A stretch of DNA of 64,000 bases, taken from assembly GCF_001510645.1 (NCBI RefSeq), contig NZ_LMVB01000003.1, positions 310,001 to 374,000 on the forward strand. Direction: 5' to 3'. This document shows, piece after piece, positions 1 to 64,000 of this stretch (its first letter is position 1; each line of letters opens with the position of its first letter). Both the position numbers and the translations under genes were made by a program. Below the pieces are notes generated by a model. It saw nothing but the letters and a program-made list of their open reading frames with translations, had not been told where the DNA came from and did no database searches. Source of the DNA: Paenibacillus sp. FJAT-29882 (lineage in GTDB: Bacteria; Bacillota; Bacilli; Bacillales; DSM-1321).

Positions 1-97
1 TTCATGCTGCAAATTCACATGTGCTAGGCATCTTTTTGTATATGTAATCAAACGTACTGGCATCTGTATTCTTGAAAATGGTGATATATATTTAAGT

Positions 98-187
98 TAA
101 AGGGTCAGACCCCGCAACAACTAAAACCAGTATAAGATACGCGTATGAAACACTACATACTGGTTTAGAGTGTGAGGTCAGATCCTT
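98..187. repeat. Family I palindromic repeat (GGGTCAGACCC ends), copy 1
   Basis: The ends read AAAGGGTCAGACCC and GAGGTCAGATCCTT, an imperfect terminal inverted repeat around about 65 bp with the internal pair AAACCAGTAT / ATACTGGTTT. Similar copies lie near 1254, 16403, 21856, 47133, 57998 and 62046. It looks like a REP/MITE-type palindrome. No matching transposase is in the window. Confidence 0.6.
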
Positions 188-228
188 ATGATGGGGTTTA
201 GAAAATTCAATTTAAAGGTAGCTTCTAA

Positions 229-262
229 AAAACGCCGAGCTAAATGCTTCGGCGTTTTTTTA
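229..262. terminator. Bidirectional-type terminator downstream of clpP
   Basis: A hairpin with the arms AAACGCCGA and TCGGCGTTT is flanked by A and T runs, so it can terminate in either direction. It lies directly after the clpP stop on the minus strand. Confidence 0.75.
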
Positions 263-268
263 GTACAA

Positions 269-877
269 TTATTTATCTAGAGTTTTCTTAACGTCATCTA
301 TACGAGTGATGACTTTGTCGATTAATCCGTATTCTAATGCTCGTTCAGCTGTCATGAAGTTATCGCGATCCGTATCTTTTTGAACAACCTCTATTGGTTG
401 GCCTGTACGTTCGGAAAGAATTTCGTTCAATTTGTCTTTTAAGAACAAAATGCGTCTTGCGGCAATTTCAATTTCAGTTGCCTGACCTTGTGCTCCACCT
501 AATGGTTGGTGAATCATCACTTCACTGTTTGGAAGAGAGAATCGTTTGCCTTTTTCACCAGCTGCTAGTAAGAAAGCGCCCATAGAAGCGGCCATTCCGA
601 TACAAACTGTTGAAACTTGAGGTTTGATATATTGCATGGTGTCATAGATGGCCATTCCAGAGGTAATGCTTCCTCCTGGGCTGTTAATGTACAATGTAAT
701 ATCTTTATCAGGGTTTTCTGCCTCTAAGAACAATAATTGAGCTACAATTGAATTTGATACATTATCGTCAATTGCACTACCAAGCATGATGATTCTGTCT
801 TTTAATAGACGGGAATAAATATCGTATGCACGTTCCCCGCGACTTGTTTGTTCAATAACTGTAGGAATTAAATTCAT
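269..877 (-). CDS. clpP: ATP-dependent Clp protease proteolytic subunit
   Basis: This is the serine peptidase core of the ClpCP/ClpXP proteases, a cytosolic tetradecamer that degrades unfolded and regulatory proteins. The 202-aa product has the family length. The catalytic Ser98 lies in GMAASMG and His123 in MIHQPLGG, with the Asp in the DRDNF segment. I chose the ATG at 877 because AGAGGAGGAAATT precedes it; the frame runs open 96 bp further upstream but that would add 32 non-conserved residues. A CtsR-type operator overlaps the promoter, so heat or stress derepression is expected. A hairpin terminator follows. Gene order clpP / tRNA-Arg / rpoN matches B. subtilis. Confidence 0.97.
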
Positions 878-927
878 GCTAATTTCCTCCTCTAAGTAAA
901 AGTTATTTCTCATAGGTAAATCCTTAA

Positions 928-965
928 TATATGTATGATACACTTTATGGTCAATTAAGGTCAAA
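928..965 (-). promoter_or_regulatory. clpP promoter with CtsR operator
   Basis: On the plus strand 949-965 reads GGTCAAT-TAA-GGTCAAA, the tandem heptamer with 3-bp spacing typical of CtsR operators (one mismatch). On the minus strand the same bases form a -35 of TTGACC (950-955), with TATATT about 17 bp downstream as -10. Repressor binding would directly block RNA polymerase. The CtsR assignment follows known Bacillales clpP control; ctsR itself is not in the window. Confidence 0.8.
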
Positions 966-1169
966 CAAAACAAATCGAAAGGAAGATGTTTCGTTCGACA
1001 AAAACCAAAAAGCTGTTTCTATAGCTCAAATTATGATATCTAGAGCTCGGATGTTAGGTTCCATTTCCACGTTATCCATACTACCCAAATTTCTGTACTT
1101 TAAACCGCATTACCACTTGCAAACAATGTGAAACTGACATATAATAAAATTTGTTGAAAAATTATTACT

Positions 1170-1241
1170 GCCCTCGTGGTGCAACGGATAGCACGTAAGA
1201 TTCCGGTTCTTGAGATGTGGGTTCGATTCCTGCCGAGGGCG
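1170..1241 (+). tRNA. tRNA-Arg (anticodon CCG)
   Basis: It folds as a full cloverleaf: acceptor GCCCTCG pairs with CGAGGGC, D arm GTGC/GCAC, anticodon stem TAAGA/TCTTG with loop TTCCGGT giving anticodon CCG, and a T loop of TTCGATT. The 3' CCA is not encoded (GTCA follows). Its place between clpP and rpoN matches the B. subtilis trnQ-Arg locus. Confidence 0.93.
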
Positions 1242-1253
1242 TCATTAGTAAAA

Positions 1254-1342
1254 GACTGTCTCATAAGGGTCTGACTTTATATTCTACACACAGTATATCG
1301 TATTATACTGTATTTTGTAGGTATGCGGTCTGACCTTTTCTT
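1254..1342. repeat. Family I palindromic repeat, copy 2
   Basis: It begins GTCTCATAAGGGTCTGAC and ends GGTCTGACCTTTT, with an internal palindromic AGTATAT...TATACTGTATT region. It starts about 12 bp after the tRNA and may act as the tRNA's terminator hairpin. Confidence 0.6.
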
Positions 1343-1526
1343 TTTTTGAATAGATATAGAATGAGTAGATTTTAAGTAAATTATAGGGTTTAGCCGCAAG
1401 TTACTTCCTCGCTCTAAAGTCGAGATGGTCTTGGGTTATTACGATTTTTGTTTCGTAAGCGTTTCCATTTCATTTCACTATTCACTTGTATATTTATGGT
1501 GTAAAATGGTAAAGGGAGAGGGAGAT

Positions 1527-2852
1527 ATGGATATGAAGCCGGGACTCTATCAACAACAGGTTATGAAATTGACAATGACGCAAGAGTTAAGCCAGGCAAT
1601 TGCATTACTTCAGTTTTCTACGCAAGAATTGTTAGTCTATTTAGAGACAAAGTGGCTGGAAAATCCTTTATTAACGATTGAATCATCAGCAGGTTCCCAC
1701 GAGTTACCAAGAGATCAATTTAAGGGAAATCGGGTAAAGAATACAGGGATATCTTCTAATTGGATTGAACAGATTGGTGATGAAGCTCCTTCTCTTGAAA
1801 AATATTTGCTTGCCCAAATCGGTGTGGATGTGTTAAATAAAATGGAATTGAAAGCGCTTATCCATCTTATTCGTAACATTGATGAAAATGGGTACTTGAG
1901 GATAAGTTTGGAAAATGAAGCTGTTTCGGTTGGTCTATCTGCAAGCGCTGTATTTAAAGCCTTGGATATTCTGCAACAACTCGAACCACACGGGATTGGT
2001 GCCAGAAATCTTCAAGAATGCCTGCTGATTCAAGTCCGTCAAGCTTGCGAAAGACCATTAGCGGAAAAGCTGCTTCGTACATACTTTTTGCCGTTTGTTG
2101 ATAAAAAGTGGAGAGAGCTTACGAAAGAACTTGGAGTTTCTTTAAAAGAGATTCAAGATGAATTTGATTATATACAAACGCTAAACCCACGTCCTGGAGC
2201 CATATTCACTTCTGAGAAGCCAAGCTATATTGTACCTGATGTTGTCGTTGAATATAAAGATGGCAAGTTTTGTGTTGGTCAGTATGAAGGAAATACGCTG
2301 CAACTTCATGTGAATGAATCTTATTTGCAAAAAATGCAGAACCATCATGATCCGAATGTAAATCGCTTTTTACAAGAAAAATGGCAAGAGTATCAATGGC
2401 TGTCTAAAGGAATTCTTCAGCGGAAGGAAACTATATTACAAGTCATGAAAAAGATCGTGGAGAAGCAGCCTGAGTATTTTTTTCGTGGTTTAGGCTTTCT
2501 TAAACCGATGACAATGAAGGAAATTGCCGATGACCTTGAAATCCACGAGTCGACAGTTAGTCGTGTGGTACGTGGCAAGTATGTCCAAACTTCATTTGGA
2601 ACGGTGGAGATGCGGTCTTTCTTTAGCTCAGCTCTGCAATCAACGGAACAAGAAGATGTATCAGGTACAAAGGTGAGAAATGCATTACAGTCAATTATAG
2701 AACTCGAAAATAAACAAAAACCACATTCTGATCAAGAGCTGGCAAAAATTCTTCGAGATGAGCATGGATTCGTTCTTTCACGTAGGACTGTAGCGAAATA
2801 CCGTGAACAACTGGGGATCCCTTCTTCCGTAAAACGAAAAAGATATGAATGA
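1527..2852 (+). CDS. rpoN: RNA polymerase sigma-54 factor
   Basis: This sigma factor (SigL in B. subtilis) directs transcription from -12/-24 promoters and needs an AAA+ activator. The 441-aa protein has the Gln-rich activator-interacting region I at the N-terminus (QQQVMKLTMTQELSQAI), a central core-binding domain, a helix-turn-helix around HESTVSRVVRGKY and a C-terminal RpoN box at SRRTVAKYRE. The frame is open upstream to 1425, but the ATG at 1527 follows a purine-rich site (AAAGGGAGAGGGAG) and begins the conserved region; ATG 1533 is a second option. A glutaredoxin-like gene follows after 16 bp and is probably cotranscribed. Confidence 0.95.
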   Translation: MDMKPGLYQQQVMKLTMTQELSQAIALLQFSTQELLVYLETKWLENPLLTIESSAGSHELPRDQFKGNRVKNTGISSNWIEQIGDEAPSLEKYLLAQIGVDVLNKMELKALIHLIRNIDENGYLRISLENEAVSVGLSASAVFKALDILQQLEPHGIGARNLQECLLIQVRQACERPLAEKLLRTYFLPFVDKKWRELTKELGVSLKEIQDEFDYIQTLNPRPGAIFTSEKPSYIVPDVVVEYKDGKFCVGQYEGNTLQLHVNESYLQKMQNHHDPNVNRFLQEKWQEYQWLSKGILQRKETILQVMKKIVEKQPEYFFRGLGFLKPMTMKEIADDLEIHESTVSRVVRGKYVQTSFGTVEMRSFFSSALQSTEQEDVSGTKVRNALQSIIELENKQKPHSDQELAKILRDEHGFVLSRRTVAKYREQLGIPSSVKRKRYE

Positions 2853-2868
2853 AAAGGATGTATAGTAC

Positions 2869-3129
2869 ATGATACAAAATGAATGGATCTTATACACAAG
2901 AAATAATTGCCCATTATGTGATAAGGCAAAGATGATTCTAGAGCGAATAAAACAAGATACTAACTTCAAGTATAGGGAAATCGATATCTATACGGATGAT
3001 GTGCTAACTGAACGGTATGGACTAATGATTCCAGTTATTGAATGGCAAGGAGAGATTGTACAGTATGGCCAAGTTGACGAAAGGAAATTACGTCAGTTTT
3101 GTAAAGTGGAAAAGAAACTTAAGCAGTAA
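2869..3129 (+). CDS. Glutaredoxin-family (DUF836-type) small redox protein
   Basis: This 86-aa protein has a thioredoxin-like fold pattern with an N-terminal CPLCDKAK motif (CxxC redox pair) after the first beta strand and the cis-Pro signature MIPVIEW. Such proteins are cytosolic thiol-disulfide oxidoreductases of unknown partner. It starts 16 bp after rpoN with AAGGATG as ribosome site. A homologue between sigL and cggR is common in Bacillales, so it belongs to the core locus. Substrate not predictable. Confidence 0.8.
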   Translation: MIQNEWILYTRNNCPLCDKAKMILERIKQDTNFKYREIDIYTDDVLTERYGLMIPVIEWQGEIVQYGQVDERKLRQFCKVEKKLKQ

Positions 3130-3157
3130 TTTCAAGTCAACTGAAAGGTAAATTAGA

Positions 3158-3211
3158 CTTTATTCCGTATATCGGGCAGTAAGACCCTTATTGATTGAGG
3201 TTCAACTTTAT
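3158..3211 (+). repeat. Family II minimal element, copy G
   Basis: It reads TTTATTCCGTATATCGGGCAG at the left and ATTGATTGAGGTTCAACTTT at the right, about 54 bp joining the two ends seen in the long copies at 18051 and 23948. It lies 28 bp after the stop of the glutaredoxin-like gene. This is the most diverged copy. Confidence 0.6.
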
Positions 3212-3287
3212 ATAATAAAATAAACTGGATTCATTTTGCCGTTTTAATGGCCTGTTATTGCTGGAAAAATAAAAATTAGCATATAAG

Positions 3288-3387
3288 TTGAAGAACGTTT
3301 TTTTTCCTGCTAGAATAAGCATATAGCAGGAAAGATTTTTTTTGGACCGAGTGGGACGTAAAACGTCTAACCGGGACGAAAATAGTC
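3288..3387 (+). promoter_or_regulatory. Glycolytic operon promoter and CggR operator
   Basis: A promoter TTGAAG (3288-3293), 17-bp spacer, TAGAAT (3311-3316) is followed by an operator at 3352-3387. The operator reads TGGGAC-N6-CGTC, then 4 bp, then CGGGAC-N6-AGTC, close to the B. subtilis CggR tandem site (CGGGAC-N6-TGTC repeated with a 4-bp gap). CggR bound here represses transcription until fructose-1,6-bisphosphate signals active glycolysis. Confidence 0.88.
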
Positions 3388-3417
3388 CACAACTTATTCT
3401 CAAGGGGTTTTCGAACG

Positions 3418-4440
3418 ATGAATCCATTGCTCGACATACAAAAGAAAGTATTGCCCGATTTGTTAGCGGTTATGCAGAAACGATATGATATCCTGCGTTA
3501 TATCAAGTTCATGCAGCCTGTAGGGCGCCGTAGCTTAGCGAACAGTCTGGATTTGACAGAAAGAACGCTTCGCAGTGAAGTAGATTTCTTGAAAAATCAA
3601 AACCTAATTGAGGTTTTCAGCTCTGGAATGACGCTTTCTGCTGAAGGTGTAGAGATTCTCGAGCAATTAGAAGGTGTCATGCGGGAAATATCGGGTATAG
3701 ACAAAATGGAGCAAAAACTTAAGCGAATATTAAATGTTAATGAAGTCATCATCGTCGCTGGAAGCAGCGATCAATCATCATGGGTCAAAAGTGAACTTGG
3801 TAAAGCGGGAGCTGCCCGTATGAAAAAGGAATGGAAGGCTAAAAATATCATTGCAGTGACTGGCGGCTCGACAATGGCTGAAGTGGCTAAGATGTTAACC
3901 CCAGATTCAAACGGGAAAGATATTCTGTTTGTTCCGGCACGAGGAGGCCTTGGCGAAGAAATTCAAAACCAGGCTAATGTGATCGTTGCGAAAATGGCAG
4001 AAAAAACAAATGCTGCCTATAAAGTGCTCTATCTCCTCGATCAAGTCAGTGATGAAGCTTATCAATCATTTATGAAGGAACCGATGATAAAAGATGTTAT
4101 TTCATTAATCAAATCAGCTACTATCGTTCTACATGGAATTGGCGACGCGATGGCGATGGCGGAGAGACGGAAGTCCCCGGCTGAGATTATTAAGTCCCTA
4201 AAACAACGGGACGCAGTAGGTGAAGCCTTTGGATATTACTTTAATGAAAATGGAGAAGTAGTACACAAAGTACAAACGATTGGTATTCAGCTAGAGGATC
4301 TTGACCAAGCTAAACGGGTAATTGCCGTGGCGGGTGGGGAATCTAAAGTGAAAGCAATCCGAGCCTATATGAAAAGAGCCCCGCGGACGACGGTATTAAT
4401 TACGGATGAAGCAGCGGCACAACAGTTAATAAAGGGATAA
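3418..4440 (+). CDS. cggR: Central glycolytic genes regulator CggR
   Basis: This SorC/DeoR-family repressor of the gapA operon senses fructose-1,6-bisphosphate. The 340-aa protein has an N-terminal winged HTH (about residues 25-75, [22 protein letters not shown]) and a C-terminal sugar-binding domain with the [13 protein letters not shown] phosphate-binding segment. It autoregulates through the tandem operator upstream. AAGGGG precedes the ATG. gapA follows after 61 bp, as in B. subtilis, where the cggR-gapA mRNA is cleaved between the two genes. Confidence 0.96.
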
Positions 4441-4501
4441 TTTCCCTTTACTATATAATTTTAATAAATTCTTTTTCAACTATAAAGGAGGAAATTTTAT
4501 T

Positions 4502-5509
4502 ATGGCAGTAAAAGTTGGTATTAACGGATTTGGTCGTATTGGACGTAACGTACTTCGTGCAGCATTAAAAAACTCTGATGTGGAAATCGTGGCAATCAAC
4601 GATTTAACAGATGCAAACATGCTTGCACACCTTCTTCAATATGATACAGTGCACGGAACACTTGCAGAAACTGTATCAGTTGACGGAGACTACCTAGTAG
4701 TTGATGGACATAAAATCAAAGTTTTAGCAGAACGTGACCCTGCACAATTAGGATGGGGAGAACTAGGTGTTGAAGTAGTTGTTGAATCAACTGGACGTTT
4801 CACTGCGCGCAATGATGCAGCAAAACACCTTGAAGCTGGTGCGAAAAAAGTAATCATTTCTGCTCCTGCATCTGATGAAGACATCACAATCGTTATGGGT
4901 GTTAACGAAGATAAATATGATGCTGCTAACCACCACGTTCTTTCAAATGCATCATGTACAACAAACTGCTTAGCTCCATTTGCTAAAGTATTAAACGATA
5001 AATTCGGAATCAAACGTGGAATGATGACAACAATTCACTCATACACAAATGATCAACAAATTCTTGATCTTCCACACAAAGACTACCGTCGTGCACGTGC
5101 AGCAGCTGAGAACATGATTCCTACATCTACAGGTGCAGCGAAAGCAGTAGCTCTTGTATTACCAGAACTTAAAGGAAAACTTAACGGTATGGCTATGCGT
5201 GTTCCTACACCAAACGTATCAATTGTTGACCTTGTTGCTGAGCTTGATCAAGACGTTACAGCTGAAGATGTAAACAATGCATTGAAAACAGCTGCTGAAG
5301 GCGAATTAAAAGGCATTCTTGCTTACAATGATCTTCCATTAGTATCTACTGACTACAATGGTGTTCCAGTTTCTTCTACAATCGACGGATTGTCTACAAT
5401 GGTTATGGAAGGTAACATGGTTAAAGTACTTTCTTGGTACGATAACGAAACTGGTTACTCAAACCGTGTAGTTGACCTAATCGATTACATCGCTAAAAAA
5501 GGTCTTTAA
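4502..5509 (+). CDS. gapA: Glyceraldehyde-3-phosphate dehydrogenase (glycolytic)
   Basis: It oxidises glyceraldehyde-3-phosphate to 1,3-bisphosphoglycerate with NAD+. The 335-aa protein starts with the Rossmann motif [11 protein letters not shown], has the catalytic Cys in [12 protein letters not shown] and a downstream catalytic His in the HSYTNDQQ segment. AAAGGAGG gives a strong ribosome site, and its codon usage looks highly optimised compared with the accessory genes later in the window. A hairpin after the gene (5583-5620) may attenuate read-through so that gapA is made in excess of pgk. Confidence 0.98.
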
Positions 5510-5582
5510 TCTTTACAAAAATTAAACATTATTAATCCTGTGAATATTTGGCTAAAATAGCGAAAAACATCTATAATAACAG

Positions 5583-5620
5583 TGAAAAGGGGAGACGGGA
5601 TTATGCCCTCTCCCTTTTTG
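5583..5620 (+). terminator. Hairpin in the gapA-pgk interval
   Basis: An AAAGGGGAGA / TCTCCCTTT stem is followed by a short T-run. As the downstream glycolytic genes need expression, it is more likely a partial terminator or mRNA stabiliser than a complete stop. Confidence 0.6.
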
Positions 5621-5636
5621 ACTGATAAAAGCAAGT

Positions 5637-5762
5637 GAAATTGTCTAGCTCCACCGCCTAGCATCCTGTGAAAAAGACGATTGCCTAAAAGAAGGCAAAG
5701 AACGCCTTCATGGTTTTAGTCCCTATTTTTCAGGAAGTTGATTAAGGCGTTTGTGCTTTTCA
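5637..5762. repeat. Degenerate Bacillaceae intergenic repeat (family III)
   Basis: The ends TTGTCTAGCTCCACCGCCTA and TTAAGGCGTTTGTGCTTTTC match a dispersed palindromic repeat I recall from many Bacillaceae intergenic regions, usually with CAGCGCC and AAGGCGCTTGCGC at the ends. The middle holds a smaller hairpin, GCCTAAAAGAAGGC with GAACGCC. The single copy here is worn and ends just before the pgk ribosome site. Confidence 0.55.
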
Positions 5763-5786
5763 AAAATTAAAGGAGGTTATTTGGTC

Positions 5787-10610
<4,824 letters not shown>

Positions 10611-10622
10611 TAGTTGTAATTG

Positions 10623-10658
10623 AAAAAAGCCTGCTTCTGACGAGAAGCAGGCTTTTTA
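10623..10658 (+). terminator. Glycolytic operon terminator
   Basis: A 14-bp perfect stem, AAAAGCCTGCTTCT / AGAAGCAGGCTTTT, with loop GACG and a T-run is a strong intrinsic terminator. Confidence 0.9.
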
Positions 10659-10685
10659 TCATATTTACTGCAAAAGCTCCCATCA

Positions 10686-10800
10686 AATGCAGTTCCGGCG
10701 CGCAAATTGGAATTCTCGCTCGAATAGGAGTAAAACTGGCATGTAAATTTGAAATCTGGCACACAAATTTCAAATCTAACTCGAAAAGTGTTCGATCTGG
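10686..10800. repeat. Decayed tandem motif region (family IV), copy 1
   Basis: The region repeats variants of GGCGCGCAAATTTGAAATCT and GCTCGAAAAG three to four times. A second region of the same make-up lies at about 61140-61240. No coding potential is apparent. Function unknown. The rest of 10660-11070 shows only the terminator at 10967. Confidence 0.5.
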
Positions 10801-10966
10801 TACTTCGTCAAGATAATGGACCTATTAAATTAGATTTCTGTGGAGCATAAATCACGATTCGTAACGAAAAGAGCTCATTCTCGCTTATAATCTCAATTTC
10901 AAATCGAAGTCTTAATATACGGTGTACAGAAAGCTTCTACTTTTCGTTTAGTGTTCAAGAATTCAA

Positions 10967-11006
10967 AAACCCGCTTGCACATCAGTAACAATGCGTAAGC
11001 GGGTTT
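10967..11006. terminator. Hairpin downstream of the VanY-type gene
   Basis: AAACCCGCTT pairs with AAGCGGGTTT across a 20-nt loop with further internal pairing. It lies about 65 bp past the 3' end of the minus-strand carboxypeptidase gene and could terminate it. The T-run is weak. Confidence 0.55.
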
Positions 11007-11070
11007 GAATTGAGATTAAATATTTGTGTCTCGAGCAAGTAGCTTAACTTCTTGTGTAGCGGTTTCCTTA

Positions 11071-11853
11071 TTATTTAGCAGCCAAACTAGATTGATAATA
11101 TTCTTCTAACGCAATGTCTCGATCGGCTAATTCTTGAGCCAATTCTTTGCCAACATAACGAAGATGCCATGGCTCATGCTTGTAGCCTGTGATGGATTCT
11201 TTGCCTTCATCATAGCGGATGATAAATCCATAGGTCGCTGCATTGTCAATCAGCCACTGTGCTTGGTCTGTTTCTCCAAAGCAATCTTCTGCTGCACAAG
11301 ATCCATCTGAGGATGTGACATCAATGGCTAATCCTGTTTGATGCTCACTCGTTCCAGGGGTAGCACTATAAAGTAAAGCGGCTTCTAGTCCATCTTTCTC
11401 AACATAATGATTGAATAGGCTTGTCTGTGTTTTTAGAGAACGATACGCAGATACACCTGCAAGTGGTACTCCTTGTTCGTCGGCAGCTTGGAATAGTAAC
11501 TCAAGCGCATCAGCCGCTTCTTTTCGCATCATTCGCTTCTCAATTTTTTCGGTAAAAGTGAATCGAACATCTGGGTAAACTAAGTCTGACGGCTTATAGT
11601 CATCCGGAAGTATATTCTCTTTATTTACTAGAACAGGAATTGCATCAGGGTCCATAACAGTAACAGGTACGGCTGGATTCTGTTCGGCACTGGCCGTGCC
11701 TTTGGTCGAAGAAGTATCAGATTTTTCTGCTTGAACTGGCTTATCCTTTTCTGTTGTAGGTTCTTTAACCATAGAATTGTTATCATGTGAACAACCACTA
11801 GTTACGAGTAAAAACGCTGATAAAAGCATGGTGGTCATGCTGATTTTTGACAT
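11071..11853 (-). CDS. VanY-family D-Ala-D-Ala carboxypeptidase lipoprotein
   Basis: This 260-aa secreted lipoprotein has a signal peptide ending in the lipobox LVTSGC, then a low-complexity Ser/Thr/Lys linker and a peptidase M15B (VanY) domain. Zinc-site motifs are SEHQTGLAIDVTS (His and Asp ligands) and EPWHLRYVG (catalytic Glu and third His). The family trims the terminal D-Ala from peptidoglycan stem peptides. Start set at ATG 11853, preceded by GGAGGC; an upstream in-frame ATG lacks a ribosome site. It stands alone between two divergent units. There is no glycopeptide-resistance context, so a housekeeping cell-wall role (DacB/YodJ-like) is more likely than resistance. Confidence 0.85.
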   Translation of the reverse strand: MSKISMTTMLLSAFLLVTSGCSHDNNSMVKEPTTEKDKPVQAEKSDTSSTKGTASAEQNPAVPVTVMDPDAIPVLVNKENILPDDYKPSDLVYPDVRFTFTEKIEKRMMRKEAADALELLFQAADEQGVPLAGVSAYRSLKTQTSLFNHYVEKDGLEAALLYSATPGTSEHQTGLAIDVTSSDGSCAAEDCFGETDQAQWLIDNAATYGFIIRYDEGKESITGYKHEPWHLRYVGKELAQELADRDIALEEYYQSSLAAK

Positions 11854-11932
11854 ATTTAAAGCCTCCAATTTAACTGGTCATTATACTTATATAACATAAA
11901 ATTAATTGAAATGAAACAATAAGTACGTGTTA

Positions 11933-12481
11933 TTACCTGGAAATGTACTCGCGAACAATTGCTTTCTCGTATTTGTCAAGAAATAACCCAATCCATACAA
12001 ACATGAGCAGGAATGCATAATCCTCCGAAATGGCCGTTTCAATCGTTATTTGTGACCAGAAGGCGTCTAAAAAGCCACTTGAGCCACCTAATTGAAAGGC
12101 TTCATAAGCAATGAGCCCGTGTAGCGTAAGCCAAACAATCGTTAAAGTGCTTGTCCCAAAACCAATGACGGCAGCGATGATACTAAAGACAATCGCTAAT
12201 AAACTAATACCGACAGCGAAAAGGCCAGAATGAAAAAAATCCTGTTGAGTGAAAAAGCCATTATACAAAACGGACAGGAAAAAGATTGAACTGCATACAT
12301 AGGCAAAAAACAATAAGGTTCGACTTCCTTTGAATTTTGATAAAAGAAGCAAAATGGGCGAAATTACGATAAATAGGATATTTACGATATTCATACTACC
12401 AGAGTGAAAGATGGCATATACGGCGATAATAGAAAAGAAAAGAGCGATCATATCTAATAGTCGGATGAACTTATGAAACAT
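11933..12481 (-). CDS. Hypothetical multi-pass membrane protein
   Basis: I do not recognise the family. The 182-aa protein is very hydrophobic, with about five or six membrane segments (starting LLDMIALFFSIIAVYAIF and NILFIVISPILLLL) and a short charged C-terminal tail (DKYEKAIVREYISR). The start at 12481 has a weak GAGGG site; an in-frame ATG at 12529 would add 16 residues, and longer versions would run into secG. It is divergent from secG. No catalytic motif is visible. Confidence 0.6.
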   Translation of the reverse strand: MFHKFIRLLDMIALFFSIIAVYAIFHSGSMNIVNILFIVISPILLLLSKFKGSRTLLFFAYVCSSIFFLSVLYNGFFTQQDFFHSGLFAVGISLLAIVFSIIAAVIGFGTSTLTIVWLTLHGLIAYEAFQLGGSSGFLDAFWSQITIETAISEDYAFLLMFVWIGLFLDKYEKAIVREYISR

Positions 12482-12601
12482 AGAATCCCTCATTTCGTTA
12501 GAAGATTGTTTACTTGTCCTTTTCTCCATTCGTTTATTGTAGAGAAGCCGACAATGTGGTAAAGTTAAGGTAATGCTTAATTGTTTCGGGAGGTATAATT
12601 C

Positions 12602-12838
12602 ATGTTGCATACCGTATTGGTAACACTTTTAATTATTGTTTCAATAGGTTTGATTGCAAGTGTTCTTCTTCAATCAGGAAAAAGTGCTGGATTATCTGGT
12701 GCAATTGCCGGTGGTGCTGAACAGTTGTTTGGGAAACAAAAGGCTCGTGGTCTAGATTTAGTCTTACATCGATTAACGATTGTGCTATCTGTGTTATTCT
12801 TTATTTTGACACTAGCGGTAACGTACGTTGGATTATAA
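12602..12838 (+). CDS. secG: Preprotein translocase subunit SecG
   Basis: This small accessory subunit of the SecYEG channel helps SecA-driven export. The 78-aa protein has the two expected membrane segments ([17 protein letters not shown] and [19 protein letters not shown]) separated by the Gly-rich [13 protein letters not shown] loop. CGGGAGG precedes the ATG. secG-est-rnr-smpB-ssrA is the conserved Bacillales order. Confidence 0.95.
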
Positions 12839-12854
12839 TTTAAGATCTCAGAAA

Positions 12855-12884
12855 TCGTCTGGCTTAATGGCCAGGCTTTTTTTA
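12855..12884 (+). terminator. secG terminator
   Basis: GTCTGGC pairs with GCCAGGC across a short loop, followed by seven T. It separates secG from est. Confidence 0.8.
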
Positions 12885-13020
12885 CGGAAAGAAACGATGG
12901 TAATTTTTTCTATGTAGGTGAAACTAAGCATAAATTAGTTTCATACTCTTATACTACCCAATTAGAGTCTTTCGAATAGCTGGAATTTGCTTTTTTTGTT
13001 TTAATATTTAATAGGACGAT

Positions 13021-13119
13021 TTAATCAAACGATTAGTTAAAAAGATAAAAGGATAGTACATATAAGGATAAATGGAGTTTTTTCCGTTCCATCTACTTGT
13101 TAATCAATCGATTGATTAA
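13021..13119 (+). promoter_or_regulatory. Two palindromic operators upstream of est
   Basis: TTAATCAATCGATTGATTAA at 13100-13119 is a perfect 20-bp palindrome. TTAATCAAACGATTAGTTAA at 13021-13040 is an imperfect copy of the same site 79 bp upstream. Size and symmetry suit a TetR-family dimer. No such regulator is encoded in this window, so the regulator is unknown. The rest of 12885-13165 shows nothing else. Confidence 0.6.
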
Positions 13120-13165
13120 AAGAAAAATGACGTATATTGATTAAGAATAAAGGAGTTTTTACACA

Positions 13166-13912
13166 ATGAAAATGAAGTTACCTCAGCCTTTTTACTTTGA
13201 AGGTGGAAAGCGTGCTGTTCTTTTATTACACGGTTTTACAGGAAATTCTTCAGATGTGAGAATGCTAGGGCGCTATTTAGAAAAACGGGGGTATACAAGC
13301 CACGCTCCTCATTATAAAGGGCATGGCGTTCCACCGGAGGAACTTGTTTCAACGGGTCCTTCTGATTGGTGGAAAGACGTCATGATGGGATATGATTTTC
13401 TAAAAGCTCAAGGTCATGATGAAATTGCGGTTGCCGGCCTATCCTTGGGAGGGGTATTTTCACTAAAATTAGGTTACACTGTACCTGTAAAGGGTATTGT
13501 AACGATGTGTGCACCGATGTATTTAAAGAGTGAAGAAAAGATGTATCAAGGTGTTTTGGCATACGCAAGAGAATTTAAAAAACATGAAGGAAAAACGCCT
13601 GAACAAATTGAAATGGAAATGGAACAGTTTGCGAAGACGCCGATGAACACGCTAGAAGCATTACGAGCACTTATGGCAGATGTTCGGGATCATATCGACC
13701 ATGTGTATGCTCCGACATTCGTCGTTCAAGGTAGGCATGATACGATGATTAATACAGATAGTGCCAATATTATTTATAATGAAGTGGAATCAGATAAAAA
13801 GGAACTGACATGGTATGAAGAATCTGGTCATATCATTACATTTGATAAAGAGAAAGAACAGCTTCATGAAGACGTATATCAGTTTTTAGAAGGCTTAGAC
13901 TGGTCTAAATAA
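13166..13912 (+). CDS. est: Carboxylesterase (Est30-type alpha/beta hydrolase)
   Basis: It hydrolyses short- to medium-chain esters in the cytosol. The 248-aa alpha/beta hydrolase shows the oxyanion segment [12 protein letters not shown], the nucleophile elbow GLSLGG with the catalytic Ser, a late Asp in VQGRHDTMI and the catalytic His in ESGHIITFD. In Bacillales it lies between secG and rnr, as here. AAAGGAG precedes the ATG by about 10 bp. Two palindromes upstream suggest dedicated repression, so it may respond to an effector rather than being constitutive. Confidence 0.93.
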
Positions 13913-13954
13913 CCTTTAATCAATAATAAATTACCCTACTAAGGAGGGATTATG

Positions 13955-16342
13955 ATGGAAGATCAAATCCGTGATTATATGGATAAGCTTCTTTCTTATA
14001 TGAAGGAAGAAGCATACAAGCCATTAACAGTACAGGAGTTAGAAGAAGCATTAGGTATTGAAGATTCAGCTGACTTCAAAAGCTTTGTTAAAGCACTTGT
14101 GAAAATGGAGGAAAAAGGGCTTGTCATCCGCACACGTGCCAATCGTTACGGCTTGCCGCAAAAAATGAATTTAATCCGCGGAAAGTTATCTGGGCATGCG
14201 AAAGGTTTTGCATTTGTCACACCGGACGAACCTGGAAGCGATGATATTTTCATTCCGCCGAACGAAACGAAAAATGCGATGCATGGCGATATTGTTTTAG
14301 TAAGAGTAGCAACAGAAAGTTCAGGTTCTAGAAAAGAAGGTACAGTTGAAAAAATTATCGAACGGGGCATCACAGAAGTTGTCGGGACGTATTCAGAAAG
14401 CAAGAACTTTGGCTTTGTGATCCCAGATGATAAGAAAATTGCGAATGACATTTTTATTCCTAAAAATGTTTCTGGCGGTGCAGTGGAAGGTCATAAGGTC
14501 GTTGTTCGTTTAACATCGTACCCTGAAGGTAGAACGAGTGCTGAAGGAGAAGTTATTCAAATACTTGGACATAAGAATGATCCAGGTGTTGATATTTTAT
14601 CCATTATTCACAAGCACGGATTACCGCTCGAATTTCCGCAGGATGTCTTGGAGCAAGCCCATGCCGTTCCTGATGCCATTTCCGAAAGCGAAATAGGCAA
14701 TCGTCGTGATTTGCGAAATGAGACACTAGTAACGATTGATGGAGCCGATGCCAAAGACTTGGATGATGCTGTTACGGTGACACAGCTTGAGAATGGCCAT
14801 TATAAGCTTGGTGTACATATTGCGGACGTTAGCCATTATGTAACGGAGAATTCACCACTTGACCGTGAAGCGTTTGAAAGAGGGACGAGTGTTTATTTAG
14901 TAGACCGAGTGATTCCGATGATTCCACATCGTTTGTCAAACGGCATATGCTCATTGAATCCGAAAGTCGACCGTTTCACATTATCATGTGAAATGGAAAT
15001 CAATGAAGCAGGTCAGGTCGTGAATCACGAGATTTTTGAAAGTGTGATTAAAACAACCGAACGAATGACATATGATGATGTAAGAAAAATCCTTGTCGAT
15101 CAAGATGAAGCATTAATGGAACGCTATGAACCGCTCGTTCCGATGTTTCAAAATATGGAGAAATTAGCTGCGATTCTTCGTAAAAAACGAATGGAACGTG
15201 GCGCAATTGATTTTGATTTTAAAGAAGCCAGAGTTCTTGTTGATGAAGATGGACATCCGAATGATGTTGTCGTTCGCGAGCGGTCTGTTGCAGAGCGCCT
15301 TATTGAAGAATTTATGCTAGCGGCAAACGAAACAGTTGCAGAGCATTTCCATTGGCTGAAGGTTCCGTTCATTTATCGGATCCATGAAGACCCTAAGGAA
15401 GAAAAGCTACAACGATTCTTTGAATTTATTACAAACTTCGGCTATATTGTTCGGGGAAGTGCGAATTCGGTCCATCCAAGAGCGTTACAATCGATTATTG
15501 AAGAAGTACAAGGCAAGCCTGAAGAGATGGTTATTTCAACCGTCATGCTAAGGTCGATGCAACAAGCAAAATATGACCCAGATAGCCTAGGACATTTTGG
15601 ACTTTCTACAGAGTTCTATACACATTTTACATCGCCAATTCGTCGTTACCCAGATTTAATTGTCCATAGACTCATACGGACTTATTTACTTGAAGGGAAA
15701 ATGGATGACGCCACGCAAGCGAAATGGGATGCACAGCTTGATGAAATTGCTGACCATACGTCGAAACGTGAGCGCCGTGCCGTAGATGCGGAACGTGAAA
15801 CAGATGATTTGAAAAAGGCAGAATTTATGCTCGATAAAATTGGCGAAGAATTTGAAGGAATTATCAGTTCTGTTACCAATTTTGGGATGTTCGTTGAGCT
15901 TCCAAATACAATTGAAGGGCTTGTCCATGTCAGTGCGATGTCTGACGATTATTATCGCTTCGATGAAAGACAGCTAGCAATGATTGGGGAACGCAAAGCG
16001 AAAGTTTATCGAATCGGTGATGAAATCTCCATTCGTGTGGCGAATGTAAACAAAGATGAACGTGCAGTGGACTTTGAAATCCTTGGTATGATTAATAGCC
16101 GTCCGCGTATATCTGGAGAAAAGAAAATCTTTAAAGCGAATGCAGGTACCAGCAGGCGTCGTAAAGGGGATCATCAAGACGACAGTAAAGGTGGAAACCG
16201 TAGAGGTAGTAGTCAAGGCGGCAGAAAACGAAGTGCAACGAGCAGTGAAGGATCGGGATCTGCACGTAAATCGAAAAAGAAGAAAAAATTCTTCGAAAAT
16301 GCTCCGGCTGCTAAACGGAAGAAGAAACCGAAAAAGAGATAA
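13955..16342 (+). CDS. rnr: Ribonuclease R
   Basis: This processive 3'-5' exoribonuclease degrades structured RNA and, with SmpB-tmRNA, the mRNA of stalled ribosomes. The 795-aa protein has an N-terminal winged helix, two cold-shock (OB) domains, the RNB domain with the metal-binding Asp cluster in [13 protein letters not shown], an S1 domain near residues 630-710 ([18 protein letters not shown]) and a Lys/Arg-rich tail. Two adjacent ATG codons occur; the second, at 13955, is 7 bp from AGGAGG and preferred over 13952. The stop codon lies within the end of a family II repeat. Confidence 0.96.
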
Positions 16343-16393
16343 AATGAAACTCCAATTAGAGGGAGTTTTGACTTTCCGTTAATGCGGGATAAA
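16339..16393 (-). repeat. Family II minimal element, copy I
   Basis: Read on the minus strand it starts TTTATCCCGCATTAACGG and ends with TTTCATTTTAT, the joined ends of the long element. The rnr stop codon (16340-16342) lies inside its terminal ATAAA. It lies directly between rnr and smpB. Confidence 0.7.
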
Positions 16394-16402
16394 ATGTAGG
16401 GA

Positions 16403-16499
16403 AGCTGTCCCAAAAACGGTCAGAGCCTGCAACTATACATTGTCAGATGAATAACACATAAAACTATGTATGGAATGCAGGTTTAACCCCTTTTGGGAC
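16403..16499. repeat. Family I palindromic repeat, copy 3
   Basis: The ends are GCTGTCCCAAAAACGGTCAGA and CCCCTTTTGGGAC, with the internal pair CCTGCA / TGCAGG. It lies between rnr and smpB, about 30 bp before the smpB start, and extends the family's terminal inverted repeat out to TGTCCC / GGGAC. Confidence 0.6.
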
Positions 16500-16529
16500 G
16501 CGGACTAGTTTTTTGAAGGGGAGATCAAG

Positions 16530-16997
16530 ATGCCAAAAGGCACAGGAAAGCAATTAGCACAAAATAAAAAAGCTTATCATGACTATTTTATAGAAGAAAC
16601 GTTTGAAGCAGGAATCGTGCTGCAAGGAACAGAAATTAAAGCCATTCGTGCTGGCAAGGCGAATCTTAAAGATTCCTTTGCGAAGATTGAAAGAGGAGAG
16701 CTCTATTTACACAATATGCATGTCAGCCCGTATGAGCAGGGAAACCGTTATAACCATGATCCGCTCCGTACGAGAAAGCTGCTACTTCACCGTAAAGAAA
16801 TCAATAAGCTGATCGGAGAAACGAAGGAAACAGGGTACACAATCGTTCCATTGAAAGTATATTTGAAGAATGGTTTTGCCAAAGTGTTAATCGGACTTGG
16901 TAAAGGGAAGAAACAATATGATAAGCGTGAAGATTTGAAAAGGAAAGAAGCGAAACGAGACATTGAGCGTGCATTTAGAGATCGGCAAAAGATGTAG
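16530..16997 (+). CDS. smpB: SsrA-binding protein SmpB
   Basis: It binds the tRNA-like domain of tmRNA and delivers it to stalled ribosomes for trans-translation. The 155-aa OB-fold protein shows the conserved N-terminal [37 protein letters not shown] and the basic C-terminal tail [31 protein letters not shown] precedes the ATG. tmRNA is encoded 126 bp downstream. Confidence 0.97.
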
Positions 16998-17017
16998 GTA
17001 TTTGCAAAACCTTACAA

Positions 17018-17045
17018 TTGATTTTCTCGTGGAATCTGCTATAAT
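17018..17045 (+). promoter_or_regulatory. ssrA promoter
   Basis: TTGATT (17018-17023), a 16-bp spacer and TATAAT (17040-17045). It predicts a precursor with about 70 nt removed from the 5' end of the mature RNA. Confidence 0.75.
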
Positions 17046-17123
17046 AAATCTTGTACCGATGATGACAACTGAATATCAGCAAAAAGCTTTTGATTCATCT
17101 CTCGTACGCTCCATTCTTATATT

Positions 17124-17485
17124 GGGGACGCTACGGATTCGACAGGGATAGTTCGAGCTTAGGTTGCGAGTCGAGGGGATCGGCCTCGTTAAAACGTCAA
17201 CGCCTATAACTGGCAAACAAAACAACAACTTCGCTTTCGCTGCTTAATAACAGTCGATAGCGGTTCCTCCCTCCATGGCCCATGTGGTAGGGTAAGGGAC
17301 TCACTCTAAGTGGGCTACGCCGGATTCCACCGTCTGAGGATGAAGGAAGAGACCAATCAGACTAGCTGCTCTGCCGCCTGTCGATAGGCAAATGAGTAAG
17401 CGAAACAATAATATGTCGACTACACTCGTAGAAGCTTAAGTGCCGTTATGTCTGGACGTGGGTTCGATTCCCACCGTCTCCACCA
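17124..17485 (+). ncRNA. ssrA: Transfer-messenger RNA (tmRNA)
   Basis: tmRNA rescues stalled ribosomes and appends a degradation tag. The 5' GGGGACGCTACGGATTCGAC pairs with the 3' CGTCTCC, which is followed by an encoded CCA; the T arm GGTTCGATTCCC is typical. The resume codon GGC at 17212 opens the reading frame GKQNNNFAFAA, ending in tandem TAA stops, so the peptide is (A)GKQNNNFAFAA with the usual hydrophobic AA end recognised by ClpXP. Pseudoknot stems are visible, including GGCGTAGCC-like and TAAGTGGGC segments. ssrA is a common site for island insertion, and the accessory region begins just after it, but I found no duplicated 3' end and no integrase. Confidence 0.96.
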
Positions 17486-17521
17486 AATACATATTGTTGG
17501 TGGCTAAATACGAATTGATAC

Positions 17522-17555
17522 ACGGACTTGCCGATTATGGCAAGTCCGTTTTTAT
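17522..17555 (+). terminator. ssrA terminator
   Basis: A perfect 11-bp stem, ACGGACTTGCC / GGCAAGTCCGT, followed by TTTTT. Confidence 0.9.
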
Positions 17556-17712
17556 CGTGAAGCTGTAGGTAATTTTTCTAAAAAGTTATAGATGCAACTC
17601 TGGGACTTATCTAACAATGATTTGAATACATGTAAAGATACTTAAAACGTTAGATATGTAGTATTAACTTTCTTGACTTTGTTAAAGATAACAAAGGAGG
17701 GGGTGTGATACC

Positions 17713-17868
17713 ATGGCTCAAGATGTTCTATGTGAGGTAAATAACTGTCAGTATTGGAGTTCTGGAAACCACTGTCAAGCAGAATCTATTTACGTAGTAA
17801 GTAATAAGGGCAAACACGCATCCAATAGTGAAGAAACGGATTGCAAAACATTTGTACCTGAAGTTTAA
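17713..17868 (+). CDS. DUF1540 small cysteine-rich protein, copy 1
   Basis: This 51-aa protein has the DUF1540 pattern: two N-terminal Cys (LCEVNNCQYW), a third in HCQAES and a fourth in TDCKTF, spaced to bind one metal ion. Function of the family is unknown; zinc binding and a link to sporulation have been suggested. GGAGGGGGTGTG gives a strong ribosome site. The copy at 21412 encodes an identical protein, with a synonymous change only, so the duplication is recent or under selection. Confidence 0.8.
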   Translation: MAQDVLCEVNNCQYWSSGNHCQAESIYVVSNKGKHASNSEETDCKTFVPEV

Positions 17869-17998
17869 GTAAAGATTGAGGGGATGTCCAATGGGTCTAG
17901 CCGAGCACATAACAAACAGTTTATCCACTACAGTGTAAATTGTTTGTCGTAGTTGTGGGGTTGATCTATCTAGGACATCCTTTTCCTATTTATAGTAT

Positions 17999-18013
17999 TG
18001 ATAATAACTATCA
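17999..18013. promoter_or_regulatory. Fur-like box without an obvious target, copy 1
   Basis: TGATAATAACTATCA matches the 7-1-7 Fur consensus TGATAATNATTATCA at all but one arm position. It lies 130 bp after the DUF1540 stop, and no iron-uptake gene follows, so it looks like an operator cut off from its gene. Confidence 0.55.
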
Positions 18014-18050
18014 TTTTCATTCAGACTAATGGAAATTATTTTTAAAAGGC

Positions 18051-18559
18051 TTTATCCCGTATTAACGGAAAGTCAAGACCCCACTTCAAGGCTTAGAGGA
18101 ATTGAAGAAGCGTTAGGACAACTGCCCGTAATCTAGTTGCGGCTCCTAGCCCGTCTGAGGTCATAAGCTGTAATACTCTGTGGCAAACTACGCCACAGAG
18201 TATTACAGCTTATGCTTGTCGGACTACCACAGGATGTGATGGCGTCTCTGTTGCTCACAGGACGTGATCGATCTTAGGAGACGTTCCTTGTACCAGTCGC
18301 CTTGCTTTTTAATGTAAAAGCCCGATTGGTGAGATACAGTGAAACTTACCGAGAGTTGCGCAGAGGTTTAGTTGAGGCCCACAGGATGTGGGTCACACAA
18401 ACATTGCCGCAGGACGCGGCGCACTTAGTCTGTGATTCATTGATTCGGGTTCGTACTGTCGATTGATCGAAGCTGTCGCTGCGATCTTAGCGACAGTAGA
18501 ACGGGATTAACAATCAGTAGGGGATGAAGAAACCCCCACTGATTGAAGTTTCACTTTAT
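18051..18559 (+). repeat. Family II long element, copy A (about 509 bp, structured)
   Basis: The left end is TTTATCCCGTATTAACGG and the right end is CACTGATTGAAGTTTCACTT plus TAT. Inside are a perfect 23-bp hairpin (18162-18184 with 18192-18214), four small hairpins with loops AGGAT or AGGAC in CACAGGATGTG-type contexts (18228-18238, 18255-18267, 18378-18392, 18406-18420), a GTCTC/GAGAC closing stem, a stem ACTGTCG...CGACAGT, a long-range TTAGTC/GATTAA pair, and a terminal hairpin of the AATCAGT / ACTGATT type. Copies B and C keep the same stems. No coding capacity is seen. It ends 6 bp from the 3' end of yfmQ. Confidence 0.8.
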
Positions 18560-18564
18560 TACAT

Positions 18565-19008
18565 TTATGCTAATCCCTTAGTTGACATAGTAAATGTTTG
18601 TAGATTATCAGAACTAAGACTATAAGAAACAACTTTCTCTTTGTACTGCTTGACTACATCAACGTGATTATCGTAATTATAAACAAAGAAATTAACATCT
18701 TTTTTGCCTTTTTTTACGTTGATGACAAATGGAGTAACATTAGTCTCTGGATGTAAAAATAATTTTTCATTGCCTGGAAATATATAATATTTTTTTAAAA
18801 AGTTAGCTTCATTAAAATAGTCAGTAAATCTAACTTTTTCTTCCTCTTTTAAATTCTTTCCGTTAAATGTTACAGTAACCTCTTTTGAATCAAGTTTTGG
18901 ATGAAGTTCAAATTTACCTATGACCCATCCCACCATTGCACTTGGAGGACTAAGTAAAAATTTGAGAATAAATCCAATTACTAAACTAATAACAACAGTC
19001 CATGTCAT
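18565..19008 (-). CDS. yfmQ: YfmQ family protein
   Basis: This 147-aa protein has one N-terminal membrane segment (TVVISLVIGFILKFLLS) and a soluble domain with VTVTFNGKNL, FTDYFNEANFL and LHPETNVTPFVINVKKGKKD. It resembles B. subtilis YfmQ over its length from memory; function unknown. A good ribosome site (AAAGGAG) precedes the ATG. Its 3' end abuts family II copy A, whose right-end hairpin may serve as terminator. Confidence 0.75.
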   Translation of the reverse strand: MTWTVVISLVIGFILKFLLSPPSAMVGWVIGKFELHPKLDSKEVTVTFNGKNLKEEEKVRFTDYFNEANFLKKYYIFPGNEKLFLHPETNVTPFVINVKKGKKDVNFFVYNYDNHVDVVKQYKEKVVSYSLSSDNLQTFTMSTKGLA

Positions 19009-19375
19009 ATTATATTAACTCCTTTTTTAGTTCCAGTGAAAATGAAATCGTTTTGATCGTTTAACTGATTCACTATTATTGATTTTTATAATAAAGACAC
19101 CAATTTTAAAATGCAATTAAATATGAGATGTGTCACTAATTGTTCAAATAAGAAAAACTTTTTTTAACCGGATATTTAGCTGTTTAATCGGGTTCTAAAA
19201 TCTTTAAATAACTTGATATATGGGCTTTTATTAATAGCTAAAGATGAAGGGAAATGGTGTAAACAATCAAGTGGATGGTAAAATTCATTGAAAAGTGGAT
19301 GGGTACAAGTGTTGCCAATTATTTTATAGTGATAAATTAGATGAAATATTATATATGGGCATTTTGATAGAACTT
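19009..19375. other. Intergenic stretch, AT-rich
   Basis: About 370 bp upstream of yfmQ with no convincing gene, RNA or hairpin. It should hold the yfmQ promoter near its start; no clear -35/-10 pair was identified. Confidence 0.4.
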
Positions 19376-19429
19376 TTTATCCCGCTTTAACGGGCAGTAA
19401 AACCCCCACTGATTGAAGTTTCACTTTAT
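19376..19429 (+). repeat. Family II minimal element, copy D
   Basis: 54 bp with a left end TTTATCCCGCTTTAACGGGC (small CCCG/CGGG hairpin) fused at ACCCCCACTGATT to the right end, as though the interior of a long copy were deleted between short matching CCCC-ACT sequences. It is the cleanest minimal form in the window. Confidence 0.8.
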
Positions 19430-19453
19430 AAAAATACAATAAAGAAGTGGACT

Positions 19454-19620
19454 ATGAAAATGTTGATTGCTTTTGTCGGATCAGTATGGGAAGTGAGTAA
19501 GAGTAACAAAAATTATAGTGGCTCTACTAAAAAAATATTACAAACTTAACATTCATATATGTCATCGTTATTCTATTGTCTATCATTGCACTTGGTGCGT
19601 ATATTAGTTTTTCCGTTTAG
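19454..19620 (+). pseudogene. Possible frameshifted small membrane protein gene
   Basis: From the ATG at 19454 an open frame gives MKMLIAFVGSVWEVSKSN and on to KKILQT, then stops. Moving one frame at the run of seven A (about 19527) continues into a membrane segment (NLTFIYVIVILLSIIALGAY) and ends at 19620. This fits a single indel in a homopolymer. A sequencing error is equally possible. No family recognised. Confidence 0.3.
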
Positions 19621-19752
19621 TAGAAATTAACGTAAATAACCTATTAGTCGTGATGACTCAATAGGTTATTTATAATGATTGAATCTACGATAAAAGTAAG
19701 GAGAATTAGGGTACAATATTTAAAAAGAGTTTTTAAAAAGGGATGCAAATAA

Positions 19753-21177
19753 ATGGACTGGAACATTGATCGAAAAGCTAAAAAACCGATTTATAAACAA
19801 ATTGCTGAGTATATTGAGAATGGCATTGCTGATGGAACTTTCCCCCCAGATAAACCTCTACCCTCTGAGAGATACTTAGCGAAAGAGCTAAATATAAATA
19901 GGAGTACTGTTGTAGCCGCATATGATGAGCTTGAATCAAATGGTCTCATTCAACGTAATCATGGAAGTGGTACCACTATAAGTAAGGATATATGGGGGAT
20001 AACTAAAAAACGTATACCTAGTTGGAACAGATACATTGAAGCAGGTTCATTTTTACCTAATCTACCGGTTACTCAAAGAATACGTAAAGAGATGGAAGAG
20101 CAAAAATTAATCAATTTAGCCAGTGGTGAATTATCGGAGGACCTCTTTCCAGTGAACGCCTTAAGGGAAATTACTTCAACTCGGTCTTTTATCGGTAGGC
20201 TAGGTTATGATCATCCACAGGGTAATGCAGTATTAAGGACTACCATTACAAAGCATGTGAAGGGATTCCGAAATATTGAAACAAATCCATCATCCATACT
20301 TATTACTTCTGGAGCACAACAAGCTTTACACCTAGTCGTTCAATGCTTATTAAAGCCTGGTGATGCAGTGGTGATTGAAGATCCATCCTATCATTATAAT
20401 CTCCCAATATTTAAATCAGCAGGTTTAAAAATTTTCTATTTACCAGTAAATGACGATGGTATAGATCCCAATGAGTTACTGGAATTACATAAAAAACATC
20501 GTATAAAAATGATATTTTTAAATCCAGCTTTTCAAAATCCAACTGGAACTTTGCTAAAAGAGAGTCAGCAGAAAGCGATTTTAGAAATATCATCAGAACA
20601 TGGAATTCCTGTTGTGGAAGACGATCCGTATAGTTTAACGTCTTTTAAAGGAGAAGAAGTTTCAACATTAAAATCTCTGGATAAACACGGAAATGTTCTA
20701 TATATTAGCTCTTTATCGAAGTTCGTAGCATCAGGTTTAAGAATTGGCTGGATTATAGGACCACGATCGGTAATAGAGAGATTATCTGATGCTAAACAAC
20801 AAATTGATTTTGGACATGCTAGCTTTACCCAATGGATCGCTAACGATTTTTTAGAATCAGAGCATTTTCATTCTCATCTCAAGAAATTAGTAAAGGAATT
20901 AGAAAAGCGGCGCAATCAAATTGTATCAAGTTTTAATTATTTTCTAAAAGATCAAGTGGAGTTTACTATTCCTCAAGGTGGAATCCATATTTGGTGCCAA
21001 TTAAAAAGAGATGTGGATGAAATGAAATTATTGGAAAATTCTATAAAGCGAGGAGTTATTTATGTTCCCGGGTCTATGATGGGAACTAAAAAATGTTATG
21101 CACGATTCACTTTTGCTAGAGAGAATGAAGAGAACATAAATGAAGGAATAAAAAGGTTTGCGGATGCACTCAACTAA
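19753..21177 (+). CDS. MocR/GntR-family regulator with aminotransferase domain
   Basis: The 474-aa protein joins an N-terminal GntR winged helix (residues 1-75; YKQIAEYIENGIADG, LPSERYLAKELNINRSTVV) to a fold-type I aminotransferase domain. The PLP-binding Lys is in SSLSKFVASGLRIGW; NPTGT and DDPYS are also kept. Such proteins (PdxR, GabR and related) sense PLP or an amine. No target gene is adjacent, so the ligand cannot be named. Start at 19753 follows AAAAAGGGATG. It is flanked by repeats on both sides. Confidence 0.88.
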   Translation: MDWNIDRKAKKPIYKQIAEYIENGIADGTFPPDKPLPSERYLAKELNINRSTVVAAYDELESNGLIQRNHGSGTTISKDIWGITKKRIPSWNRYIEAGSFLPNLPVTQRIRKEMEEQKLINLASGELSEDLFPVNALREITSTRSFIGRLGYDHPQGNAVLRTTITKHVKGFRNIETNPSSILITSGAQQALHLVVQCLLKPGDAVVIEDPSYHYNLPIFKSAGLKIFYLPVNDDGIDPNELLELHKKHRIKMIFLNPAFQNPTGTLLKESQQKAILEISSEHGIPVVEDDPYSLTSFKGEEVSTLKSLDKHGNVLYISSLSKFVASGLRIGWIIGPRSVIERLSDAKQQIDFGHASFTQWIANDFLESEHFHSHLKKLVKELEKRRNQIVSSFNYFLKDQVEFTIPQGGIHIWCQLKRDVDEMKLLENSIKRGVIYVPGSMMGTKKCYARFTFARENEENINEGIKRFADALN

Positions 21178-21184
21178 AGCCAGA

Positions 21185-21312
21185 TGAAAAAAGAGGCGGG
21201 ACTTCGCAAAATCAGCGCAGATACCCACCTTCATAAGGTGATGCAATTGGAGAACCTGAATTCTTTTCATCGTTGGGTTGCGTGTAGTCGCTCATGGATG
21301 TTTTTTATGGTC
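21185..21312. repeat. Family V repeat, copy 1
   Basis: A segment of about 128 bp with conserved blocks GGCGGGACTTCGCAAAATCA, CCACCTTCATAAGGTGATGC (a 6-bp hairpin) and GCTCATGGATGTTTTTTATG. It is clearly the same sequence as 63592-63722, next to the lysine permease. I could not match it to a riboswitch or known ncRNA. Confidence 0.6.
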
Positions 21313-21411
21313 TAGGAGTAAATTGGATGGGCGATCTTCCAAAATGAGTTTACGCAATAGTATTAACTTTCTCGATTTTGTTAAAGATAACAAAGGAGGG
21401 GGTGTGATACC

Positions 21412-21567
21412 ATGGCTCAAGATGTTCTATGTGAGGTAAATAACTGTCAGTATTGGAGTTCTGGAAACCATTGTCAAGCAGAATCTATTTACGTAGTAAG
21501 TAATAAGGGCAAACACGCATCCAATAGTGAAGAAACGGATTGCAAAACATTTGTACCTGAAGTTTAA
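21412..21567 (+). CDS. DUF1540 small cysteine-rich protein, copy 2
   Basis: Encodes the same 51 residues as the gene at 17713, differing by a synonymous CAC to CAT change, with the same GGAGGGGGTGTG ribosome site. The four Cys suggest a metal site. It lies about 760 bp upstream of the manganese transporter, with no sign of cotranscription. Confidence 0.8.
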   Translation: MAQDVLCEVNNCQYWSSGNHCQAESIYVVSNKGKHASNSEETDCKTFVPEV

Positions 21568-21697
21568 GTAAAGATCGAGGGGATGTCCAATGGGTCTAGC
21601 CGAGCACACAACAAACAGTTTATCCACTACAGTGTAAATTGTTTGTCGTAGTTGTGGGGTTGATCTATCTAGGACATCCTTTTCCTATTTATAGTAT

Positions 21698-21712
21698 TGA
21701 TAATAACTATCA
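21698..21712. promoter_or_regulatory. Fur-like box without an obvious target, copy 2
   Basis: TGATAATAACTATCA, identical to the box in copy 1 of the module. The next gene, mntB, is 600 bp away and has its own promoter, so this box also appears orphaned. Confidence 0.5.
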
Positions 21713-21855
21713 TTTTCATTCAGGCTAATGGAAATTATTTTTAAAAGGCTTTATCGACTTTTAAATTTATCCTAAATGAATTCCACAAAATTAGTATGTA
21801 TTGTTATTTCCAAAATGCAGCCTAAAGAAAGATAATTAAATACAAGAGATGTAAT

Positions 21856-21940
21856 GAGGGTCTGACTCGCACTCTAAATCAGTATGTAGGAACGCTTATC
21901 CTATACTGTATTTAGTTGTTGCTGGGTCTGACCCTTTTTT
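21856..21940. repeat. Family I palindromic repeat, copy 4
   Basis: The ends GAGGGTCTGAC and GGGTCTGACCCTTTT enclose CAGTATGTAGG...ATACTG. It is most like the copy at 47133, sharing TATTTAGTTGTTGC before the right end. From 21941 to 22108 I see nothing further. Confidence 0.65.
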
Positions 21941-22108
21941 TGATCTACTTTTTCCCGTATTTCTTCCTATGTTTTTTATTAACTGGAGTAATTCCTTTTT
22001 CATTTTAGAACCATCCGCTTTTATAATGTGAAATCTTAAAAGTTTGTCATTAATTAATCCCTTCTATTGTCAACAAAATAGATATCTAATACCGTTCAAA
22101 CAAAAATC

Positions 22109-22211
22109 TGTAAACAATAATACGTTATTTAATTTAAAATTATCAAATTATTGTTTACAAAATGACAAGAGCATAATATTATATAAAGTATAAAAGTTTC
22201 CCAAGGGAAAC
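22109..22211 (+). promoter_or_regulatory. mnt promoter region with two palindromic operators
   Basis: TGTAAACAATAAT (22109-22121) and ATTATTGTTTACA (22147-22159) form a perfect 13-bp inverted repeat 25 bp apart. The right arm contains a -35 (TTGTTT, 22151), 17 bp before TAATAT (22174). Just downstream, GTTTCCCAAGGGAAAC (22196-22211) is a palindrome whose half matches the AGGGAAAC half of B. subtilis MntR sites. Mn-dependent MntR repression is inferred; the factor for the outer repeat is unknown. Confidence 0.65.
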
Positions 22212-22328
22212 AAACTTGATGTTGAGTTAAATATTTATGCTTGGTCTAAAAAAATAACCCTAGCTATAATCTATGACTGAAGGAAAGACCTTTTATAGAA
22301 CATAATGAAGTGGGGAGTTGTCTACAAA

Positions 22329-23072
22329 ATGACATATGCAATGTCTGTTCAAAATTTATTTGTTTCATATCATGGCGAGGAAGCTTTGCATGATATAAAC
22401 TTCACCATTGAAAAAGGAAAATTGGTTGGAATTATCGGACCAAATGGAGCAGGGAAGTCTACACTACTTAAATCTTTGCTTGAACTTATTCCAAAAGATC
22501 AAGGTACAGTTGAAGTGTTTGGTAAATCAATCAATGAGATGCGTAAAAAAATTGCTTATGTTCCACAACGAAGTGATATGGATTGGACCTTCCCGATATC
22601 AGTGATTGATACAGTTCTTCTTGGAACTTACCCAGGTTTAGGCGTATTTCGCCGTCCAAACAAGAAACATAGAGAATGGTCCTACCACTGTTTAGAAAAG
22701 GTGGGAATGGAGAAATTTAGCCAGCGGCAAATTGGAGAGCTTTCCGGTGGACAGCAGCAGCGTGTTTTCCTGGCGAGAGCGTTAGCGCAGAAAGCAGATT
22801 TATTTTGTCTAGATGAGCCATTCGTCGGGATTGATATAACAAGTGAGGAAACGATCGTGAGAATTTTAAAAGAATTACGTGACGAGGGAAAGTCCGTGTT
22901 TGTAGTCCATCATGATTTGAGTAAAGCAAATACGTATTTTGATGAACTTATATTATTAAATAAGGAGCTGATTGATGTAGGCCCTGTTAGTGAGGTATTT
23001 CGTCCTGAAATTATGATGAAAGCTTACGAATCACAACTTACATTTATGAAACAAAATGAGGTGACCGTCTAA
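22329..23072 (+). CDS. mntB: Manganese ABC transporter, ATP-binding protein
   Basis: The ATPase of a cluster 9 (Mn/Zn/Fe) ABC importer; 247 aa. Walker A GPNGAGKST, signature LSGGQQQR, Walker B LFCLDEP and the switch His in FVVHHD are all present. I chose ATG 22329; the frame opens at 22305 but the ribosome site GTGGGGAG lies between. Its TAA overlaps the ATG of the permease (TAATG), so translation is coupled. Named mntB by analogy with B. subtilis; metal specificity is argued from the binding protein. Confidence 0.88.
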   Translation: MTYAMSVQNLFVSYHGEEALHDINFTIEKGKLVGIIGPNGAGKSTLLKSLLELIPKDQGTVEVFGKSINEMRKKIAYVPQRSDMDWTFPISVIDTVLLGTYPGLGVFRRPNKKHREWSYHCLEKVGMEKFSQRQIGELSGGQQQRVFLARALAQKADLFCLDEPFVGIDITSEETIVRILKELRDEGKSVFVVHHDLSKANTYFDELILLNKELIDVGPVSEVFRPEIMMKAYESQLTFMKQNEVTV

Positions 23073-23944
23073 TGGAGTTTATCCATGCATTATTGGAATA
23101 TACATTTTTACAAAAGGCTTTATTAACTTCGGTAATGGTCGGGATTATATGTGGTGTGATTGGCTGTTTTATTATTCTAAGGGGAATGGCATTGATGGGA
23201 GATGCTATATCACATGCCGTGTTACCAGGGGTCGCTATTTCTTACATGCTAGGTATTAACTTTTTCTTTGGGGCAGTGTTAACTGGAGTACTAACTGCCG
23301 TTGGAATTGGATATGTCAGTCAAAATAGCCGAATAAAAAATGATGCTGCAATCGGCATTATTTTCACAGCATTTTTTGCCATTGGGATTATTCTTATATC
23401 ATTGGTCAAAAGCTCGACAGATCTTTATCATATATTATTTGGCAATGTGCTGGCCGTCCGTTCTTCTGACATGTGGATCACATTAGTTATTGGGATTATC
23501 ATTCTTGCAGCGGTCTATGCCTTCTATAAAGAGTTGCTTGTAAGTTCTTTCGATCCAACTATGTCAGCAGCGTACGGACTACCCAATCGATTAATTCACT
23601 ACTTCTTAATGACATTATTAACGATGGTGACAGTCGCTTCATTACAGACTGTAGGGGTCATCCTCGTCGTTGCGATGTTAATTACACCTGCTGCAACAGC
23701 CTATCTACTGACAAACCGCTTATCAGTCATGATTTTCATGTCAGCAGCATTTGGAGCAATATCAGCAATTTTCGGTTTGTTTTTAAGTCTTATTTACAAC
23801 GTAGCCTCTGGAGCGGCAATCGTCTTGGTAAGTACATTTCTCTTTGCTTTGGCATTTATATTCTCGCCTAAGCAAGGCGTGCTGTTTAGAACCATTAGAG
23901 CAAGAAAGGCGAAATCAGTACTTCAAGATAAGTCACTCTCTTAA
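23072..23944 (+). CDS. mntC: Manganese ABC transporter, permease
   Basis: A 290-aa ABC-3 family permease with about eight or nine membrane segments. RGMALMGDAISHAVLPGVAISYMLG is the conserved cytoplasmic coupling region (quoted only to mark it; it starts near residue 37) and SLQTVGVILVVAMLITPA is near residue 190. B. subtilis has two permeases (MntC and MntD); here one is present and probably forms a homodimer. The gene ends 3 bp before family II copy B, which separates it from the binding-protein gene in the same operon. Confidence 0.88.
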   Translation: MEFIHALLEYTFLQKALLTSVMVGIICGVIGCFIILRGMALMGDAISHAVLPGVAISYMLGINFFFGAVLTGVLTAVGIGYVSQNSRIKNDAAIGIIFTAFFAIGIILISLVKSSTDLYHILFGNVLAVRSSDMWITLVIGIIILAAVYAFYKELLVSSFDPTMSAAYGLPNRLIHYFLMTLLTMVTVASLQTVGVILVVAMLITPAATAYLLTNRLSVMIFMSAAFGAISAIFGLFLSLIYNVASGAAIVLVSTFLFALAFIFSPKQGVLFRTIRARKAKSVLQDKSLS

Positions 23945-23947
23945 AGG

Positions 23948-24308
23948 ATAAAGTGAAACTTCAATCAGTGGGGCTCATCCCCACTGATTGTTAGTCCCGT
24001 TTTACTGTCGCTAAGATCGCAGCAAACGCTTCGATCAATCGACAGTACGAACCCGATTCAATGAATCACAGACTAAGTACGCCGCGTCCTCATGTCTTCG
24101 TCTGTGTGACCCACATCCTGTGGGCCTCAACTAAACCGCTGAAAATCACAGCGGTAAGTTTCACTGTATCTCACTAATCGTGCTTTTACTTCAAAAAGTG
24201 AGGCGACTGCCCAGCCGCAACTAGATTGGGCAAGGTATCCCCATCTCCGCTTCTTCGATTCCTCTAAGCCCTGAAATGGGGTCTTACTGTCCGTTAATGC
24301 GGAATAAA
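23948..24308 (-). repeat. Family II long element, copy B (361 bp)
   Basis: Inverted relative to copy A and lacking A's 23-bp hairpin and first two AGGA loops. It keeps the CCCAC-AGGAT-GTGGG hairpin, ACCGCTG/CAGCGGT, ACTGTCG/CGACAGT, TTAGTC/GACTAA and the end hairpin (CAATCAGTGGGG / CCCCACTGATTG). It lies inside the mntB-mntC-mntA unit, so it would be transcribed as part of that mRNA. Confidence 0.8.
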
Positions 24309-24337
24309 TAAAAAGTAAAAATAAGGAGGAGAACGTA

Positions 24338-25264
24338 ATGAAAAAAATCGGATTATTATTTTTAGTTGCACTATTCGTAATCAGTGGATGCTCACCTAAA
24401 GCGAACACGTCAACGAAGGGTAAGGATGATAGAATAAAAGTAGTCACAACTTACTCCATTCTTTACGATATTGTAAAGAATGTCGGAGGTGACAAAGTCG
24501 ATATTTACAGCATTGTTCCTGTTGGAACGGACCCACATGAGTATGATCCATTGCCAAGAGATGTTCAAAAAACAGCGGATGCTGATATCGTATTTTCTAA
24601 TGGATTGAACTTAGAAACGGGAAATGGTTGGTTTGATCGACTGCTAGAAACAACAGATAAGAACGGAAAAGATGCACCTGTATATGTATTAAGTAAGGGA
24701 GTTGAACCACAGTATTTAACTTCCAAAGGCAAGGAATCAGAACAAGATCCTCATGCTTGGCTAAATATAGAAAACGGGATTAAATACGCTGAAAACGCTC
24801 GTGATGTTTTAGTAAAAAAAGACCCTGATAATAAAGAGACCTATGAAAAAAACGCTGAAAATTATATTAGCGAACTACAAAAGCTGCATGATGATGCAGT
24901 TAGTCGATTTTCTGATATTCCAAAAAATCGACGTATTTTAGTGACAAGTGAAGGTGCGTTCAAGTATTTCTCAGCTGCTTATGGACTTGAAGGTCAATAT
25001 ATTTGGGAAATCAATACGGAAAACCAAGGGACACCAGATCAAATGAAACGAATCGTTGATATTGTAAAGGATAAGGAAGTACCTGCATTATTTGTAGAAA
25101 CAAGTGTTGATCCGCGAAGCATGGAAAGTCTTTCAGACGAAACTGGAGTTAACATTAAAGGTAAGGTCTTTACCGATTCAACAGGAAAACCAGGTGAAGA
25201 TGGCGATAGTTACCTGAAAATGATGGAATGGAATTTAGATATGATTCACGGTGGATTAGAATAA
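24338..25264 (+). CDS. mntA: Manganese-binding lipoprotein of ABC transporter
   Basis: A cluster A-I solute-binding lipoprotein of 308 aa with lipobox VISGC. The four metal ligands fall at His67 (DPHEYDP), His139 (DPHAWL), Glu205 (TSEGAF) and Asp280 (FTDSTG), the same positions as the pneumococcal Mn-binding protein PsaA; Zn-specific relatives have His in place of Glu205 and a His-rich loop, both absent. It is therefore a manganese protein. AAGGAGGAG precedes the ATG. Separation from mntC by a repeat may reduce or alter its expression. Confidence 0.9.
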
Positions 25265-25313
25265 TAAAGCGTGAATTAGTTCTATAGTTCGGGATAGTTG
25301 CTTGCGATATAAC

Positions 25314-25386
25314 AAAAAGCTCCTCCTAGGTGTTTGAATAAATATGGTTCGCTAACCAATATTCAAACACTAGGAGGAGTTTTTAT
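25314..25386 (+). terminator. mnt operon terminator
   Basis: A long hairpin of about 24 bp (AGCTCCTCCTAG...GTTTGAATA with TATTCAAAC...CTAGGAGGAG) ending in TTTTTAT. From 25387 to 25595 I see nothing coding. Confidence 0.85.
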
Positions 25387-25595
25387 GTCAAAAGATAAAT
25401 TCATTTTTAGTATACACAACATAATATTGTAACTACCATATTGTTTTCGCAGCAAAGTACAGAAGGTAGATATATATGAAAAAATCAAAAAAGATATAGG
25501 CAGGATATGAAGAAAGCTATACTGCATCGTGAGTAATAAATGCAATTGTGGTTTTTGTATATCTTTATAAAATTAATGGTAATTATCAGAAAAAG

Positions 25596-25642
25596 TTGAA
25601 AATTAGTAGCGCCGTTGTATAATGTAGTGAGAATGGTTTTCA
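25596..25642 (+). promoter_or_regulatory. efe promoter with Fur box
   Basis: TTGAAA (25596), 16 bp, TATAAT (25618-25623), then TGAGAATGGTTTTCA (25628-25642), a 7-1-7 Fur-type palindrome at the start site. Iron repression of the operon is expected. Confidence 0.8.
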
Positions 25643-25670
25643 ATAAAAATAAAAAGGGGAATTATAGTTT

Positions 25671-26516
25671 ATGAGAATGTTTGGATTATCTTCCGTTTTA
25701 TTAATATCTATGAGTCTTTTATTTGGTTGTTCAGCGAATGAACAATCTCCAAAAAAAGATACAAAATCAAAAGAAACTGCTGCTCCAGCCGCCGATCTAG
25801 AAGATGTAACAAAGGCTTATCGAGAATTTGCAATAGGTGAAATTAGTCAATTTGTTAAAGCAACAGAAGAGTTTACAGATGCAGTAAAAAGTGGAAATAT
25901 TGAAAAAGCGAAAGAATTGTACCCAACAGCGCGGATGTATTATGAACGTTCAGAGCCGATTGCCGAAGTATTTGGCGATCTCGATCCGAAAATCGATGCA
26001 CGTGAAGGGGATGTTCCAGAAGAAGAATGGACTGGTTATCACCGAATCGAAAAGGGGTTGTGGGAAGAAAACACAACAAAAGGGTATGAAGAATACGCCG
26101 ATCAATTGTTGAAGGATACAAAGCTGCTTCGTGCAAAAGTTGAAACGGTAGAAGTAACACCAGATGTGCTAATTACAGGTGCTGTGGATTTATTAAATGA
26201 AGTATCTACTTCAAAAGTTACTGGTGAAGAAGATCGCTATTCACATACTGATTTATATGATTTTGCTGCCAATGTCCAAGGAGCTGAGAAAATCTATGAA
26301 TTGCTACAATCCGATTTAGCGAAAAAAGATCAAGCCCTTTCGGAAAAAATTGGTGAGCATTTTAACCAAGTCAATCAATTACTCGAAAAACATAAAAAAG
26401 ATGGTAAATATATTCTTTATACAGAACTTAAGAGACCTGAAATTAAAGAGTTAAGCCAAGCGATCGATGCTTTAGCTGAACCGTTATCACAGCTAGGCAT
26501 TGTTATGGAGGGATAA
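25671..26516 (+). CDS. efeO: Iron uptake lipoprotein EfeO/EfeM
   Basis: The extracytoplasmic component of the EfeUOB ferrous/ferric iron importer; 281 aa. It has a lipobox (LLFGC), no N-terminal cupredoxin domain, and an imelysin-like (M75) domain with the metal-binding HxxE in GYHRIEKGLWE. This is the short EfeM-like form usual in Bacillales (YwbM). The efeB start is 2 bp after the stop. Fur control is indicated by the box upstream. Confidence 0.9.
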   Translation: MRMFGLSSVLLISMSLLFGCSANEQSPKKDTKSKETAAPAADLEDVTKAYREFAIGEISQFVKATEEFTDAVKSGNIEKAKELYPTARMYYERSEPIAEVFGDLDPKIDAREGDVPEEEWTGYHRIEKGLWEENTTKGYEEYADQLLKDTKLLRAKVETVEVTPDVLITGAVDLLNEVSTSKVTGEEDRYSHTDLYDFAANVQGAEKIYELLQSDLAKKDQALSEKIGEHFNQVNQLLEKHKKDGKYILYTELKRPEIKELSQAIDALAEPLSQLGIVMEG

Positions 26517-26518
26517 AA

Positions 26519-27820
26519 TTGTCCGATTCATCCAAGAAACCCGATAAGGAACCCACATTTTTGGATAAGCAAGTGACACGTAGAAATGTCTTGAAATATA
26601 CAGGCATAGGTAGCCTTGGGGCCCTACTTGGGGCTTCTAGTCTTGGTGGTGTCTTTGCTATGACGAATCAAGCGCCATCCAAGACTGGAAAAGCTGATAA
26701 AAATGAAATTATTCCTTTTTATGGGGAACATCAAGCTGGGATTATAACAGAGGCACAAAATAATGTTTATTTCGTTTCTATGGACGTAATAACTACGAAG
26801 AAAGAAGAGGTAAGACTGTTATTTAAGGAATGGACAGAAGCAGTAGCGCTGATGACAGCTGGAAATCCAGTTGGGGAGCCATCTACGAATCATTACATGC
26901 CACCGAAAGATACGGGTGAAGTGATGGGTCTTTCACCTGCGAATTTAACAATAACTTTTGGAGTTGGTCCCAGCCTGTTTGTTTTGGAGGGTAAGGATCG
27001 CTTTGGTTTAAAACATAAACAACCAAAGGAATTAGTTGACTTACCGAAATTCCCATTTGATTCATTGGAAAAAGAATGGACTGGTGGAGATTTATGTGTT
27101 CAAGCATGTGCTGATGATCCACAGGTTGCTTTTCACGCGGTGCGAAATTTAGTTCGCATTGCAAGAGGAAAAGCAACGATTCGTTGGGCACAAGAAGGGT
27201 TTCAACGATCAAAGCAATCCGATCCAAAACAGGAAACGCCGCGCAATTTATTTGGGTTCAAGGATGGAATTGTAAATCCTGATGTAAAGAATAACCAAGA
27301 AATGGACAAGGGCATTTGGGTTCAACCCGATGACGGACCGAATTGGCTTGAAGGCGGATCTTATTTAATTGTGAGAAGAATTCAAATGTATATTGAAGTA
27401 TGGGATCGTTCCACTTTAAAGGATCAAGAGGAAACATTTGGACGGTATCGAGAAAGTGGTGCACCGTTAGGCCAGAAACTAGAAATGGATCCCGTTAATC
27501 TTGAATTAAAGGATCAGAGTGGAAAACTTATGATTCCGGAAAATGCCCATGTACGGCTAGCAAAAGGTGATGGAAAGCAAGTGATTCTTCGCCGTCCTTA
27601 TTCCTATACAAATGGAATGGATGCGAAAACAGGGAGCTTTGATGCAGGATTACTATTTATTTGTTTTCAACGCGAGCCTAGTAAACAATTTATTCCTATG
27701 CAGCAACGCCTCGCGAAAATGGATAAATTAAATGAATATACTGTCCACAAAGGAAGTGCAATTTTTGCTTGTTTACCAGGAACATCATTAGGCGGTTTCA
27801 TAGGGGAAACATTATTCTAG
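26519..27820 (+). CDS. efeB: Dye-decolourising haem peroxidase EfeB (Tat substrate)
   Basis: A secreted haem-dependent peroxidase that oxidises Fe2+ for uptake by EfeU, as YwbN does in B. subtilis; 433 aa. A twin-arginine signal (TRRNVLKYTGIGSLGALLG) is at residues 20-45, and the DyP GxxDG motif with catalytic Asp is in FGFKDGIVNP. The start is TTG at 26519 after GGAGGG; no suitable ATG fits. Export requires TatAyCy, not in this window. Confidence 0.9.
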   Translation: MSDSSKKPDKEPTFLDKQVTRRNVLKYTGIGSLGALLGASSLGGVFAMTNQAPSKTGKADKNEIIPFYGEHQAGIITEAQNNVYFVSMDVITTKKEEVRLLFKEWTEAVALMTAGNPVGEPSTNHYMPPKDTGEVMGLSPANLTITFGVGPSLFVLEGKDRFGLKHKQPKELVDLPKFPFDSLEKEWTGGDLCVQACADDPQVAFHAVRNLVRIARGKATIRWAQEGFQRSKQSDPKQETPRNLFGFKDGIVNPDVKNNQEMDKGIWVQPDDGPNWLEGGSYLIVRRIQMYIEVWDRSTLKDQEETFGRYRESGAPLGQKLEMDPVNLELKDQSGKLMIPENAHVRLAKGDGKQVILRRPYSYTNGMDAKTGSFDAGLLFICFQREPSKQFIPMQQRLAKMDKLNEYTVHKGSAIFACLPGTSLGGFIGETLF

Positions 27821-27850
27821 ATTAAAATGTCCGTGGAAGAAGGAATGTCT

Positions 27851-29596
27851 ATGCGATCAGTAATTTTTCAGAAATGTTGGATCTTACTATTTATCGTATT
27901 GCTCAGTTTTGTAAAATCACCATCGATTTTAGCGGCAGAAAATCATGATGAGTTATTTATCTTTATTGGTGATGCCTTAATGGATACTAAAGATGCCAAA
28001 TGGGAGTCTGTTCTTGACTCTATGGAACAATTTGAACAAGAGTGGAATTCTATTAAAAAGTCGGATAGTCCATTTGCGGAAAAAGTTGATACCCAATTGA
28101 CTACAGTAAATTCCACTTTAACACATAAAGATCCGCAAGCGGTGAATCAAGCACTTTCTGATTTATCAAAAGCTGTTCAAGAATATGATACTGAACAAAA
28201 TCCAGTAAACAATGAGAAGGAAAAAGAGAAGGTAAAACGGCTACTTCCAATAGTGGAAAACATCAGAAAAACCGTTGAAACAGGCAATTTTACCAAAGCG
28301 AACAAGGAGTATAAAGCTTTCCTCTCTGAATGGAATTCCAATGAGCTCATTGTTCGTAATGAAAGTATCGTTTCTTATGGAGAGATCGAAAAGCAGTCAG
28401 CCTTTTTGCGAATTGCTATCACGCAAGATCCTCCGAATCAGCAAAAAGCGTTGTCGGCATTGAATGATTTAAAGACGGCGATAAGCAATTTTCTAAGTGG
28501 ACATGTTCAAAAAAAGTCAACGGATACGCATAAGTTAAATGATGGCTTACATTTATTAAACAGTGCCGAAAAAAAAATTCAAGATCGGGAATTTAACGGA
28601 GCCATTTCTGACCTGAACGAATTTTTAACAATATGGCCCATGATTGAAGGAGAAGTACGAACAAAGAATAACCAGTTGTACAATGACATTGAAATGAATG
28701 TTCCAATGATTATTAGTATAATTAGTTCCAAAGAGATTGATACAAATAAGGCTGAATCGATGACGAATGACCTTATTGATCGAATTGGTTTGGTTATGGA
28801 GAATACTAGTTACTCAGCATGGGATGCAGCGCTTATTTTATTGAGAGAAGGTCTAGAAGCACTTTTGATCATTGCAACTTTAGTGGCATTTCTTAAGACC
28901 ACAAATCAAGCAAATAAACAAAAGTGGGTTTGGGGAGGCGTAGCAGCTGGGGTTTTCGCAAGTGGAATTATAGCGGTCATCATTAATCTAATTTTTTCAA
29001 AAATAACTGCTGCTTCAAGTCGTGAATATATTGAAGGAATTACAGGGATCGTCGCCGTACTAATGATGCTAACGGTAGGAGCATGGTTACACAACAAGAC
29101 GAACATCAGAAATTGGAATCAGTATCTTGATCGACAAATGAAACAAGCAGTTGCAACGGGGAGCTTATTCTCTTTTAGTCTCATTAGCTTTCTATCAATT
29201 TTCAGAGAAGGGGCAGAGACCATCATTTTTTATGCCGGAATGGCACCAGAAATGAGCATGAGCCAGTTATTACTAGGAATCGTTTCTGCTTTACTCCTAT
29301 TGATTGTAATTGGATATATCATCATTCGATTTAGTGTCAAAATACCAATCCGTCTGTTTTTTATCATTGCTACACTGCTCATTTATTTCTTTGCTTTTAA
29401 AATTCTTGGTGTTAGCATTCACGCATTACAAATCGCGAATGTCATACCTACAAATCCTATCAAGTCATTTGTATTTATTCAATCGATAGGTATTTATCCT
29501 ACATTTGAAACAATCATCCCACAAGTGGTTCTGCTAGTATTTATTATCGTTGCTGCGATATGGGTACAAATAAAGAATCGGGTAAAAATGGTGTAA
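27851..29596 (+). CDS. efeU: Iron permease EfeU (FTR1 family)
   Basis: The iron-translocating permease of the system. The 581-aa protein has a signal sequence, an extracellular helical domain of about 300 residues, then seven membrane segments with the two REGxE iron-binding motifs LREGLEALLI and FREGAETIIF. The ATG at 27851 is 7 bp from GAAGGAA; an in-frame ATG at 27827 lacks a ribosome site. The long N-terminal extension is typical of Firmicutes EfeU (YwbL). Confidence 0.9.
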   Translation: MRSVIFQKCWILLFIVLLSFVKSPSILAAENHDELFIFIGDALMDTKDAKWESVLDSMEQFEQEWNSIKKSDSPFAEKVDTQLTTVNSTLTHKDPQAVNQALSDLSKAVQEYDTEQNPVNNEKEKEKVKRLLPIVENIRKTVETGNFTKANKEYKAFLSEWNSNELIVRNESIVSYGEIEKQSAFLRIAITQDPPNQQKALSALNDLKTAISNFLSGHVQKKSTDTHKLNDGLHLLNSAEKKIQDREFNGAISDLNEFLTIWPMIEGEVRTKNNQLYNDIEMNVPMIISIISSKEIDTNKAESMTNDLIDRIGLVMENTSYSAWDAALILLREGLEALLIIATLVAFLKTTNQANKQKWVWGGVAAGVFASGIIAVIINLIFSKITAASSREYIEGITGIVAVLMMLTVGAWLHNKTNIRNWNQYLDRQMKQAVATGSLFSFSLISFLSIFREGAETIIFYAGMAPEMSMSQLLLGIVSALLLLIVIGYIIIRFSVKIPIRLFFIIATLLIYFFAFKILGVSIHALQIANVIPTNPIKSFVFIQSIGIYPTFETIIPQVVLLVFIIVAAIWVQIKNRVKMV

Positions 29597-29627
29597 CCAG
29601 ATTATCTTATGGATAATCTGGTTTTAT
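29595..29627. terminator. Terminator between efeU and ypdA
   Basis: AACCAGATTATC pairs with GATAATCTGGTT, loop TTATG, followed by TTATTT. It can serve the convergent ypdA too. Confidence 0.8.
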
Positions 29628-29685
29628 TTCATTTGAATGAAAAGAAAAGAAATCTTCAAGTTTATTCGCCTGTTACCCCCATGAA

Positions 29686-30666
29686 CTAAGCTATGAAGTC
29701 TAGGCGACGGCCAATTTCTCCCGCAATTTTCAATCCATGGAATCGTCCATCTTCAATATAAATACGATTTGTAGTACCTCCAGTTACAACACCTGCAAGA
29801 AAGACGTTATTAACGTTTGTTTCATAAGTGTCTGGATTAAAGGTAGGTACTAATGTCTGAGAATCAATTGTAATCCCCGTGTCTTGAAGCATCGTTGTAT
29901 CGGGTTGATACCCAATCAGTGAAAATACATAGTCATTTGGAATCGTGATTGGACCTTCTGGCGTTTGTAAACAAACTGTTGTTTCGTCGATCTGCTCAAC
30001 GCTGGAATTAGGATAAAATTTTATTTTTTCCTTTTCGACAAAATTTCGAATATCTAAAAGTAAAGATGGTTTAATTCCTTTGTAAACAGTGTCCCCACGA
30101 TGGACAAGTGTGACATGCGCCCCGCTGCGATAAAGGTCAATCGCTGCTTCCACAGCGGAATTCTTCCCGCCAACTACGGTTACTTCTTGTCCATGGAAGG
30201 AATGCCCTTCTCTGTAATAATGCATAACCTTTGACATATTTTCGCCTTCAACGCCGATTCTTTTCGGGTGATCAAAAATTCCGGTAGCGATAACAATCAT
30301 ACGGGCTTGATAAGAACTATTTGTTCCTTTGCGATCAACGGTATGTACAGTAAAAAAATCTGTATCTTTCGTTACACGATCAACTTTTTGATAGCATTTA
30401 ATATTAATAGCTTGTCGTTCTGTAACGAGGCGATAATATTTTAACAACTCTGTTCGTGTCGGTCGTACTTCTTGGGATAGGAAAGGGATACTCCCTATTT
30501 CCAGACGATCTGAAGTACTATAGAAGCGCATATCCAATGGACAATTAACAATTGAATTCACAATCGCTTCTTTTTCAATAATGATATAACTTATTCCTTT
30601 TTCTTGTAGAGCAAGGCCGGTAGCTAAGCCGCATGGACCGCCGCCGATAATGACAACATCATACAT
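29686..30666 (-). CDS. ypdA: YpdA-type FAD/NADPH disulfide reductase
   Basis: A 326-aa flavoprotein of the YpdA family, which reduces bacillithiol disulfide with NADPH in Firmicutes. The N-terminal FAD motif is IIGGGPCGLATG, the NADPH motif VVGGKNSAVEAA, and the C-terminal FAD motif NVFLAGVVTGG. YpdA lacks the CxxC of thioredoxin reductases, as here. ATG 30666 follows GGAGG by 11 bp; an ATG 18 bp upstream overlaps the ribosome site itself and is unlikely. It is convergent with efeU. A thiol-redox gene beside metal importers fits oxidative-stress defence but that link is inference. Confidence 0.85.
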   Translation of the reverse strand: MYDVVIIGGGPCGLATGLALQEKGISYIIIEKEAIVNSIVNCPLDMRFYSTSDRLEIGSIPFLSQEVRPTRTELLKYYRLVTERQAINIKCYQKVDRVTKDTDFFTVHTVDRKGTNSSYQARMIVIATGIFDHPKRIGVEGENMSKVMHYYREGHSFHGQEVTVVGGKNSAVEAAIDLYRSGAHVTLVHRGDTVYKGIKPSLLLDIRNFVEKEKIKFYPNSSVEQIDETTVCLQTPEGPITIPNDYVFSLIGYQPDTTMLQDTGITIDSQTLVPTFNPDTYETNVNNVFLAGVVTGGTTNRIYIEDGRFHGLKIAGEIGRRLDFIA

Positions 30667-31061
30667 GATTTGATAATCCTCCATTTATGATTTCGCTTTT
30701 TCTTCTATCATCTTTACCTACGTTGAGGATAAAGATACTTTCGTTTGCTCTTTTTTCGCTATAATCAATTGGATTCACCCTTTTGTTAACTGAAAAGTAC
30801 TACTATTATTTTGAGAATAAATTATCTAGTTAGACTGTCATAATTAAAAAAAATAATTTTCCCATACTGTCGCTTAGGTGTACATATTGAAAAATTAGTA
30901 TCACCTGAATTAGCAATGATTAGATTGTTAAGTAATTGACACACCAACCAGATGACATTGTAGAATATTTTAAAAAAAGACTGTCATAAAACTTGCATAG
31001 TGAGGGTAAGGATTATAATATAAGTATTGGTGTTTTTAAAATTCACTTCGATGTGTATGTC
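30667..31061. other. Divergent intergenic region, ypdA to nik
   Basis: An AT-rich stretch with no convincing gene. A possible 70-residue frame (30993-31205) has no ribosome site or protein-like composition. It holds the ypdA promoter and, further on, the putative nik operators. Confidence 0.4.
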
Positions 31062-31365
31062 CGTGTTACAAATTGGAATAATCGTGTTACTCAGAATGAA
31101 CTCTTTGGCATTAGGGAAGTCTCTTTACTAATTCAGAACAAAAAAGAATTTTTTTTGATAGTGCATCTGGTTATCACCACCAATTCTTCTTTACTTTTTG
31201 AGTAACAGCATCGTCTCTGTCATATTCTTTCTAAAACGCATCAAAATGCTATCGAGTATCAGAAACAGAAGAATTTCATCATAAAAGAGTACATAGGGGA
31301 ATCTTCTTAAAGAGTAGTTTGCCACTCAGGTACATTCGTGTTACGTAATGTTAAAAATGTGTTAC
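31062..31365 (+). promoter_or_regulatory. Two GTGTTAC direct-repeat pairs upstream of nik
   Basis: GTGTTAC occurs at 31063 and 31084, and again at 31338 and 31359. Both pairs have a period of exactly 21 bp, two helical turns. NikR operators in other bacteria use half-sites of this kind and spacing, but inverted. A NikR gene ends the downstream cluster, so nickel control is plausible; the direct orientation is unusual. Confidence 0.5.
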
Positions 31366-31450
31366 TTTTATAAAAATTGGTAATCAATTTCATGAATGCA
31401 AGACAAAGCAGTCCGCTCTTTGATTTGCATAAGGAAAAAAGGGAGGGCTT

Positions 31451-32419
31451 ATGACTAGATATATTGTTTCAAGATTATTTGAGGCGATGGTGGTGCTTCT
31501 TATTGGAAGTATTCTCTGTTTTACGTTTATTCGAATGTTGCCGGGAAGTCCTGCAGCAGCCATGTATGGGGATCAGATTCAAAAAATGAGCCAGGCTGAC
31601 CAGGTACGTATTGCTGAAAATCTCGGTTTGAATGAACCGTTATATACTCAGTATGCCAAGTGGTTTATCGGTGTGCTACAAGGAGAATGGGGGCGGTCAT
31701 ACACGACGGGTGAAGAAGTTAAAATTATGATTGCTCATGCGATTGAACCGACCATTATCCTCATATTGGCGTCTGCGGTTTTCACAGTAGTCCTGTCTCT
31801 TTTTTTTGGAGTCATAACCGGGCTCCGGCGCTACTCATTTTTAGATCATGCGACCACCGTTGCTTCTTTTATCTTCATGTCACTACCATCTTTTTGGTTT
31901 GCCTTAATGCTCATGTTATTTTTCTCCGTCTATTTAGGTGTGCTACCAACAGCTGGTTTAGGTCAAGAAGGAATAGGGGATTGGTTGAAGCATCTTATCA
32001 TGCCAGCTTTTGTTCTGGGCATATCTCATATTGGGTATTATATTCGTATATTGCGCAACCACGTCGCTGTCACGCAGGAAAAAGAGTTTGTTTGGGCTCT
32101 CCGGGCACGTGGCATTTCTGAGAAAACGATTCTTTGGAAGCATATATTTCCAAATGCTTCACTTCCTTATCTGTCCTTTATGGGGATGTCCCTTTCGCTT
32201 ACAATCGCCGGATCTGTTGTGGTAGAGACACTGTTTTCATGGCCAGGTCTTGGGAGTCTTTCATTAAAATCAGCGCTTGCCCATGACTATCCCGTTTTGA
32301 TGGCTGTCATTTTGCTGAGTATGAGTATCGTTATTCTTGGTAGCTTTGTGGTTGATCTCATTTGTGCATGGATTGATCCGAGAATGAGGCAACATCTGTT
32401 GAAGGGGGAAGGCAGATGA
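31451..32419 (+). CDS. nikB: Nickel ABC transporter permease NikB
   Basis: A 322-aa peptide/nickel-family (cluster 5) permease with six membrane segments and the EAA loop ALRARGISEKTILWKHIFPNA that contacts the ATPase. Such proteins pair with NikC. AAAGGGAGGG precedes the ATG. The stop overlaps the nikC start by 4 bp. Specificity for nickel rests on the context (nikR and a NiCoT permease downstream); dipeptide or metallophore transport cannot be excluded from the permease alone. Confidence 0.85.
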   Translation: MTRYIVSRLFEAMVVLLIGSILCFTFIRMLPGSPAAAMYGDQIQKMSQADQVRIAENLGLNEPLYTQYAKWFIGVLQGEWGRSYTTGEEVKIMIAHAIEPTIILILASAVFTVVLSLFFGVITGLRRYSFLDHATTVASFIFMSLPSFWFALMLMLFFSVYLGVLPTAGLGQEGIGDWLKHLIMPAFVLGISHIGYYIRILRNHVAVTQEKEFVWALRARGISEKTILWKHIFPNASLPYLSFMGMSLSLTIAGSVVVETLFSWPGLGSLSLKSALAHDYPVLMAVILLSMSIVILGSFVVDLICAWIDPRMRQHLLKGEGR

Positions 32420-33249
32420 GAGGAAAAAGAAAGTGGTTTGTAAATGTTCTACTTTGTTATTTATTAATCTTGCTTTTGGTGACCTTTTTGGCACCAGTCT
32501 TAACACCATATGATCCTCTTTCAATTGGGTTAGCGAAAACTTTGCAACCACCAAGTGCTGCTCATTTATTTGGAACGGATGAACTGGGCCGTGATGTATT
32601 GACACGATTGTTGTACGGGGGGCGTATATCACTTACTGTCGGAGCGGCGGCTATGATGATGGCAATTGTGATTGGCGCAGGCTTTGGGGTTATTAGTGGA
32701 TTTTTGGGCGGAGTGGTTGATCGCATTATGATGAGAATACTTGATGCACTCCTAAGTATTCCGAGCATCTTGCTTATGATTGGGATTCAAGTATTGATCC
32801 CAGCCAGCTTACTTTCAGTTGTGGTTATTATCGGCATGACAAGTTGGATGCCGATTGCCCGTTTAATCCGGACAGAGATCTTATCTTTGAAAGGAGAGAC
32901 TTTCATTCAAGCTTCGGTTGTGGTTGGCGCTTCATCTTCTCAATTGTTAACTCGGCATTTACTGCCACAATGCTTACCGACGATTATTGTGATGTCCATT
33001 AGTGGAGTGAGTCATGCCATTTTATCAGAGGCAACTCTGAGCTTTTTAGGGATTGGCATACCTCCTCATGAGCCGTCATGGGGAAATATGTTAATGGGGG
33101 CGCAAAGTTATTTATTATCAGGCGCATGGTGGATTGCTTTGTTTCCTGGCCTATTAATTACTTGTACCGTTCTGGCCGTTACCTATTTAGGTGATGTGTT
33201 GCAAGACCGCTTTGCTCTACCACAATTAAAGAAAGGAGGGAGATCATGA
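32416..33249 (+). CDS. nikC: Nickel ABC transporter permease NikC
   Basis: A 277-aa partner permease with an N-terminal membrane anchor, the GTDELGRDVLTRLLYGGRIS segment typical of DppC/NikC, and an EAA loop (ASVVVGASSSQLLTRHLLPQ). Overlaps nikB and the ATPase gene by 4 bp at each end, showing tight translational coupling. Confidence 0.86.
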   Translation: MRGKRKWFVNVLLCYLLILLLVTFLAPVLTPYDPLSIGLAKTLQPPSAAHLFGTDELGRDVLTRLLYGGRISLTVGAAAMMMAIVIGAGFGVISGFLGGVVDRIMMRILDALLSIPSILLMIGIQVLIPASLLSVVVIIGMTSWMPIARLIRTEILSLKGETFIQASVVVGASSSQLLTRHLLPQCLPTIIVMSISGVSHAILSEATLSFLGIGIPPHEPSWGNMLMGAQSYLLSGAWWIALFPGLLITCTVLAVTYLGDVLQDRFALPQLKKGGRS

Positions 33250-34868
33250 AGGAACATGTATTAACAGTTGAAAACCTTTCTGTATGTCTTCAATCAAATA
33301 AGGAACAGCAGCTTTTGGATAATGTTGCATTTGTTGTGCCAGCAGGTGAGATTGTCGCCATTATTGGTGAAAGTGGTTCTGGAAAAAGTATCACAGCAAA
33401 AGCGATGCTTAACTTATTACCAAAAGGAATCGCCATCTCTTCCGGTAAGATAGAATTTTTGCATGAAAATGTGCTTACTATGAGTAAAAAGCAACAGCAG
33501 GTTTATCGCGGAACCCAAGTGGGATTTGTGTTTCAAGATACATATGCTACTTTTGATGCCATGCGAACGATTGGGCAGCACTTTAGAGAGTTGTTTTCCA
33601 CCCATACGAATCTTTCGAAGCAAGAAGTAAAAGAGCGAGCCATTCAATTATTGCAAGATATGCAGCTGCAAAATGCAGAGAATGTTTATGAATCGTATCC
33701 GTTTGAACTTTCCGGGGGAATGAGACAGCGTGTTCAGCTCGCACTTGCTTTAGCACTTGATCCAGTGTTGTTAATTGCGGATGAACCAACAACAGCATTA
33801 GACTTGCGTATTCAGGCGGATGTCCTTCATCTAATCAAGGATTGGAGCACCCGCACAGGGGGCAGCGTTCTTTTTATCACGCATGATCTTGGAGTGGTTG
33901 CAGAGATGGCAGACTATGTTGTCGTTATGCAAAATGGAACGGTTATTGAGACTGCAACAGTCATGAATTTATTTGATCATCCAGTTCATGAGCACACGAA
34001 GCAATTGTTGCATCACCACCGGGAGCTTACAAATATACGGGAACAGCTACAAATAGTCGAAAGTAGGCCGCTCCTTACAGTAGAACATGTAGGGAAAGCT
34101 TATTTCAAAAAGAAATGGTTCCGCAAACATTCTGTACAAGCGGTGAGCGATGTTAGCTTTCCTATTCACAAGGGGGAGATTGTTGGGTTAATTGGTGAGA
34201 GTGGGAGTGGAAAAAGTACCCTTTCCCGCTTATTACTGCAATTAGAGTCATACGAGAAGGGTAAAATCATCTGGCATGGATCCTCTCCCTTTCGAAAAGG
34301 AGTCCAATGGGTACACCAGGATCCACTGGCGTCATTTGATCCTCGCTGGGATGTCGAGAAGATTGTTGGAGAAGGACTGGATTATTGGAAAGAGAATGGT
34401 GAGAATAAAAAAGAAAAAATCAAGGAAGTGTTACAAAAAGTCGGGTTACATGAACATATCCTTTCAGTTTACCCTTATGAGCTGTCAGGAGGTATGAAGC
34501 AACGGGTTGCCATTGCAAGGGCACTTCTACTAAAGCCGGAACTTCTCATTTTAGACGAGCCGTTTGCCAGTCTGGATATGAGTTCTCAGGCAAGAATGCT
34601 TTCGCTATTGCAAGAAATAAATAAAAGGGAAAAAACAGCTATACTATTTATCTCACATGATATTCGCGCAGCAATGGCACTTTGCCACCGTATTCTTGTG
34701 ATGGAAAAGGGGAGAATTGTTGAAGAGGCACATGCAAATGAGCTGGTCTCTTCAATAAATGTCTATACAAAAAGTTTATTATCGTCGATGCTCACTTTGC
34801 ATCCTAGTGATCGATTAAAAGAAAAAAGTACAATGGAGGAGAATGAATATGCCATTCAAAAAAACTAA
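33246..34868 (+). CDS. nikDE: Fused nickel ABC ATPase (NikD-NikE)
   Basis: A 540-aa protein with two complete ATPase domains in one chain. The first (about 1-265) has Walker A GESGSGKSI, signature LSGGMRQR, Walker B LLIADEP and His in FITHD. The second (about 275-520) has GESGSGKST, LSGGMKQR, LLILDEP and FISHD. Other Firmicutes encode NikD and NikE separately. Both sites look competent. Its end overlaps the binding-protein gene by 20 bp. Confidence 0.88.
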   Translation: MKEHVLTVENLSVCLQSNKEQQLLDNVAFVVPAGEIVAIIGESGSGKSITAKAMLNLLPKGIAISSGKIEFLHENVLTMSKKQQQVYRGTQVGFVFQDTYATFDAMRTIGQHFRELFSTHTNLSKQEVKERAIQLLQDMQLQNAENVYESYPFELSGGMRQRVQLALALALDPVLLIADEPTTALDLRIQADVLHLIKDWSTRTGGSVLFITHDLGVVAEMADYVVVMQNGTVIETATVMNLFDHPVHEHTKQLLHHHRELTNIREQLQIVESRPLLTVEHVGKAYFKKKWFRKHSVQAVSDVSFPIHKGEIVGLIGESGSGKSTLSRLLLQLESYEKGKIIWHGSSPFRKGVQWVHQDPLASFDPRWDVEKIVGEGLDYWKENGENKKEKIKEVLQKVGLHEHILSVYPYELSGGMKQRVAIARALLLKPELLILDEPFASLDMSSQARMLSLLQEINKREKTAILFISHDIRAAMALCHRILVMEKGRIVEEAHANELVSSINVYTKSLLSSMLTLHPSDRLKEKSTMEENEYAIQKN

Positions 34869-36450
34869 AGCAGTCCTTATATCAACATTTGTATCAAGTA
34901 TGCTGTTATTAGCAGGATGTGTTGGGGACAAATCGGCAGAAAAATCTACAGATAAATCTCATCAAGCAACCAATCAGCTCGTCTATGGAATAGAGGCGGA
35001 AATCGAACAAGTAAATCCAGTACTAAATGAAGAAGAACATAGTGAGCTTGATAGCTTGATATTCCGGGGCCTCACTAAACCGACAGAGAAAAATGAAATT
35101 GTCGCTGACTTGGCAACAGATTGGAAGATCTCTCCCGATCAGCTGACGTATACATTTACTCTTCGTGATGATGCAAAATGGCAAGATGGAAAGCCGGTCA
35201 CAGCTGAGGACGTGAAGTTCACATTAGATAAGATAAGGGATCCTAAGACAAATTCGCCGATTTCTGGTGACTTCAATGAAATCAAGGAAGTTAACGTCCT
35301 TAAAGAAAATCAAGTGCAAATTACCTTAAGCAATCCGTTCCCGCCTTTGCTTGACAAGCTGAAGGTCGGTATTGTACCAAAACATATATTGCAAGATGAA
35401 GATATTAACACAACGGATTTTAACCAAAATCCAGTTGGGAACGGCCCTTTTAAATTGAAAGAGTGGGCAAATGATCATACGATTACGGTCGAGCGCAGCG
35501 AAACGTATTATGGCGTGAAACCAAAACTTGATGAAGTCGTCTTTAAACCAATACCGGACGCTAATACACGTGCCTTACAATTAAAGACTGGAGAAATAGA
35601 TCTTGCTCTCATGGAACCTAATCAACTTGCAAGTGTAAAAGAAAACGATGATTTTACTGTAAAGACGATTTCAACAGCGGATTACAGGGCCGTCATGTAT
35701 AATTTCCGAAATCCTTTATTCAAGGATGCAAGGATTCGCCAAGCGATGAATTTAGGGATTGACCGTGAGGCAATTGTAAGTGGTATGCTAGCTAATAAAG
35801 GAGAGCCAGCATACGGTCCACTACAGAAATCATGGGCTAATGCACCACAAAAAGACATGTACACCTATCAACCTGAAAAAGCAAATCAATTACTAGAAGA
35901 AGCAGGCTGGAAAAAAGGGAGCGACGGTGTCCGTGTTAAAGATGGCAAAAGATTGGAGTTTGATCTTGTTTCACCGATCAGTGATCCTGTTCGAGTTGCA
36001 CTTGCTAATGTTGTAGCAGAGCAATTGAAGCCGCTCGGGGTTTCCGTTATTTTAAAACCATTAGACTGGTCAGCGATAAAACTGGATGAAGTAGATGCCT
36101 TTGTAATTGGTTGGGGCAGTCCATTTGATCCTGATGATCACACATACCGTATTTTCCACAGCAGCCAAATTGGTGATGGTCTTAATAATTTGACTGCTTA
36201 CAAAAATTCAAAAGTTGATCAGCTATTAACAGATGCGCGGATCAATCCGGATAAAGAGAAGCGAATACAATTTTATGAGCAGTTCCAAAAGGAATTAGCA
36301 ATAGATCCGGCCTTTAACTTTCTTGTTTATTTAGATGCGTTATATGGTGTAAATAAACAAGTGAGTGGCATTACCACCCGTACATTAGGACATCATGGTT
36401 CTGGAGTGCTATGGAATATTGAAGAATGGGATAAAGTGAAACTTCCATGA
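34849..36450 (+). CDS. nikA: Nickel-binding lipoprotein NikA
   Basis: A family 5 solute-binding lipoprotein of 533 aa with lipobox LLLAGC and the SBP-5 pattern (RGLTKPTEKNE, YTFTLRDDAKWQDGKPVTAEDV, GNGPFKLKEW). It captures free nickel or a nickel chelate outside the membrane. ATG 34849 is about 8 bp after GGAGG; ATG 34843 is too close. The last codons (DKVKLP) and TGA come from the end of a family II repeat that starts at 36431, so the native C-terminus has been replaced. Confidence 0.85.
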   Translation: MPFKKTKAVLISTFVSSMLLLAGCVGDKSAEKSTDKSHQATNQLVYGIEAEIEQVNPVLNEEEHSELDSLIFRGLTKPTEKNEIVADLATDWKISPDQLTYTFTLRDDAKWQDGKPVTAEDVKFTLDKIRDPKTNSPISGDFNEIKEVNVLKENQVQITLSNPFPPLLDKLKVGIVPKHILQDEDINTTDFNQNPVGNGPFKLKEWANDHTITVERSETYYGVKPKLDEVVFKPIPDANTRALQLKTGEIDLALMEPNQLASVKENDDFTVKTISTADYRAVMYNFRNPLFKDARIRQAMNLGIDREAIVSGMLANKGEPAYGPLQKSWANAPQKDMYTYQPEKANQLLEEAGWKKGSDGVRVKDGKRLEFDLVSPISDPVRVALANVVAEQLKPLGVSVILKPLDWSAIKLDEVDAFVIGWGSPFDPDDHTYRIFHSSQIGDGLNNLTAYKNSKVDQLLTDARINPDKEKRIQFYEQFQKELAIDPAFNFLVYLDALYGVNKQVSGITTRTLGHHGSGVLWNIEEWDKVKLP

Positions 36451-36694
36451 TTAGGGGGGAGCTTTTATCCCCCAATCATAGGTAGTCCCGTTCTACTGTC
36501 GCTGAGATCGCAGCAAACGCTTCGATCAATCGACAGTATGAAATGAATCACAGACTAAGTACGTGTGGGCCTCAACTAAACCGCTGAAGAGCAGCGTTAA
36601 GTTTCACTGTATATCACCAAACGGGCCTTTTTATCCTTCTTCGAATCTGCTAAGCGTGTTCAAGGGGGCTTACTACCCGTTAATCTGCGATAAA
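36431..36694 (-). repeat. Family II long element, copy C (264 bp, internally deleted)
   Basis: On the minus strand it runs from TTTATCGCAGATTAACGGG to GAAGTTTCACTTTAT. It keeps the CGCTG/CAGCG, ACTGTCGATTGATCG / CGATC...CGACAGT and GGGGGAG...CTCCCCC-type hairpins but lost the AGGA-loop hairpins by a deletion between CCCAC and GTACTTAG. Its outer end encodes the C-terminus and stop of nikA. nikR starts 19 bp beyond it. Confidence 0.8.
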
Positions 36695-36712
36695 CAATAG
36701 GGGGAAGATGCA

Positions 36713-37132
36713 ATGGAAGATTCTACACTAAAAAGATTTGGCGTTTCCATGGAAGGTCATTTGCTCAGAAAGTTTGACCACTTAGTCCAACAGAAAGGAT
36801 ATGAAAACCGTTCTGAAGCCGTTCGGGACCTTGTTCGTGATGCCCTGATTCAACAGTCATGGGAAGAGGAAGAACAAATTGTGGCAGGAAGCATCCTTTT
36901 ATTCTACAACCATCATCAAAGAAATCTTCTAGATGAACTAACAAAAGTCCAACATGATATGCATGATTTTATCCTGGCTACTACACACTTCCATTTAGAT
37001 CATGCCAGCTGTCTTGAGCTCATTGTAGTAAAGGGGAAGGCGAAAGACATTCAGCAGCTCAGTAATAAATTGACCAGTCTAAAAGGCGTAGGTTATGGAA
37101 AGTTTACAGTGGCACCAGTAGAGCAAGTATAA
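36713..37132 (+). CDS. nikR: Nickel-responsive regulator NikR
   Basis: A 139-aa ribbon-helix-helix repressor with a C-terminal ACT-like nickel domain. The four nickel ligands are His81, His92, His94 and Cys100, with the spacing of E. coli NikR (His76, 87, 89, Cys95). The RHH fold (LKRFGVSMEGHLLRKFDHL, NRSEAVRDLVRDAL) is at residues 6-45. It would repress the nik genes when nickel is replete. AGGGGGAAG precedes the ATG. It lies between the ABC importer and a second nickel permease. Confidence 0.93.
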   Translation: MEDSTLKRFGVSMEGHLLRKFDHLVQQKGYENRSEAVRDLVRDALIQQSWEEEEQIVAGSILLFYNHHQRNLLDELTKVQHDMHDFILATTHFHLDHASCLELIVVKGKAKDIQQLSNKLTSLKGVGYGKFTVAPVEQV

Positions 37133-37147
37133 GGGGTAATTGAAATT

Positions 37148-37225
37148 TTTTATCCCGGTTTAACAGGCTGTAATACCCTCACCTAAATGCATGTATAGCG
37201 AATCAAGAAAATAGGTGGGGGATTC
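37148..37225 (+). repeat. Family II-like left end with hairpin, copy H
   Basis: TTTATCCCGGTTTAACAGGC matches the family II left end; it is followed not by the usual right end but by CCCTCACCTA ... TAGGTGGGGG, a 9-10 bp hairpin. It sits 15 bp after the nikR stop and before the nickel permease and may be a terminator. Confidence 0.5.
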
Positions 37226-37263
37226 CTGGCTAATCTAGCTGAGGGAAGGAAGTCGTTGACGAG

Positions 37264-38283
37264 ATGAAAGCAAGAGACTGGAAAGAATTTATCTGGAATC
37301 GGTATATGTTATATGTTTTAGTGATCCATGTTGCCGGATTCATAGCATTATTTACAGCAGTACCAACTCATCCAACCTTTATTGGCTTGGGGATCGCTGC
37401 GTATGTTTTTGGTATTCGTCATGCATTTGATATTGATCATATTGCTGCAGTCGACAACACGATTCGTAAATTAGTTGCCCAAAAGCAAGATTCAAGAGGA
37501 GTCGGATTCTACTTCTCATTAGGCCATTCAACAGTCGTCTTTTTATTAGCTCTATTAACAGCTGTATCTGTAAAGTTTGTCGCAAAATACATGTCTAGCA
37601 TGCAAGATATAGGTGGGATTATCGGGGTTACAGTATCAGGTGTTTTTCTAGTATTCATAGCTATCTTAAATTTAATGTTATTTATGCAACTATGGAAAAT
37701 TTTCCGTCGATTGAAAGAAGAAAAAGTTTCTGAATCAGAACTAGAGAAAATGTTTGAGGCGAAAGGCTTTTTTACGCGTTATTTAAAGCCGTTATTTAAA
37801 GTGGTGACGAAAAGTTGGCATATTTATCCGATTGGGTTCTTATTTGGTCTAGGATTTGATACCGCTACAGAAATTTCATTATTGACGATGTCAGCGGGTG
37901 CAGCGAAAAGTAATTTACCTGTACTTGGTATTATCTCACTTCCATTATTATTTGCAGCTGGTATGAGTTTATTTGACACGTTAGATGGTATTTTAATGAC
38001 GAAGAGTTATGCTTGGGCACATAATAAACCCGTTCGGAAAGTTTACTACAATTTAACAGTAACAGCGATTTCTGTTGTTGCAGCATTAGCAGTTGGGATT
38101 GTTGAACTAGCACAAATTACGACCGAAAAACTTCATTTATCCGGTGGTTTGTGGAATGATCTTGCAGCAATCGATTTTGGCAATTTAGGTTATTTTTTAG
38201 TTGCTGCGTTTTTAATTATTTGGGGTGTATCCGTATTTATCTGGAAATATTACAGAATTGAAGAACGCTATACACTTAAATAA
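37264..38283 (+). CDS. nixA: NiCoT-family nickel/cobalt permease
   Basis: A 339-aa secondary transporter of the HoxN/NixA family with eight membrane segments. The signature His/Asp motif RHAFDIDHIAAVDN in helix 2 binds the metal, and LGFDTATEI is the second family signature. The high-affinity permease is encoded next to NikR and the ABC importer, so the strain has two nickel routes, which suggests a nickel enzyme such as urease elsewhere. Start at ATG 37264 after GAAGGAAG. Confidence 0.92.
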   Translation: MKARDWKEFIWNRYMLYVLVIHVAGFIALFTAVPTHPTFIGLGIAAYVFGIRHAFDIDHIAAVDNTIRKLVAQKQDSRGVGFYFSLGHSTVVFLLALLTAVSVKFVAKYMSSMQDIGGIIGVTVSGVFLVFIAILNLMLFMQLWKIFRRLKEEKVSESELEKMFEAKGFFTRYLKPLFKVVTKSWHIYPIGFLFGLGFDTATEISLLTMSAGAAKSNLPVLGIISLPLLFAAGMSLFDTLDGILMTKSYAWAHNKPVRKVYYNLTVTAISVVAALAVGIVELAQITTEKLHLSGGLWNDLAAIDFGNLGYFLVAAFLIIWGVSVFIWKYYRIEERYTLK

Positions 38284-38349
38284 CTCATTAATGTAATTGG
38301 ATGTCCCATTTTTCACTATTAAGTGGAATTAGTCTAAATAGGAATAAAG

Positions 38350-38385
38350 AGACGATTTTCCCTAAGGTTTGGGTAAAATCGTCTT
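38350..38385 (+). terminator. Terminator after the nickel permease
   Basis: ACGATTTTCCC pairs with GGGTAAAATCGT, followed by CTTTATTTT. From 38386 to 38590 there is only a partial family I-like motif (GGGATCAGATCCTTTTGGGA, 38437-38460). Confidence 0.7.
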
Positions 38386-38597
38386 TATTTTATGTACTGA
38401 TGTTGGCAGATGAAAAAAATGACTTGAGTCTGCCCAGTAGCGAGGGGATCAGATCCTTTTGGGATACCCTCATCTGATGTACCCAGCAATAGAGGCTGTT
38501 TAATAAGGGAAAGTCATACAATTGTCATAAAAATAAGGTTTTGATGATTGTTAGGTTCTTATCATAATTGTATACTATAAATAGAAATGTTAGATTT

Positions 38598-38636
38598 TGT
38601 TTAAAGTTGTTATAGTTTGTTATAGTTTGTATATCA
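38598..38636 (+). promoter_or_regulatory. ycnKJI promoter with tandem 10-bp repeat
   Basis: TATAGTTTGT is repeated head to tail at 38611-38620 and 38621-38630, followed by TATATC, overlapping where the -10 should lie. A tandem site of one helical turn suits a DeoR-type repressor such as YcnK. The link to YcnK is inference. Confidence 0.45.
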
Positions 38637-38672
38637 GAAGTAATTAAAGAAAGGGAAGGGGGAAGTGATAAA

Positions 38673-39245
38673 TTGTTAGCGAGTGAGAGGCAGAAACAAA
38701 TTAAAGAGTTAGTCGTACGCCGCAAAGCGCTTAAGATATCCGAGTTAAGCGAAAGATTTCAAGTTTCAGATATGACCATTCATAGAGATATAAAAGCGAT
38801 GGTTGCATCTGGATTTGTTGTAAAAACATTCGGTGGGATAAGTTTAGCTAATCAAGACACAAACGTATCGAATCGAAATGAATGTGTGGTTTGTTATAAA
38901 ACTATTAATAATAGACTCTCTTGTCGCTTAATTCTAACAGAGAATAGAGTGGAAACCGCGTGTTGTATGCATTGTGGCTTCATACGTAACCAAATGCTAG
39001 ATAATGAGGTACTTGAGATATTGTGTGATGATTTTTTTACAAATACAACGATAAGTGCTAGGAATGCTTATTTTGTGTTGGAAACAACTCTTGATCTAGG
39101 TTGTTGCCAGCCTCAATTTCTTCCCTTTAATCAAAGTGAACATGCAAAAAGGTTTGCACGAGGATTTGGCGGAAACGTTGTAACATTTACAGAAGCGATG
39201 GAAAAAGAAGCTAAACAAAGGGAAAAGAGTAAAGGTTGCTGTTAG
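38673..39245 (+). CDS. ycnK: Copper-responsive DeoR/NosL-type regulator YcnK
   Basis: A 190-aa repressor with an N-terminal DeoR HTH (KISELSERFQVSDMTIHRDIKAM) and a Cys-rich NosL-like copper domain (ECVVCYK, CCMHCGF, and a C-terminal GCC). In B. subtilis YcnK represses ycnJ under copper excess. It begins with TTG at 38673 after AAGGGGGAAG; no in-frame ATG is suitable. ycnJ starts 1 bp after the stop, so the genes form one operon. Confidence 0.88.
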   Translation: MLASERQKQIKELVVRRKALKISELSERFQVSDMTIHRDIKAMVASGFVVKTFGGISLANQDTNVSNRNECVVCYKTINNRLSCRLILTENRVETACCMHCGFIRNQMLDNEVLEILCDDFFTNTTISARNAYFVLETTLDLGCCQPQFLPFNQSEHAKRFARGFGGNVVTFTEAMEKEAKQREKSKGCC

Positions 39246-39246
39246 T

Positions 39247-40830
39247 ATGAATAAGACTGTTCTAAGAAATATTTTAATAGTATGTGTGATATTTTTTATT
39301 TTTGCGGTTCCACAAGGAGTTTTTGCGCATGCATTGCTAGAAAAAGCGACTCCTGCCTCAGATAGTCACTTAAAGTCTTCTCCAAAAGAAATTGTTCTTA
39401 TGTTTAATGAAAGACTTGAAAAAGAGCTTTATTCGATAAAAGTATTTAATGAAGATGGCGAACTAGTTAGCAAAAGTAAAACAGAGATTGGTAAAGATCA
39501 AAAATACATAAAGCAAGCTTTACCGACTCTTCCTAACGGGAACTACGCCATATCATATAGTGTACTATCAGCAGATGGTCATCCAGTAAAAGGGTCTTAT
39601 GTCATTTCAATAGGTGAAGGAACGGTTCTAAAAAGCAACATGAACCAACTTGATGTAGATAAAGCCGGTAACGAATCTTCACTGTATAGCATCTATAATT
39701 CTATAGTAAGGGTTCTTTATTATATTATATTGCTCCTTGCTACTGGTTGGATTATATGGGGCACTTTGAAAACAGTAGACATTCCAGAAATGAGGACAAG
39801 TTATCGACAGTGGGCTATCTATTTGCAAATTATGCTTTTGACTACAACCATTGGCATGGGGTTTATGCAATTTATAGATCTGTTAGATAGTTGGACTTTA
39901 AGTGGGATTTGGTCCGTATTAACGGGTACGACAATAGGGCTATCTTGGTTTCTATCCATGGTATTATCTCTTTTGGGTTTTGTACTTTTACTCCGTTTTA
40001 ACTGGTTGGATAGATTGTGGGTATTTATGATTCTTGCGGTAAAGAGTATGAACGGACATGCCATGGCCTTTGATCCACCGATTCGTACAATTTCAATAGA
40101 TATCATCCATTTACTCGCAGCTGCGATATGGGCAGGGGGGCTATTTTATATCCTTGTCTTTTGGAACAAGCAACGAGAGCACGTTCGCCGATTTTTGCCG
40201 ATGTTCTCTCAAGTAGCGTTAATAAGTATCCTTGTTCTATTCGTAACAGGAATTGCTTCAACCTTGATCTTTTTACCCAAAATTGATTATCTGCTCTATA
40301 CGCCATGGGGGATTATGCTTTTAATTAAAATCGCCTTAGTCTTCTTGGTACTCGTAACGGGCGTTATTTTACGATATACAATGAAAAAGGTGAAGGCAGA
40401 TGCGATCGGGAAATGGTTGAAAATTGATTTTAGTTTGATGATCATCATTTTAATCATAGTGGGGATTTTCACTCACTTAAGTCCTATGCCGCAAAACGAA
40501 CCGCTAGTGTGGCATGAACGAGAAAAGAATATTGAATTCACAACAACGATTTCACCAAAGATACCCGGTACGAATCATTTCATGGTTGAAGTAAACTCTC
40601 ATGAAGAGGGTATAACGATTAAACGGGTTGAGCTATTTTTAAAATACCAAGATAATCCTGATGTCGCTCCGATTCAAGTACCTTTTTCCGAGATAAACCA
40701 ATCCATGGATGTTCAATACATGGTAGATGGCCAATATCTACCTTTTGCTGGGAATTGGATTGTGGAGACGCGAATATTAGATTCAGAGGATAATGAGCAT
40801 GTATTCAGTCAGGATTTTATTGTGTACTAA
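39247..40830 (+). CDS. ycnJ: Copper uptake protein YcnJ (CopC-CopD fusion)
   Basis: A 527-aa copper importer joining a periplasmic-type CopC domain and a CopD membrane domain. A signal sequence ends at GVFA, leaving His as the first mature residue (HALLEKATPAS), which with a later His (DGHPVKGSY) forms the Cu2+ site. About eight membrane segments follow, then an extracellular C-terminal domain. It is expressed under copper limitation in B. subtilis. Second gene of the operon. Confidence 0.9.
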   Translation: MNKTVLRNILIVCVIFFIFAVPQGVFAHALLEKATPASDSHLKSSPKEIVLMFNERLEKELYSIKVFNEDGELVSKSKTEIGKDQKYIKQALPTLPNGNYAISYSVLSADGHPVKGSYVISIGEGTVLKSNMNQLDVDKAGNESSLYSIYNSIVRVLYYIILLLATGWIIWGTLKTVDIPEMRTSYRQWAIYLQIMLLTTTIGMGFMQFIDLLDSWTLSGIWSVLTGTTIGLSWFLSMVLSLLGFVLLLRFNWLDRLWVFMILAVKSMNGHAMAFDPPIRTISIDIIHLLAAAIWAGGLFYILVFWNKQREHVRRFLPMFSQVALISILVLFVTGIASTLIFLPKIDYLLYTPWGIMLLIKIALVFLVLVTGVILRYTMKKVKADAIGKWLKIDFSLMIIILIIVGIFTHLSPMPQNEPLVWHEREKNIEFTTTISPKIPGTNHFMVEVNSHEEGITIKRVELFLKYQDNPDVAPIQVPFSEINQSMDVQYMVDGQYLPFAGNWIVETRILDSEDNEHVFSQDFIVY

Positions 40831-40860
40831 AAGCTAATATAAAAATTGGGGGAATTTATG

Positions 40861-41517
40861 ATGAAAAAATTATTAACATTCACGGTAATGATGATTGCTG
40901 CATTTTCTTTATTTGCCGGTATGGCAAGTGCCCATGTTACGGTTCAGCCAAAGGAAACTTCACAAGGGCAATATGAAGTGTTTACAGTCCGAGTTCCGTC
41001 TGAAAGCGAAGAGGTTCCAACAACTAAAATTGAAGTGAAATTCCCAGCTGAGGTAAATATCACTCGTTTTGAGCCAAAAGCAGGCTGGAAATATGAAGTG
41101 CAAAAAGATGCGTCTGACAAAATTACGAGTGTTACGTGGACAGCAGAAGGAGAAGGCTTAACACCAACTGACTTTGGACAGTTTAATATGCAAGGAAAAG
41201 TAGCCGATGATGCGACAGAAATCGTTTGGAAAGCATATCAAACGTACAAAGATGGTAGTGTAGTCGAATGGGTTGGGGCACCGGATGCTGATAAACCAGC
41301 TTCTGTGACAGTAGTAAACCCAGGTGATGGATCTGGTCATGATCACGGACATGGAGACGTATCAACGGATTCTACAACCAAAGACAATGGAGCTAAAGAA
41401 CAGGTGTCTGAAGAAACAACTACATCAAGCTCGAGCAATGCACCATTATACCTTTCCATTGCGGCCTTAATTGTAGGATTGTTATCACTAGGGTTGTCTT
41501 TTAGAAAAAGAAGTTAA
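40861..41517 (+). CDS. ycnI: Copper-binding membrane protein YcnI (DUF1775)
   Basis: A 218-aa protein with a signal peptide cleaved after ASA to expose an N-terminal His (HVTVQPKETSQG), the copper ligand in the YcnI family. The DUF1775 beta domain follows, then a His-rich linker (HDHGHGD), a Ser/Thr stretch and a C-terminal membrane anchor. It probably delivers copper to YcnJ. Start at ATG 40861, 8 bp after GGGGG; ATG 40858 is an alternative. Confidence 0.9.
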   Translation: MKKLLTFTVMMIAAFSLFAGMASAHVTVQPKETSQGQYEVFTVRVPSESEEVPTTKIEVKFPAEVNITRFEPKAGWKYEVQKDASDKITSVTWTAEGEGLTPTDFGQFNMQGKVADDATEIVWKAYQTYKDGSVVEWVGAPDADKPASVTVVNPGDGSGHDHGHGDVSTDSTTKDNGAKEQVSEETTTSSSSNAPLYLSIAALIVGLLSLGLSFRKRS

Positions 41518-41524
41518 ATACACT

Positions 41525-41558
41525 GCGAGGCAAGAGAATAGACTCTCTTGCCTCCTTA
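41525..41558 (+). terminator. ycnKJI terminator
   Basis: GAGGCAAGAGA pairs with TCTCTTGCCTC, followed by CTTATAATT. A second, weaker hairpin (GAGCAGATT / AATCTGCTC) follows at 41636-41672. Confidence 0.75.
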
Positions 41559-41804
41559 TAATTGTCTATATTCATTTGAATGAACCTCGTCAGATTCAGG
41601 GAAGACTACTTAATTCAGGGAAAATAGATGAAGAAGAGCAGATTCCAAATATGAATTTTGAAATCTGCTCTTTGGGTTATAAGTAGCTCATGGCCTAGAA
41701 ATGCGGTTCGTATAATTCTTTCAAATTCAGCTGAAAAAATACACATCCCTTCAATCTCCTGTTAAAATTAAACGGAATACTGATTAATGGGAGGAGTTCG
41801 TACG

Positions 41805-42419
41805 ATGTTTAAAAAAATTGCTTCAGACGCATTAGGTTTATCAGATATCGGAACCATTATTTCACCTTCGGATTATGACAAAACAGATGCCGACGATTAT
41901 ATCATGCATGAAGATGATGAAAAGATCTATTTTTTAATTAAGACAAAAATGGATGAGTACTGCTTTACGAATTTGGCGATCGTTCATGTGGATGGAGAAA
42001 GTGCGATTTCCTCTAAAAGAACATTGAAACGATATCCGTATTCCCAATACATCATATCTGATGTGTTCCTTGAAACGGCGGGGAAAATTGATTTAGATGT
42101 TGAAATCAAATTTAAAGTAGGAAAAGAGCAATTTGATATTGATGTAAAAAAAGACCAAATTGAACAATTAAAAGATTTATATAAATCACTTTTACGTATC
42201 TCTGAAATCACTCATGAAAATAAGATCTATATCGATCTGGCATCGCAAAGCTTAGATAAAGCAGTAAGTATTCTACAAAACTCACGAACGGATGACAATA
42301 AATTAGCAGATACATACAGAGACTTAACGGATTTTGGCTTTACGTGGTTAACTTCTGTTCGTGAGCAGTACCATACGAAGGACTTTGGTGAAATATACGA
42401 AAAGTATATTAATAACTAA
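41805..42419 (+). CDS. YvbH-like PH-domain protein
   Basis: A 204-aa cytosolic protein with a bacterial PH-like domain (FKKIASDALGLSDIG, then IYFLIKTKMDEYCFTNLAIVHVDGESAISSKR) and a helical C-terminal region, the architecture of B. subtilis YvbH. Molecular role unknown. ATG 41805 follows GGGAGGAG; an upstream start at 41787 would overlap it. Stand-alone gene. Confidence 0.75.
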   Translation: MFKKIASDALGLSDIGTIISPSDYDKTDADDYIMHEDDEKIYFLIKTKMDEYCFTNLAIVHVDGESAISSKRTLKRYPYSQYIISDVFLETAGKIDLDVEIKFKVGKEQFDIDVKKDQIEQLKDLYKSLLRISEITHENKIYIDLASQSLDKAVSILQNSRTDDNKLADTYRDLTDFGFTWLTSVREQYHTKDFGEIYEKYINN

Positions 42420-42908
42420 ATATGAGACTGCAAAATCATCGGCCTCAGAAGCTGCTCTTCTGGGGTTATTTGTGTTCTCATTTACAGAGAATAGCGGATG
42501 TGAAATGTCAAAGTAGTTTATGGTTATGAAGGAATTGCTAAAAAACAACAGTTGGAAATAGCAATGGACAATGATGAAATGAGTAGATCTATTAACAAAA
42601 TCCCTAAATTGGATGGGAGAGCATCGGAACTCTTCCATTTTTAATGTAAAAAGAGAATAATTGAGAATACAACTGGGAAATCCTACTCTATATTAGAAGA
42701 ATAGGTTAATTAAAAAAACAAAGTTTCAAGTTTTAGTGCCTAGCACAATTAGCTTCGTTTCCTATGAACTCGGTACTTGCGCATGGTGTACATGATATTT
42801 GTCATATAGACCACTTGACGTTTATGCCTATCATTACCTGGTGCTATATTCTAATATAAGTATATAAGAGGGCTGAATGTTAAGCCTAATCGGTATTAGG
42901 AGGACGTC
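42420..42908. other. Intergenic region upstream of des
   Basis: It contains a hairpin (CCTCAGAAG / CTTCTGGGG, 42441-42464) that may end the previous gene, and a short frame around 42520-42645 without a start. Near 42786-42812, ATGATATTTGTCAT in a longer imperfect palindrome is a possible DesR site for des. Nothing else is supported. Confidence 0.4.
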
Positions 42909-43949
42909 ATGAGTAAACAAAAGACTGCAGAACTAAGAAAAAATGTTGCTCCATTTGAGAAGTCAGATATGATAAGAAGTGTAAAACAGCTTTTTAATAC
43001 ATTCCCGCCGTTTTTTTTACTTTGGTTTGTGGCTTATCAAAGCTTAGCGGTATCTTATTGGTTAACACTTGTGTTTGCCATACTAGCTTCCGGGTTTGTA
43101 GTAAGAATCTTTATCATTTTCCATGATTGTACCCACGGCTCGTTTTTCAAAAATAAAAAGGCCAATACAATCCTCGGCACAATTAGCGGGATTATCACGA
43201 TGTTTCCATACGAACAATGGAAAAGAAGTCATTCCATTCACCATGCTACAAGCGGTAACTTGGACAAGCGCGGAACAGGTGATGTTTGGGTCATGACAGT
43301 AGAAGAATATGTCGCTGCCACTCCATGGGGCCGCTTGCAGTACAGGCTCTATCGAAATCCAATTGTCATGTTTGGACTAGGTCCGATTTATCTATTTCTC
43401 GTGTCTAATCGGTTTAATCGAAAAGATGCAAGACGCAAAGAGCGTTTGAATATGTATGTAACGAATGGTTCAATTGTAGCGATTTGTGCACTTCTATGCT
43501 GGGCAATTGGCTGGCAGGCTTTTCTTCTCGTGCAAGCTCCGATTCTCTTTGTGTCAGGGTCCCTCGGAATTTGGTTGTTCTATGTACAGCATCAATTTGA
43601 GGATTCCTATTTTGAAAATGAATCAGAGTGGGATTATGTGAAGGCGGCAGTGGATGGAAGCTCTTATTATAAATTGCCGAAAATCTTGCAATGGGTAACA
43701 GGGAATATTGGATTCCATCATGTTCATCACCTATCTCCAAGAGTTCCGAACTATAACTTAGAAAAAGCTCATGAATCGACACCGCCATTGCAAAAGGCAA
43801 CGACGATTACACTGGGGACAAGTTTAAAGTCTCTTCGTTTTAGACTTTTTGATCAAAAGAATAAAGCGTTCGTTAGCTTTAAAGAAATTAAGCATTTGCT
43901 TGATACGGCTAAAGTAAATCCAGACCAGCAAAGCTTGCAAGAAAAATAA
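42909..43949 (+). CDS. des: Membrane fatty acid desaturase
   Basis: It introduces a cis double bond into membrane phospholipid acyl chains on cooling. The 346-aa protein has four membrane segments and the three di-iron His boxes HDCTHGS, HSIHHA and HHVHHL. AGGAGG precedes the ATG. The sensor kinase and regulator genes that control des in B. subtilis follow directly, so this is a complete Des thermosensing unit. Confidence 0.93.
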   Translation: MSKQKTAELRKNVAPFEKSDMIRSVKQLFNTFPPFFLLWFVAYQSLAVSYWLTLVFAILASGFVVRIFIIFHDCTHGSFFKNKKANTILGTISGIITMFPYEQWKRSHSIHHATSGNLDKRGTGDVWVMTVEEYVAATPWGRLQYRLYRNPIVMFGLGPIYLFLVSNRFNRKDARRKERLNMYVTNGSIVAICALLCWAIGWQAFLLVQAPILFVSGSLGIWLFYVQHQFEDSYFENESEWDYVKAAVDGSSYYKLPKILQWVTGNIGFHHVHHLSPRVPNYNLEKAHESTPPLQKATTITLGTSLKSLRFRLFDQKNKAFVSFKEIKHLLDTAKVNPDQQSLQEK

Positions 43950-44014
43950 GATTCACACAGTACATCCATGAGCGCCTGCCCTAAAACTCAGGCGATGAAA
44001 AAGAGTCAGGTACT

Positions 44015-44058
44015 ATAAAGTGAAACTTCAATCAGCGGGGGTTTTCTTCATCCCCCGC
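44015..44058 (-). repeat. Family II right-end fragment, copy F
   Basis: ATAAAGTGAAACTTCAATCA is followed by the hairpin GCGGGGG / CCCCCGC; the left end is missing. It lies 66 bp after des and could act as its terminator. Confidence 0.65.
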
Positions 44059-44078
44059 CCCTTTCCACTCAAAAAACC

Positions 44079-44108
44079 ATTCCGTACGCCAAAGAATGGT
44101 TTTTTGTT
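44079..44108 (+). terminator. Terminator between des and desK
   Basis: AAAAAACCATTC pairs with GAATGGTTTTTT, loop of 9-10 nt. Confidence 0.8.
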
Positions 44109-44156
44109 AATTTAGTAGTATATACTAGAATGAACGATACATGTAGGAGGCATCTC

Positions 44157-45293
44157 ATGCAGAAATGGTATCATATTTTTCCTAAAAATACGGGCCTTAG
44201 CCCATATGTTGGGATTATCTTTTGTATTCTTCCTTTTTACTTTATTTTCAAGTCCTCGTCATTATTTGTCATTTTCTTTGGAATCATTATGACTATCTTG
44301 TTTTTTACTTCCTATCGTTTTGCGTTTATATTAAAGGGGTGGCCGGTATACGTCTTTGTCGCTATTCAAATCGTGATCAGCGTGGCGATGACCGCTCTAT
44401 TTGGCTATATTTATTTTTCTTTATTTTTGGCCTATTTCATTGGGAATGTCCAAAATAAAGCTGGATTTATCAGCTTGTATATTGTTCATCTTGTTTCAAC
44501 AACCATTGCCGCTGTTAGTTTAGGGTTTATTTTTCAAAAGGACATATTCGTATCACAGCTTCCTTTTATCGTGATTAGCGTAATTGGCGTCATCCTACTC
44601 CCGGTTAGCACCTATAATAGGAACAAGCGTGAAGAGCTGGAAGAGAAATTAGAAGATGCAAACAAGCGGATCTCTGAATTGGTGAAAATTGAAGAACGTC
44701 AGCGCATTGCCCGTGATCTGCACGATACGTTGGGACAGAAGCTTTCCCTTATTGGTTTGAAAAGCGATCTTGCCAGCAGGTTAATGGAGATTAATCCTGA
44801 GTCTGCCAAAAATGAAATTAACGATATTCGTCAGACTGCTCGAACGGCACTGAATGAAGTGAGGGAAATGGTTTCCGAAATGCGAGGTACAAAGCTTGAA
44901 GATGAGGTTCTGAGGATCAGGCAAATTTTAAAAGCAGCTCAAATGGACTTTAGTATGGAAGGGGATACGAATTTGCCCCATACCCCTTTGTTAGTCGAGA
45001 ATGTGTTAAGCATGTGTTTGAAGGAAGCTGTTAATAATGTTGTCAAACATAGCAAAGCGTCTTGGTGCAAATTGTCTATTGAGAAACTGCGTACAGAGCT
45101 GCTTATAAAAGTACAGGATGATGGGGTTGGCATTCAAAAAACTGAATTTTTTCATGGAAATGGCCTAAAAGGGATGAAGGAGCGATTGGAATTCGTGAAT
45201 GGTAGCCTAGAAATCCAATCTTCTGAAGGCACGACACTTTACATTCGAGTACCGAACGGAATTAAGAAGGCAGAACAGGAGGGGATGGTATGA
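44157..45293 (+). CDS. desK: Sensor histidine kinase DesK
   Basis: A 378-aa membrane thermosensor kinase. Five membrane segments in the first 155 residues form the sensor, then a two-helix coiled coil, the HisKA_3 domain with phospho-His in RIARDLHDTLGQKLS, and a C-terminal ATPase domain with VQDDGVGI and NGLKGMKERL. ATG 44157 is 6 bp after AGGAGG. It acts on DesR, encoded 4 bp inside the 3' end. Confidence 0.93.
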   Translation: MQKWYHIFPKNTGLSPYVGIIFCILPFYFIFKSSSLFVIFFGIIMTILFFTSYRFAFILKGWPVYVFVAIQIVISVAMTALFGYIYFSLFLAYFIGNVQNKAGFISLYIVHLVSTTIAAVSLGFIFQKDIFVSQLPFIVISVIGVILLPVSTYNRNKREELEEKLEDANKRISELVKIEERQRIARDLHDTLGQKLSLIGLKSDLASRLMEINPESAKNEINDIRQTARTALNEVREMVSEMRGTKLEDEVLRIRQILKAAQMDFSMEGDTNLPHTPLLVENVLSMCLKEAVNNVVKHSKASWCKLSIEKLRTELLIKVQDDGVGIQKTEFFHGNGLKGMKERLEFVNGSLEIQSSEGTTLYIRVPNGIKKAEQEGMV

Positions 45294-45889
45294 TACGAAT
45301 CGTCATTGCAGAAGATCAGCGCATGTTACTTGGCGCACTAGGATCTCTACTTGATTTGGAAGAAGACATGGAAGTGGTCGGAAAAGCGAGCAATGGTGAA
45401 GAGGCACTTGCTCTTGTTCATCGTCTTTTGCCCGATATTTGCATCATGGATATTGAGATGCCTGCGAAAAGCGGGCTTGATGTAGCGGAAGAATTAAAGG
45501 GTCACTCTTGCAAAATCATTATTCTTACGACGTTTGCCCGCCCTGGTTATTTTGAACGTGCGCGAAAGGCAGGAGTTGGCGGATATTTATTGAAGGACAG
45601 CCCTAGTGAAGATTTAGCAAGTTCGATTCGAATCATTATGGATGGACGACGCATCTATGCACCAGAGCTCGTTGATATGGCCTTCGAAGAGGAAAATCCA
45701 TTAACCGATCGGGAAAAGCAAGTGCTTGGTCTGATTGCTGATGGGAAGAATACGAAAGAAATTGCCAAGGAACTGTTTATTACAACAGGAACAGTACGTA
45801 ACTATATTTCTGTCATTCTTGATAAATTAGATGTAAGTAACCGGATTGAGGCGATTTCGCGGTTTAAGGAAAAAGGTTGGTTTAAATAA
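45290..45889 (+). CDS. desR: Response regulator DesR
   Basis: A 199-aa NarL/FixJ-type regulator activating des at low temperature. The receiver has the acidic pair EDQ near the start, phospho-Asp in CIMDIEMP and Lys in LLKDS; the LuxR-type HTH is at residues 135-195 (LTDREKQVLGLIADGKNTKEIA). Overlaps desK by 4 bp. Confidence 0.93.
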   Translation: MIRIVIAEDQRMLLGALGSLLDLEEDMEVVGKASNGEEALALVHRLLPDICIMDIEMPAKSGLDVAEELKGHSCKIIILTTFARPGYFERARKAGVGGYLLKDSPSEDLASSIRIIMDGRRIYAPELVDMAFEEENPLTDREKQVLGLIADGKNTKEIAKELFITTGTVRNYISVILDKLDVSNRIEAISRFKEKGWFK

Positions 45890-46147
45890 GAAATGAAGAG
45901 CCTTTGGACTGTACTAGAAAAAAGCTGCTTTCACAAAACTAAAAAATGATCTTCTCTTTAATAAGATCTCAAAACGGCTTCCCATTAGGGCAGTCTTTTT
46001 GTTTTTCAGCTCTAAAACGTAATAGACCAAGATTCAAGCATAGGCTATACTTAGGAATGAATTATCTGATTTTTTTAACTTCATTAAATATACAGTTGTG
46101 CCTATGTGGGGGTATTGTTATAGAATCTTAAATAGGGAGTGATTGTA

Positions 46148-46441
46148 TTGATTTTAGAAGCGGTTTTTTTACAAGTTAAACAAGGAATGGAAGATGAATA
46201 CGAAGAAACTTTTCGTGAAGCTTCCAAGATTATTTCTTCGATGGCTGGCTATGTTACTCACGGTTTGCAGCGTTGCCTAGAGGTAGAAGGGAAATATTTA
46301 TTGTTAGTGACGTGGGAAAGATTAGAGGATCATACCGTAGGCTTTAGGGAATCGACAGAATATCAGGAGTGGAAGAAGCTTTTGCATCATTATTATGATC
46401 CATTTCCTATCGTAGAGCATTTTAAAAAAGTCAGACTTTAA
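46148..46441 (+). CDS. Antibiotic biosynthesis monooxygenase (ABM)-like protein
   Basis: A 97-aa ferredoxin-like fold protein of the ABM superfamily, shown by the pattern LEAVFLQVKQGMEDEYEETF, GYVTHGLQRCLE and LLVTWERLEDHTVGF. Members include haem- and quinol-oxidising enzymes; no active-site residue is diagnostic here. The start is taken as TTG 46148 with AGGGAGTG upstream; GTG 46139 is possible but overlaps the ribosome site. Confidence 0.65.
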   Translation: MILEAVFLQVKQGMEDEYEETFREASKIISSMAGYVTHGLQRCLEVEGKYLLLVTWERLEDHTVGFRESTEYQEWKKLLHHYYDPFPIVEHFKKVRL

Positions 46442-46456
46442 TTAAAGGAAGTAAAA

Positions 46457-46510
46457 AATATCCCGATTCAACGGGCAGTAAAACTTCCACTGATTGAAGT
46501 TTCACTTTAT
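46457..46510 (+). repeat. Family II minimal element, copy E
   Basis: TATCCCGATTCAACGGGCAG joined to CACTGATTGAAGTTTCACTT, 54 bp, starting 16 bp after the stop of the ABM-like gene. Nearly identical in layout to copy D. Confidence 0.75.
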
Positions 46511-46595
46511 CGATCATTAGATTTCTTTTTAATTAAGCGAATGAGTTATGATTATGATATATTGATTTACGCAAAATTGAAAGGGGACATAAATT

Positions 46596-47117
46596 ATGCA
46601 AAAAGCAACATTTGCAGGCGGTTGTTTTTGGTGTATGGTGACACCGTTTGAAGAATTACCTGGTATTGGTGGAATTGTTTCTGGATACTCTGGTGGACAT
46701 GTTACAAATCCGACATATGAGCAAGTAAAAACAGGCACGACTGGTCATTATGAAGTGGTTGAAATTACATACGATCCAGAGCTTTTCCCTTATGAGCGTT
46801 TGTTGGAACTGTTTTGGCAGCAAATTGATCCGACAGATCCAGACGGTCAGTTCCAAGATCGCGGCAATCAATATCGAGCGGCTATCTTTTATCATGACGA
46901 GAAACAATTGGAATTGGCTCAAAAGTCAAAAGAAGAAATGGCGATGAGCGGCAAATTCAAGAAGCCGATCGTAACGGAAATCCTACCAGCTCAAACGTTT
47001 TATGAAGCGGAAGATTATCATCAAGATTTCCATAAGAAGAATCCGAAGCATTATAAAGAAGATCGCAAACAATCTGGGCGTGATGAGTTTATTGATCAGC
47101 ACTGGAATGACAAATAA
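46596..47117 (+). CDS. msrA: Peptide methionine sulfoxide reductase MsrA
   Basis: It reduces the S-epimer of methionine sulfoxide in proteins. The 173-aa protein shows GGCFWC with the catalytic Cys10 and DQFQDRGNQYRAAIF-type substrate loop (DGQFQDRGNQYRAAIF). No recycling Cys is visible near the C-terminus, unlike some homologues; Cys13 may serve. No fused MsrB domain. AAAGGGG precedes the ATG. Confidence 0.93.
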   Translation: MQKATFAGGCFWCMVTPFEELPGIGGIVSGYSGGHVTNPTYEQVKTGTTGHYEVVEITYDPELFPYERLLELFWQQIDPTDPDGQFQDRGNQYRAAIFYHDEKQLELAQKSKEEMAMSGKFKKPIVTEILPAQTFYEAEDYHQDFHKKNPKHYKEDRKQSGRDEFIDQHWNDK

Positions 47118-47132
47118 TAACTGAATCAAGGG

Positions 47133-47236
47133 TGTCTCATAAGGGTCTGACCTCGCACGCTAAAACAGTATGTAGTGTTTAAGACACTTATCTTACGCGT
47201 ATTTAGTTGTTGCGGAGTCTGACCCTTTCTTTGGGA
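47133..47236. repeat. Family I palindromic repeat, copy 5
   Basis: GTGTCTCATAAGGGTCTGAC at the left and GAGTCTGACCCTTTC at the right, with AGTATGTAGTG / GACACTTA inside. Closest to copies at 21856 and 98. It follows msrA by 16 bp and may terminate it. 47237-47444 otherwise shows nothing. Confidence 0.65.
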
Positions 47237-47444
47237 CTTCCCGTTTCATTGACACTCACGGTCATTCTGGATAGATCAAAGAAAATAATTGTAATATTTA
47301 TAGAGGGATCGTGTGATAATACCCCTAATAGATGAAAAGTAAAAAGTGTCACATTACTTACCTGTTTTCTCTAGGGTTACTAACTTGGTTTGACTACTGC
47401 AATGAGTTGTTAATAAGTGGATCAAACGAAAAGGGCGTACAAAC

Positions 47445-48398
47445 ATGACAAAACCAAACAAAGGGACAAGATCAAGCAAGTATCGGAGGAAGAAAAAGAA
47501 GAAAGTCTTTTTATCGATTTTTCTATTACTCGTTCTCATCGGTCTTTCTGGAGCAGGATATTTATATTTTGAATATAAGATGGCATTACAGAAGTCTGAA
47601 GCTGAAATTGACACGAACATAAAGTCAGATATTGAGTTCAAGGGTGTAGAAGATCAGTTGGGGCGGGTTAATATCCTCCTACTTGGAGTAGATACAAGGG
47701 GTAAAGAAAAGTCCCGAACAGATACAATTATGATTGCTCAATATAATCCAGAAACGAAAAAATCAAAGTTAGTATCTCTCATGCGGGATATCTATGTAGA
47801 TATTCCTGGACATAAAAAAAATAAACTGAATGCGGCATATGCATTTGGAGAAACCGAATTATTAAGAAAGACGATCAAGGAAAACTTTGATGTCGATCTA
47901 CAATATTACGCCATTATCGATTTCAAGGGATTTGCTAAAACAATTGATATCGCTTTCCCTAAAGGAGTTGAAATCGATGTGGAGCAGAAAATGTCAAAAG
48001 GAATAGATATGACACTAAAACCAGGCGTTCAACAATTAAATGGCGATCAATTGCTCGGATATGTCAGATGGCGCGGTGGTCCGGATAGTGACTTTGGTCG
48101 TGTCAAACGACAACAAAAGGTTATGCAAATATTGGCTGATAAAATGGCAAGCGTTCAAGGGGTATTCAAACTACCAAGAATGATTGGAACAATTCAGCCG
48201 TACATCCAAACGAATCTTAGTTACGCCAATCTATTAGGAATGGGCACTTCGTTTATATCAGATAGTAATCAAGATATTCAAAAGCTTATGATACCAATCG
48301 ATGGTACGGCAAAAGACGCAAGGCATTCGGTAGGTTTGGTCCTGGAAATTGAGATGGAAAAGAATAAAGAAGCATTAAAGGCATTTTTAAATGAGTGA
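47445..48398 (+). CDS. LytR-CpsA-Psr (LCP) family cell-wall polymer ligase
   Basis: A 317-aa single-pass membrane protein: a basic cytoplasmic N-terminus, one membrane segment (FLSIFLLLVLIGLSGAGYLYF) and the extracellular LCP domain, with RVNILLLGVDTRG, SRTDTIMIA, SLMRDIYVDIPG and YVRWRGGPDSDFGRVKRQQ. The family transfers wall teichoic acid or other undecaprenyl-linked polymers to peptidoglycan; which polymer cannot be told. Monocistronic, with a terminator after it. Confidence 0.9.
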   Translation: MTKPNKGTRSSKYRRKKKKKVFLSIFLLLVLIGLSGAGYLYFEYKMALQKSEAEIDTNIKSDIEFKGVEDQLGRVNILLLGVDTRGKEKSRTDTIMIAQYNPETKKSKLVSLMRDIYVDIPGHKKNKLNAAYAFGETELLRKTIKENFDVDLQYYAIIDFKGFAKTIDIAFPKGVEIDVEQKMSKGIDMTLKPGVQQLNGDQLLGYVRWRGGPDSDFGRVKRQQKVMQILADKMASVQGVFKLPRMIGTIQPYIQTNLSYANLLGMGTSFISDSNQDIQKLMIPIDGTAKDARHSVGLVLEIEMEKNKEALKAFLNE

Positions 48399-48407
48399 TG
48401 TGTTAAA

Positions 48408-48474
48408 GGATGATGGATAAGAATAAGGAACCAAGTCATTATGGAATTGGGAGTTACTCTTATCTATCATCCTT
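48408..48474 (+). terminator. LCP gene terminator
   Basis: GGATGATGGATAAG and CTTATCTATCATCC form a near-perfect stem across a 30-nt loop, followed by TTCTTT. Confidence 0.6.
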
Positions 48475-48579
48475 CTTTGACTCGTGTAGAAAGAGGTTTG
48501 AGTATGATGATTGCGTGGTCCGGCCCTTTCGTTATGGGATCTCTACTTTGACGCATATTCTCAATTTTTACCTTTTTAA

Positions 48580-50463
48580 TTACGAATGATCATATTTATT
48601 TTGATAATGACTGAGGGCAAGTAGCGGAAAAATAAACCGGTAGCTGTGATAATGCATATACACATAACCTGGCAAACCTTGGCCCGCTGGATAGTCGTTG
48701 GTCCAGTTCTGGCTTTGTCCTTCGCCAATAAGATAAGCGATACCTTTTTCAATGGCAGGTGTAGATGTAGGAGAAATGGATACTAGCGCATCAACGGCCC
48801 ACGCAGTCTGAGTAAGGGTGCTTGCGCCTAGGGGCATATACTTCTTCCCAATATCGCTTGTGCAAGATTCTCCCCACCCACCATCTTCGTTTTGAATGCT
48901 CATCAGCCATTTCGCTGCCTTTTGAATGGCTGGATGATTACTCACAACGCTTGTAGCTCGAAGGCCTGTTAATGCTGCCCAAGTTCCGTAAATATAACAG
49001 ATTCCCCACCTACCATACCAAGATCCGTTTTTTTCTTGAGAGTGAAACAGCCATTTTACTGCTTTTCTGATGGCGCTTGCGGTTTGTTTGCCATTGGTAA
49101 AATTACCGAGAAATTCAAGTGTTCGTCCAGTTAGATCAGGTGTGGAAGGGTCTGTAAGAAAAAATTCTGCTTGTTCGATTGGCAAAAATTGCAACCATTT
49201 TTTATCAACATTTTTTTCAAAGGCAGGAAATCCACCATCATCATTCTGTGTCGAAAGCACATAGGCCAACCCACGATTATAGGCAGTTTTTATATATGGC
49301 TGAGTGGAGGTGGCTGGATATATCGCCCTTAGTGCAGCCGTTGTGTCATCGATGTCTGGGTTCATCGTGTTGCCGTCCGAAAAGCCCCATCCACCTGGTA
49401 GAGCATGAGGATTATGCAGACGCCAATCTCCGTATTTAACTTGCTGCCGGGTGGTCAAATAGTGATTTGCGTTATGAACAATTGGATTATCAGGTTCTAA
49501 TCCAGCTTCCTGAAGGGCGTAATTAATGAGTGCTGTATTCCAAATTTCAGGCCTTGTGAATTGAATATGCAGCTGTCCATCAATGGAAGTAGCCATGGCT
49601 CTTAAGCCTTCAACGGCTTTTAGAATGATCGGATCCTTTTTTGAATAACCTTGTGAGAGTAAAGCAAAAATCATAAAAAATGTAGCACTAAAAAAGTTGT
49701 AAAGAGTCCCGTCTTGCTCAATTCGTTCAAGCATATACTTTTTAATACCCTCGACTGCCATTTTATGCAGTAGGGAAGGAAGCCCGATCAGGTTTTTGAC
49801 ACCATAGTAAATCGTTTGAACCAAGGAACGGCCCTCCTCACATCTGAATTCTTCCCAGAGATCGTCTGAACGGGAGGGAAGCAATGCTTCCAAATTAGGC
49901 CCTGAAGCAATATTGATCTGAAATTTATGATCAGAGCATAAAAGGAGTGGGAGAAAGTTTGACCTCGCATATAGGGATAAATCATACATGCTAATGGGAA
50001 AGGTGGGGGGAAGCAATACAGCTTCGACTGGAATCGGAAAGATAAGCGGCCATTTCAATTGACCGGTAAGTATCAACATAATTTTTGTAATCGAGCTTGC
50101 CTTGCTCAACCCTCCGTTAGTAACAATGAATTGTCGAGCCTTTTCCATATGCTCATCATTCTCATGATGCAGACCAGATAAAAGCAATGCATAATAGGCC
50201 TCTATTGTCAGTGAAACATTCCCGTCCTGTTCATCATGATATAACTTCCACGCGCCGTTTTTCTCCTGACGGCTTATAATTCTTGCTGCTAAAGCTTGAA
50301 TGAGTTCATCGTCCCGTATGTCGAGTGCTTTTAATAAAATAATCATAAACGCATCAGGTGTAATGCCGATTTCAAATGGATAGTGCCAAGACCCATCTTC
50401 TTGCTGGTCAGTCCGTAGCCGCATGATCAGACGATCGATTTCATTTTTTACATATTGATTCAT
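48580..50463 (-). CDS. sqhC: Squalene-hopene cyclase family protein
   Basis: A class II terpene cyclase of 627 aa with two alpha/alpha-barrel domains, several QW repeats (QNDDGGFPAFEKN, QEKNGSWYGRWG, QNEDGGWGES) and the protonating DxDD motif in NPDIDDTTAAL. In Bacillus this protein cyclises tetraprenyl-curcumene to sporulenes; in relatives it makes hopene. The sequence does not settle which. ATG 50463 follows AAAGGAG. Monocistronic, next to cell-envelope functions. Confidence 0.9.
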   Translation of the reverse strand: MNQYVKNEIDRLIMRLRTDQQEDGSWHYPFEIGITPDAFMIILLKALDIRDDELIQALAARIISRQEKNGAWKLYHDEQDGNVSLTIEAYYALLLSGLHHENDEHMEKARQFIVTNGGLSKASSITKIMLILTGQLKWPLIFPIPVEAVLLPPTFPISMYDLSLYARSNFLPLLLCSDHKFQINIASGPNLEALLPSRSDDLWEEFRCEEGRSLVQTIYYGVKNLIGLPSLLHKMAVEGIKKYMLERIEQDGTLYNFFSATFFMIFALLSQGYSKKDPIILKAVEGLRAMATSIDGQLHIQFTRPEIWNTALINYALQEAGLEPDNPIVHNANHYLTTRQQVKYGDWRLHNPHALPGGWGFSDGNTMNPDIDDTTAALRAIYPATSTQPYIKTAYNRGLAYVLSTQNDDGGFPAFEKNVDKKWLQFLPIEQAEFFLTDPSTPDLTGRTLEFLGNFTNGKQTASAIRKAVKWLFHSQEKNGSWYGRWGICYIYGTWAALTGLRATSVVSNHPAIQKAAKWLMSIQNEDGGWGESCTSDIGKKYMPLGASTLTQTAWAVDALVSISPTSTPAIEKGIAYLIGEGQSQNWTNDYPAGQGLPGYVYMHYHSYRFIFPLLALSHYQNKYDHS

Positions 50464-50700
50464 TACACTCACTCCTTTAAAGACTGCATGAATACACTAT
50501 TTAACGATATGACTAGCACGCACTTGTTATGAAAAAACTTATATTTATAATGAGTGAAAAGGAAAAGCGGTTAGGAAAAAAGCAATACTGGTTAGTTAAA
50601 GGGTCAAAGAGCTGAGTGGGGGGAAAGAGGTTCAAAGCGACTAGCAAAATACCTAAATCGATATTCCTGAAAAGCTAACTTCATCTTTTCATCACAAAAC
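50464..50700. other. Intergenic stretch upstream of sqhC
   Basis: AT-rich, with no gene, RNA or repeat that I can support; it should hold the sqhC promoter. Confidence 0.4.
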
Positions 50701-50742
50701 AAAGAGCAAATGCGAGAAGAACTTAGGCATTTGCTCTTTTGG
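50701..50742. terminator. Terminator after the DUF1450 gene
   Basis: AAGAGCAAATGC pairs with GCATTTGCTCTT, with T-rich flanks usable in either direction. Confidence 0.75.
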
Positions 50743-50794
50743 GTAATGAATCGATTATTTCAGTCTGAAAAACAGCTCTTGAAATTCTAGTTTT

Positions 50795-51073
50795 TTACTT
50801 GTTGGTATTCACTTTATCCTTCAGCTGAGCCAGTAAATCACCAGAATCAATCCCTGTAATCATGGCACCATTCAGCTTCGCGTAAGCATACTTCTTACAC
50901 AGCTTACATTCGCTTAAACATTCATACTCTTTATAGGAAACTTGTGGACTTTTTAAAAATTCTCCATACTCTTCTGCATATTCTTCCTCTAAAAAACGAT
51001 CCAGGTTCGTTTGGCAGAATTCAAGTGTGACTTTTGGTTTTTTCGTAAATAATTTGCTGATAAATGCCAACAT
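50795..51073 (-). CDS. DUF1450 family protein (YuzB-like)
   Basis: A 92-aa cytosolic protein with the DUF1450 layout: an early Cys in VTLEFCQTNL and CLSECKLCKKYAYAKLNG with three clustered Cys, suggesting a metal or Fe-S site. Function unknown. AGGAAGAG precedes the ATG. Confidence 0.7.
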   Translation of the reverse strand: MLAFISKLFTKKPKVTLEFCQTNLDRFLEEEYAEEYGEFLKSPQVSYKEYECLSECKLCKKYAYAKLNGAMITGIDSGDLLAQLKDKVNTNK

Positions 51074-51244
51074 AAAATCTCTTCCTTTATATTAAGCTTT
51101 TTCCAGGGAACGTTTACTGTAGCTTGTATTATATCATCCTAAATCTTATCGTGATACTTTGATGATTTTCCTTCAACTACTAAAAAAGGCTAAAAATTAA
51201 AAATTCATACTGTTTTGGGTTAATATAATAAAGGGAATACCAGT

Positions 51245-51975
51245 TTAGCTAAATGAGACTAAAAAATAGAAGATGGATGCCGGGATAACATGTTTACGCT
51301 TATATGATTTAGTAAATTGATATGCGACATTCGCCACCATTAATCCAAGAAATGTGGTAGGCCCGACAAGTGCAGTCGATACAGAAGTTAAAATAGCAAC
51401 TACTATTAATATTCGCTTCATTACATAATCGTAATCGACACCTAAATTAATGGCCTGTGTACTTCCAAGCAACATCACATCTAAATATTTTGCAAATCAT
51501 AGGAAATAAAGCGTTGTAATAAGCATTAAAATTGCTACTATTAAAAGCAAATCAGTTTTTATATTGTTAAAGCTTGCGAACATTTTGTTTTGAACAATTT
51601 GGTATTCGTTTGGATTTATTAATACTTGCGTGAAAGCAGACAAGCTTGAGAGAAGCGTCCCGAAAATCATTCCTATTAGTAGAAGGAAGTAGATATTTCG
51701 GCCTCCTTCTTTTCTAAACGGCATTATTCCTATTTTATTAAATAGGCCCTAACATTGCCGCATAGGACTGTGAAGGTATTGGCTAAGTAACGTAGCAATT
51801 ACTGCGAGCACCGTTAATTTAAACTTATTACTCATATGCCTTTCTCATCATTAATAGATAAATAAATATCACACTGTCAAATACCCCTACTACAAGGCCA
51901 ATTAGAATTTCAACTGGATAAATAATCAGTCGGCCCACTATGTCGCAGAATTTTTAATAAGGCCGGGTCATTTGC
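51245..51975 (-). pseudogene. Decayed siderophore permease pair
   Basis: Read on the minus strand, 51960-51830 encodes a worn C-terminus of a FecCD permease (YPVEILIGLVVGVFDSVIFI), then an ATG opens a second permease that stops after about 28 codons. Fragments 51724-51497 (LIGMIFGTLLSSLSAFTQVL) and 51478-51245 (STALVGPTTFLGLMVANVAYQF) clearly match residues of the intact permease at 53195. Several stops and frameshifts make it non-functional. It is a dead paralogue on the opposite strand. Confidence 0.8.
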
Positions 51976-52194
51976 CAAATTCATTGGCCCTTTCATTTAA
52001 TAAACTCTTAAATTGGCTTTTTTTATATCTTCAATTTCTAGGACAATAAGGTTATCGAAACTTGGTTTTTCATTCCTTACTTTAAAAAATTCTCTGTCTG
52101 ATTGGGTCCATGGCTATGTCGGAAATTCAAAATGAACTTATATAATTATTGATTTTTGGCAATTTTGTGCTTATAATTTATATGTACTCGAGAT

Positions 52195-52209
52195 TGAGAA
52201 TCATTTTCA
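52195..52209 (+). promoter_or_regulatory. Fur box upstream of yclN
   Basis: TGAGAATCATTTTCA fits the 7-1-7 Fur consensus and lies 43 bp before the yclN start. Iron repression is expected. Confidence 0.8.
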
Positions 52210-52251
52210 TTGTTTTACATACTTGAGAATAAATAGAATATGGGGATAAAA

Positions 52252-53208
52252 ATGAGACTGTGGATGTTAATGATCGCTGCAATCATTCTCTCGTTTATCT
52301 CGCTATTTGTTGGTGCAATTGATATTAAGCCGAGCGACCTTCTAGATTGGGATTCTGATAAAACACAAATTTTCTTAATTAGTCGTGTGCCTCGTTTAAT
52401 GGCAATTATTCTAGCGGGTGCGGGGATGAGTATTGCAGGATTAATAATGCAAAGTGTAAGCCGTAATAAATTTGTCTCACCAACAACGGCGGGTACGCTA
52501 GATGCAGCTAAGCTTGGTATTATTATTTCAATGCTTTTCTTTACAAATGTAACGTATTTTCAGCAAATTATATTCAGTTTTGCATTCGCTTTAGTCGGAA
52601 CGCTAATTTTCATGCAATTACTTGATCGCATTAAATTTAAAGATGTAATTTTCGTACCGCTAATCGGGATTATGTACGGGAATATTTTATCGGCGATTTC
52701 GACGTTTTTAGGTTATGAAGCTGAAATTTTACAAAACGTTCAAGCATTCTTCATGGGTAGTTTTACTTTAATCGTATCTGGACGTTATGAATTATTGTAT
52801 GTAGCTGTCCCAGCCATCATATTAGCTTACATATATGCGAATAAGTTTACGGTAGCTGGAATGGGTGAAGATTTTGCAAAAAATTTAGGACTAAGTTATA
52901 AAATGGTTTTAAATTTAGGTTTAGTTTTAGTAGCTATCATTTCGACTACTGTCGTACTAACTGTTGGTATTATCCCTTTCTTAGGGTTAATTGTGCCGAA
53001 TATCGTGTCGATTTATATGGGGGACAATTTACGTAAAACGATTCCACATACAATCATGCTAGGAATGGTTTTCTTGCTGGCATGTGATATTCTTAGCCGC
53101 TTAGTTGTATACCCTTATGAAATTCCAGTAAACCTAACAGTCGCAGTTTTTGGTAGTGCGATCTTCTTAGTAATGTTATTTAGGGGGAAAGCATATGCGA
53201 AAAAATAG
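52252..53208 (+). CDS. yclN: Siderophore ABC permease (YclN-like)
   Basis: A 318-aa FecCD-family permease with about nine or ten membrane segments, resembling petrobactin permease YclN/FpbN (SRVPRLMAIILAGAGMSIAG, SRNKFVSPTTAGTLDAAKLG, GMGEDFAKNLGLSYK). ATG 52252 follows GGGGA by about 6 bp; ATG 52240 precedes it. It overlaps yclO by 14 bp. Petrobactin or another catecholate is the likely ligand, by homology only. Confidence 0.85.
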   Translation: MRLWMLMIAAIILSFISLFVGAIDIKPSDLLDWDSDKTQIFLISRVPRLMAIILAGAGMSIAGLIMQSVSRNKFVSPTTAGTLDAAKLGIIISMLFFTNVTYFQQIIFSFAFALVGTLIFMQLLDRIKFKDVIFVPLIGIMYGNILSAISTFLGYEAEILQNVQAFFMGSFTLIVSGRYELLYVAVPAIILAYIYANKFTVAGMGEDFAKNLGLSYKMVLNLGLVLVAIISTTVVLTVGIIPFLGLIVPNIVSIYMGDNLRKTIPHTIMLGMVFLLACDILSRLVVYPYEIPVNLTVAVFGSAIFLVMLFRGKAYAKK

Positions 53209-54151
53209 TACGAAAATAATTATATTAGCGGTAATTGCGATAATATTCATTTTGCTTTTTGCTTTTTATAATATTCGGGGCGGTTTTGATTATGCCTTCC
53301 CACGTCGTTTAGTACGAATTGGAGCAATGGTAATCACTGGGATAGCAATATCATACGCTACAATTATGTTCCAAACAATCACTCATAACCGAATTTTAAC
53401 GCCTTCTATCATGGGGCTTGACTCGATGTATGAGGTCGTACAAACTGTTATTTTTTTCGCTTTAGGTTCGGCGTCTATTTTTGTTGTAGACCGTTATTTA
53501 AACTTTGGAATGGCAATTATTGCAATGATTCTTTTTGCGTTAATTCTATATCGATTCTTATTCCGAGCGGATAAATATCCGATCTTTCTATTATTACTAG
53601 CAGGAATGATTATCGGGACATTACTTGGAAGTTTAGTGAATTTCCTCCAAGTAGTGATAGATCCAGTTGAATATCTAAGTTTACAAAGCCGATTATTCGC
53701 AAGCTTTAATAACGTTAAGTCAGAGTTATTGTATCTTTCAATGGCGATATTAGGGGCAGCTTTCATCTATGGTAAAAGAATGTTAAGTGATTTAGATGTG
53801 ATGTCTTTAGGTCGTGATGCGGCAATCAATCTAGGTATAAACTACGATAAAATGGTGCTAAAAGTATTAATTTTATCATCCATTTTGATTGCAACTTCAA
53901 CTGCACTTGTTGGTCCTATTACATTTTTAGGATTAATCGTATCGAACGTGGCCTATCAATTTATTAATACATATCGACATTCAGTTTTAATTGTAGCATC
54001 TAGTTTAATAAGTATTATTGCATTAGTAGGCGGACAGTTTTTGGTATTACACGTTTTCCATTTAAATACGACAATTAGTGTCATTATTAACTTTATCGGT
54101 GGTATTTACTTTATTTACTTATTGCTGAAAGAAAGTAGGGCTGCTGGATGA
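53195..54151 (+). CDS. yclO: Siderophore ABC permease (YclO-like)
   Basis: A 318-aa second FecCD permease that pairs with YclN. Landmarks are FPRRLVRIGAMVITG-like PRRLVRIGAMVITGIAISYA, LAGMIIGTLLGSLVNFLQ and GRDAAINLGINYDKMV. GGGGGAAAG lies before the ATG inside the yclN 3' end; its stop overlaps the ATPase start by 4 bp. Confidence 0.85.
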   Translation: MRKNSTKIIILAVIAIIFILLFAFYNIRGGFDYAFPRRLVRIGAMVITGIAISYATIMFQTITHNRILTPSIMGLDSMYEVVQTVIFFALGSASIFVVDRYLNFGMAIIAMILFALILYRFLFRADKYPIFLLLLAGMIIGTLLGSLVNFLQVVIDPVEYLSLQSRLFASFNNVKSELLYLSMAILGAAFIYGKRMLSDLDVMSLGRDAAINLGINYDKMVLKVLILSSILIATSTALVGPITFLGLIVSNVAYQFINTYRHSVLIVASSLISIIALVGGQFLVLHVFHLNTTISVIINFIGGIYFIYLLLKESRAAG

Positions 54152-54915
54152 TTGAAATCAAAGGTATAACAAAGTATTTTGGCAAAAATCCTGTAGTAGA
54201 AAATGTAACAGTGACAATCCAACCAAGAACGATTACGTCATTTATCGGGCCAAATGGTGCTGGTAAATCGACGTTATTGTCCATGGTAAGTCGCTTATTA
54301 AATTCTGATACAGGAGAAGTCCTTCTAGATAAAGGTAATGTTAAAAAGATGAAGTCTGATGAATTTGCAAAACGAGTGGCCATTTTAAGACAATCCAATC
54401 ATTTAAATGTTCGCTTAACAGTTCGAGAGCTAGTGTCATTTGGGCGTTATCCGTATTCAAAGGGTCGACTAAATAGTGAAGATGAAAAATTTGTTGATCA
54501 AGCATTAGAATATATGAATTTAACCGATATCCAAGATAAATATTTGGATGAATTATCTGGTGGTCAAAAACAACGTGCGTTTATTTCCATGGTTATTGCA
54601 CAAGATACAGAATATATCTTATTAGATGAACCGTTAAATAACTTGGATATGAAACATTCTGTTCAAATTATGAAAATTTTACGTAAGCTGGTTGATGAAT
54701 TAGGTAAGACCGTTGTGATTGTATTGCATGATATTAATTTTGCATCAGTATATTCAGATCGTATCGTTGCTCTTAAAGATGGACGTGTTGTGAAAGATGG
54801 TCTAACAAATGAAATTATAAATACTGCTGCATTGCGGGAAATATATGATATGGATATACCAGTCCAAGAACAGGACGGGTGTCGTATTTGTGTATTCTTT
54901 AATTCGCATTCGTAA
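54148..54915 (+). CDS. yclP: Siderophore ABC ATPase (YclP-like)
   Basis: A 255-aa FepC-type ATPase: Walker A GPNGAGKST, signature LSGGQKQR, Walker B YILLDEP, switch His in VLHDINF. Overlaps yclO by 4 bp. A terminator follows it, so the binding protein has its own promoter. Confidence 0.88.
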   Translation: MIEIKGITKYFGKNPVVENVTVTIQPRTITSFIGPNGAGKSTLLSMVSRLLNSDTGEVLLDKGNVKKMKSDEFAKRVAILRQSNHLNVRLTVRELVSFGRYPYSKGRLNSEDEKFVDQALEYMNLTDIQDKYLDELSGGQKQRAFISMVIAQDTEYILLDEPLNNLDMKHSVQIMKILRKLVDELGKTVVIVLHDINFASVYSDRIVALKDGRVVKDGLTNEIINTAALREIYDMDIPVQEQDGCRICVFFNSHS

Positions 54916-54920
54916 ACTTA

Positions 54921-54968
54921 TGATTTAGAAAAGGGTGATTTGGCATGCTTTTCTAAATCATTTTTTTG
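54921..54968 (+). terminator. Terminator after yclP
   Basis: ATGATTTAGAAAAG pairs with CTTTTCTAAATCAT, followed by TTTTTT. Confidence 0.85.
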
Positions 54969-55000
54969 AATAAAGTTGTATAAAATAAATTAAAAATGAG

Positions 55001-55042
55001 TTGACCTATCATTTTTACATGTTATAATGATAATGATTATCA
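55001..55042 (+). promoter_or_regulatory. yclQ promoter with a perfect Fur box
   Basis: TTGACC (55001), 16 bp, TATAAT (55023-55028). TGATAATGATTATCA (55028-55042) is a perfect 15-bp Fur palindrome beginning at the last base of the -10. This gives strong, separate iron control of the binding protein. Confidence 0.88.
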
Positions 55043-55077
55043 ATATCATTATAAAGGGAACGGGAGAGAATAAAAAA

Positions 55078-56112
55078 ATGAATAAATGGAAAATTTTAGC
55101 TGTAACAACTTTGCTATCTTTAGTTTTAGCAGCATGTGGATCAAATGAAGAAGCAACAACAGATACACCTGAAACTAATACAGAAAAGACAACTGAAGGA
55201 ACTGAAAAGGCTACTGAAACTTCTGCATTCCCAATGACAGTTGCATCTTTAACTGGTGAAAGAGAAGATAAAGAAGCAGGAACAAAAACGGTGTTTGAAG
55301 ATGTTACTTTAGAAGCAATGCCAGAACGTATTGTTACTTTAGACTTTGGTTTCTTAGATAATCTTGACGCTTTAGGAGTGGAGGGCGTTGTTGGTCTTCC
55401 TAAATCAAATCTGCCAGCAGACTTAAAAGAAAAATATTCTTCTGACGAATATGCTGACTTAGGTACTTTAAAAGAAATCGATTTCGAATTAGTAGCATCA
55501 CTTGAGCCAGATGTAATTTTCATTTCTGGTCGTCAAGCTCCAATGTATGAACAATTAAAAGAAATTACTCCAAACGTAATATTCGTTGGATCTGATAATG
55601 AAGATTATATTAAAGGTATTAAAGAAGGCGCAGAACTTGCAGGGCAAATTTTCGATAAAGAAGAAGAAGCTAAAGCTCTAAATGCAGATTTAGATGCAAA
55701 AGTAGCAGAACTTCAAGAAAAAGCTGCAGGTTATGAAAATGCATTAGTAGCTATGTATAATGAGAAGAAAATCGCTGGTTTCGACAATGGTCCAGATTCT
55801 CGTTTCGCTTATGTATATAATGACTTTGGATTCAAACCAGTAACTGAAGATATTGAGTCAAGTGCACATGGTTCTGATTTCAGTTATGAGTCAATTTTAT
55901 CAGCTAACCCAGAAGTGTTATTAATCATTGACCGTAATGCTAATGACGATGATGCACTTAAGACAGATATTGAAAACGACATTATTAAACAAACTCGTGC
56001 TTACAAAGAAGGCAAAATCGTTTACCTTTATGGAGGTAACTGGTACTTCGCAAGTGGTGGCGTACCAACTGAAATGGAGAAAATTCAAGAAATCTTAGAC
56101 GAGTTAAAATAA
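55078..56112 (+). CDS. yclQ: Siderophore-binding lipoprotein (YclQ-like)
   Basis: A 344-aa FatB/YclQ-type class III binding protein with lipobox LVLAAC, a Glu/Thr-rich linker, and the conserved MPERIVTLDFGFLDNLDALG and LEPDVIFISGRQAP. It captures ferric siderophore for YclNOP. ATG 55078 with GGGAGAG upstream; the frame is open from 55027 through the Fur box but that part is not a coding region. A truncated relative is found at 57769. Confidence 0.88.
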   Translation: MNKWKILAVTTLLSLVLAACGSNEEATTDTPETNTEKTTEGTEKATETSAFPMTVASLTGEREDKEAGTKTVFEDVTLEAMPERIVTLDFGFLDNLDALGVEGVVGLPKSNLPADLKEKYSSDEYADLGTLKEIDFELVASLEPDVIFISGRQAPMYEQLKEITPNVIFVGSDNEDYIKGIKEGAELAGQIFDKEEEAKALNADLDAKVAELQEKAAGYENALVAMYNEKKIAGFDNGPDSRFAYVYNDFGFKPVTEDIESSAHGSDFSYESILSANPEVLLIIDRNANDDDALKTDIENDIIKQTRAYKEGKIVYLYGGNWYFASGGVPTEMEKIQEILDELK

Positions 56113-56143
56113 GATTAACATAAATATTTGACTTCAAAAGAGC

Positions 56144-56174
56144 AGGCTGTCCATTAAATAGGACAGCCTTTACT
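56144..56174 (+). terminator. yclQ terminator
   Basis: AGGCTGTCC pairs with GGACAGCCT, followed by TTTACT. Confidence 0.75.
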
Positions 56175-56201
56175 ATAATTAAGAATTAAGGGGGAAGACA
56201 G

Positions 56202-56534
56202 ATGTTTGTTCAAATTCGTAAGTGGACAATTACTGAAGGAAATTCAGAAAAGATATTAGAACGTTTTAAAAAGAAACCCGGCCAAGGCCCATCATTAGTG
56301 GAACAAAGAGAAGGTTTTATTAGCCGTGAGTTACTTGTAAAAAATATACGTCGTGGGGAAGAAGAAGTAATTATGATTATCCGCTGGGAGTCTGAAGATG
56401 CTTGGAAAGCTTGGGAAAAGAGCCCGGAGCATATTGCTGGTCACAAAGAGAAGATTAAACAACATGGTGGTAAACCACCAAAACCAGACTATATTATTAA
56501 TATGGAGCACGGTAACTACACTGTAGTAGAATAA
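56202..56534 (+). CDS. hmoA: Haem-degrading monooxygenase, HmoA-like
   Basis: A 110-aa ABM-fold protein very like B. subtilis HmoA (MFVQIRKWTITEGNSEKILERF, EEEVIMIIRWESEDAWKAWEKSPEH, DYIINMEHGNY). It would open the haem ring and release iron in the cytosol. The GGGGGAAG ribosome site is clear. Placement after the siderophore genes fits an iron-supply role; no Fur box of its own is visible. Confidence 0.85.
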   Translation: MFVQIRKWTITEGNSEKILERFKKKPGQGPSLVEQREGFISRELLVKNIRRGEEEVIMIIRWESEDAWKAWEKSPEHIAGHKEKIKQHGGKPPKPDYIINMEHGNYTVVE

Positions 56535-56574
56535 GTACCAGACGTTCTCTAGAAGTGTTTTAACTTTTTATTAA

Positions 56575-57014
56575 GACTCTATAATCCGAACATATTCCCT
56601 AGACTTAAATGGTTTATATAAGCGTGATCAAAACAACGAGCAAGTAATTCTACCTTTTTCCTACGATTTCGGTCATATACAGAATCATCAACAATCAACA
56701 TTTTAGGACGATTTTTATTGACGCGAAACCATTGAATTGTGAAAGTGCTCAAAAGTAGTTAAAAACGGCGCCAATTGAACGTTGGTTGATTTAAGAATCG
56801 ATAAACAATGTCCTTGGCAGAAATTTTCCGCTTTCTTTGAATCAAGAAGAGAAAACCAATTTTTATGTTGGAAAATCAAGCAAAAGACTAGCTGGAATAA
56901 AAATGCATAACTGAAACCAAAGGATTTTTTAATTCCTTCTTGTCGTAAAAGCTTATCGATTTCAAGATCAGAAAAAAACAAAATTAAGTTCTTTTGGTAG
57001 TGTTTTCTAGTCAA
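56575..57014 (-). pseudogene. IS4-family transposase remnant
   Basis: On the minus strand 57014-56715 encodes an N-terminal piece (MTRKHYQKNLILFFSDLEID, FCLIFQHKNWFSLLDSKKAENF) and, after a shift, 56725-56640 encodes NRPKMLIVDDSVYDRNRRKKVELLAR, which contains the first catalytic Asp of IS4 DDE transposases. The rest is missing, so the element is dead. Ends of the element were not found. Confidence 0.75.
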
Positions 57015-57119
57015 TTACACTAAAAGAACTAGGTGTTTTTCATTTTTACTTAGGTTGTCAAGTAATATATGAGATAGACCCTTAGCTCAATACTTCCAAC
57101 GATTCATTAGCTATTTCCT

Positions 57120-57158
57120 ATACTAAACTTAACGATTATTAACCGTTAAGTTTAGTAT
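57120..57158. terminator. 15-bp perfect inverted repeat
   Basis: ATACTAAACTTAACG (57120-57134) pairs with CGTTAAGTTTAGTAT (57144-57158) across 9 nt. It covers the 3' end of the broken FMN reductase gene and has no T-run, so it may be a terminator or an element end. Confidence 0.5.
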
Positions 57159-57635
57159 GAGGCACTACTAATTCTTCGGCTAGTGCAGCCAGTCTCTGTT
57201 CCACATCGCCGTTCACAATCACGTTTTCGTTGTAACATGCGCTTTAAAGTATGAAAGAATCGGCCGCAAATGGTTTTCTGCTACAAGCATATGCATATTG
57301 GAGCCTGCAGTAGAAACATAACCGACAACCTTTCCTTCAAAAAGGGTAGTTGGCAAATGATCAAACAGATTTTTTAAAGCGCCTGTTAAGGAAGACTGAT
57401 AAACAGGTGTCGCAATAACAAAAAAATCAGCTTGCATGATTTTGTTAATGACCGTTCGTGTGTCCTCATTGTATGCATCAAAAGGTCTCCCATCGACAAA
57501 CTCCACTTTATAGTCTTTTAAATCAAGAAGCTCTGTCTCAATATGTGGATGTTGGCCTGCTTTCGTTAGCACCTCATTTACAGAAATAGCCGTTTTTGCC
57601 CCAATTAATGCCCCTGATATACCTAATAATTTCAT
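57139..57635 (-). pseudogene. NADPH-dependent FMN reductase, frameshifted
   Basis: The first 138 codons encode a flavodoxin-fold FMN reductase (MKLLGISGALIGAKTAISVN, ADFFVIATPVYQSSLTGALK, LRPILSYFKAH), then a stop. A +1 frame continues VIVNGDVEQRLAALAEELVV to the TAA at 57139, which is the normal C-terminal end. A short deletion removed the codons between. Probably inactive. Confidence 0.7.
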
Positions 57636-57768
57636 GATGATCCTCCATGCTAATCAGTATTATTGCGTTAGTTGGGGGCAAATGTTGGTCGAGAGAGTCT
57701 TTACCTTTTCGACAACACTGGGTATCATCATTCACTAACTTCGAATACATTGTCGAAAAAATCCTGAT

Positions 57769-57972
57769 TATCTATTCGTAGTTGATCGAGATGCAGTTGT
57801 AGGTGATGGAGCTGTTGCTAAAACAACGATAGAAAATGATTTAGTAAAAGGTACAAAAGCTTTCAAAGAAGGGAATATCATCTATTTAGACCCTGCATAC
57901 TGGTACCTATCAGGCGGTGGACTTGAATCCGTTCAGGAAATGGTGAATGAAATTGCTGAAGGTCTTAAATAA
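57769..57972 (+). pseudogene. C-terminal fragment of a siderophore-binding protein
   Basis: About 67 codons encode LFVVDRDAVVGDGAVAKTTI, DLVKGTKAFKEGNIIYLDPA and SVQEMVNEIAEGLK, matching the C-terminus of YclQ/FatB proteins (LLIIDRNAN and KIQEILDEL in the intact gene). No start or N-terminal part remains. With the dead permeases at 51.2-52 kb it points to a lost second siderophore importer. Confidence 0.8.
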
Positions 57973-57997
57973 TTCTAAAAAACAAACTAAGAATGTC

Positions 57998-58085
57998 TTA
58001 AAGGGACCGCCCCCGTAGCCTATAAAGGATAAAGCGTTAGTTTAACGCACCTAATTCTTTATAGTAGCTGCGGGGTCTGGTCCTT
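57998..58085. repeat. Family I palindromic repeat, copy 6 (variant)
   Basis: The ends TTAAAGGGACCGCCCCCG and CGGGGTCTGGTCCTTT pair, with internal CTATAAAGGATAAAGCGTTA / TAACGC...TTCTTTATAG. The terminal motif is a variant (GGGACC / GGTCTGGTCC). Confidence 0.55.
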
Positions 58086-58897
58086 TGCACGTAAGACAAA
58101 CTTCGTTTATTTTTTTGTTGTGAACAGGACTTTTTTTGATACAAAGAAAACTGGACGAAGTTTTTAAGTGGAATCCTCAATTTGCCTGTCCGTATCAAGC
58201 GTAAACAGCACCATCCCCACAAGAAACCAACTTCTAATCGAGATTTCCCATCATATACTTGTCGGTTTAGCGCAGATTGTGCCGACTTAGACGTTTACTA
58301 CAGGAAACGGCCGATTTTAATCAAAGTTCCTAAATAAGTACTTGAGTTTTGTTTATCGTTTGTAATTTAGTGGAAAAAATAGTGGGGTTGTGATATAATA
58401 AAAGGATTCAAATCAAGAATACTGTTACAATTATCTTTCTGACAGATGCTAAGTTTATTTACTATTCATTCGGAACTTTGTAAAGGCAGTGTAAAAGCAA
58501 CCGGAATTGCAGTGGAATAGGGATGGATTGAGACTGCATTTGTACTTGGGGAATATGGAAATGAAAAAAAGTGATATTTAATGGAAGTTCAAGTGAAAGT
58601 CCGTTATAGTAGTATTTGTGACGTTAGAAATAAGCATTAATTTGTTATCTTTTTCGGATCGTGTTCATATGATAATGAGTATTTAGCACCTTTCATTGTC
58701 TATACTGAATTGTTACAATTTCTTTACAATATAATGCGAATGGGAATAAAAGGATAATCACTCAACTAATCTTGACTTATTGAATGAAAGTGATACTATG
58801 TATTTTATGCTCGAAATGTCATTTACTTATCAAGATAAATAATCAGGATCTGTATCATCGATTAAGGCTCAGATTACTAGATTAATAGAGGTGAAAC
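58086..58897. other. 812-bp region upstream of ltaS
   Basis: No gene is supported. It has AAACTTCGT near 58095 and ACGAAGTTT near 58150 as a loose pair, and GTCGG / CCGAC (58261-58285). It should carry the ltaS promoter; no certain site was identified. Confidence 0.4.
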
Positions 58898-60889
58898 ATG
58901 AATAATTTTCTTAAAAAGGGTCAAAGCATTTTACAAACTAAACTTCTTAGTTTCTTCATAATAGCAGTTACATTATTTTGGATTAAAACATATATTGGCT
59001 ATCAGGTGGAATTTAATTTAGGGATTGATAACAAACTTCAATCGTTTCTACTACTCATTAACCCGATTAGTTCAGCGATCCTATTCTTTGGAATAGCATT
59101 GTTGGCCAAGGGGAAAAAGACATATAAATGGGTGATTCGGTTAAATTTCATTTTATCAGCCGTCTTATTCTCTAATATCGTTTATTACCGTTCTTTTACG
59201 GACTTCATTACTTTACCAACACTTACTCAAGCATCAAATTTTGGTGACTTAGGTCCAAGTGTCATGGCATTATTCAATCCGTATGATATTTTGTATTTCT
59301 TGGATACAATCATCTTGATCGTATTGTATTATTCTAAAGCAATCAAACCAAGTGAAATTAAAATGAAACGCCGTACGGTTGCAATGGTCTTCCTTGCTGG
59401 ACTTGCTATTTTCTCAGTAAACCTTGCTTTAGCGGAAAAAGACCGTCCGCAACTACTTACTAGAACATTTGACCGTAACTATATTGTTAAATATTTAGGC
59501 ATGTACAATTACATGGTATATGACGCAGTACAAAATACGAGAACATATGCACAGCGTGCAACGGCAAACAGCACAGACATTGCTGAGATTGTCAATTTTA
59601 CAAAAGCGATGTATGCTGAGCCAAACCCAGAATATTTCGGTGCTTCAAAAGGTAAGAATGTGATTTATCTTCATTTGGAATCGATGCAGAATTTCCTTAT
59701 TGATTACAAGCTTAATGGAGAGGAAGTTACACCATTCCTAAATTCATTAGCGCATAGCACAGACTTTATGTATTTTGATAATTTCTTCCATCAGGTTGGT
59801 CAAGGTAAAACATCTGATGCAGAGTTTATGCTTGAAAATTCATTGTACGGTTTGCCACAAGGTTCAGCATTCACGACACATGATCAAAATACGTATCAAG
59901 CTGCACCAGCTATTTTAGGTCAAAAAGGGTATACGTCTGCTGTTTTTCATGGTAACTATAAGACTTTCTGGAACCGCGATAAAATTTATAAAGCACTTGG
60001 GTTTAATCGTTTTTACGATGCAAGCTATTACGATATGAATGTAGAAGATACAATGAGCTATGGCTTGATGGATAAGCCTTTCTTTCAAGAATCCATTCCG
60101 ATGCTTGATAAATTGCCACAGCCATTTTATTCGAAGTTTATAACGGTGTCACACCATTTCCCGTATTCGATAAACCAAGACTTAACAACAATCGCACCTC
60201 ATACAACGGGTGATAAGTCAGTTGATAATTACTTCCAAACGGCCAGATATGCGGATGAAGCACTTAAAGAGTTCTTTACCTATTTAAAGGAATCCGGCTT
60301 ATATGATAATTCCGTAATCGTGATGTACGGTGACCATTATGGAATCTCAGAAAACCATATGAGAGCTATGTCTCAAGTACTTGGAACTGAAGTTGGGGAA
60401 TTCGAAAACGCACAACTACAACGTGTGCCTTTACTGATTCATGCACCAGGTGTCAAGGGTGGAGTCAACCATACGTATGGCGGACAAATTGACTTAATGC
60501 CGACACTTATGCATTTACTAGGTGTAGAAACGAAAGAGAATGTTCAATTTGGTACAGATTTATTGTCTAAAGATCATCACCAATTAATTCCATTCCGAAA
60601 TGGAGATTTTATTACACCATCTGTAACTTCTCTCAAAGGAAAATACTATGATACGAATACAGGGGAATTAATCGAAGAAACGGAAGAGATTGCTGCGGAT
60701 AAACAACTTGCGCAAAAACTACTTCAGTACTCCGATAAGGTTGTGAATGGAGATTTATTACGCTTCTATACACCTAAGGGATTCACGCCAATTAAACCTT
60801 CTGACTATAATTATAACAATGAAGAAGATAAAGAAACTCCGGTGGAAAATACGGTGGAAACATCTACTCAAGAAACATCTGGAGAATAA
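58898..60889 (+). CDS. ltaS: Lipoteichoic acid synthase (LtaS type)
   Basis: It polymerises glycerol phosphate from phosphatidylglycerol on the outer membrane face. The 663-aa protein has five N-terminal membrane segments, a cleavage-like ALA-EK site near residue 180, and an extracellular sulfatase-fold domain with the nucleophile Thr305 in GQGKTSDAEF and Mn ligands in HLESMQN, YGDHYG and HH. The acidic, Thr-rich tail of about 25 residues (ETPVENTVETSTQETSGE) exceeds many homologues. Mn dependence ties it to manganese supply. Confidence 0.95.
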   Translation: MNNFLKKGQSILQTKLLSFFIIAVTLFWIKTYIGYQVEFNLGIDNKLQSFLLLINPISSAILFFGIALLAKGKKTYKWVIRLNFILSAVLFSNIVYYRSFTDFITLPTLTQASNFGDLGPSVMALFNPYDILYFLDTIILIVLYYSKAIKPSEIKMKRRTVAMVFLAGLAIFSVNLALAEKDRPQLLTRTFDRNYIVKYLGMYNYMVYDAVQNTRTYAQRATANSTDIAEIVNFTKAMYAEPNPEYFGASKGKNVIYLHLESMQNFLIDYKLNGEEVTPFLNSLAHSTDFMYFDNFFHQVGQGKTSDAEFMLENSLYGLPQGSAFTTHDQNTYQAAPAILGQKGYTSAVFHGNYKTFWNRDKIYKALGFNRFYDASYYDMNVEDTMSYGLMDKPFFQESIPMLDKLPQPFYSKFITVSHHFPYSINQDLTTIAPHTTGDKSVDNYFQTARYADEALKEFFTYLKESGLYDNSVIVMYGDHYGISENHMRAMSQVLGTEVGEFENAQLQRVPLLIHAPGVKGGVNHTYGGQIDLMPTLMHLLGVETKENVQFGTDLLSKDHHQLIPFRNGDFITPSVTSLKGKYYDTNTGELIEETEEIAADKQLAQKLLQYSDKVVNGDLLRFYTPKGFTPIKPSDYNYNNEEDKETPVENTVETSTQETSGE

Positions 60890-60892
60890 AGG

Positions 60893-60931
60893 AACAGGCA
60901 GGAAGAATACTCTTCTTGCCTGTTTTTTTTG
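60893..60931 (+). terminator. ltaS terminator
   Basis: AACAGGCAGGAAGA pairs with TCTTCTTGCCTGTT (one mismatch), then T8. Confidence 0.88.
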
Positions 60932-61129
60932 TGTGAAGGATATGGTACAGGGCCTCGCGACTTACTAATATAGCCAATCTCTTAACGGGTATACTCATTT
61001 TATCGAGAAAGCAGCCAAAATTTCAGCTCCGCATCGCCACCATTGTGATTAGATGAGTGTAGCGTTTTTAATGAGAGATCCTTCAAAAGTAACTGATGGA
61101 AATTTAACGCCATTTTAGGTTTTGTATGC

Positions 61130-61240
61130 AAATAAACGAAAATTTGGCACTGGCATGCAAATCATAAATCCCGCTCGAAAAGCGTTAGTTCTGGCGTGAA
61201 AATCCTCCATTCTGGCGCGTAAATTTGATTTCCGGATTGT
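61130..61240. repeat. Decayed tandem motif region (family IV), copy 2
   Basis: Variants of CTGGCGCGTAAATTTGATTT and CCGCTCGAAAAGCGTT recur three or four times, matching the region at 10686-10800. No coding potential. 60932-61129 and 61241-61370 show nothing further. Confidence 0.5.
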
Positions 61241-61387
61241 CATTTGATTAAAAAGTAGGCCGGTGCAGATAACAGGACCAGTATTTTACATGGAAGGAAT
61301 TGTTGCAGGAGATTTAGTTGGGTTCTTACATATTTCATCTTCTCTGGCGAACACTAAATTTGTAATAATGAAAAAGGAGTGATGGAT

Positions 61388-61960
61388 ATGAAGAACGCAA
61401 TTATGGTGGGTGGAATAATAGCAACACTATTTGTTGGAGGATGTACAGCCAACAATACTAAACAGGGTAGTGAGAAAATAGGTGTGAATCATCCGACAGG
61501 TGTGAATCATCCGACAGACGTAAATCATCCGACAGACGTAAATTATGACAGAGCCATGTTTCCGAATGAAGCCCAAAATGTACGAAATAATGTCAACTAT
61601 AACACAAGGAATGTCACATATAATAATGATATTAGAGAGGGGAGCAACCTTTCTGCTGAAGTCGATAAGCTAAAAGAAGTGAAGCATTCTACAGTAATGG
61701 TGATGGGAAACAGTGCCTATGTTGCAGCCGACTTATCGGACAAAGGAAGCAATGAGTTAGCGAAGAATGTAGAGGAGAAAATTGCTGACAAAGTAAGGGC
61801 AGCTGATGCAACGATTGAAAACGTGTACGTGTCTTCAAGCCCTGACTTCATTGATCGTATGCAAGGCTATTCGACTGATGTGAGGAATGGTCATCCAATC
61901 GCAGGATTTACTGATGAGTTCACTGAAACGGTGAAACGCGTCTTCCCATCTGCACATTAA
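61388..61960 (+). CDS. YhcN/YlaJ-family sporulation lipoprotein
   Basis: A 190-aa lipoprotein (lipobox LFVGGC) with a YhcN/YlaJ domain (HSTVMVMGNSAYVAADLSD, ATIENVYVSSSPDFIDRMQG). These proteins are found in forespore or spore membranes. After the lipobox it has four tandem hexapeptides of the type VNHPTG/D, encoded by 18-bp repeats at 61481-61550. ATG 61388 is 8 bp after AAAGGAG. It supports the view that the organism forms spores. Confidence 0.82.
   Translation: MKNAIMVGGIIATLFVGGCTANNTKQGSEKIGVNHPTGVNHPTDVNHPTDVNYDRAMFPNEAQNVRNNVNYNTRNVTYNNDIREGSNLSAEVDKLKEVKHSTVMVMGNSAYVAADLSDKGSNELAKNVEEKIADKVRAADATIENVYVSSSPDFIDRMQGYSTDVRNGHPIAGFTDEFTETVKRVFPSAH
61481..61550. repeat. 18-bp tandem repeat in the YhcN-like gene
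   Basis: Three full units (GGTGTGAATCATCCGACA twice, GACGTAAATCATCCGACA once) and a partial fourth. In frame, so copy number can change without loss of function. Confidence 0.85.
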
Positions 61961-62045
61961 TGATTGTAAGGGAAGATAGCATCATACCTGCTTATAAAGT
62001 GATGCAAGAATATCAAATACCTTGACTTAATTAATATGATAAGAA

Positions 62046-62111
62046 GCTATCCCGTACAAAAAAGGGTCAGACCTCACATGAATAGTGTGAAGTCCGACCC
62101 TTTTGGGATAT
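62046..62111. repeat. Family I palindromic repeat, copy 7 (short form)
   Basis: TATCCCGTACAAAAAAGGGTC pairs with GACCCTTTTGGGATA, with inner TCACAT / AGTGTGA. It lies between convergent genes and probably works as terminator for both. Confidence 0.7.
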
Positions 62112-62119
62112 CTTTGTTA

Positions 62120-63568
62120 TTATTTAGTTTCGAAATCACAGTCTTTTAAAGGGATTAATTTTGTTTTGTTTTTAACTTTATAGACGAGCCAAACGATTAA
62201 GAAAAGAGGTAAACCAATATAAGAAACAAGTACTCCGTTCCAATCGACCCCGCTTCCCGTAAAGGCTTGGTAGTTTTGACCTAATATAATGAAAATACAT
62301 AAAAATAGTGCTAATAATGGACCGAGTGGGAACCACTTTGCTCGATATGGAAGATCCTTTATGTCGTGTCCTTGTGCGATATAGGCTCTGCGGAAGCGGT
62401 AATGGCTGATGGCAATCCCGAGCCAAGTAACAAATCCAGCCATCCCTGACGCGTTTAACAACCAAATATAAACGGCACCATCGCCGAAGAAAGTCGTTAA
62501 GAAAGCTAGTGATCCAACTAAAGTAGTTGCGATTAAGGCATTAACTGGCACACCTCTTTTATCCAATTTCCCTAAGAATTTGGGTGCTTTACCATCGCGT
62601 GCTAAATCCCAAAGCATACGAGTAGAAGCATACATGCCTGAGTTACCTGCAGACAAGACAGATGTTAAAATAATGGCGTTCATGACGGATGCAGCGAAGG
62701 CAAATCCTGCGCGTTCAAAAACGAGTGTGAATGGACTTACAGAAACCGCATCACTTAATAATCGTTCATCTGTGTATGGAAGAATCATCCCGATGACAAA
62801 AATAGATAAAATGTAAAAAAGGAGGATTCGCCAAAATACAGTGCTAATTGCTTTTGGAATATTTTTTTCTGGCTCTTCGCTTTCTCCAGCAGCTACGCCG
62901 AGTAATTCAGTCCCTTGAAAAGAGAAACCCGCTGCCATGAAAATTCCTAGGATGGCAAAGAATCCGCCATTAAAAGGTGCATCCTCGATTGTGAAGTTTG
63001 TAAAGCCAATAGACTCTCCGCCCATAATGCCAAAAATCATTAAAAATCCAGTAATAATAAAGATGATGACTGTTACAACTTTAATCAGTGCAAACCAAAA
63101 TTCCGCTTCTCCAAAGCCTTTAACAGACATATAGTTGAAGCCGAACATAATGACAAGTGCCAGTGCACTCCACATAACTGAAGGACTTTCTGGAAACCAA
63201 AATTTCATAATGAGTACAACCGCAGCAAGCTCCGCGGCAATCGTAATTGCCCAGTTATACCAATAGTTCCAGCCGATTGCAAAACCAAAAGCCGGATCAA
63301 CAAAATTCGTGGCATACACTTTGAATGAACCAGCTACTGGCATGTAGGCTGCCATCTCGGCAAGACTGGTCATTAAGAAATAAACCATGATTCCAACAGC
63401 TGCATAGGCGAGCAGCGCTCCACCTGGACCAGCAGTATGAATAGCGCCACCACTTGCCAAAAATATCCCAGTTCCGATTGATCCTCCAAGAGAAATCATC
63501 ATCAGATGGCGTGCTTTAAGAGTTCTCTTTAATTGAGTAGGGTTAGATGTTTTGGTTGAATTCGCCAA
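62120..63568 (-). CDS. lysP: Lysine-specific amino acid permease
   Basis: A 482-aa APC-superfamily (AAT) permease with 12 membrane segments; TM1 has GSIGTGIFLASG and the Glu/Gly-rich EEPEKNIPKAI loop follows TM6. The lysine riboswitch upstream defines lysine as the substrate, which sequence alone would not. The start is TTG 63568, about 12 bp after AAAGGAG; there is no better ATG before the conserved LKARHLMMISLGG. Confidence 0.88.
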   Translation of the reverse strand: MANSTKTSNPTQLKRTLKARHLMMISLGGSIGTGIFLASGGAIHTAGPGGALLAYAAVGIMVYFLMTSLAEMAAYMPVAGSFKVYATNFVDPAFGFAIGWNYWYNWAITIAAELAAVVLIMKFWFPESPSVMWSALALVIMFGFNYMSVKGFGEAEFWFALIKVVTVIIFIITGFLMIFGIMGGESIGFTNFTIEDAPFNGGFFAILGIFMAAGFSFQGTELLGVAAGESEEPEKNIPKAISTVFWRILLFYILSIFVIGMILPYTDERLLSDAVSVSPFTLVFERAGFAFAASVMNAIILTSVLSAGNSGMYASTRMLWDLARDGKAPKFLGKLDKRGVPVNALIATTLVGSLAFLTTFFGDGAVYIWLLNASGMAGFVTWLGIAISHYRFRRAYIAQGHDIKDLPYRAKWFPLGPLLALFLCIFIILGQNYQAFTGSGVDWNGVLVSYIGLPLFLIVWLVYKVKNKTKLIPLKDCDFETK

Positions 63569-63591
63569 TGATCGTGTACACTCCTTTTCTG

Positions 63592-63722
63592 TGAAAAAGG
63601 GGCGGGGCTTCGCAAAAATCAGCTCCGTACCGCCACCTTCATAAGGTGATACAATTTGAGTGCCTGAACCTTTTCATCGTTTTAGTTGGGATCAGATGCT
63701 CATGGATGTTTTTTTATGATGG
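63592..63722. repeat. Family V repeat, copy 2
   Basis: GGCGGGGCTTCGCAAAAATCA, CCACCTTCATAAGGTGATAC and GCTCATGGATGTTTTTT match 21185-21312 closely. Here it lies in the lysP leader, between the riboswitch terminator and the start codon, and so would be transcribed in antisense orientation relative to copy 1's host gene. Confidence 0.6.
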
Positions 63723-63746
63723 AAGGTTAAATGGTATTTAAGGCAA

Positions 63747-63784
63747 ATAAAAAAACAACAGTCGAAAAAGATCGACGGCTGTTT
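63747..63784 (-). terminator. Riboswitch-controlled terminator of lysP
   Basis: On the minus strand AACAGCCGTCGATC pairs with TCGACTGTT, followed by TTTTTTT. Ligand binding to the aptamer just upstream should favour this hairpin and switch off lysP. Confidence 0.8.
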
Positions 63785-63809
63785 GATGAGTCCGTTAAAT
63801 CCTTCCGAA

Positions 63810-63977
63810 GATAGCCCTCCACGTTACTAAACGTGACAGTGATGTTCCTGTTCGGAAACATCGCCAGCATGGATAGTCAATGATTTATCCAAACTTCGGC
63901 AATTTATCCTTTCAAACGGAGTCATCAATTTCATTGAATCTCGTCCGCTTTACTATTATAAGTTGCAGCCTCTATCC
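63810..63977 (-). ncRNA. Lysine riboswitch (L box) aptamer
   Basis: On the minus strand it opens GATAGAGGCTGCAACTT, with the AGTA turn, GAAAGGATAAATTGCCGAAG, ATGCTGGCGATGTT, CACTGTCACG and closes GTGGAGGGCTATC, which pairs with the opening. These are the conserved blocks of the five-helix lysine riboswitch in the right order. It controls lysP by transcription termination. Confidence 0.92.
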
Positions 63978-64000
63978 CATCGGTGAATGGGAATATTTAA

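Follow-up and report, generated by a model that had tools for sequence, protein, structure and literature searches.

The question raised by positions 18051 to 18559 of the window (the whole stretch of 64,000 nucleotides that was analysed) is what a 509-bp element with CsrB-like hairpin loops represents, a sequence-only reading having taken it for one structured element that could titrate CsrA if transcribed, or whose GGA loops may serve another protein. The best explanation is that the element, referred to as copy A, belongs to the long versions of a mobile and modular repeat, intergenic and non-coding, and has two Bacillaceae-1 modules, and that its loops are recognised by a trans-acting factor which is not necessarily CsrA. 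Taken as a whole, we consider this explanation probable. The features are listed in Table 1.

Table 1 Positions of the element, its modules and hairpins, and related copies in the window
Feature	Position	Strand	Remarks
Whole element, copy A (509 bp)	18051-18559	+ (AGGA-loop strand; RF01690 on -)	ends TTTATCCCG... and ...CACTTTAT
Left end module	18051-18131		its outer portion also serves as one half of the short form (51-55 bp)
Optional long-hairpin module	18129-18222		self-complementary arms within 18162-18214; absent in several copies
Bacillaceae-1 motif no. 1 (RF01690)	18226-18293	-	54.7 bits; holds AGGA hairpins 1 and 2
AGGA hairpin 1	18228-18238	+	CACAGGATGTG; 3 Watson-Crick pairs only
AGGA hairpin 2	18255-18267	+	TCACAGGACGTGA
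Module separating the two Bacillaceae-1 motifs	18294-18375		genome-copy matches and alignment
Bacillaceae-1 motif no. 2 (RF01690)	18378-18444	-	71.8 bits; holds AGGA hairpins 3 and 4
AGGA hairpin 3	18378-18392	+	CCCACAGGATGTGGG; 5-bp Watson-Crick stem
AGGA hairpin 4	18406-18420	+	GCCGCAGGACGCGGC; 5-bp Watson-Crick stem
Right end module	18445-18559		subterminal hairpin, 10-nt linker, TTTAT
Copy B	23948-24308	- (GGA strand)	flanked by genes for an ABC-3 permease and a ZnuA-type protein; site unoccupied in two relatives
Bacillaceae-1 motif in copy B (RF01690)	24057-24124	+	44.7 bits
Copy C, without AGGA hairpin	36431-36694	-	sequence match
Short form, two ends only	19376-19429	+	sequence match
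Short form	46459-46510	+	sequence match
Short form, diverged	3160-3211	+	sequence match

Hairpins of copy A and the Bacillaceae-1 motif

All four AGGAU or AGGAC hairpins described by the sequence-only reading were found, three of them having 4 or more base pairs in the stem and the last two with the perfect 5-bp Watson-Crick stems claimed for them, and the borders given for the element proved exact, with TTTAT at each end. Hairpins with an AGGAN loop and at least four Watson-Crick pairs were counted in each copy and in 2000 shuffles per copy. Copy A contained three (shuffle mean 0.009; three or more in 0 of 2000 shuffles), copy B contained one, a number reached by 22 of 2000 shuffles, and copy C, for which the span 36434-36702 was used and its true ends thereby missed by a few bases, contained none. 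AGGA loops are in excess over shuffled sequence in copy A, and the claim that only copy A has all four hairpins, copy B one and copy C none is correct in substance. The loops also match the CsrB repeat CAGGA(U/A/C)G as defined in PMC7652899, which bears out the likeness that had been noticed.

An Rfam scan placed two motifs of the family RF01690 (Bacillaceae-1) on the minus strand of copy A, both over the full model (1-67) and above the cut-off of 35 bits, so that by covariance score they belong to the family. The four AGGA hairpins are arranged pairwise, one pair per motif. The RF01690 model has two hairpins with the loops GUCCU and AUCCU, which read AGGAC and AGGAU on the opposite strand, and the CsrB-like loops are therefore Bacillaceae-1 seen from the other side. 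The Rfam search, suggested as a check on the CsrB likeness, returned this family and not CsrB: between 18000 and 24500 of the window there was no RF00018 (CsrB) match at E values up to 1, and RF00166 (PrrB_RsmZ) reached 18.5 bits on the plus strand, below its cut-off of 44. In the host genome, RF01690 has 45 matches, 44 of them above cut-off.

Bacillaceae-1 was described in 2010 (PMC2864571) by authors who, according to PMC4333381, were unsure of its strand. Gardner and Eldai (2014; PMC4333381) pointed out that its reverse complement matches the CsrA-binding motif and proposed CsrA-binding RNAs in Bacillales; the idea that the strand with the AGGA loops (the GGA strand) binds CsrA is already in print. 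Eight Bacillaceae-1 structures of Bacillus subtilis, absent from earlier resources, are recorded in BSGatlas (PMC8208703). A literature search by motif name and accession brought up, in the text that it covered, no experiment on the function of Bacillaceae-1 and no follow-up of the CsrA proposal. Rfam treats the motif as an sRNA gene on the strand opposite the AGGA loops, whereas here it is a detachable module found in both orientations. The present data depict Bacillaceae-1 as a module that belongs to mobile repeats and to rRNA spacers and has a strand preference.

A modular repeat inserted at TTTAT

Copy A matches 90 pieces of the 5.3-Mb host genome, itself and its hairpin arms included, and its last 26 nt occur there in 221 copies with at most 3 mismatches, compared with 0 for the reversed control. 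The retrieved loci contained 49 different elements that are complete, with lengths from 51 to 520 bp. In an alignment of 11 copies, the short form consists of the two ends alone and the longer forms gain further modules at precise boundaries, the two Bacillaceae-1 motifs being among the optional ones. Motif no. 1 is missing between matching flanks in C15:290013 and C1:1594873, and motif no. 2 in C15:290013, C12:105729, C1:393343, C1:989140 and the copy near C12:631532; in the long-hairpin module copy A matches itself on the other strand (query 112-164). With many copies, common ends and optional inner modules, the element belongs with the BOX-like mobile intergenic repeats. The claim of one structured RNA element gives way to that of a copy of a mobile modular repeat, on account of the 221 right ends, the empty sites described below and the optional modules, and a single CsrB-like gene is ruled against by copy number and mobility. 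Four elements of about 150 bp each lie head to tail in L116 (2148-2752), with ATAAA common at the joints.

The host genome was judged Peribacillus-like, going by one window protein with its best relatives in P. loiseleuriae (95 %) and P. huizhouensis (89 %). Copy B, which separates the gene of an ABC-3 permease (PF00950) from that of a ZnuA-type protein (PF01297), is absent from the same place in both of these species, their flanks aligning without the element, and in the reciprocal case, near window position 12520, an element is present in P. loiseleuriae and none in the host genome. Precise insertion was seen in these two cases, and for copy A at its left junction alone, which lies on a TTTAT that is also present, element-free, in a second DUF1540 locus of the window and in P. 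loiseleuriae; on the right side, the sequence next to copy A differs from the empty site expected there and seems rearranged. From the empty sites of copy B, the TTTAT junctions and the reciprocal case it follows that the repeat is mobile and has TTTAT (ATAAA on the other strand) as its target.

The two DUF1540 loci are 300-bp units with a DUF1540 gene (PF07561), at 17659-17958 and 21358-21657, with 98 % identity. Behind the second unit stands TTTAT and no element, and behind the first stand copy A and a different right flank. A phage or plasmid origin of copy A was considered and set aside, there being no phage match and one plasmid record with an 11 % match; on the 190-bp repeat of B. subtilis, considered as a relative, a literature search brought nothing, and it was dropped.

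The element would move in trans, a candidate source of the activity being an enzyme encoded elsewhere. Elements of the IS200/IS605 type have no terminal inverted repeats, a fixed target beside their ends and hairpins inside the ends. The ends of the element and TTTAT fit these features, and the lack of inverted repeats at the ends, the TTTAT found to the left and right and the hairpins close within suggest an IS200/IS605-like transposition of a single strand, probably through the hairpins. The repeat is also modular and interspersed like BOX of Streptococcus pneumoniae and S. suis, to which it is likened by description; BOX measures 67-637 bp in pneumococcus, combines in S. suis one inner module, boxB, with end modules that differ, and is said to have terminal inverted repeats that resemble ISSpn2 (PMC3049150). 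Unlike BOX, copy A has no terminal inverted repeats that could be found by eye. The bcr1 repeat of the Bacillus cereus group is likewise non-coding and is described as having characteristics of a mobile element (PMC2267715, PMC3733652); compared by description, bcr1 is given as 147 or 167 bp long, and the present element varies with its modules.

Strand preference and the link to csrA

Pairing on the two strands was compared in 206 unique motifs from 53 genomes, with loops required to match in four of five letters and at least 11 of 17 pairs to be Watson-Crick (one earlier extraction kept 78 of 129 unique motifs). On the Rfam strand, 68 A-C and 20 G-U combinations were found among 3502 pairs (p 3e-7). 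Since an A-C on one strand is a G-U on the other, the asymmetry favours the GGA strand. It was 51 vs 17 when counted once per genome, position and type (p 4e-5), 42 vs 19 without the two outer pairs (p 0.004), and 24 vs 15 when counted once per family, position and type (p 0.20); the detection bias of the Rfam model works against it. By this asymmetry one strand matters more, as would not be expected of a plain double-stranded DNA signal; the asymmetry fits RNA or a single DNA strand. G-U pairs make up about 1.9 % on the GGA strand and about 0.6 % on the Rfam strand, compared with 6.4 % in 49 tRNAs of the same loci, and this low share, taken from two detections that differ in bias, leans towards DNA or strict pairing but is not decisive. 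No clear replication-linked bias behind the asymmetry was seen by eye among the 19 G441 matches listed, with base 1 taken as the origin.

Single motifs fold more stably on the GGA strand in 185 of 206 cases, partly owing to the fixed loop letters. When whole elements are folded, the GGA strand is favoured in 23 of 27 that exceed 200 bp, and the other strand in 12 of 14 of 70-200 bp and in 8 of 8 short forms. An average difference of 10 kcal is already seen for random stretches of 300 nt, and the outcome varies with element size, so that the whole element gives no single answer as to strand.

A csrA gene, without which titration of CsrA could not take place, lies at C15:222914-223072 of the host genome. 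In the class sample, csrA is present in 82 of 85 genomes with RF01690 and in 235 of 398 overall (p 3e-18 with kinship ignored; the 82 of 85 is a hand tally from listed entries, as are the 6 of 16, the loop counts of 56 of 80 and 33 of 66 and the 14 genomes below). Within family f18, RF01690 was found in 106 of 135 genomes with csrA and in 6 of 16 without it (p 0.001), and when genus g97, to which 8 of these 16 belong, was left out, the counts were 106 of 135 and 5 of 8 (p 0.38). The dependence on csrA that a CsrB or Rsm RNA would show is at odds with those six genomes. Elsewhere, G013 of family f1 lacks csrA and has 2 matches, and in genus g123 the csrA-less G486 has 20 (best 81.4 bits) and the csrA-less G493 has 66, 64 of them above cut-off (best 80.3 bits). 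The csrA-positive members of this genus have at least 22 (G312 and G348), 23 (G461), 11 (G470) and 27 (G478), and G500 has csrA and no match. G493 contains sets of near-identical motif copies, which suggests that the module has multiplied without csrA unless the gene was lost very lately. Genomes of this kind make the CsrA proposal for Bacillaceae-1 directly testable.

A scan of 245 motifs without the loop requirement gave AGGA in 374 of 490 loops and ACGA, which lacks GGA, in 63. The two tallies were equal in 14 csrA-positive genomes, mostly sampled with one or two motifs each. In f18, AGGA accounted for 56 of 80 loops in genomes that have csrA and for 33 of 66 in those that lack it (p 0.017), which counts in favour of CsrA, the csrA-less sample including lower-scoring copies and stemming mostly from two genomes of one genus; for AGGA and ACGA alone, the ratios were 56:22 and 33:19 (p 0.34).

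There was no promoter excess around copy A (5 sites in 17480-19020, shuffle mean 4.9), and one weak terminator-like site within it lies on the other strand. Gene orientation showed no bias among 45 sites of the host genome (opposite/opposite 15, same/opposite 13, same/same 9, opposite/same 8; same/same against opposite/opposite p 0.31), as counted with a home-made ORF finder for at least 70 amino acids that overlooked the tmRNA and, next to copy A, the DUF1540 gene of 51 aa, and with two motifs in one element entered as two rows. Orientation without a pattern also disposes of a cis-regulatory element of neighbouring genes.

Genomic settings of the module and rival explanations

Of 42 genomes of the family, 25 have RF01690, with 0-90 matches per genome (a range also found inside one genus); in f18 the share is 112 of 151 genomes, and in the class sample 85 of 398. 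Copy numbers from searches of more than 40 genomes are lower bounds, since few candidates per genome are scored (12 in the class sample, 31 in f18). When 140 sites of gap-free motifs were sorted by flank, with a motif sequence common to several genomes credited to one and rRNA patterns sought in one orientation, 26 were of type 1 (5 of them also with a reversed type 3 pattern), 57 of type 2, 11 of type 3 with both orientations counted, 7 at 16S, 1 at 5S, 6 mixed or reversed and 32 without a class, the last including the sites in G199 and G273 where the motif is inverted relative to 16S. The module is shared by at least two other carrier repeats and the rRNA leaders and spacers of other Bacillales, beside rRNA genes in both orientations. 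Its stem changes are compensated across the 53 genomes and its loops mostly stay A(G/C)GAY, in loci fetched by RF01690 scores that favour consensus loops.

In genus g5 the motif sits immediately against the 5' end of 16S, with the Rfam strand as the rRNA strand in G362, G054 and G433 and in the opposite orientation in G199 and G273, and either strand can thus be sense in rRNA leaders. In G228 (L275 2002-2069) it lies directly ahead of a 5S between 16S and 23S; in G335 5S and tRNA lie upstream of it, and in G406 SRP RNA does.

These settings bear on the reading of the motif as an RNA-processing or stability module, in which the paired hairpins would be RNase or protector sites in pre-rRNA and at mRNA ends in either orientation. 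The motifs at the start of 16S, including a cut-off 16S in G433, and those beside 5S, tRNA and SRP RNA agree with it, as does copy B between two genes of one transporter, but the sites of the host genome are intergenic with no orientation preference, and the conserved unpaired letters are asymmetric, so that the two orientations give different RNAs; we regard this reading as unlikely. Similarly improbable is a dispersed CsrA sponge, in which GGA-strand transcripts from many copies would titrate CsrA through paired AGGA hairpins as E. coli CsrB does. Its case consists of the CAGGA(U/A/C)G loops, the csrA gene, the wobble and folding preference for the GGA strand, the co-occurrence with csrA and the higher AGGA share in f18 genomes that have it, and copy A does share with CsrB/CsrC and RsmX/Y/Z several CAGGA(U/C)G loops in pairs. 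It departs from these RNAs in its lack of promoter excess, its mobility, its 221 right ends and its persistence without csrA. The matches in csrA-less G486 and G493, the loss of significance without g97, the equal AGGA and ACGA tallies, the absence of an orientation bias and the presence of the other strand in sense before 16S in G362, G054 and G433 also argue against a sponge. The majority of CsrA ligands in SELEX have hexaloops and no more than 4 pairs (PMC7652899), whereas the Bacillaceae-1 hairpins have pentaloops and 5-bp stems. The proposed titration of CsrA is left as a doubtful prospect, for those copies whose GGA strand is transcribed.

A further reading, to which we also give little credence, is that the mobile element spreads, shuffles and multiplies the hairpin pair as a dispersed CsrA decoy, with another loop-binding protein in lineages without csrA; the sponge dose would then change by transposition and not by a promoter. 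Against the preferred explanation, a mobile repeat with loops recognised in trans, we count the 68:20 asymmetry, the strong co-occurrence of RF01690 with csrA and the mismatch at the right flank of copy A. Under the mobile-repeat explanation the paired loops would be recognised by a factor that acts in trans, either in a DNA hairpin or in read-through RNA. The factor need not be CsrA, or not CsrA alone, and binding of CsrA may be a side effect wherever transcription happens to include the GGA strand.

Some further arrangements were seen beside the motif. The pre-16S motif has opposite orientations between species of one genus (L265 1474-1540, L219 1501-1567, L224 381-447). In G433 (L262 about 1985-2060, minus strand), the 16S gene is cut off soon past its start, with a complete rRNA leader and Bacillaceae-1 ahead of it. 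In G166 (L231 from 1501 on), repeated TCCT hairpins follow the motif, apparently as a tandem array.
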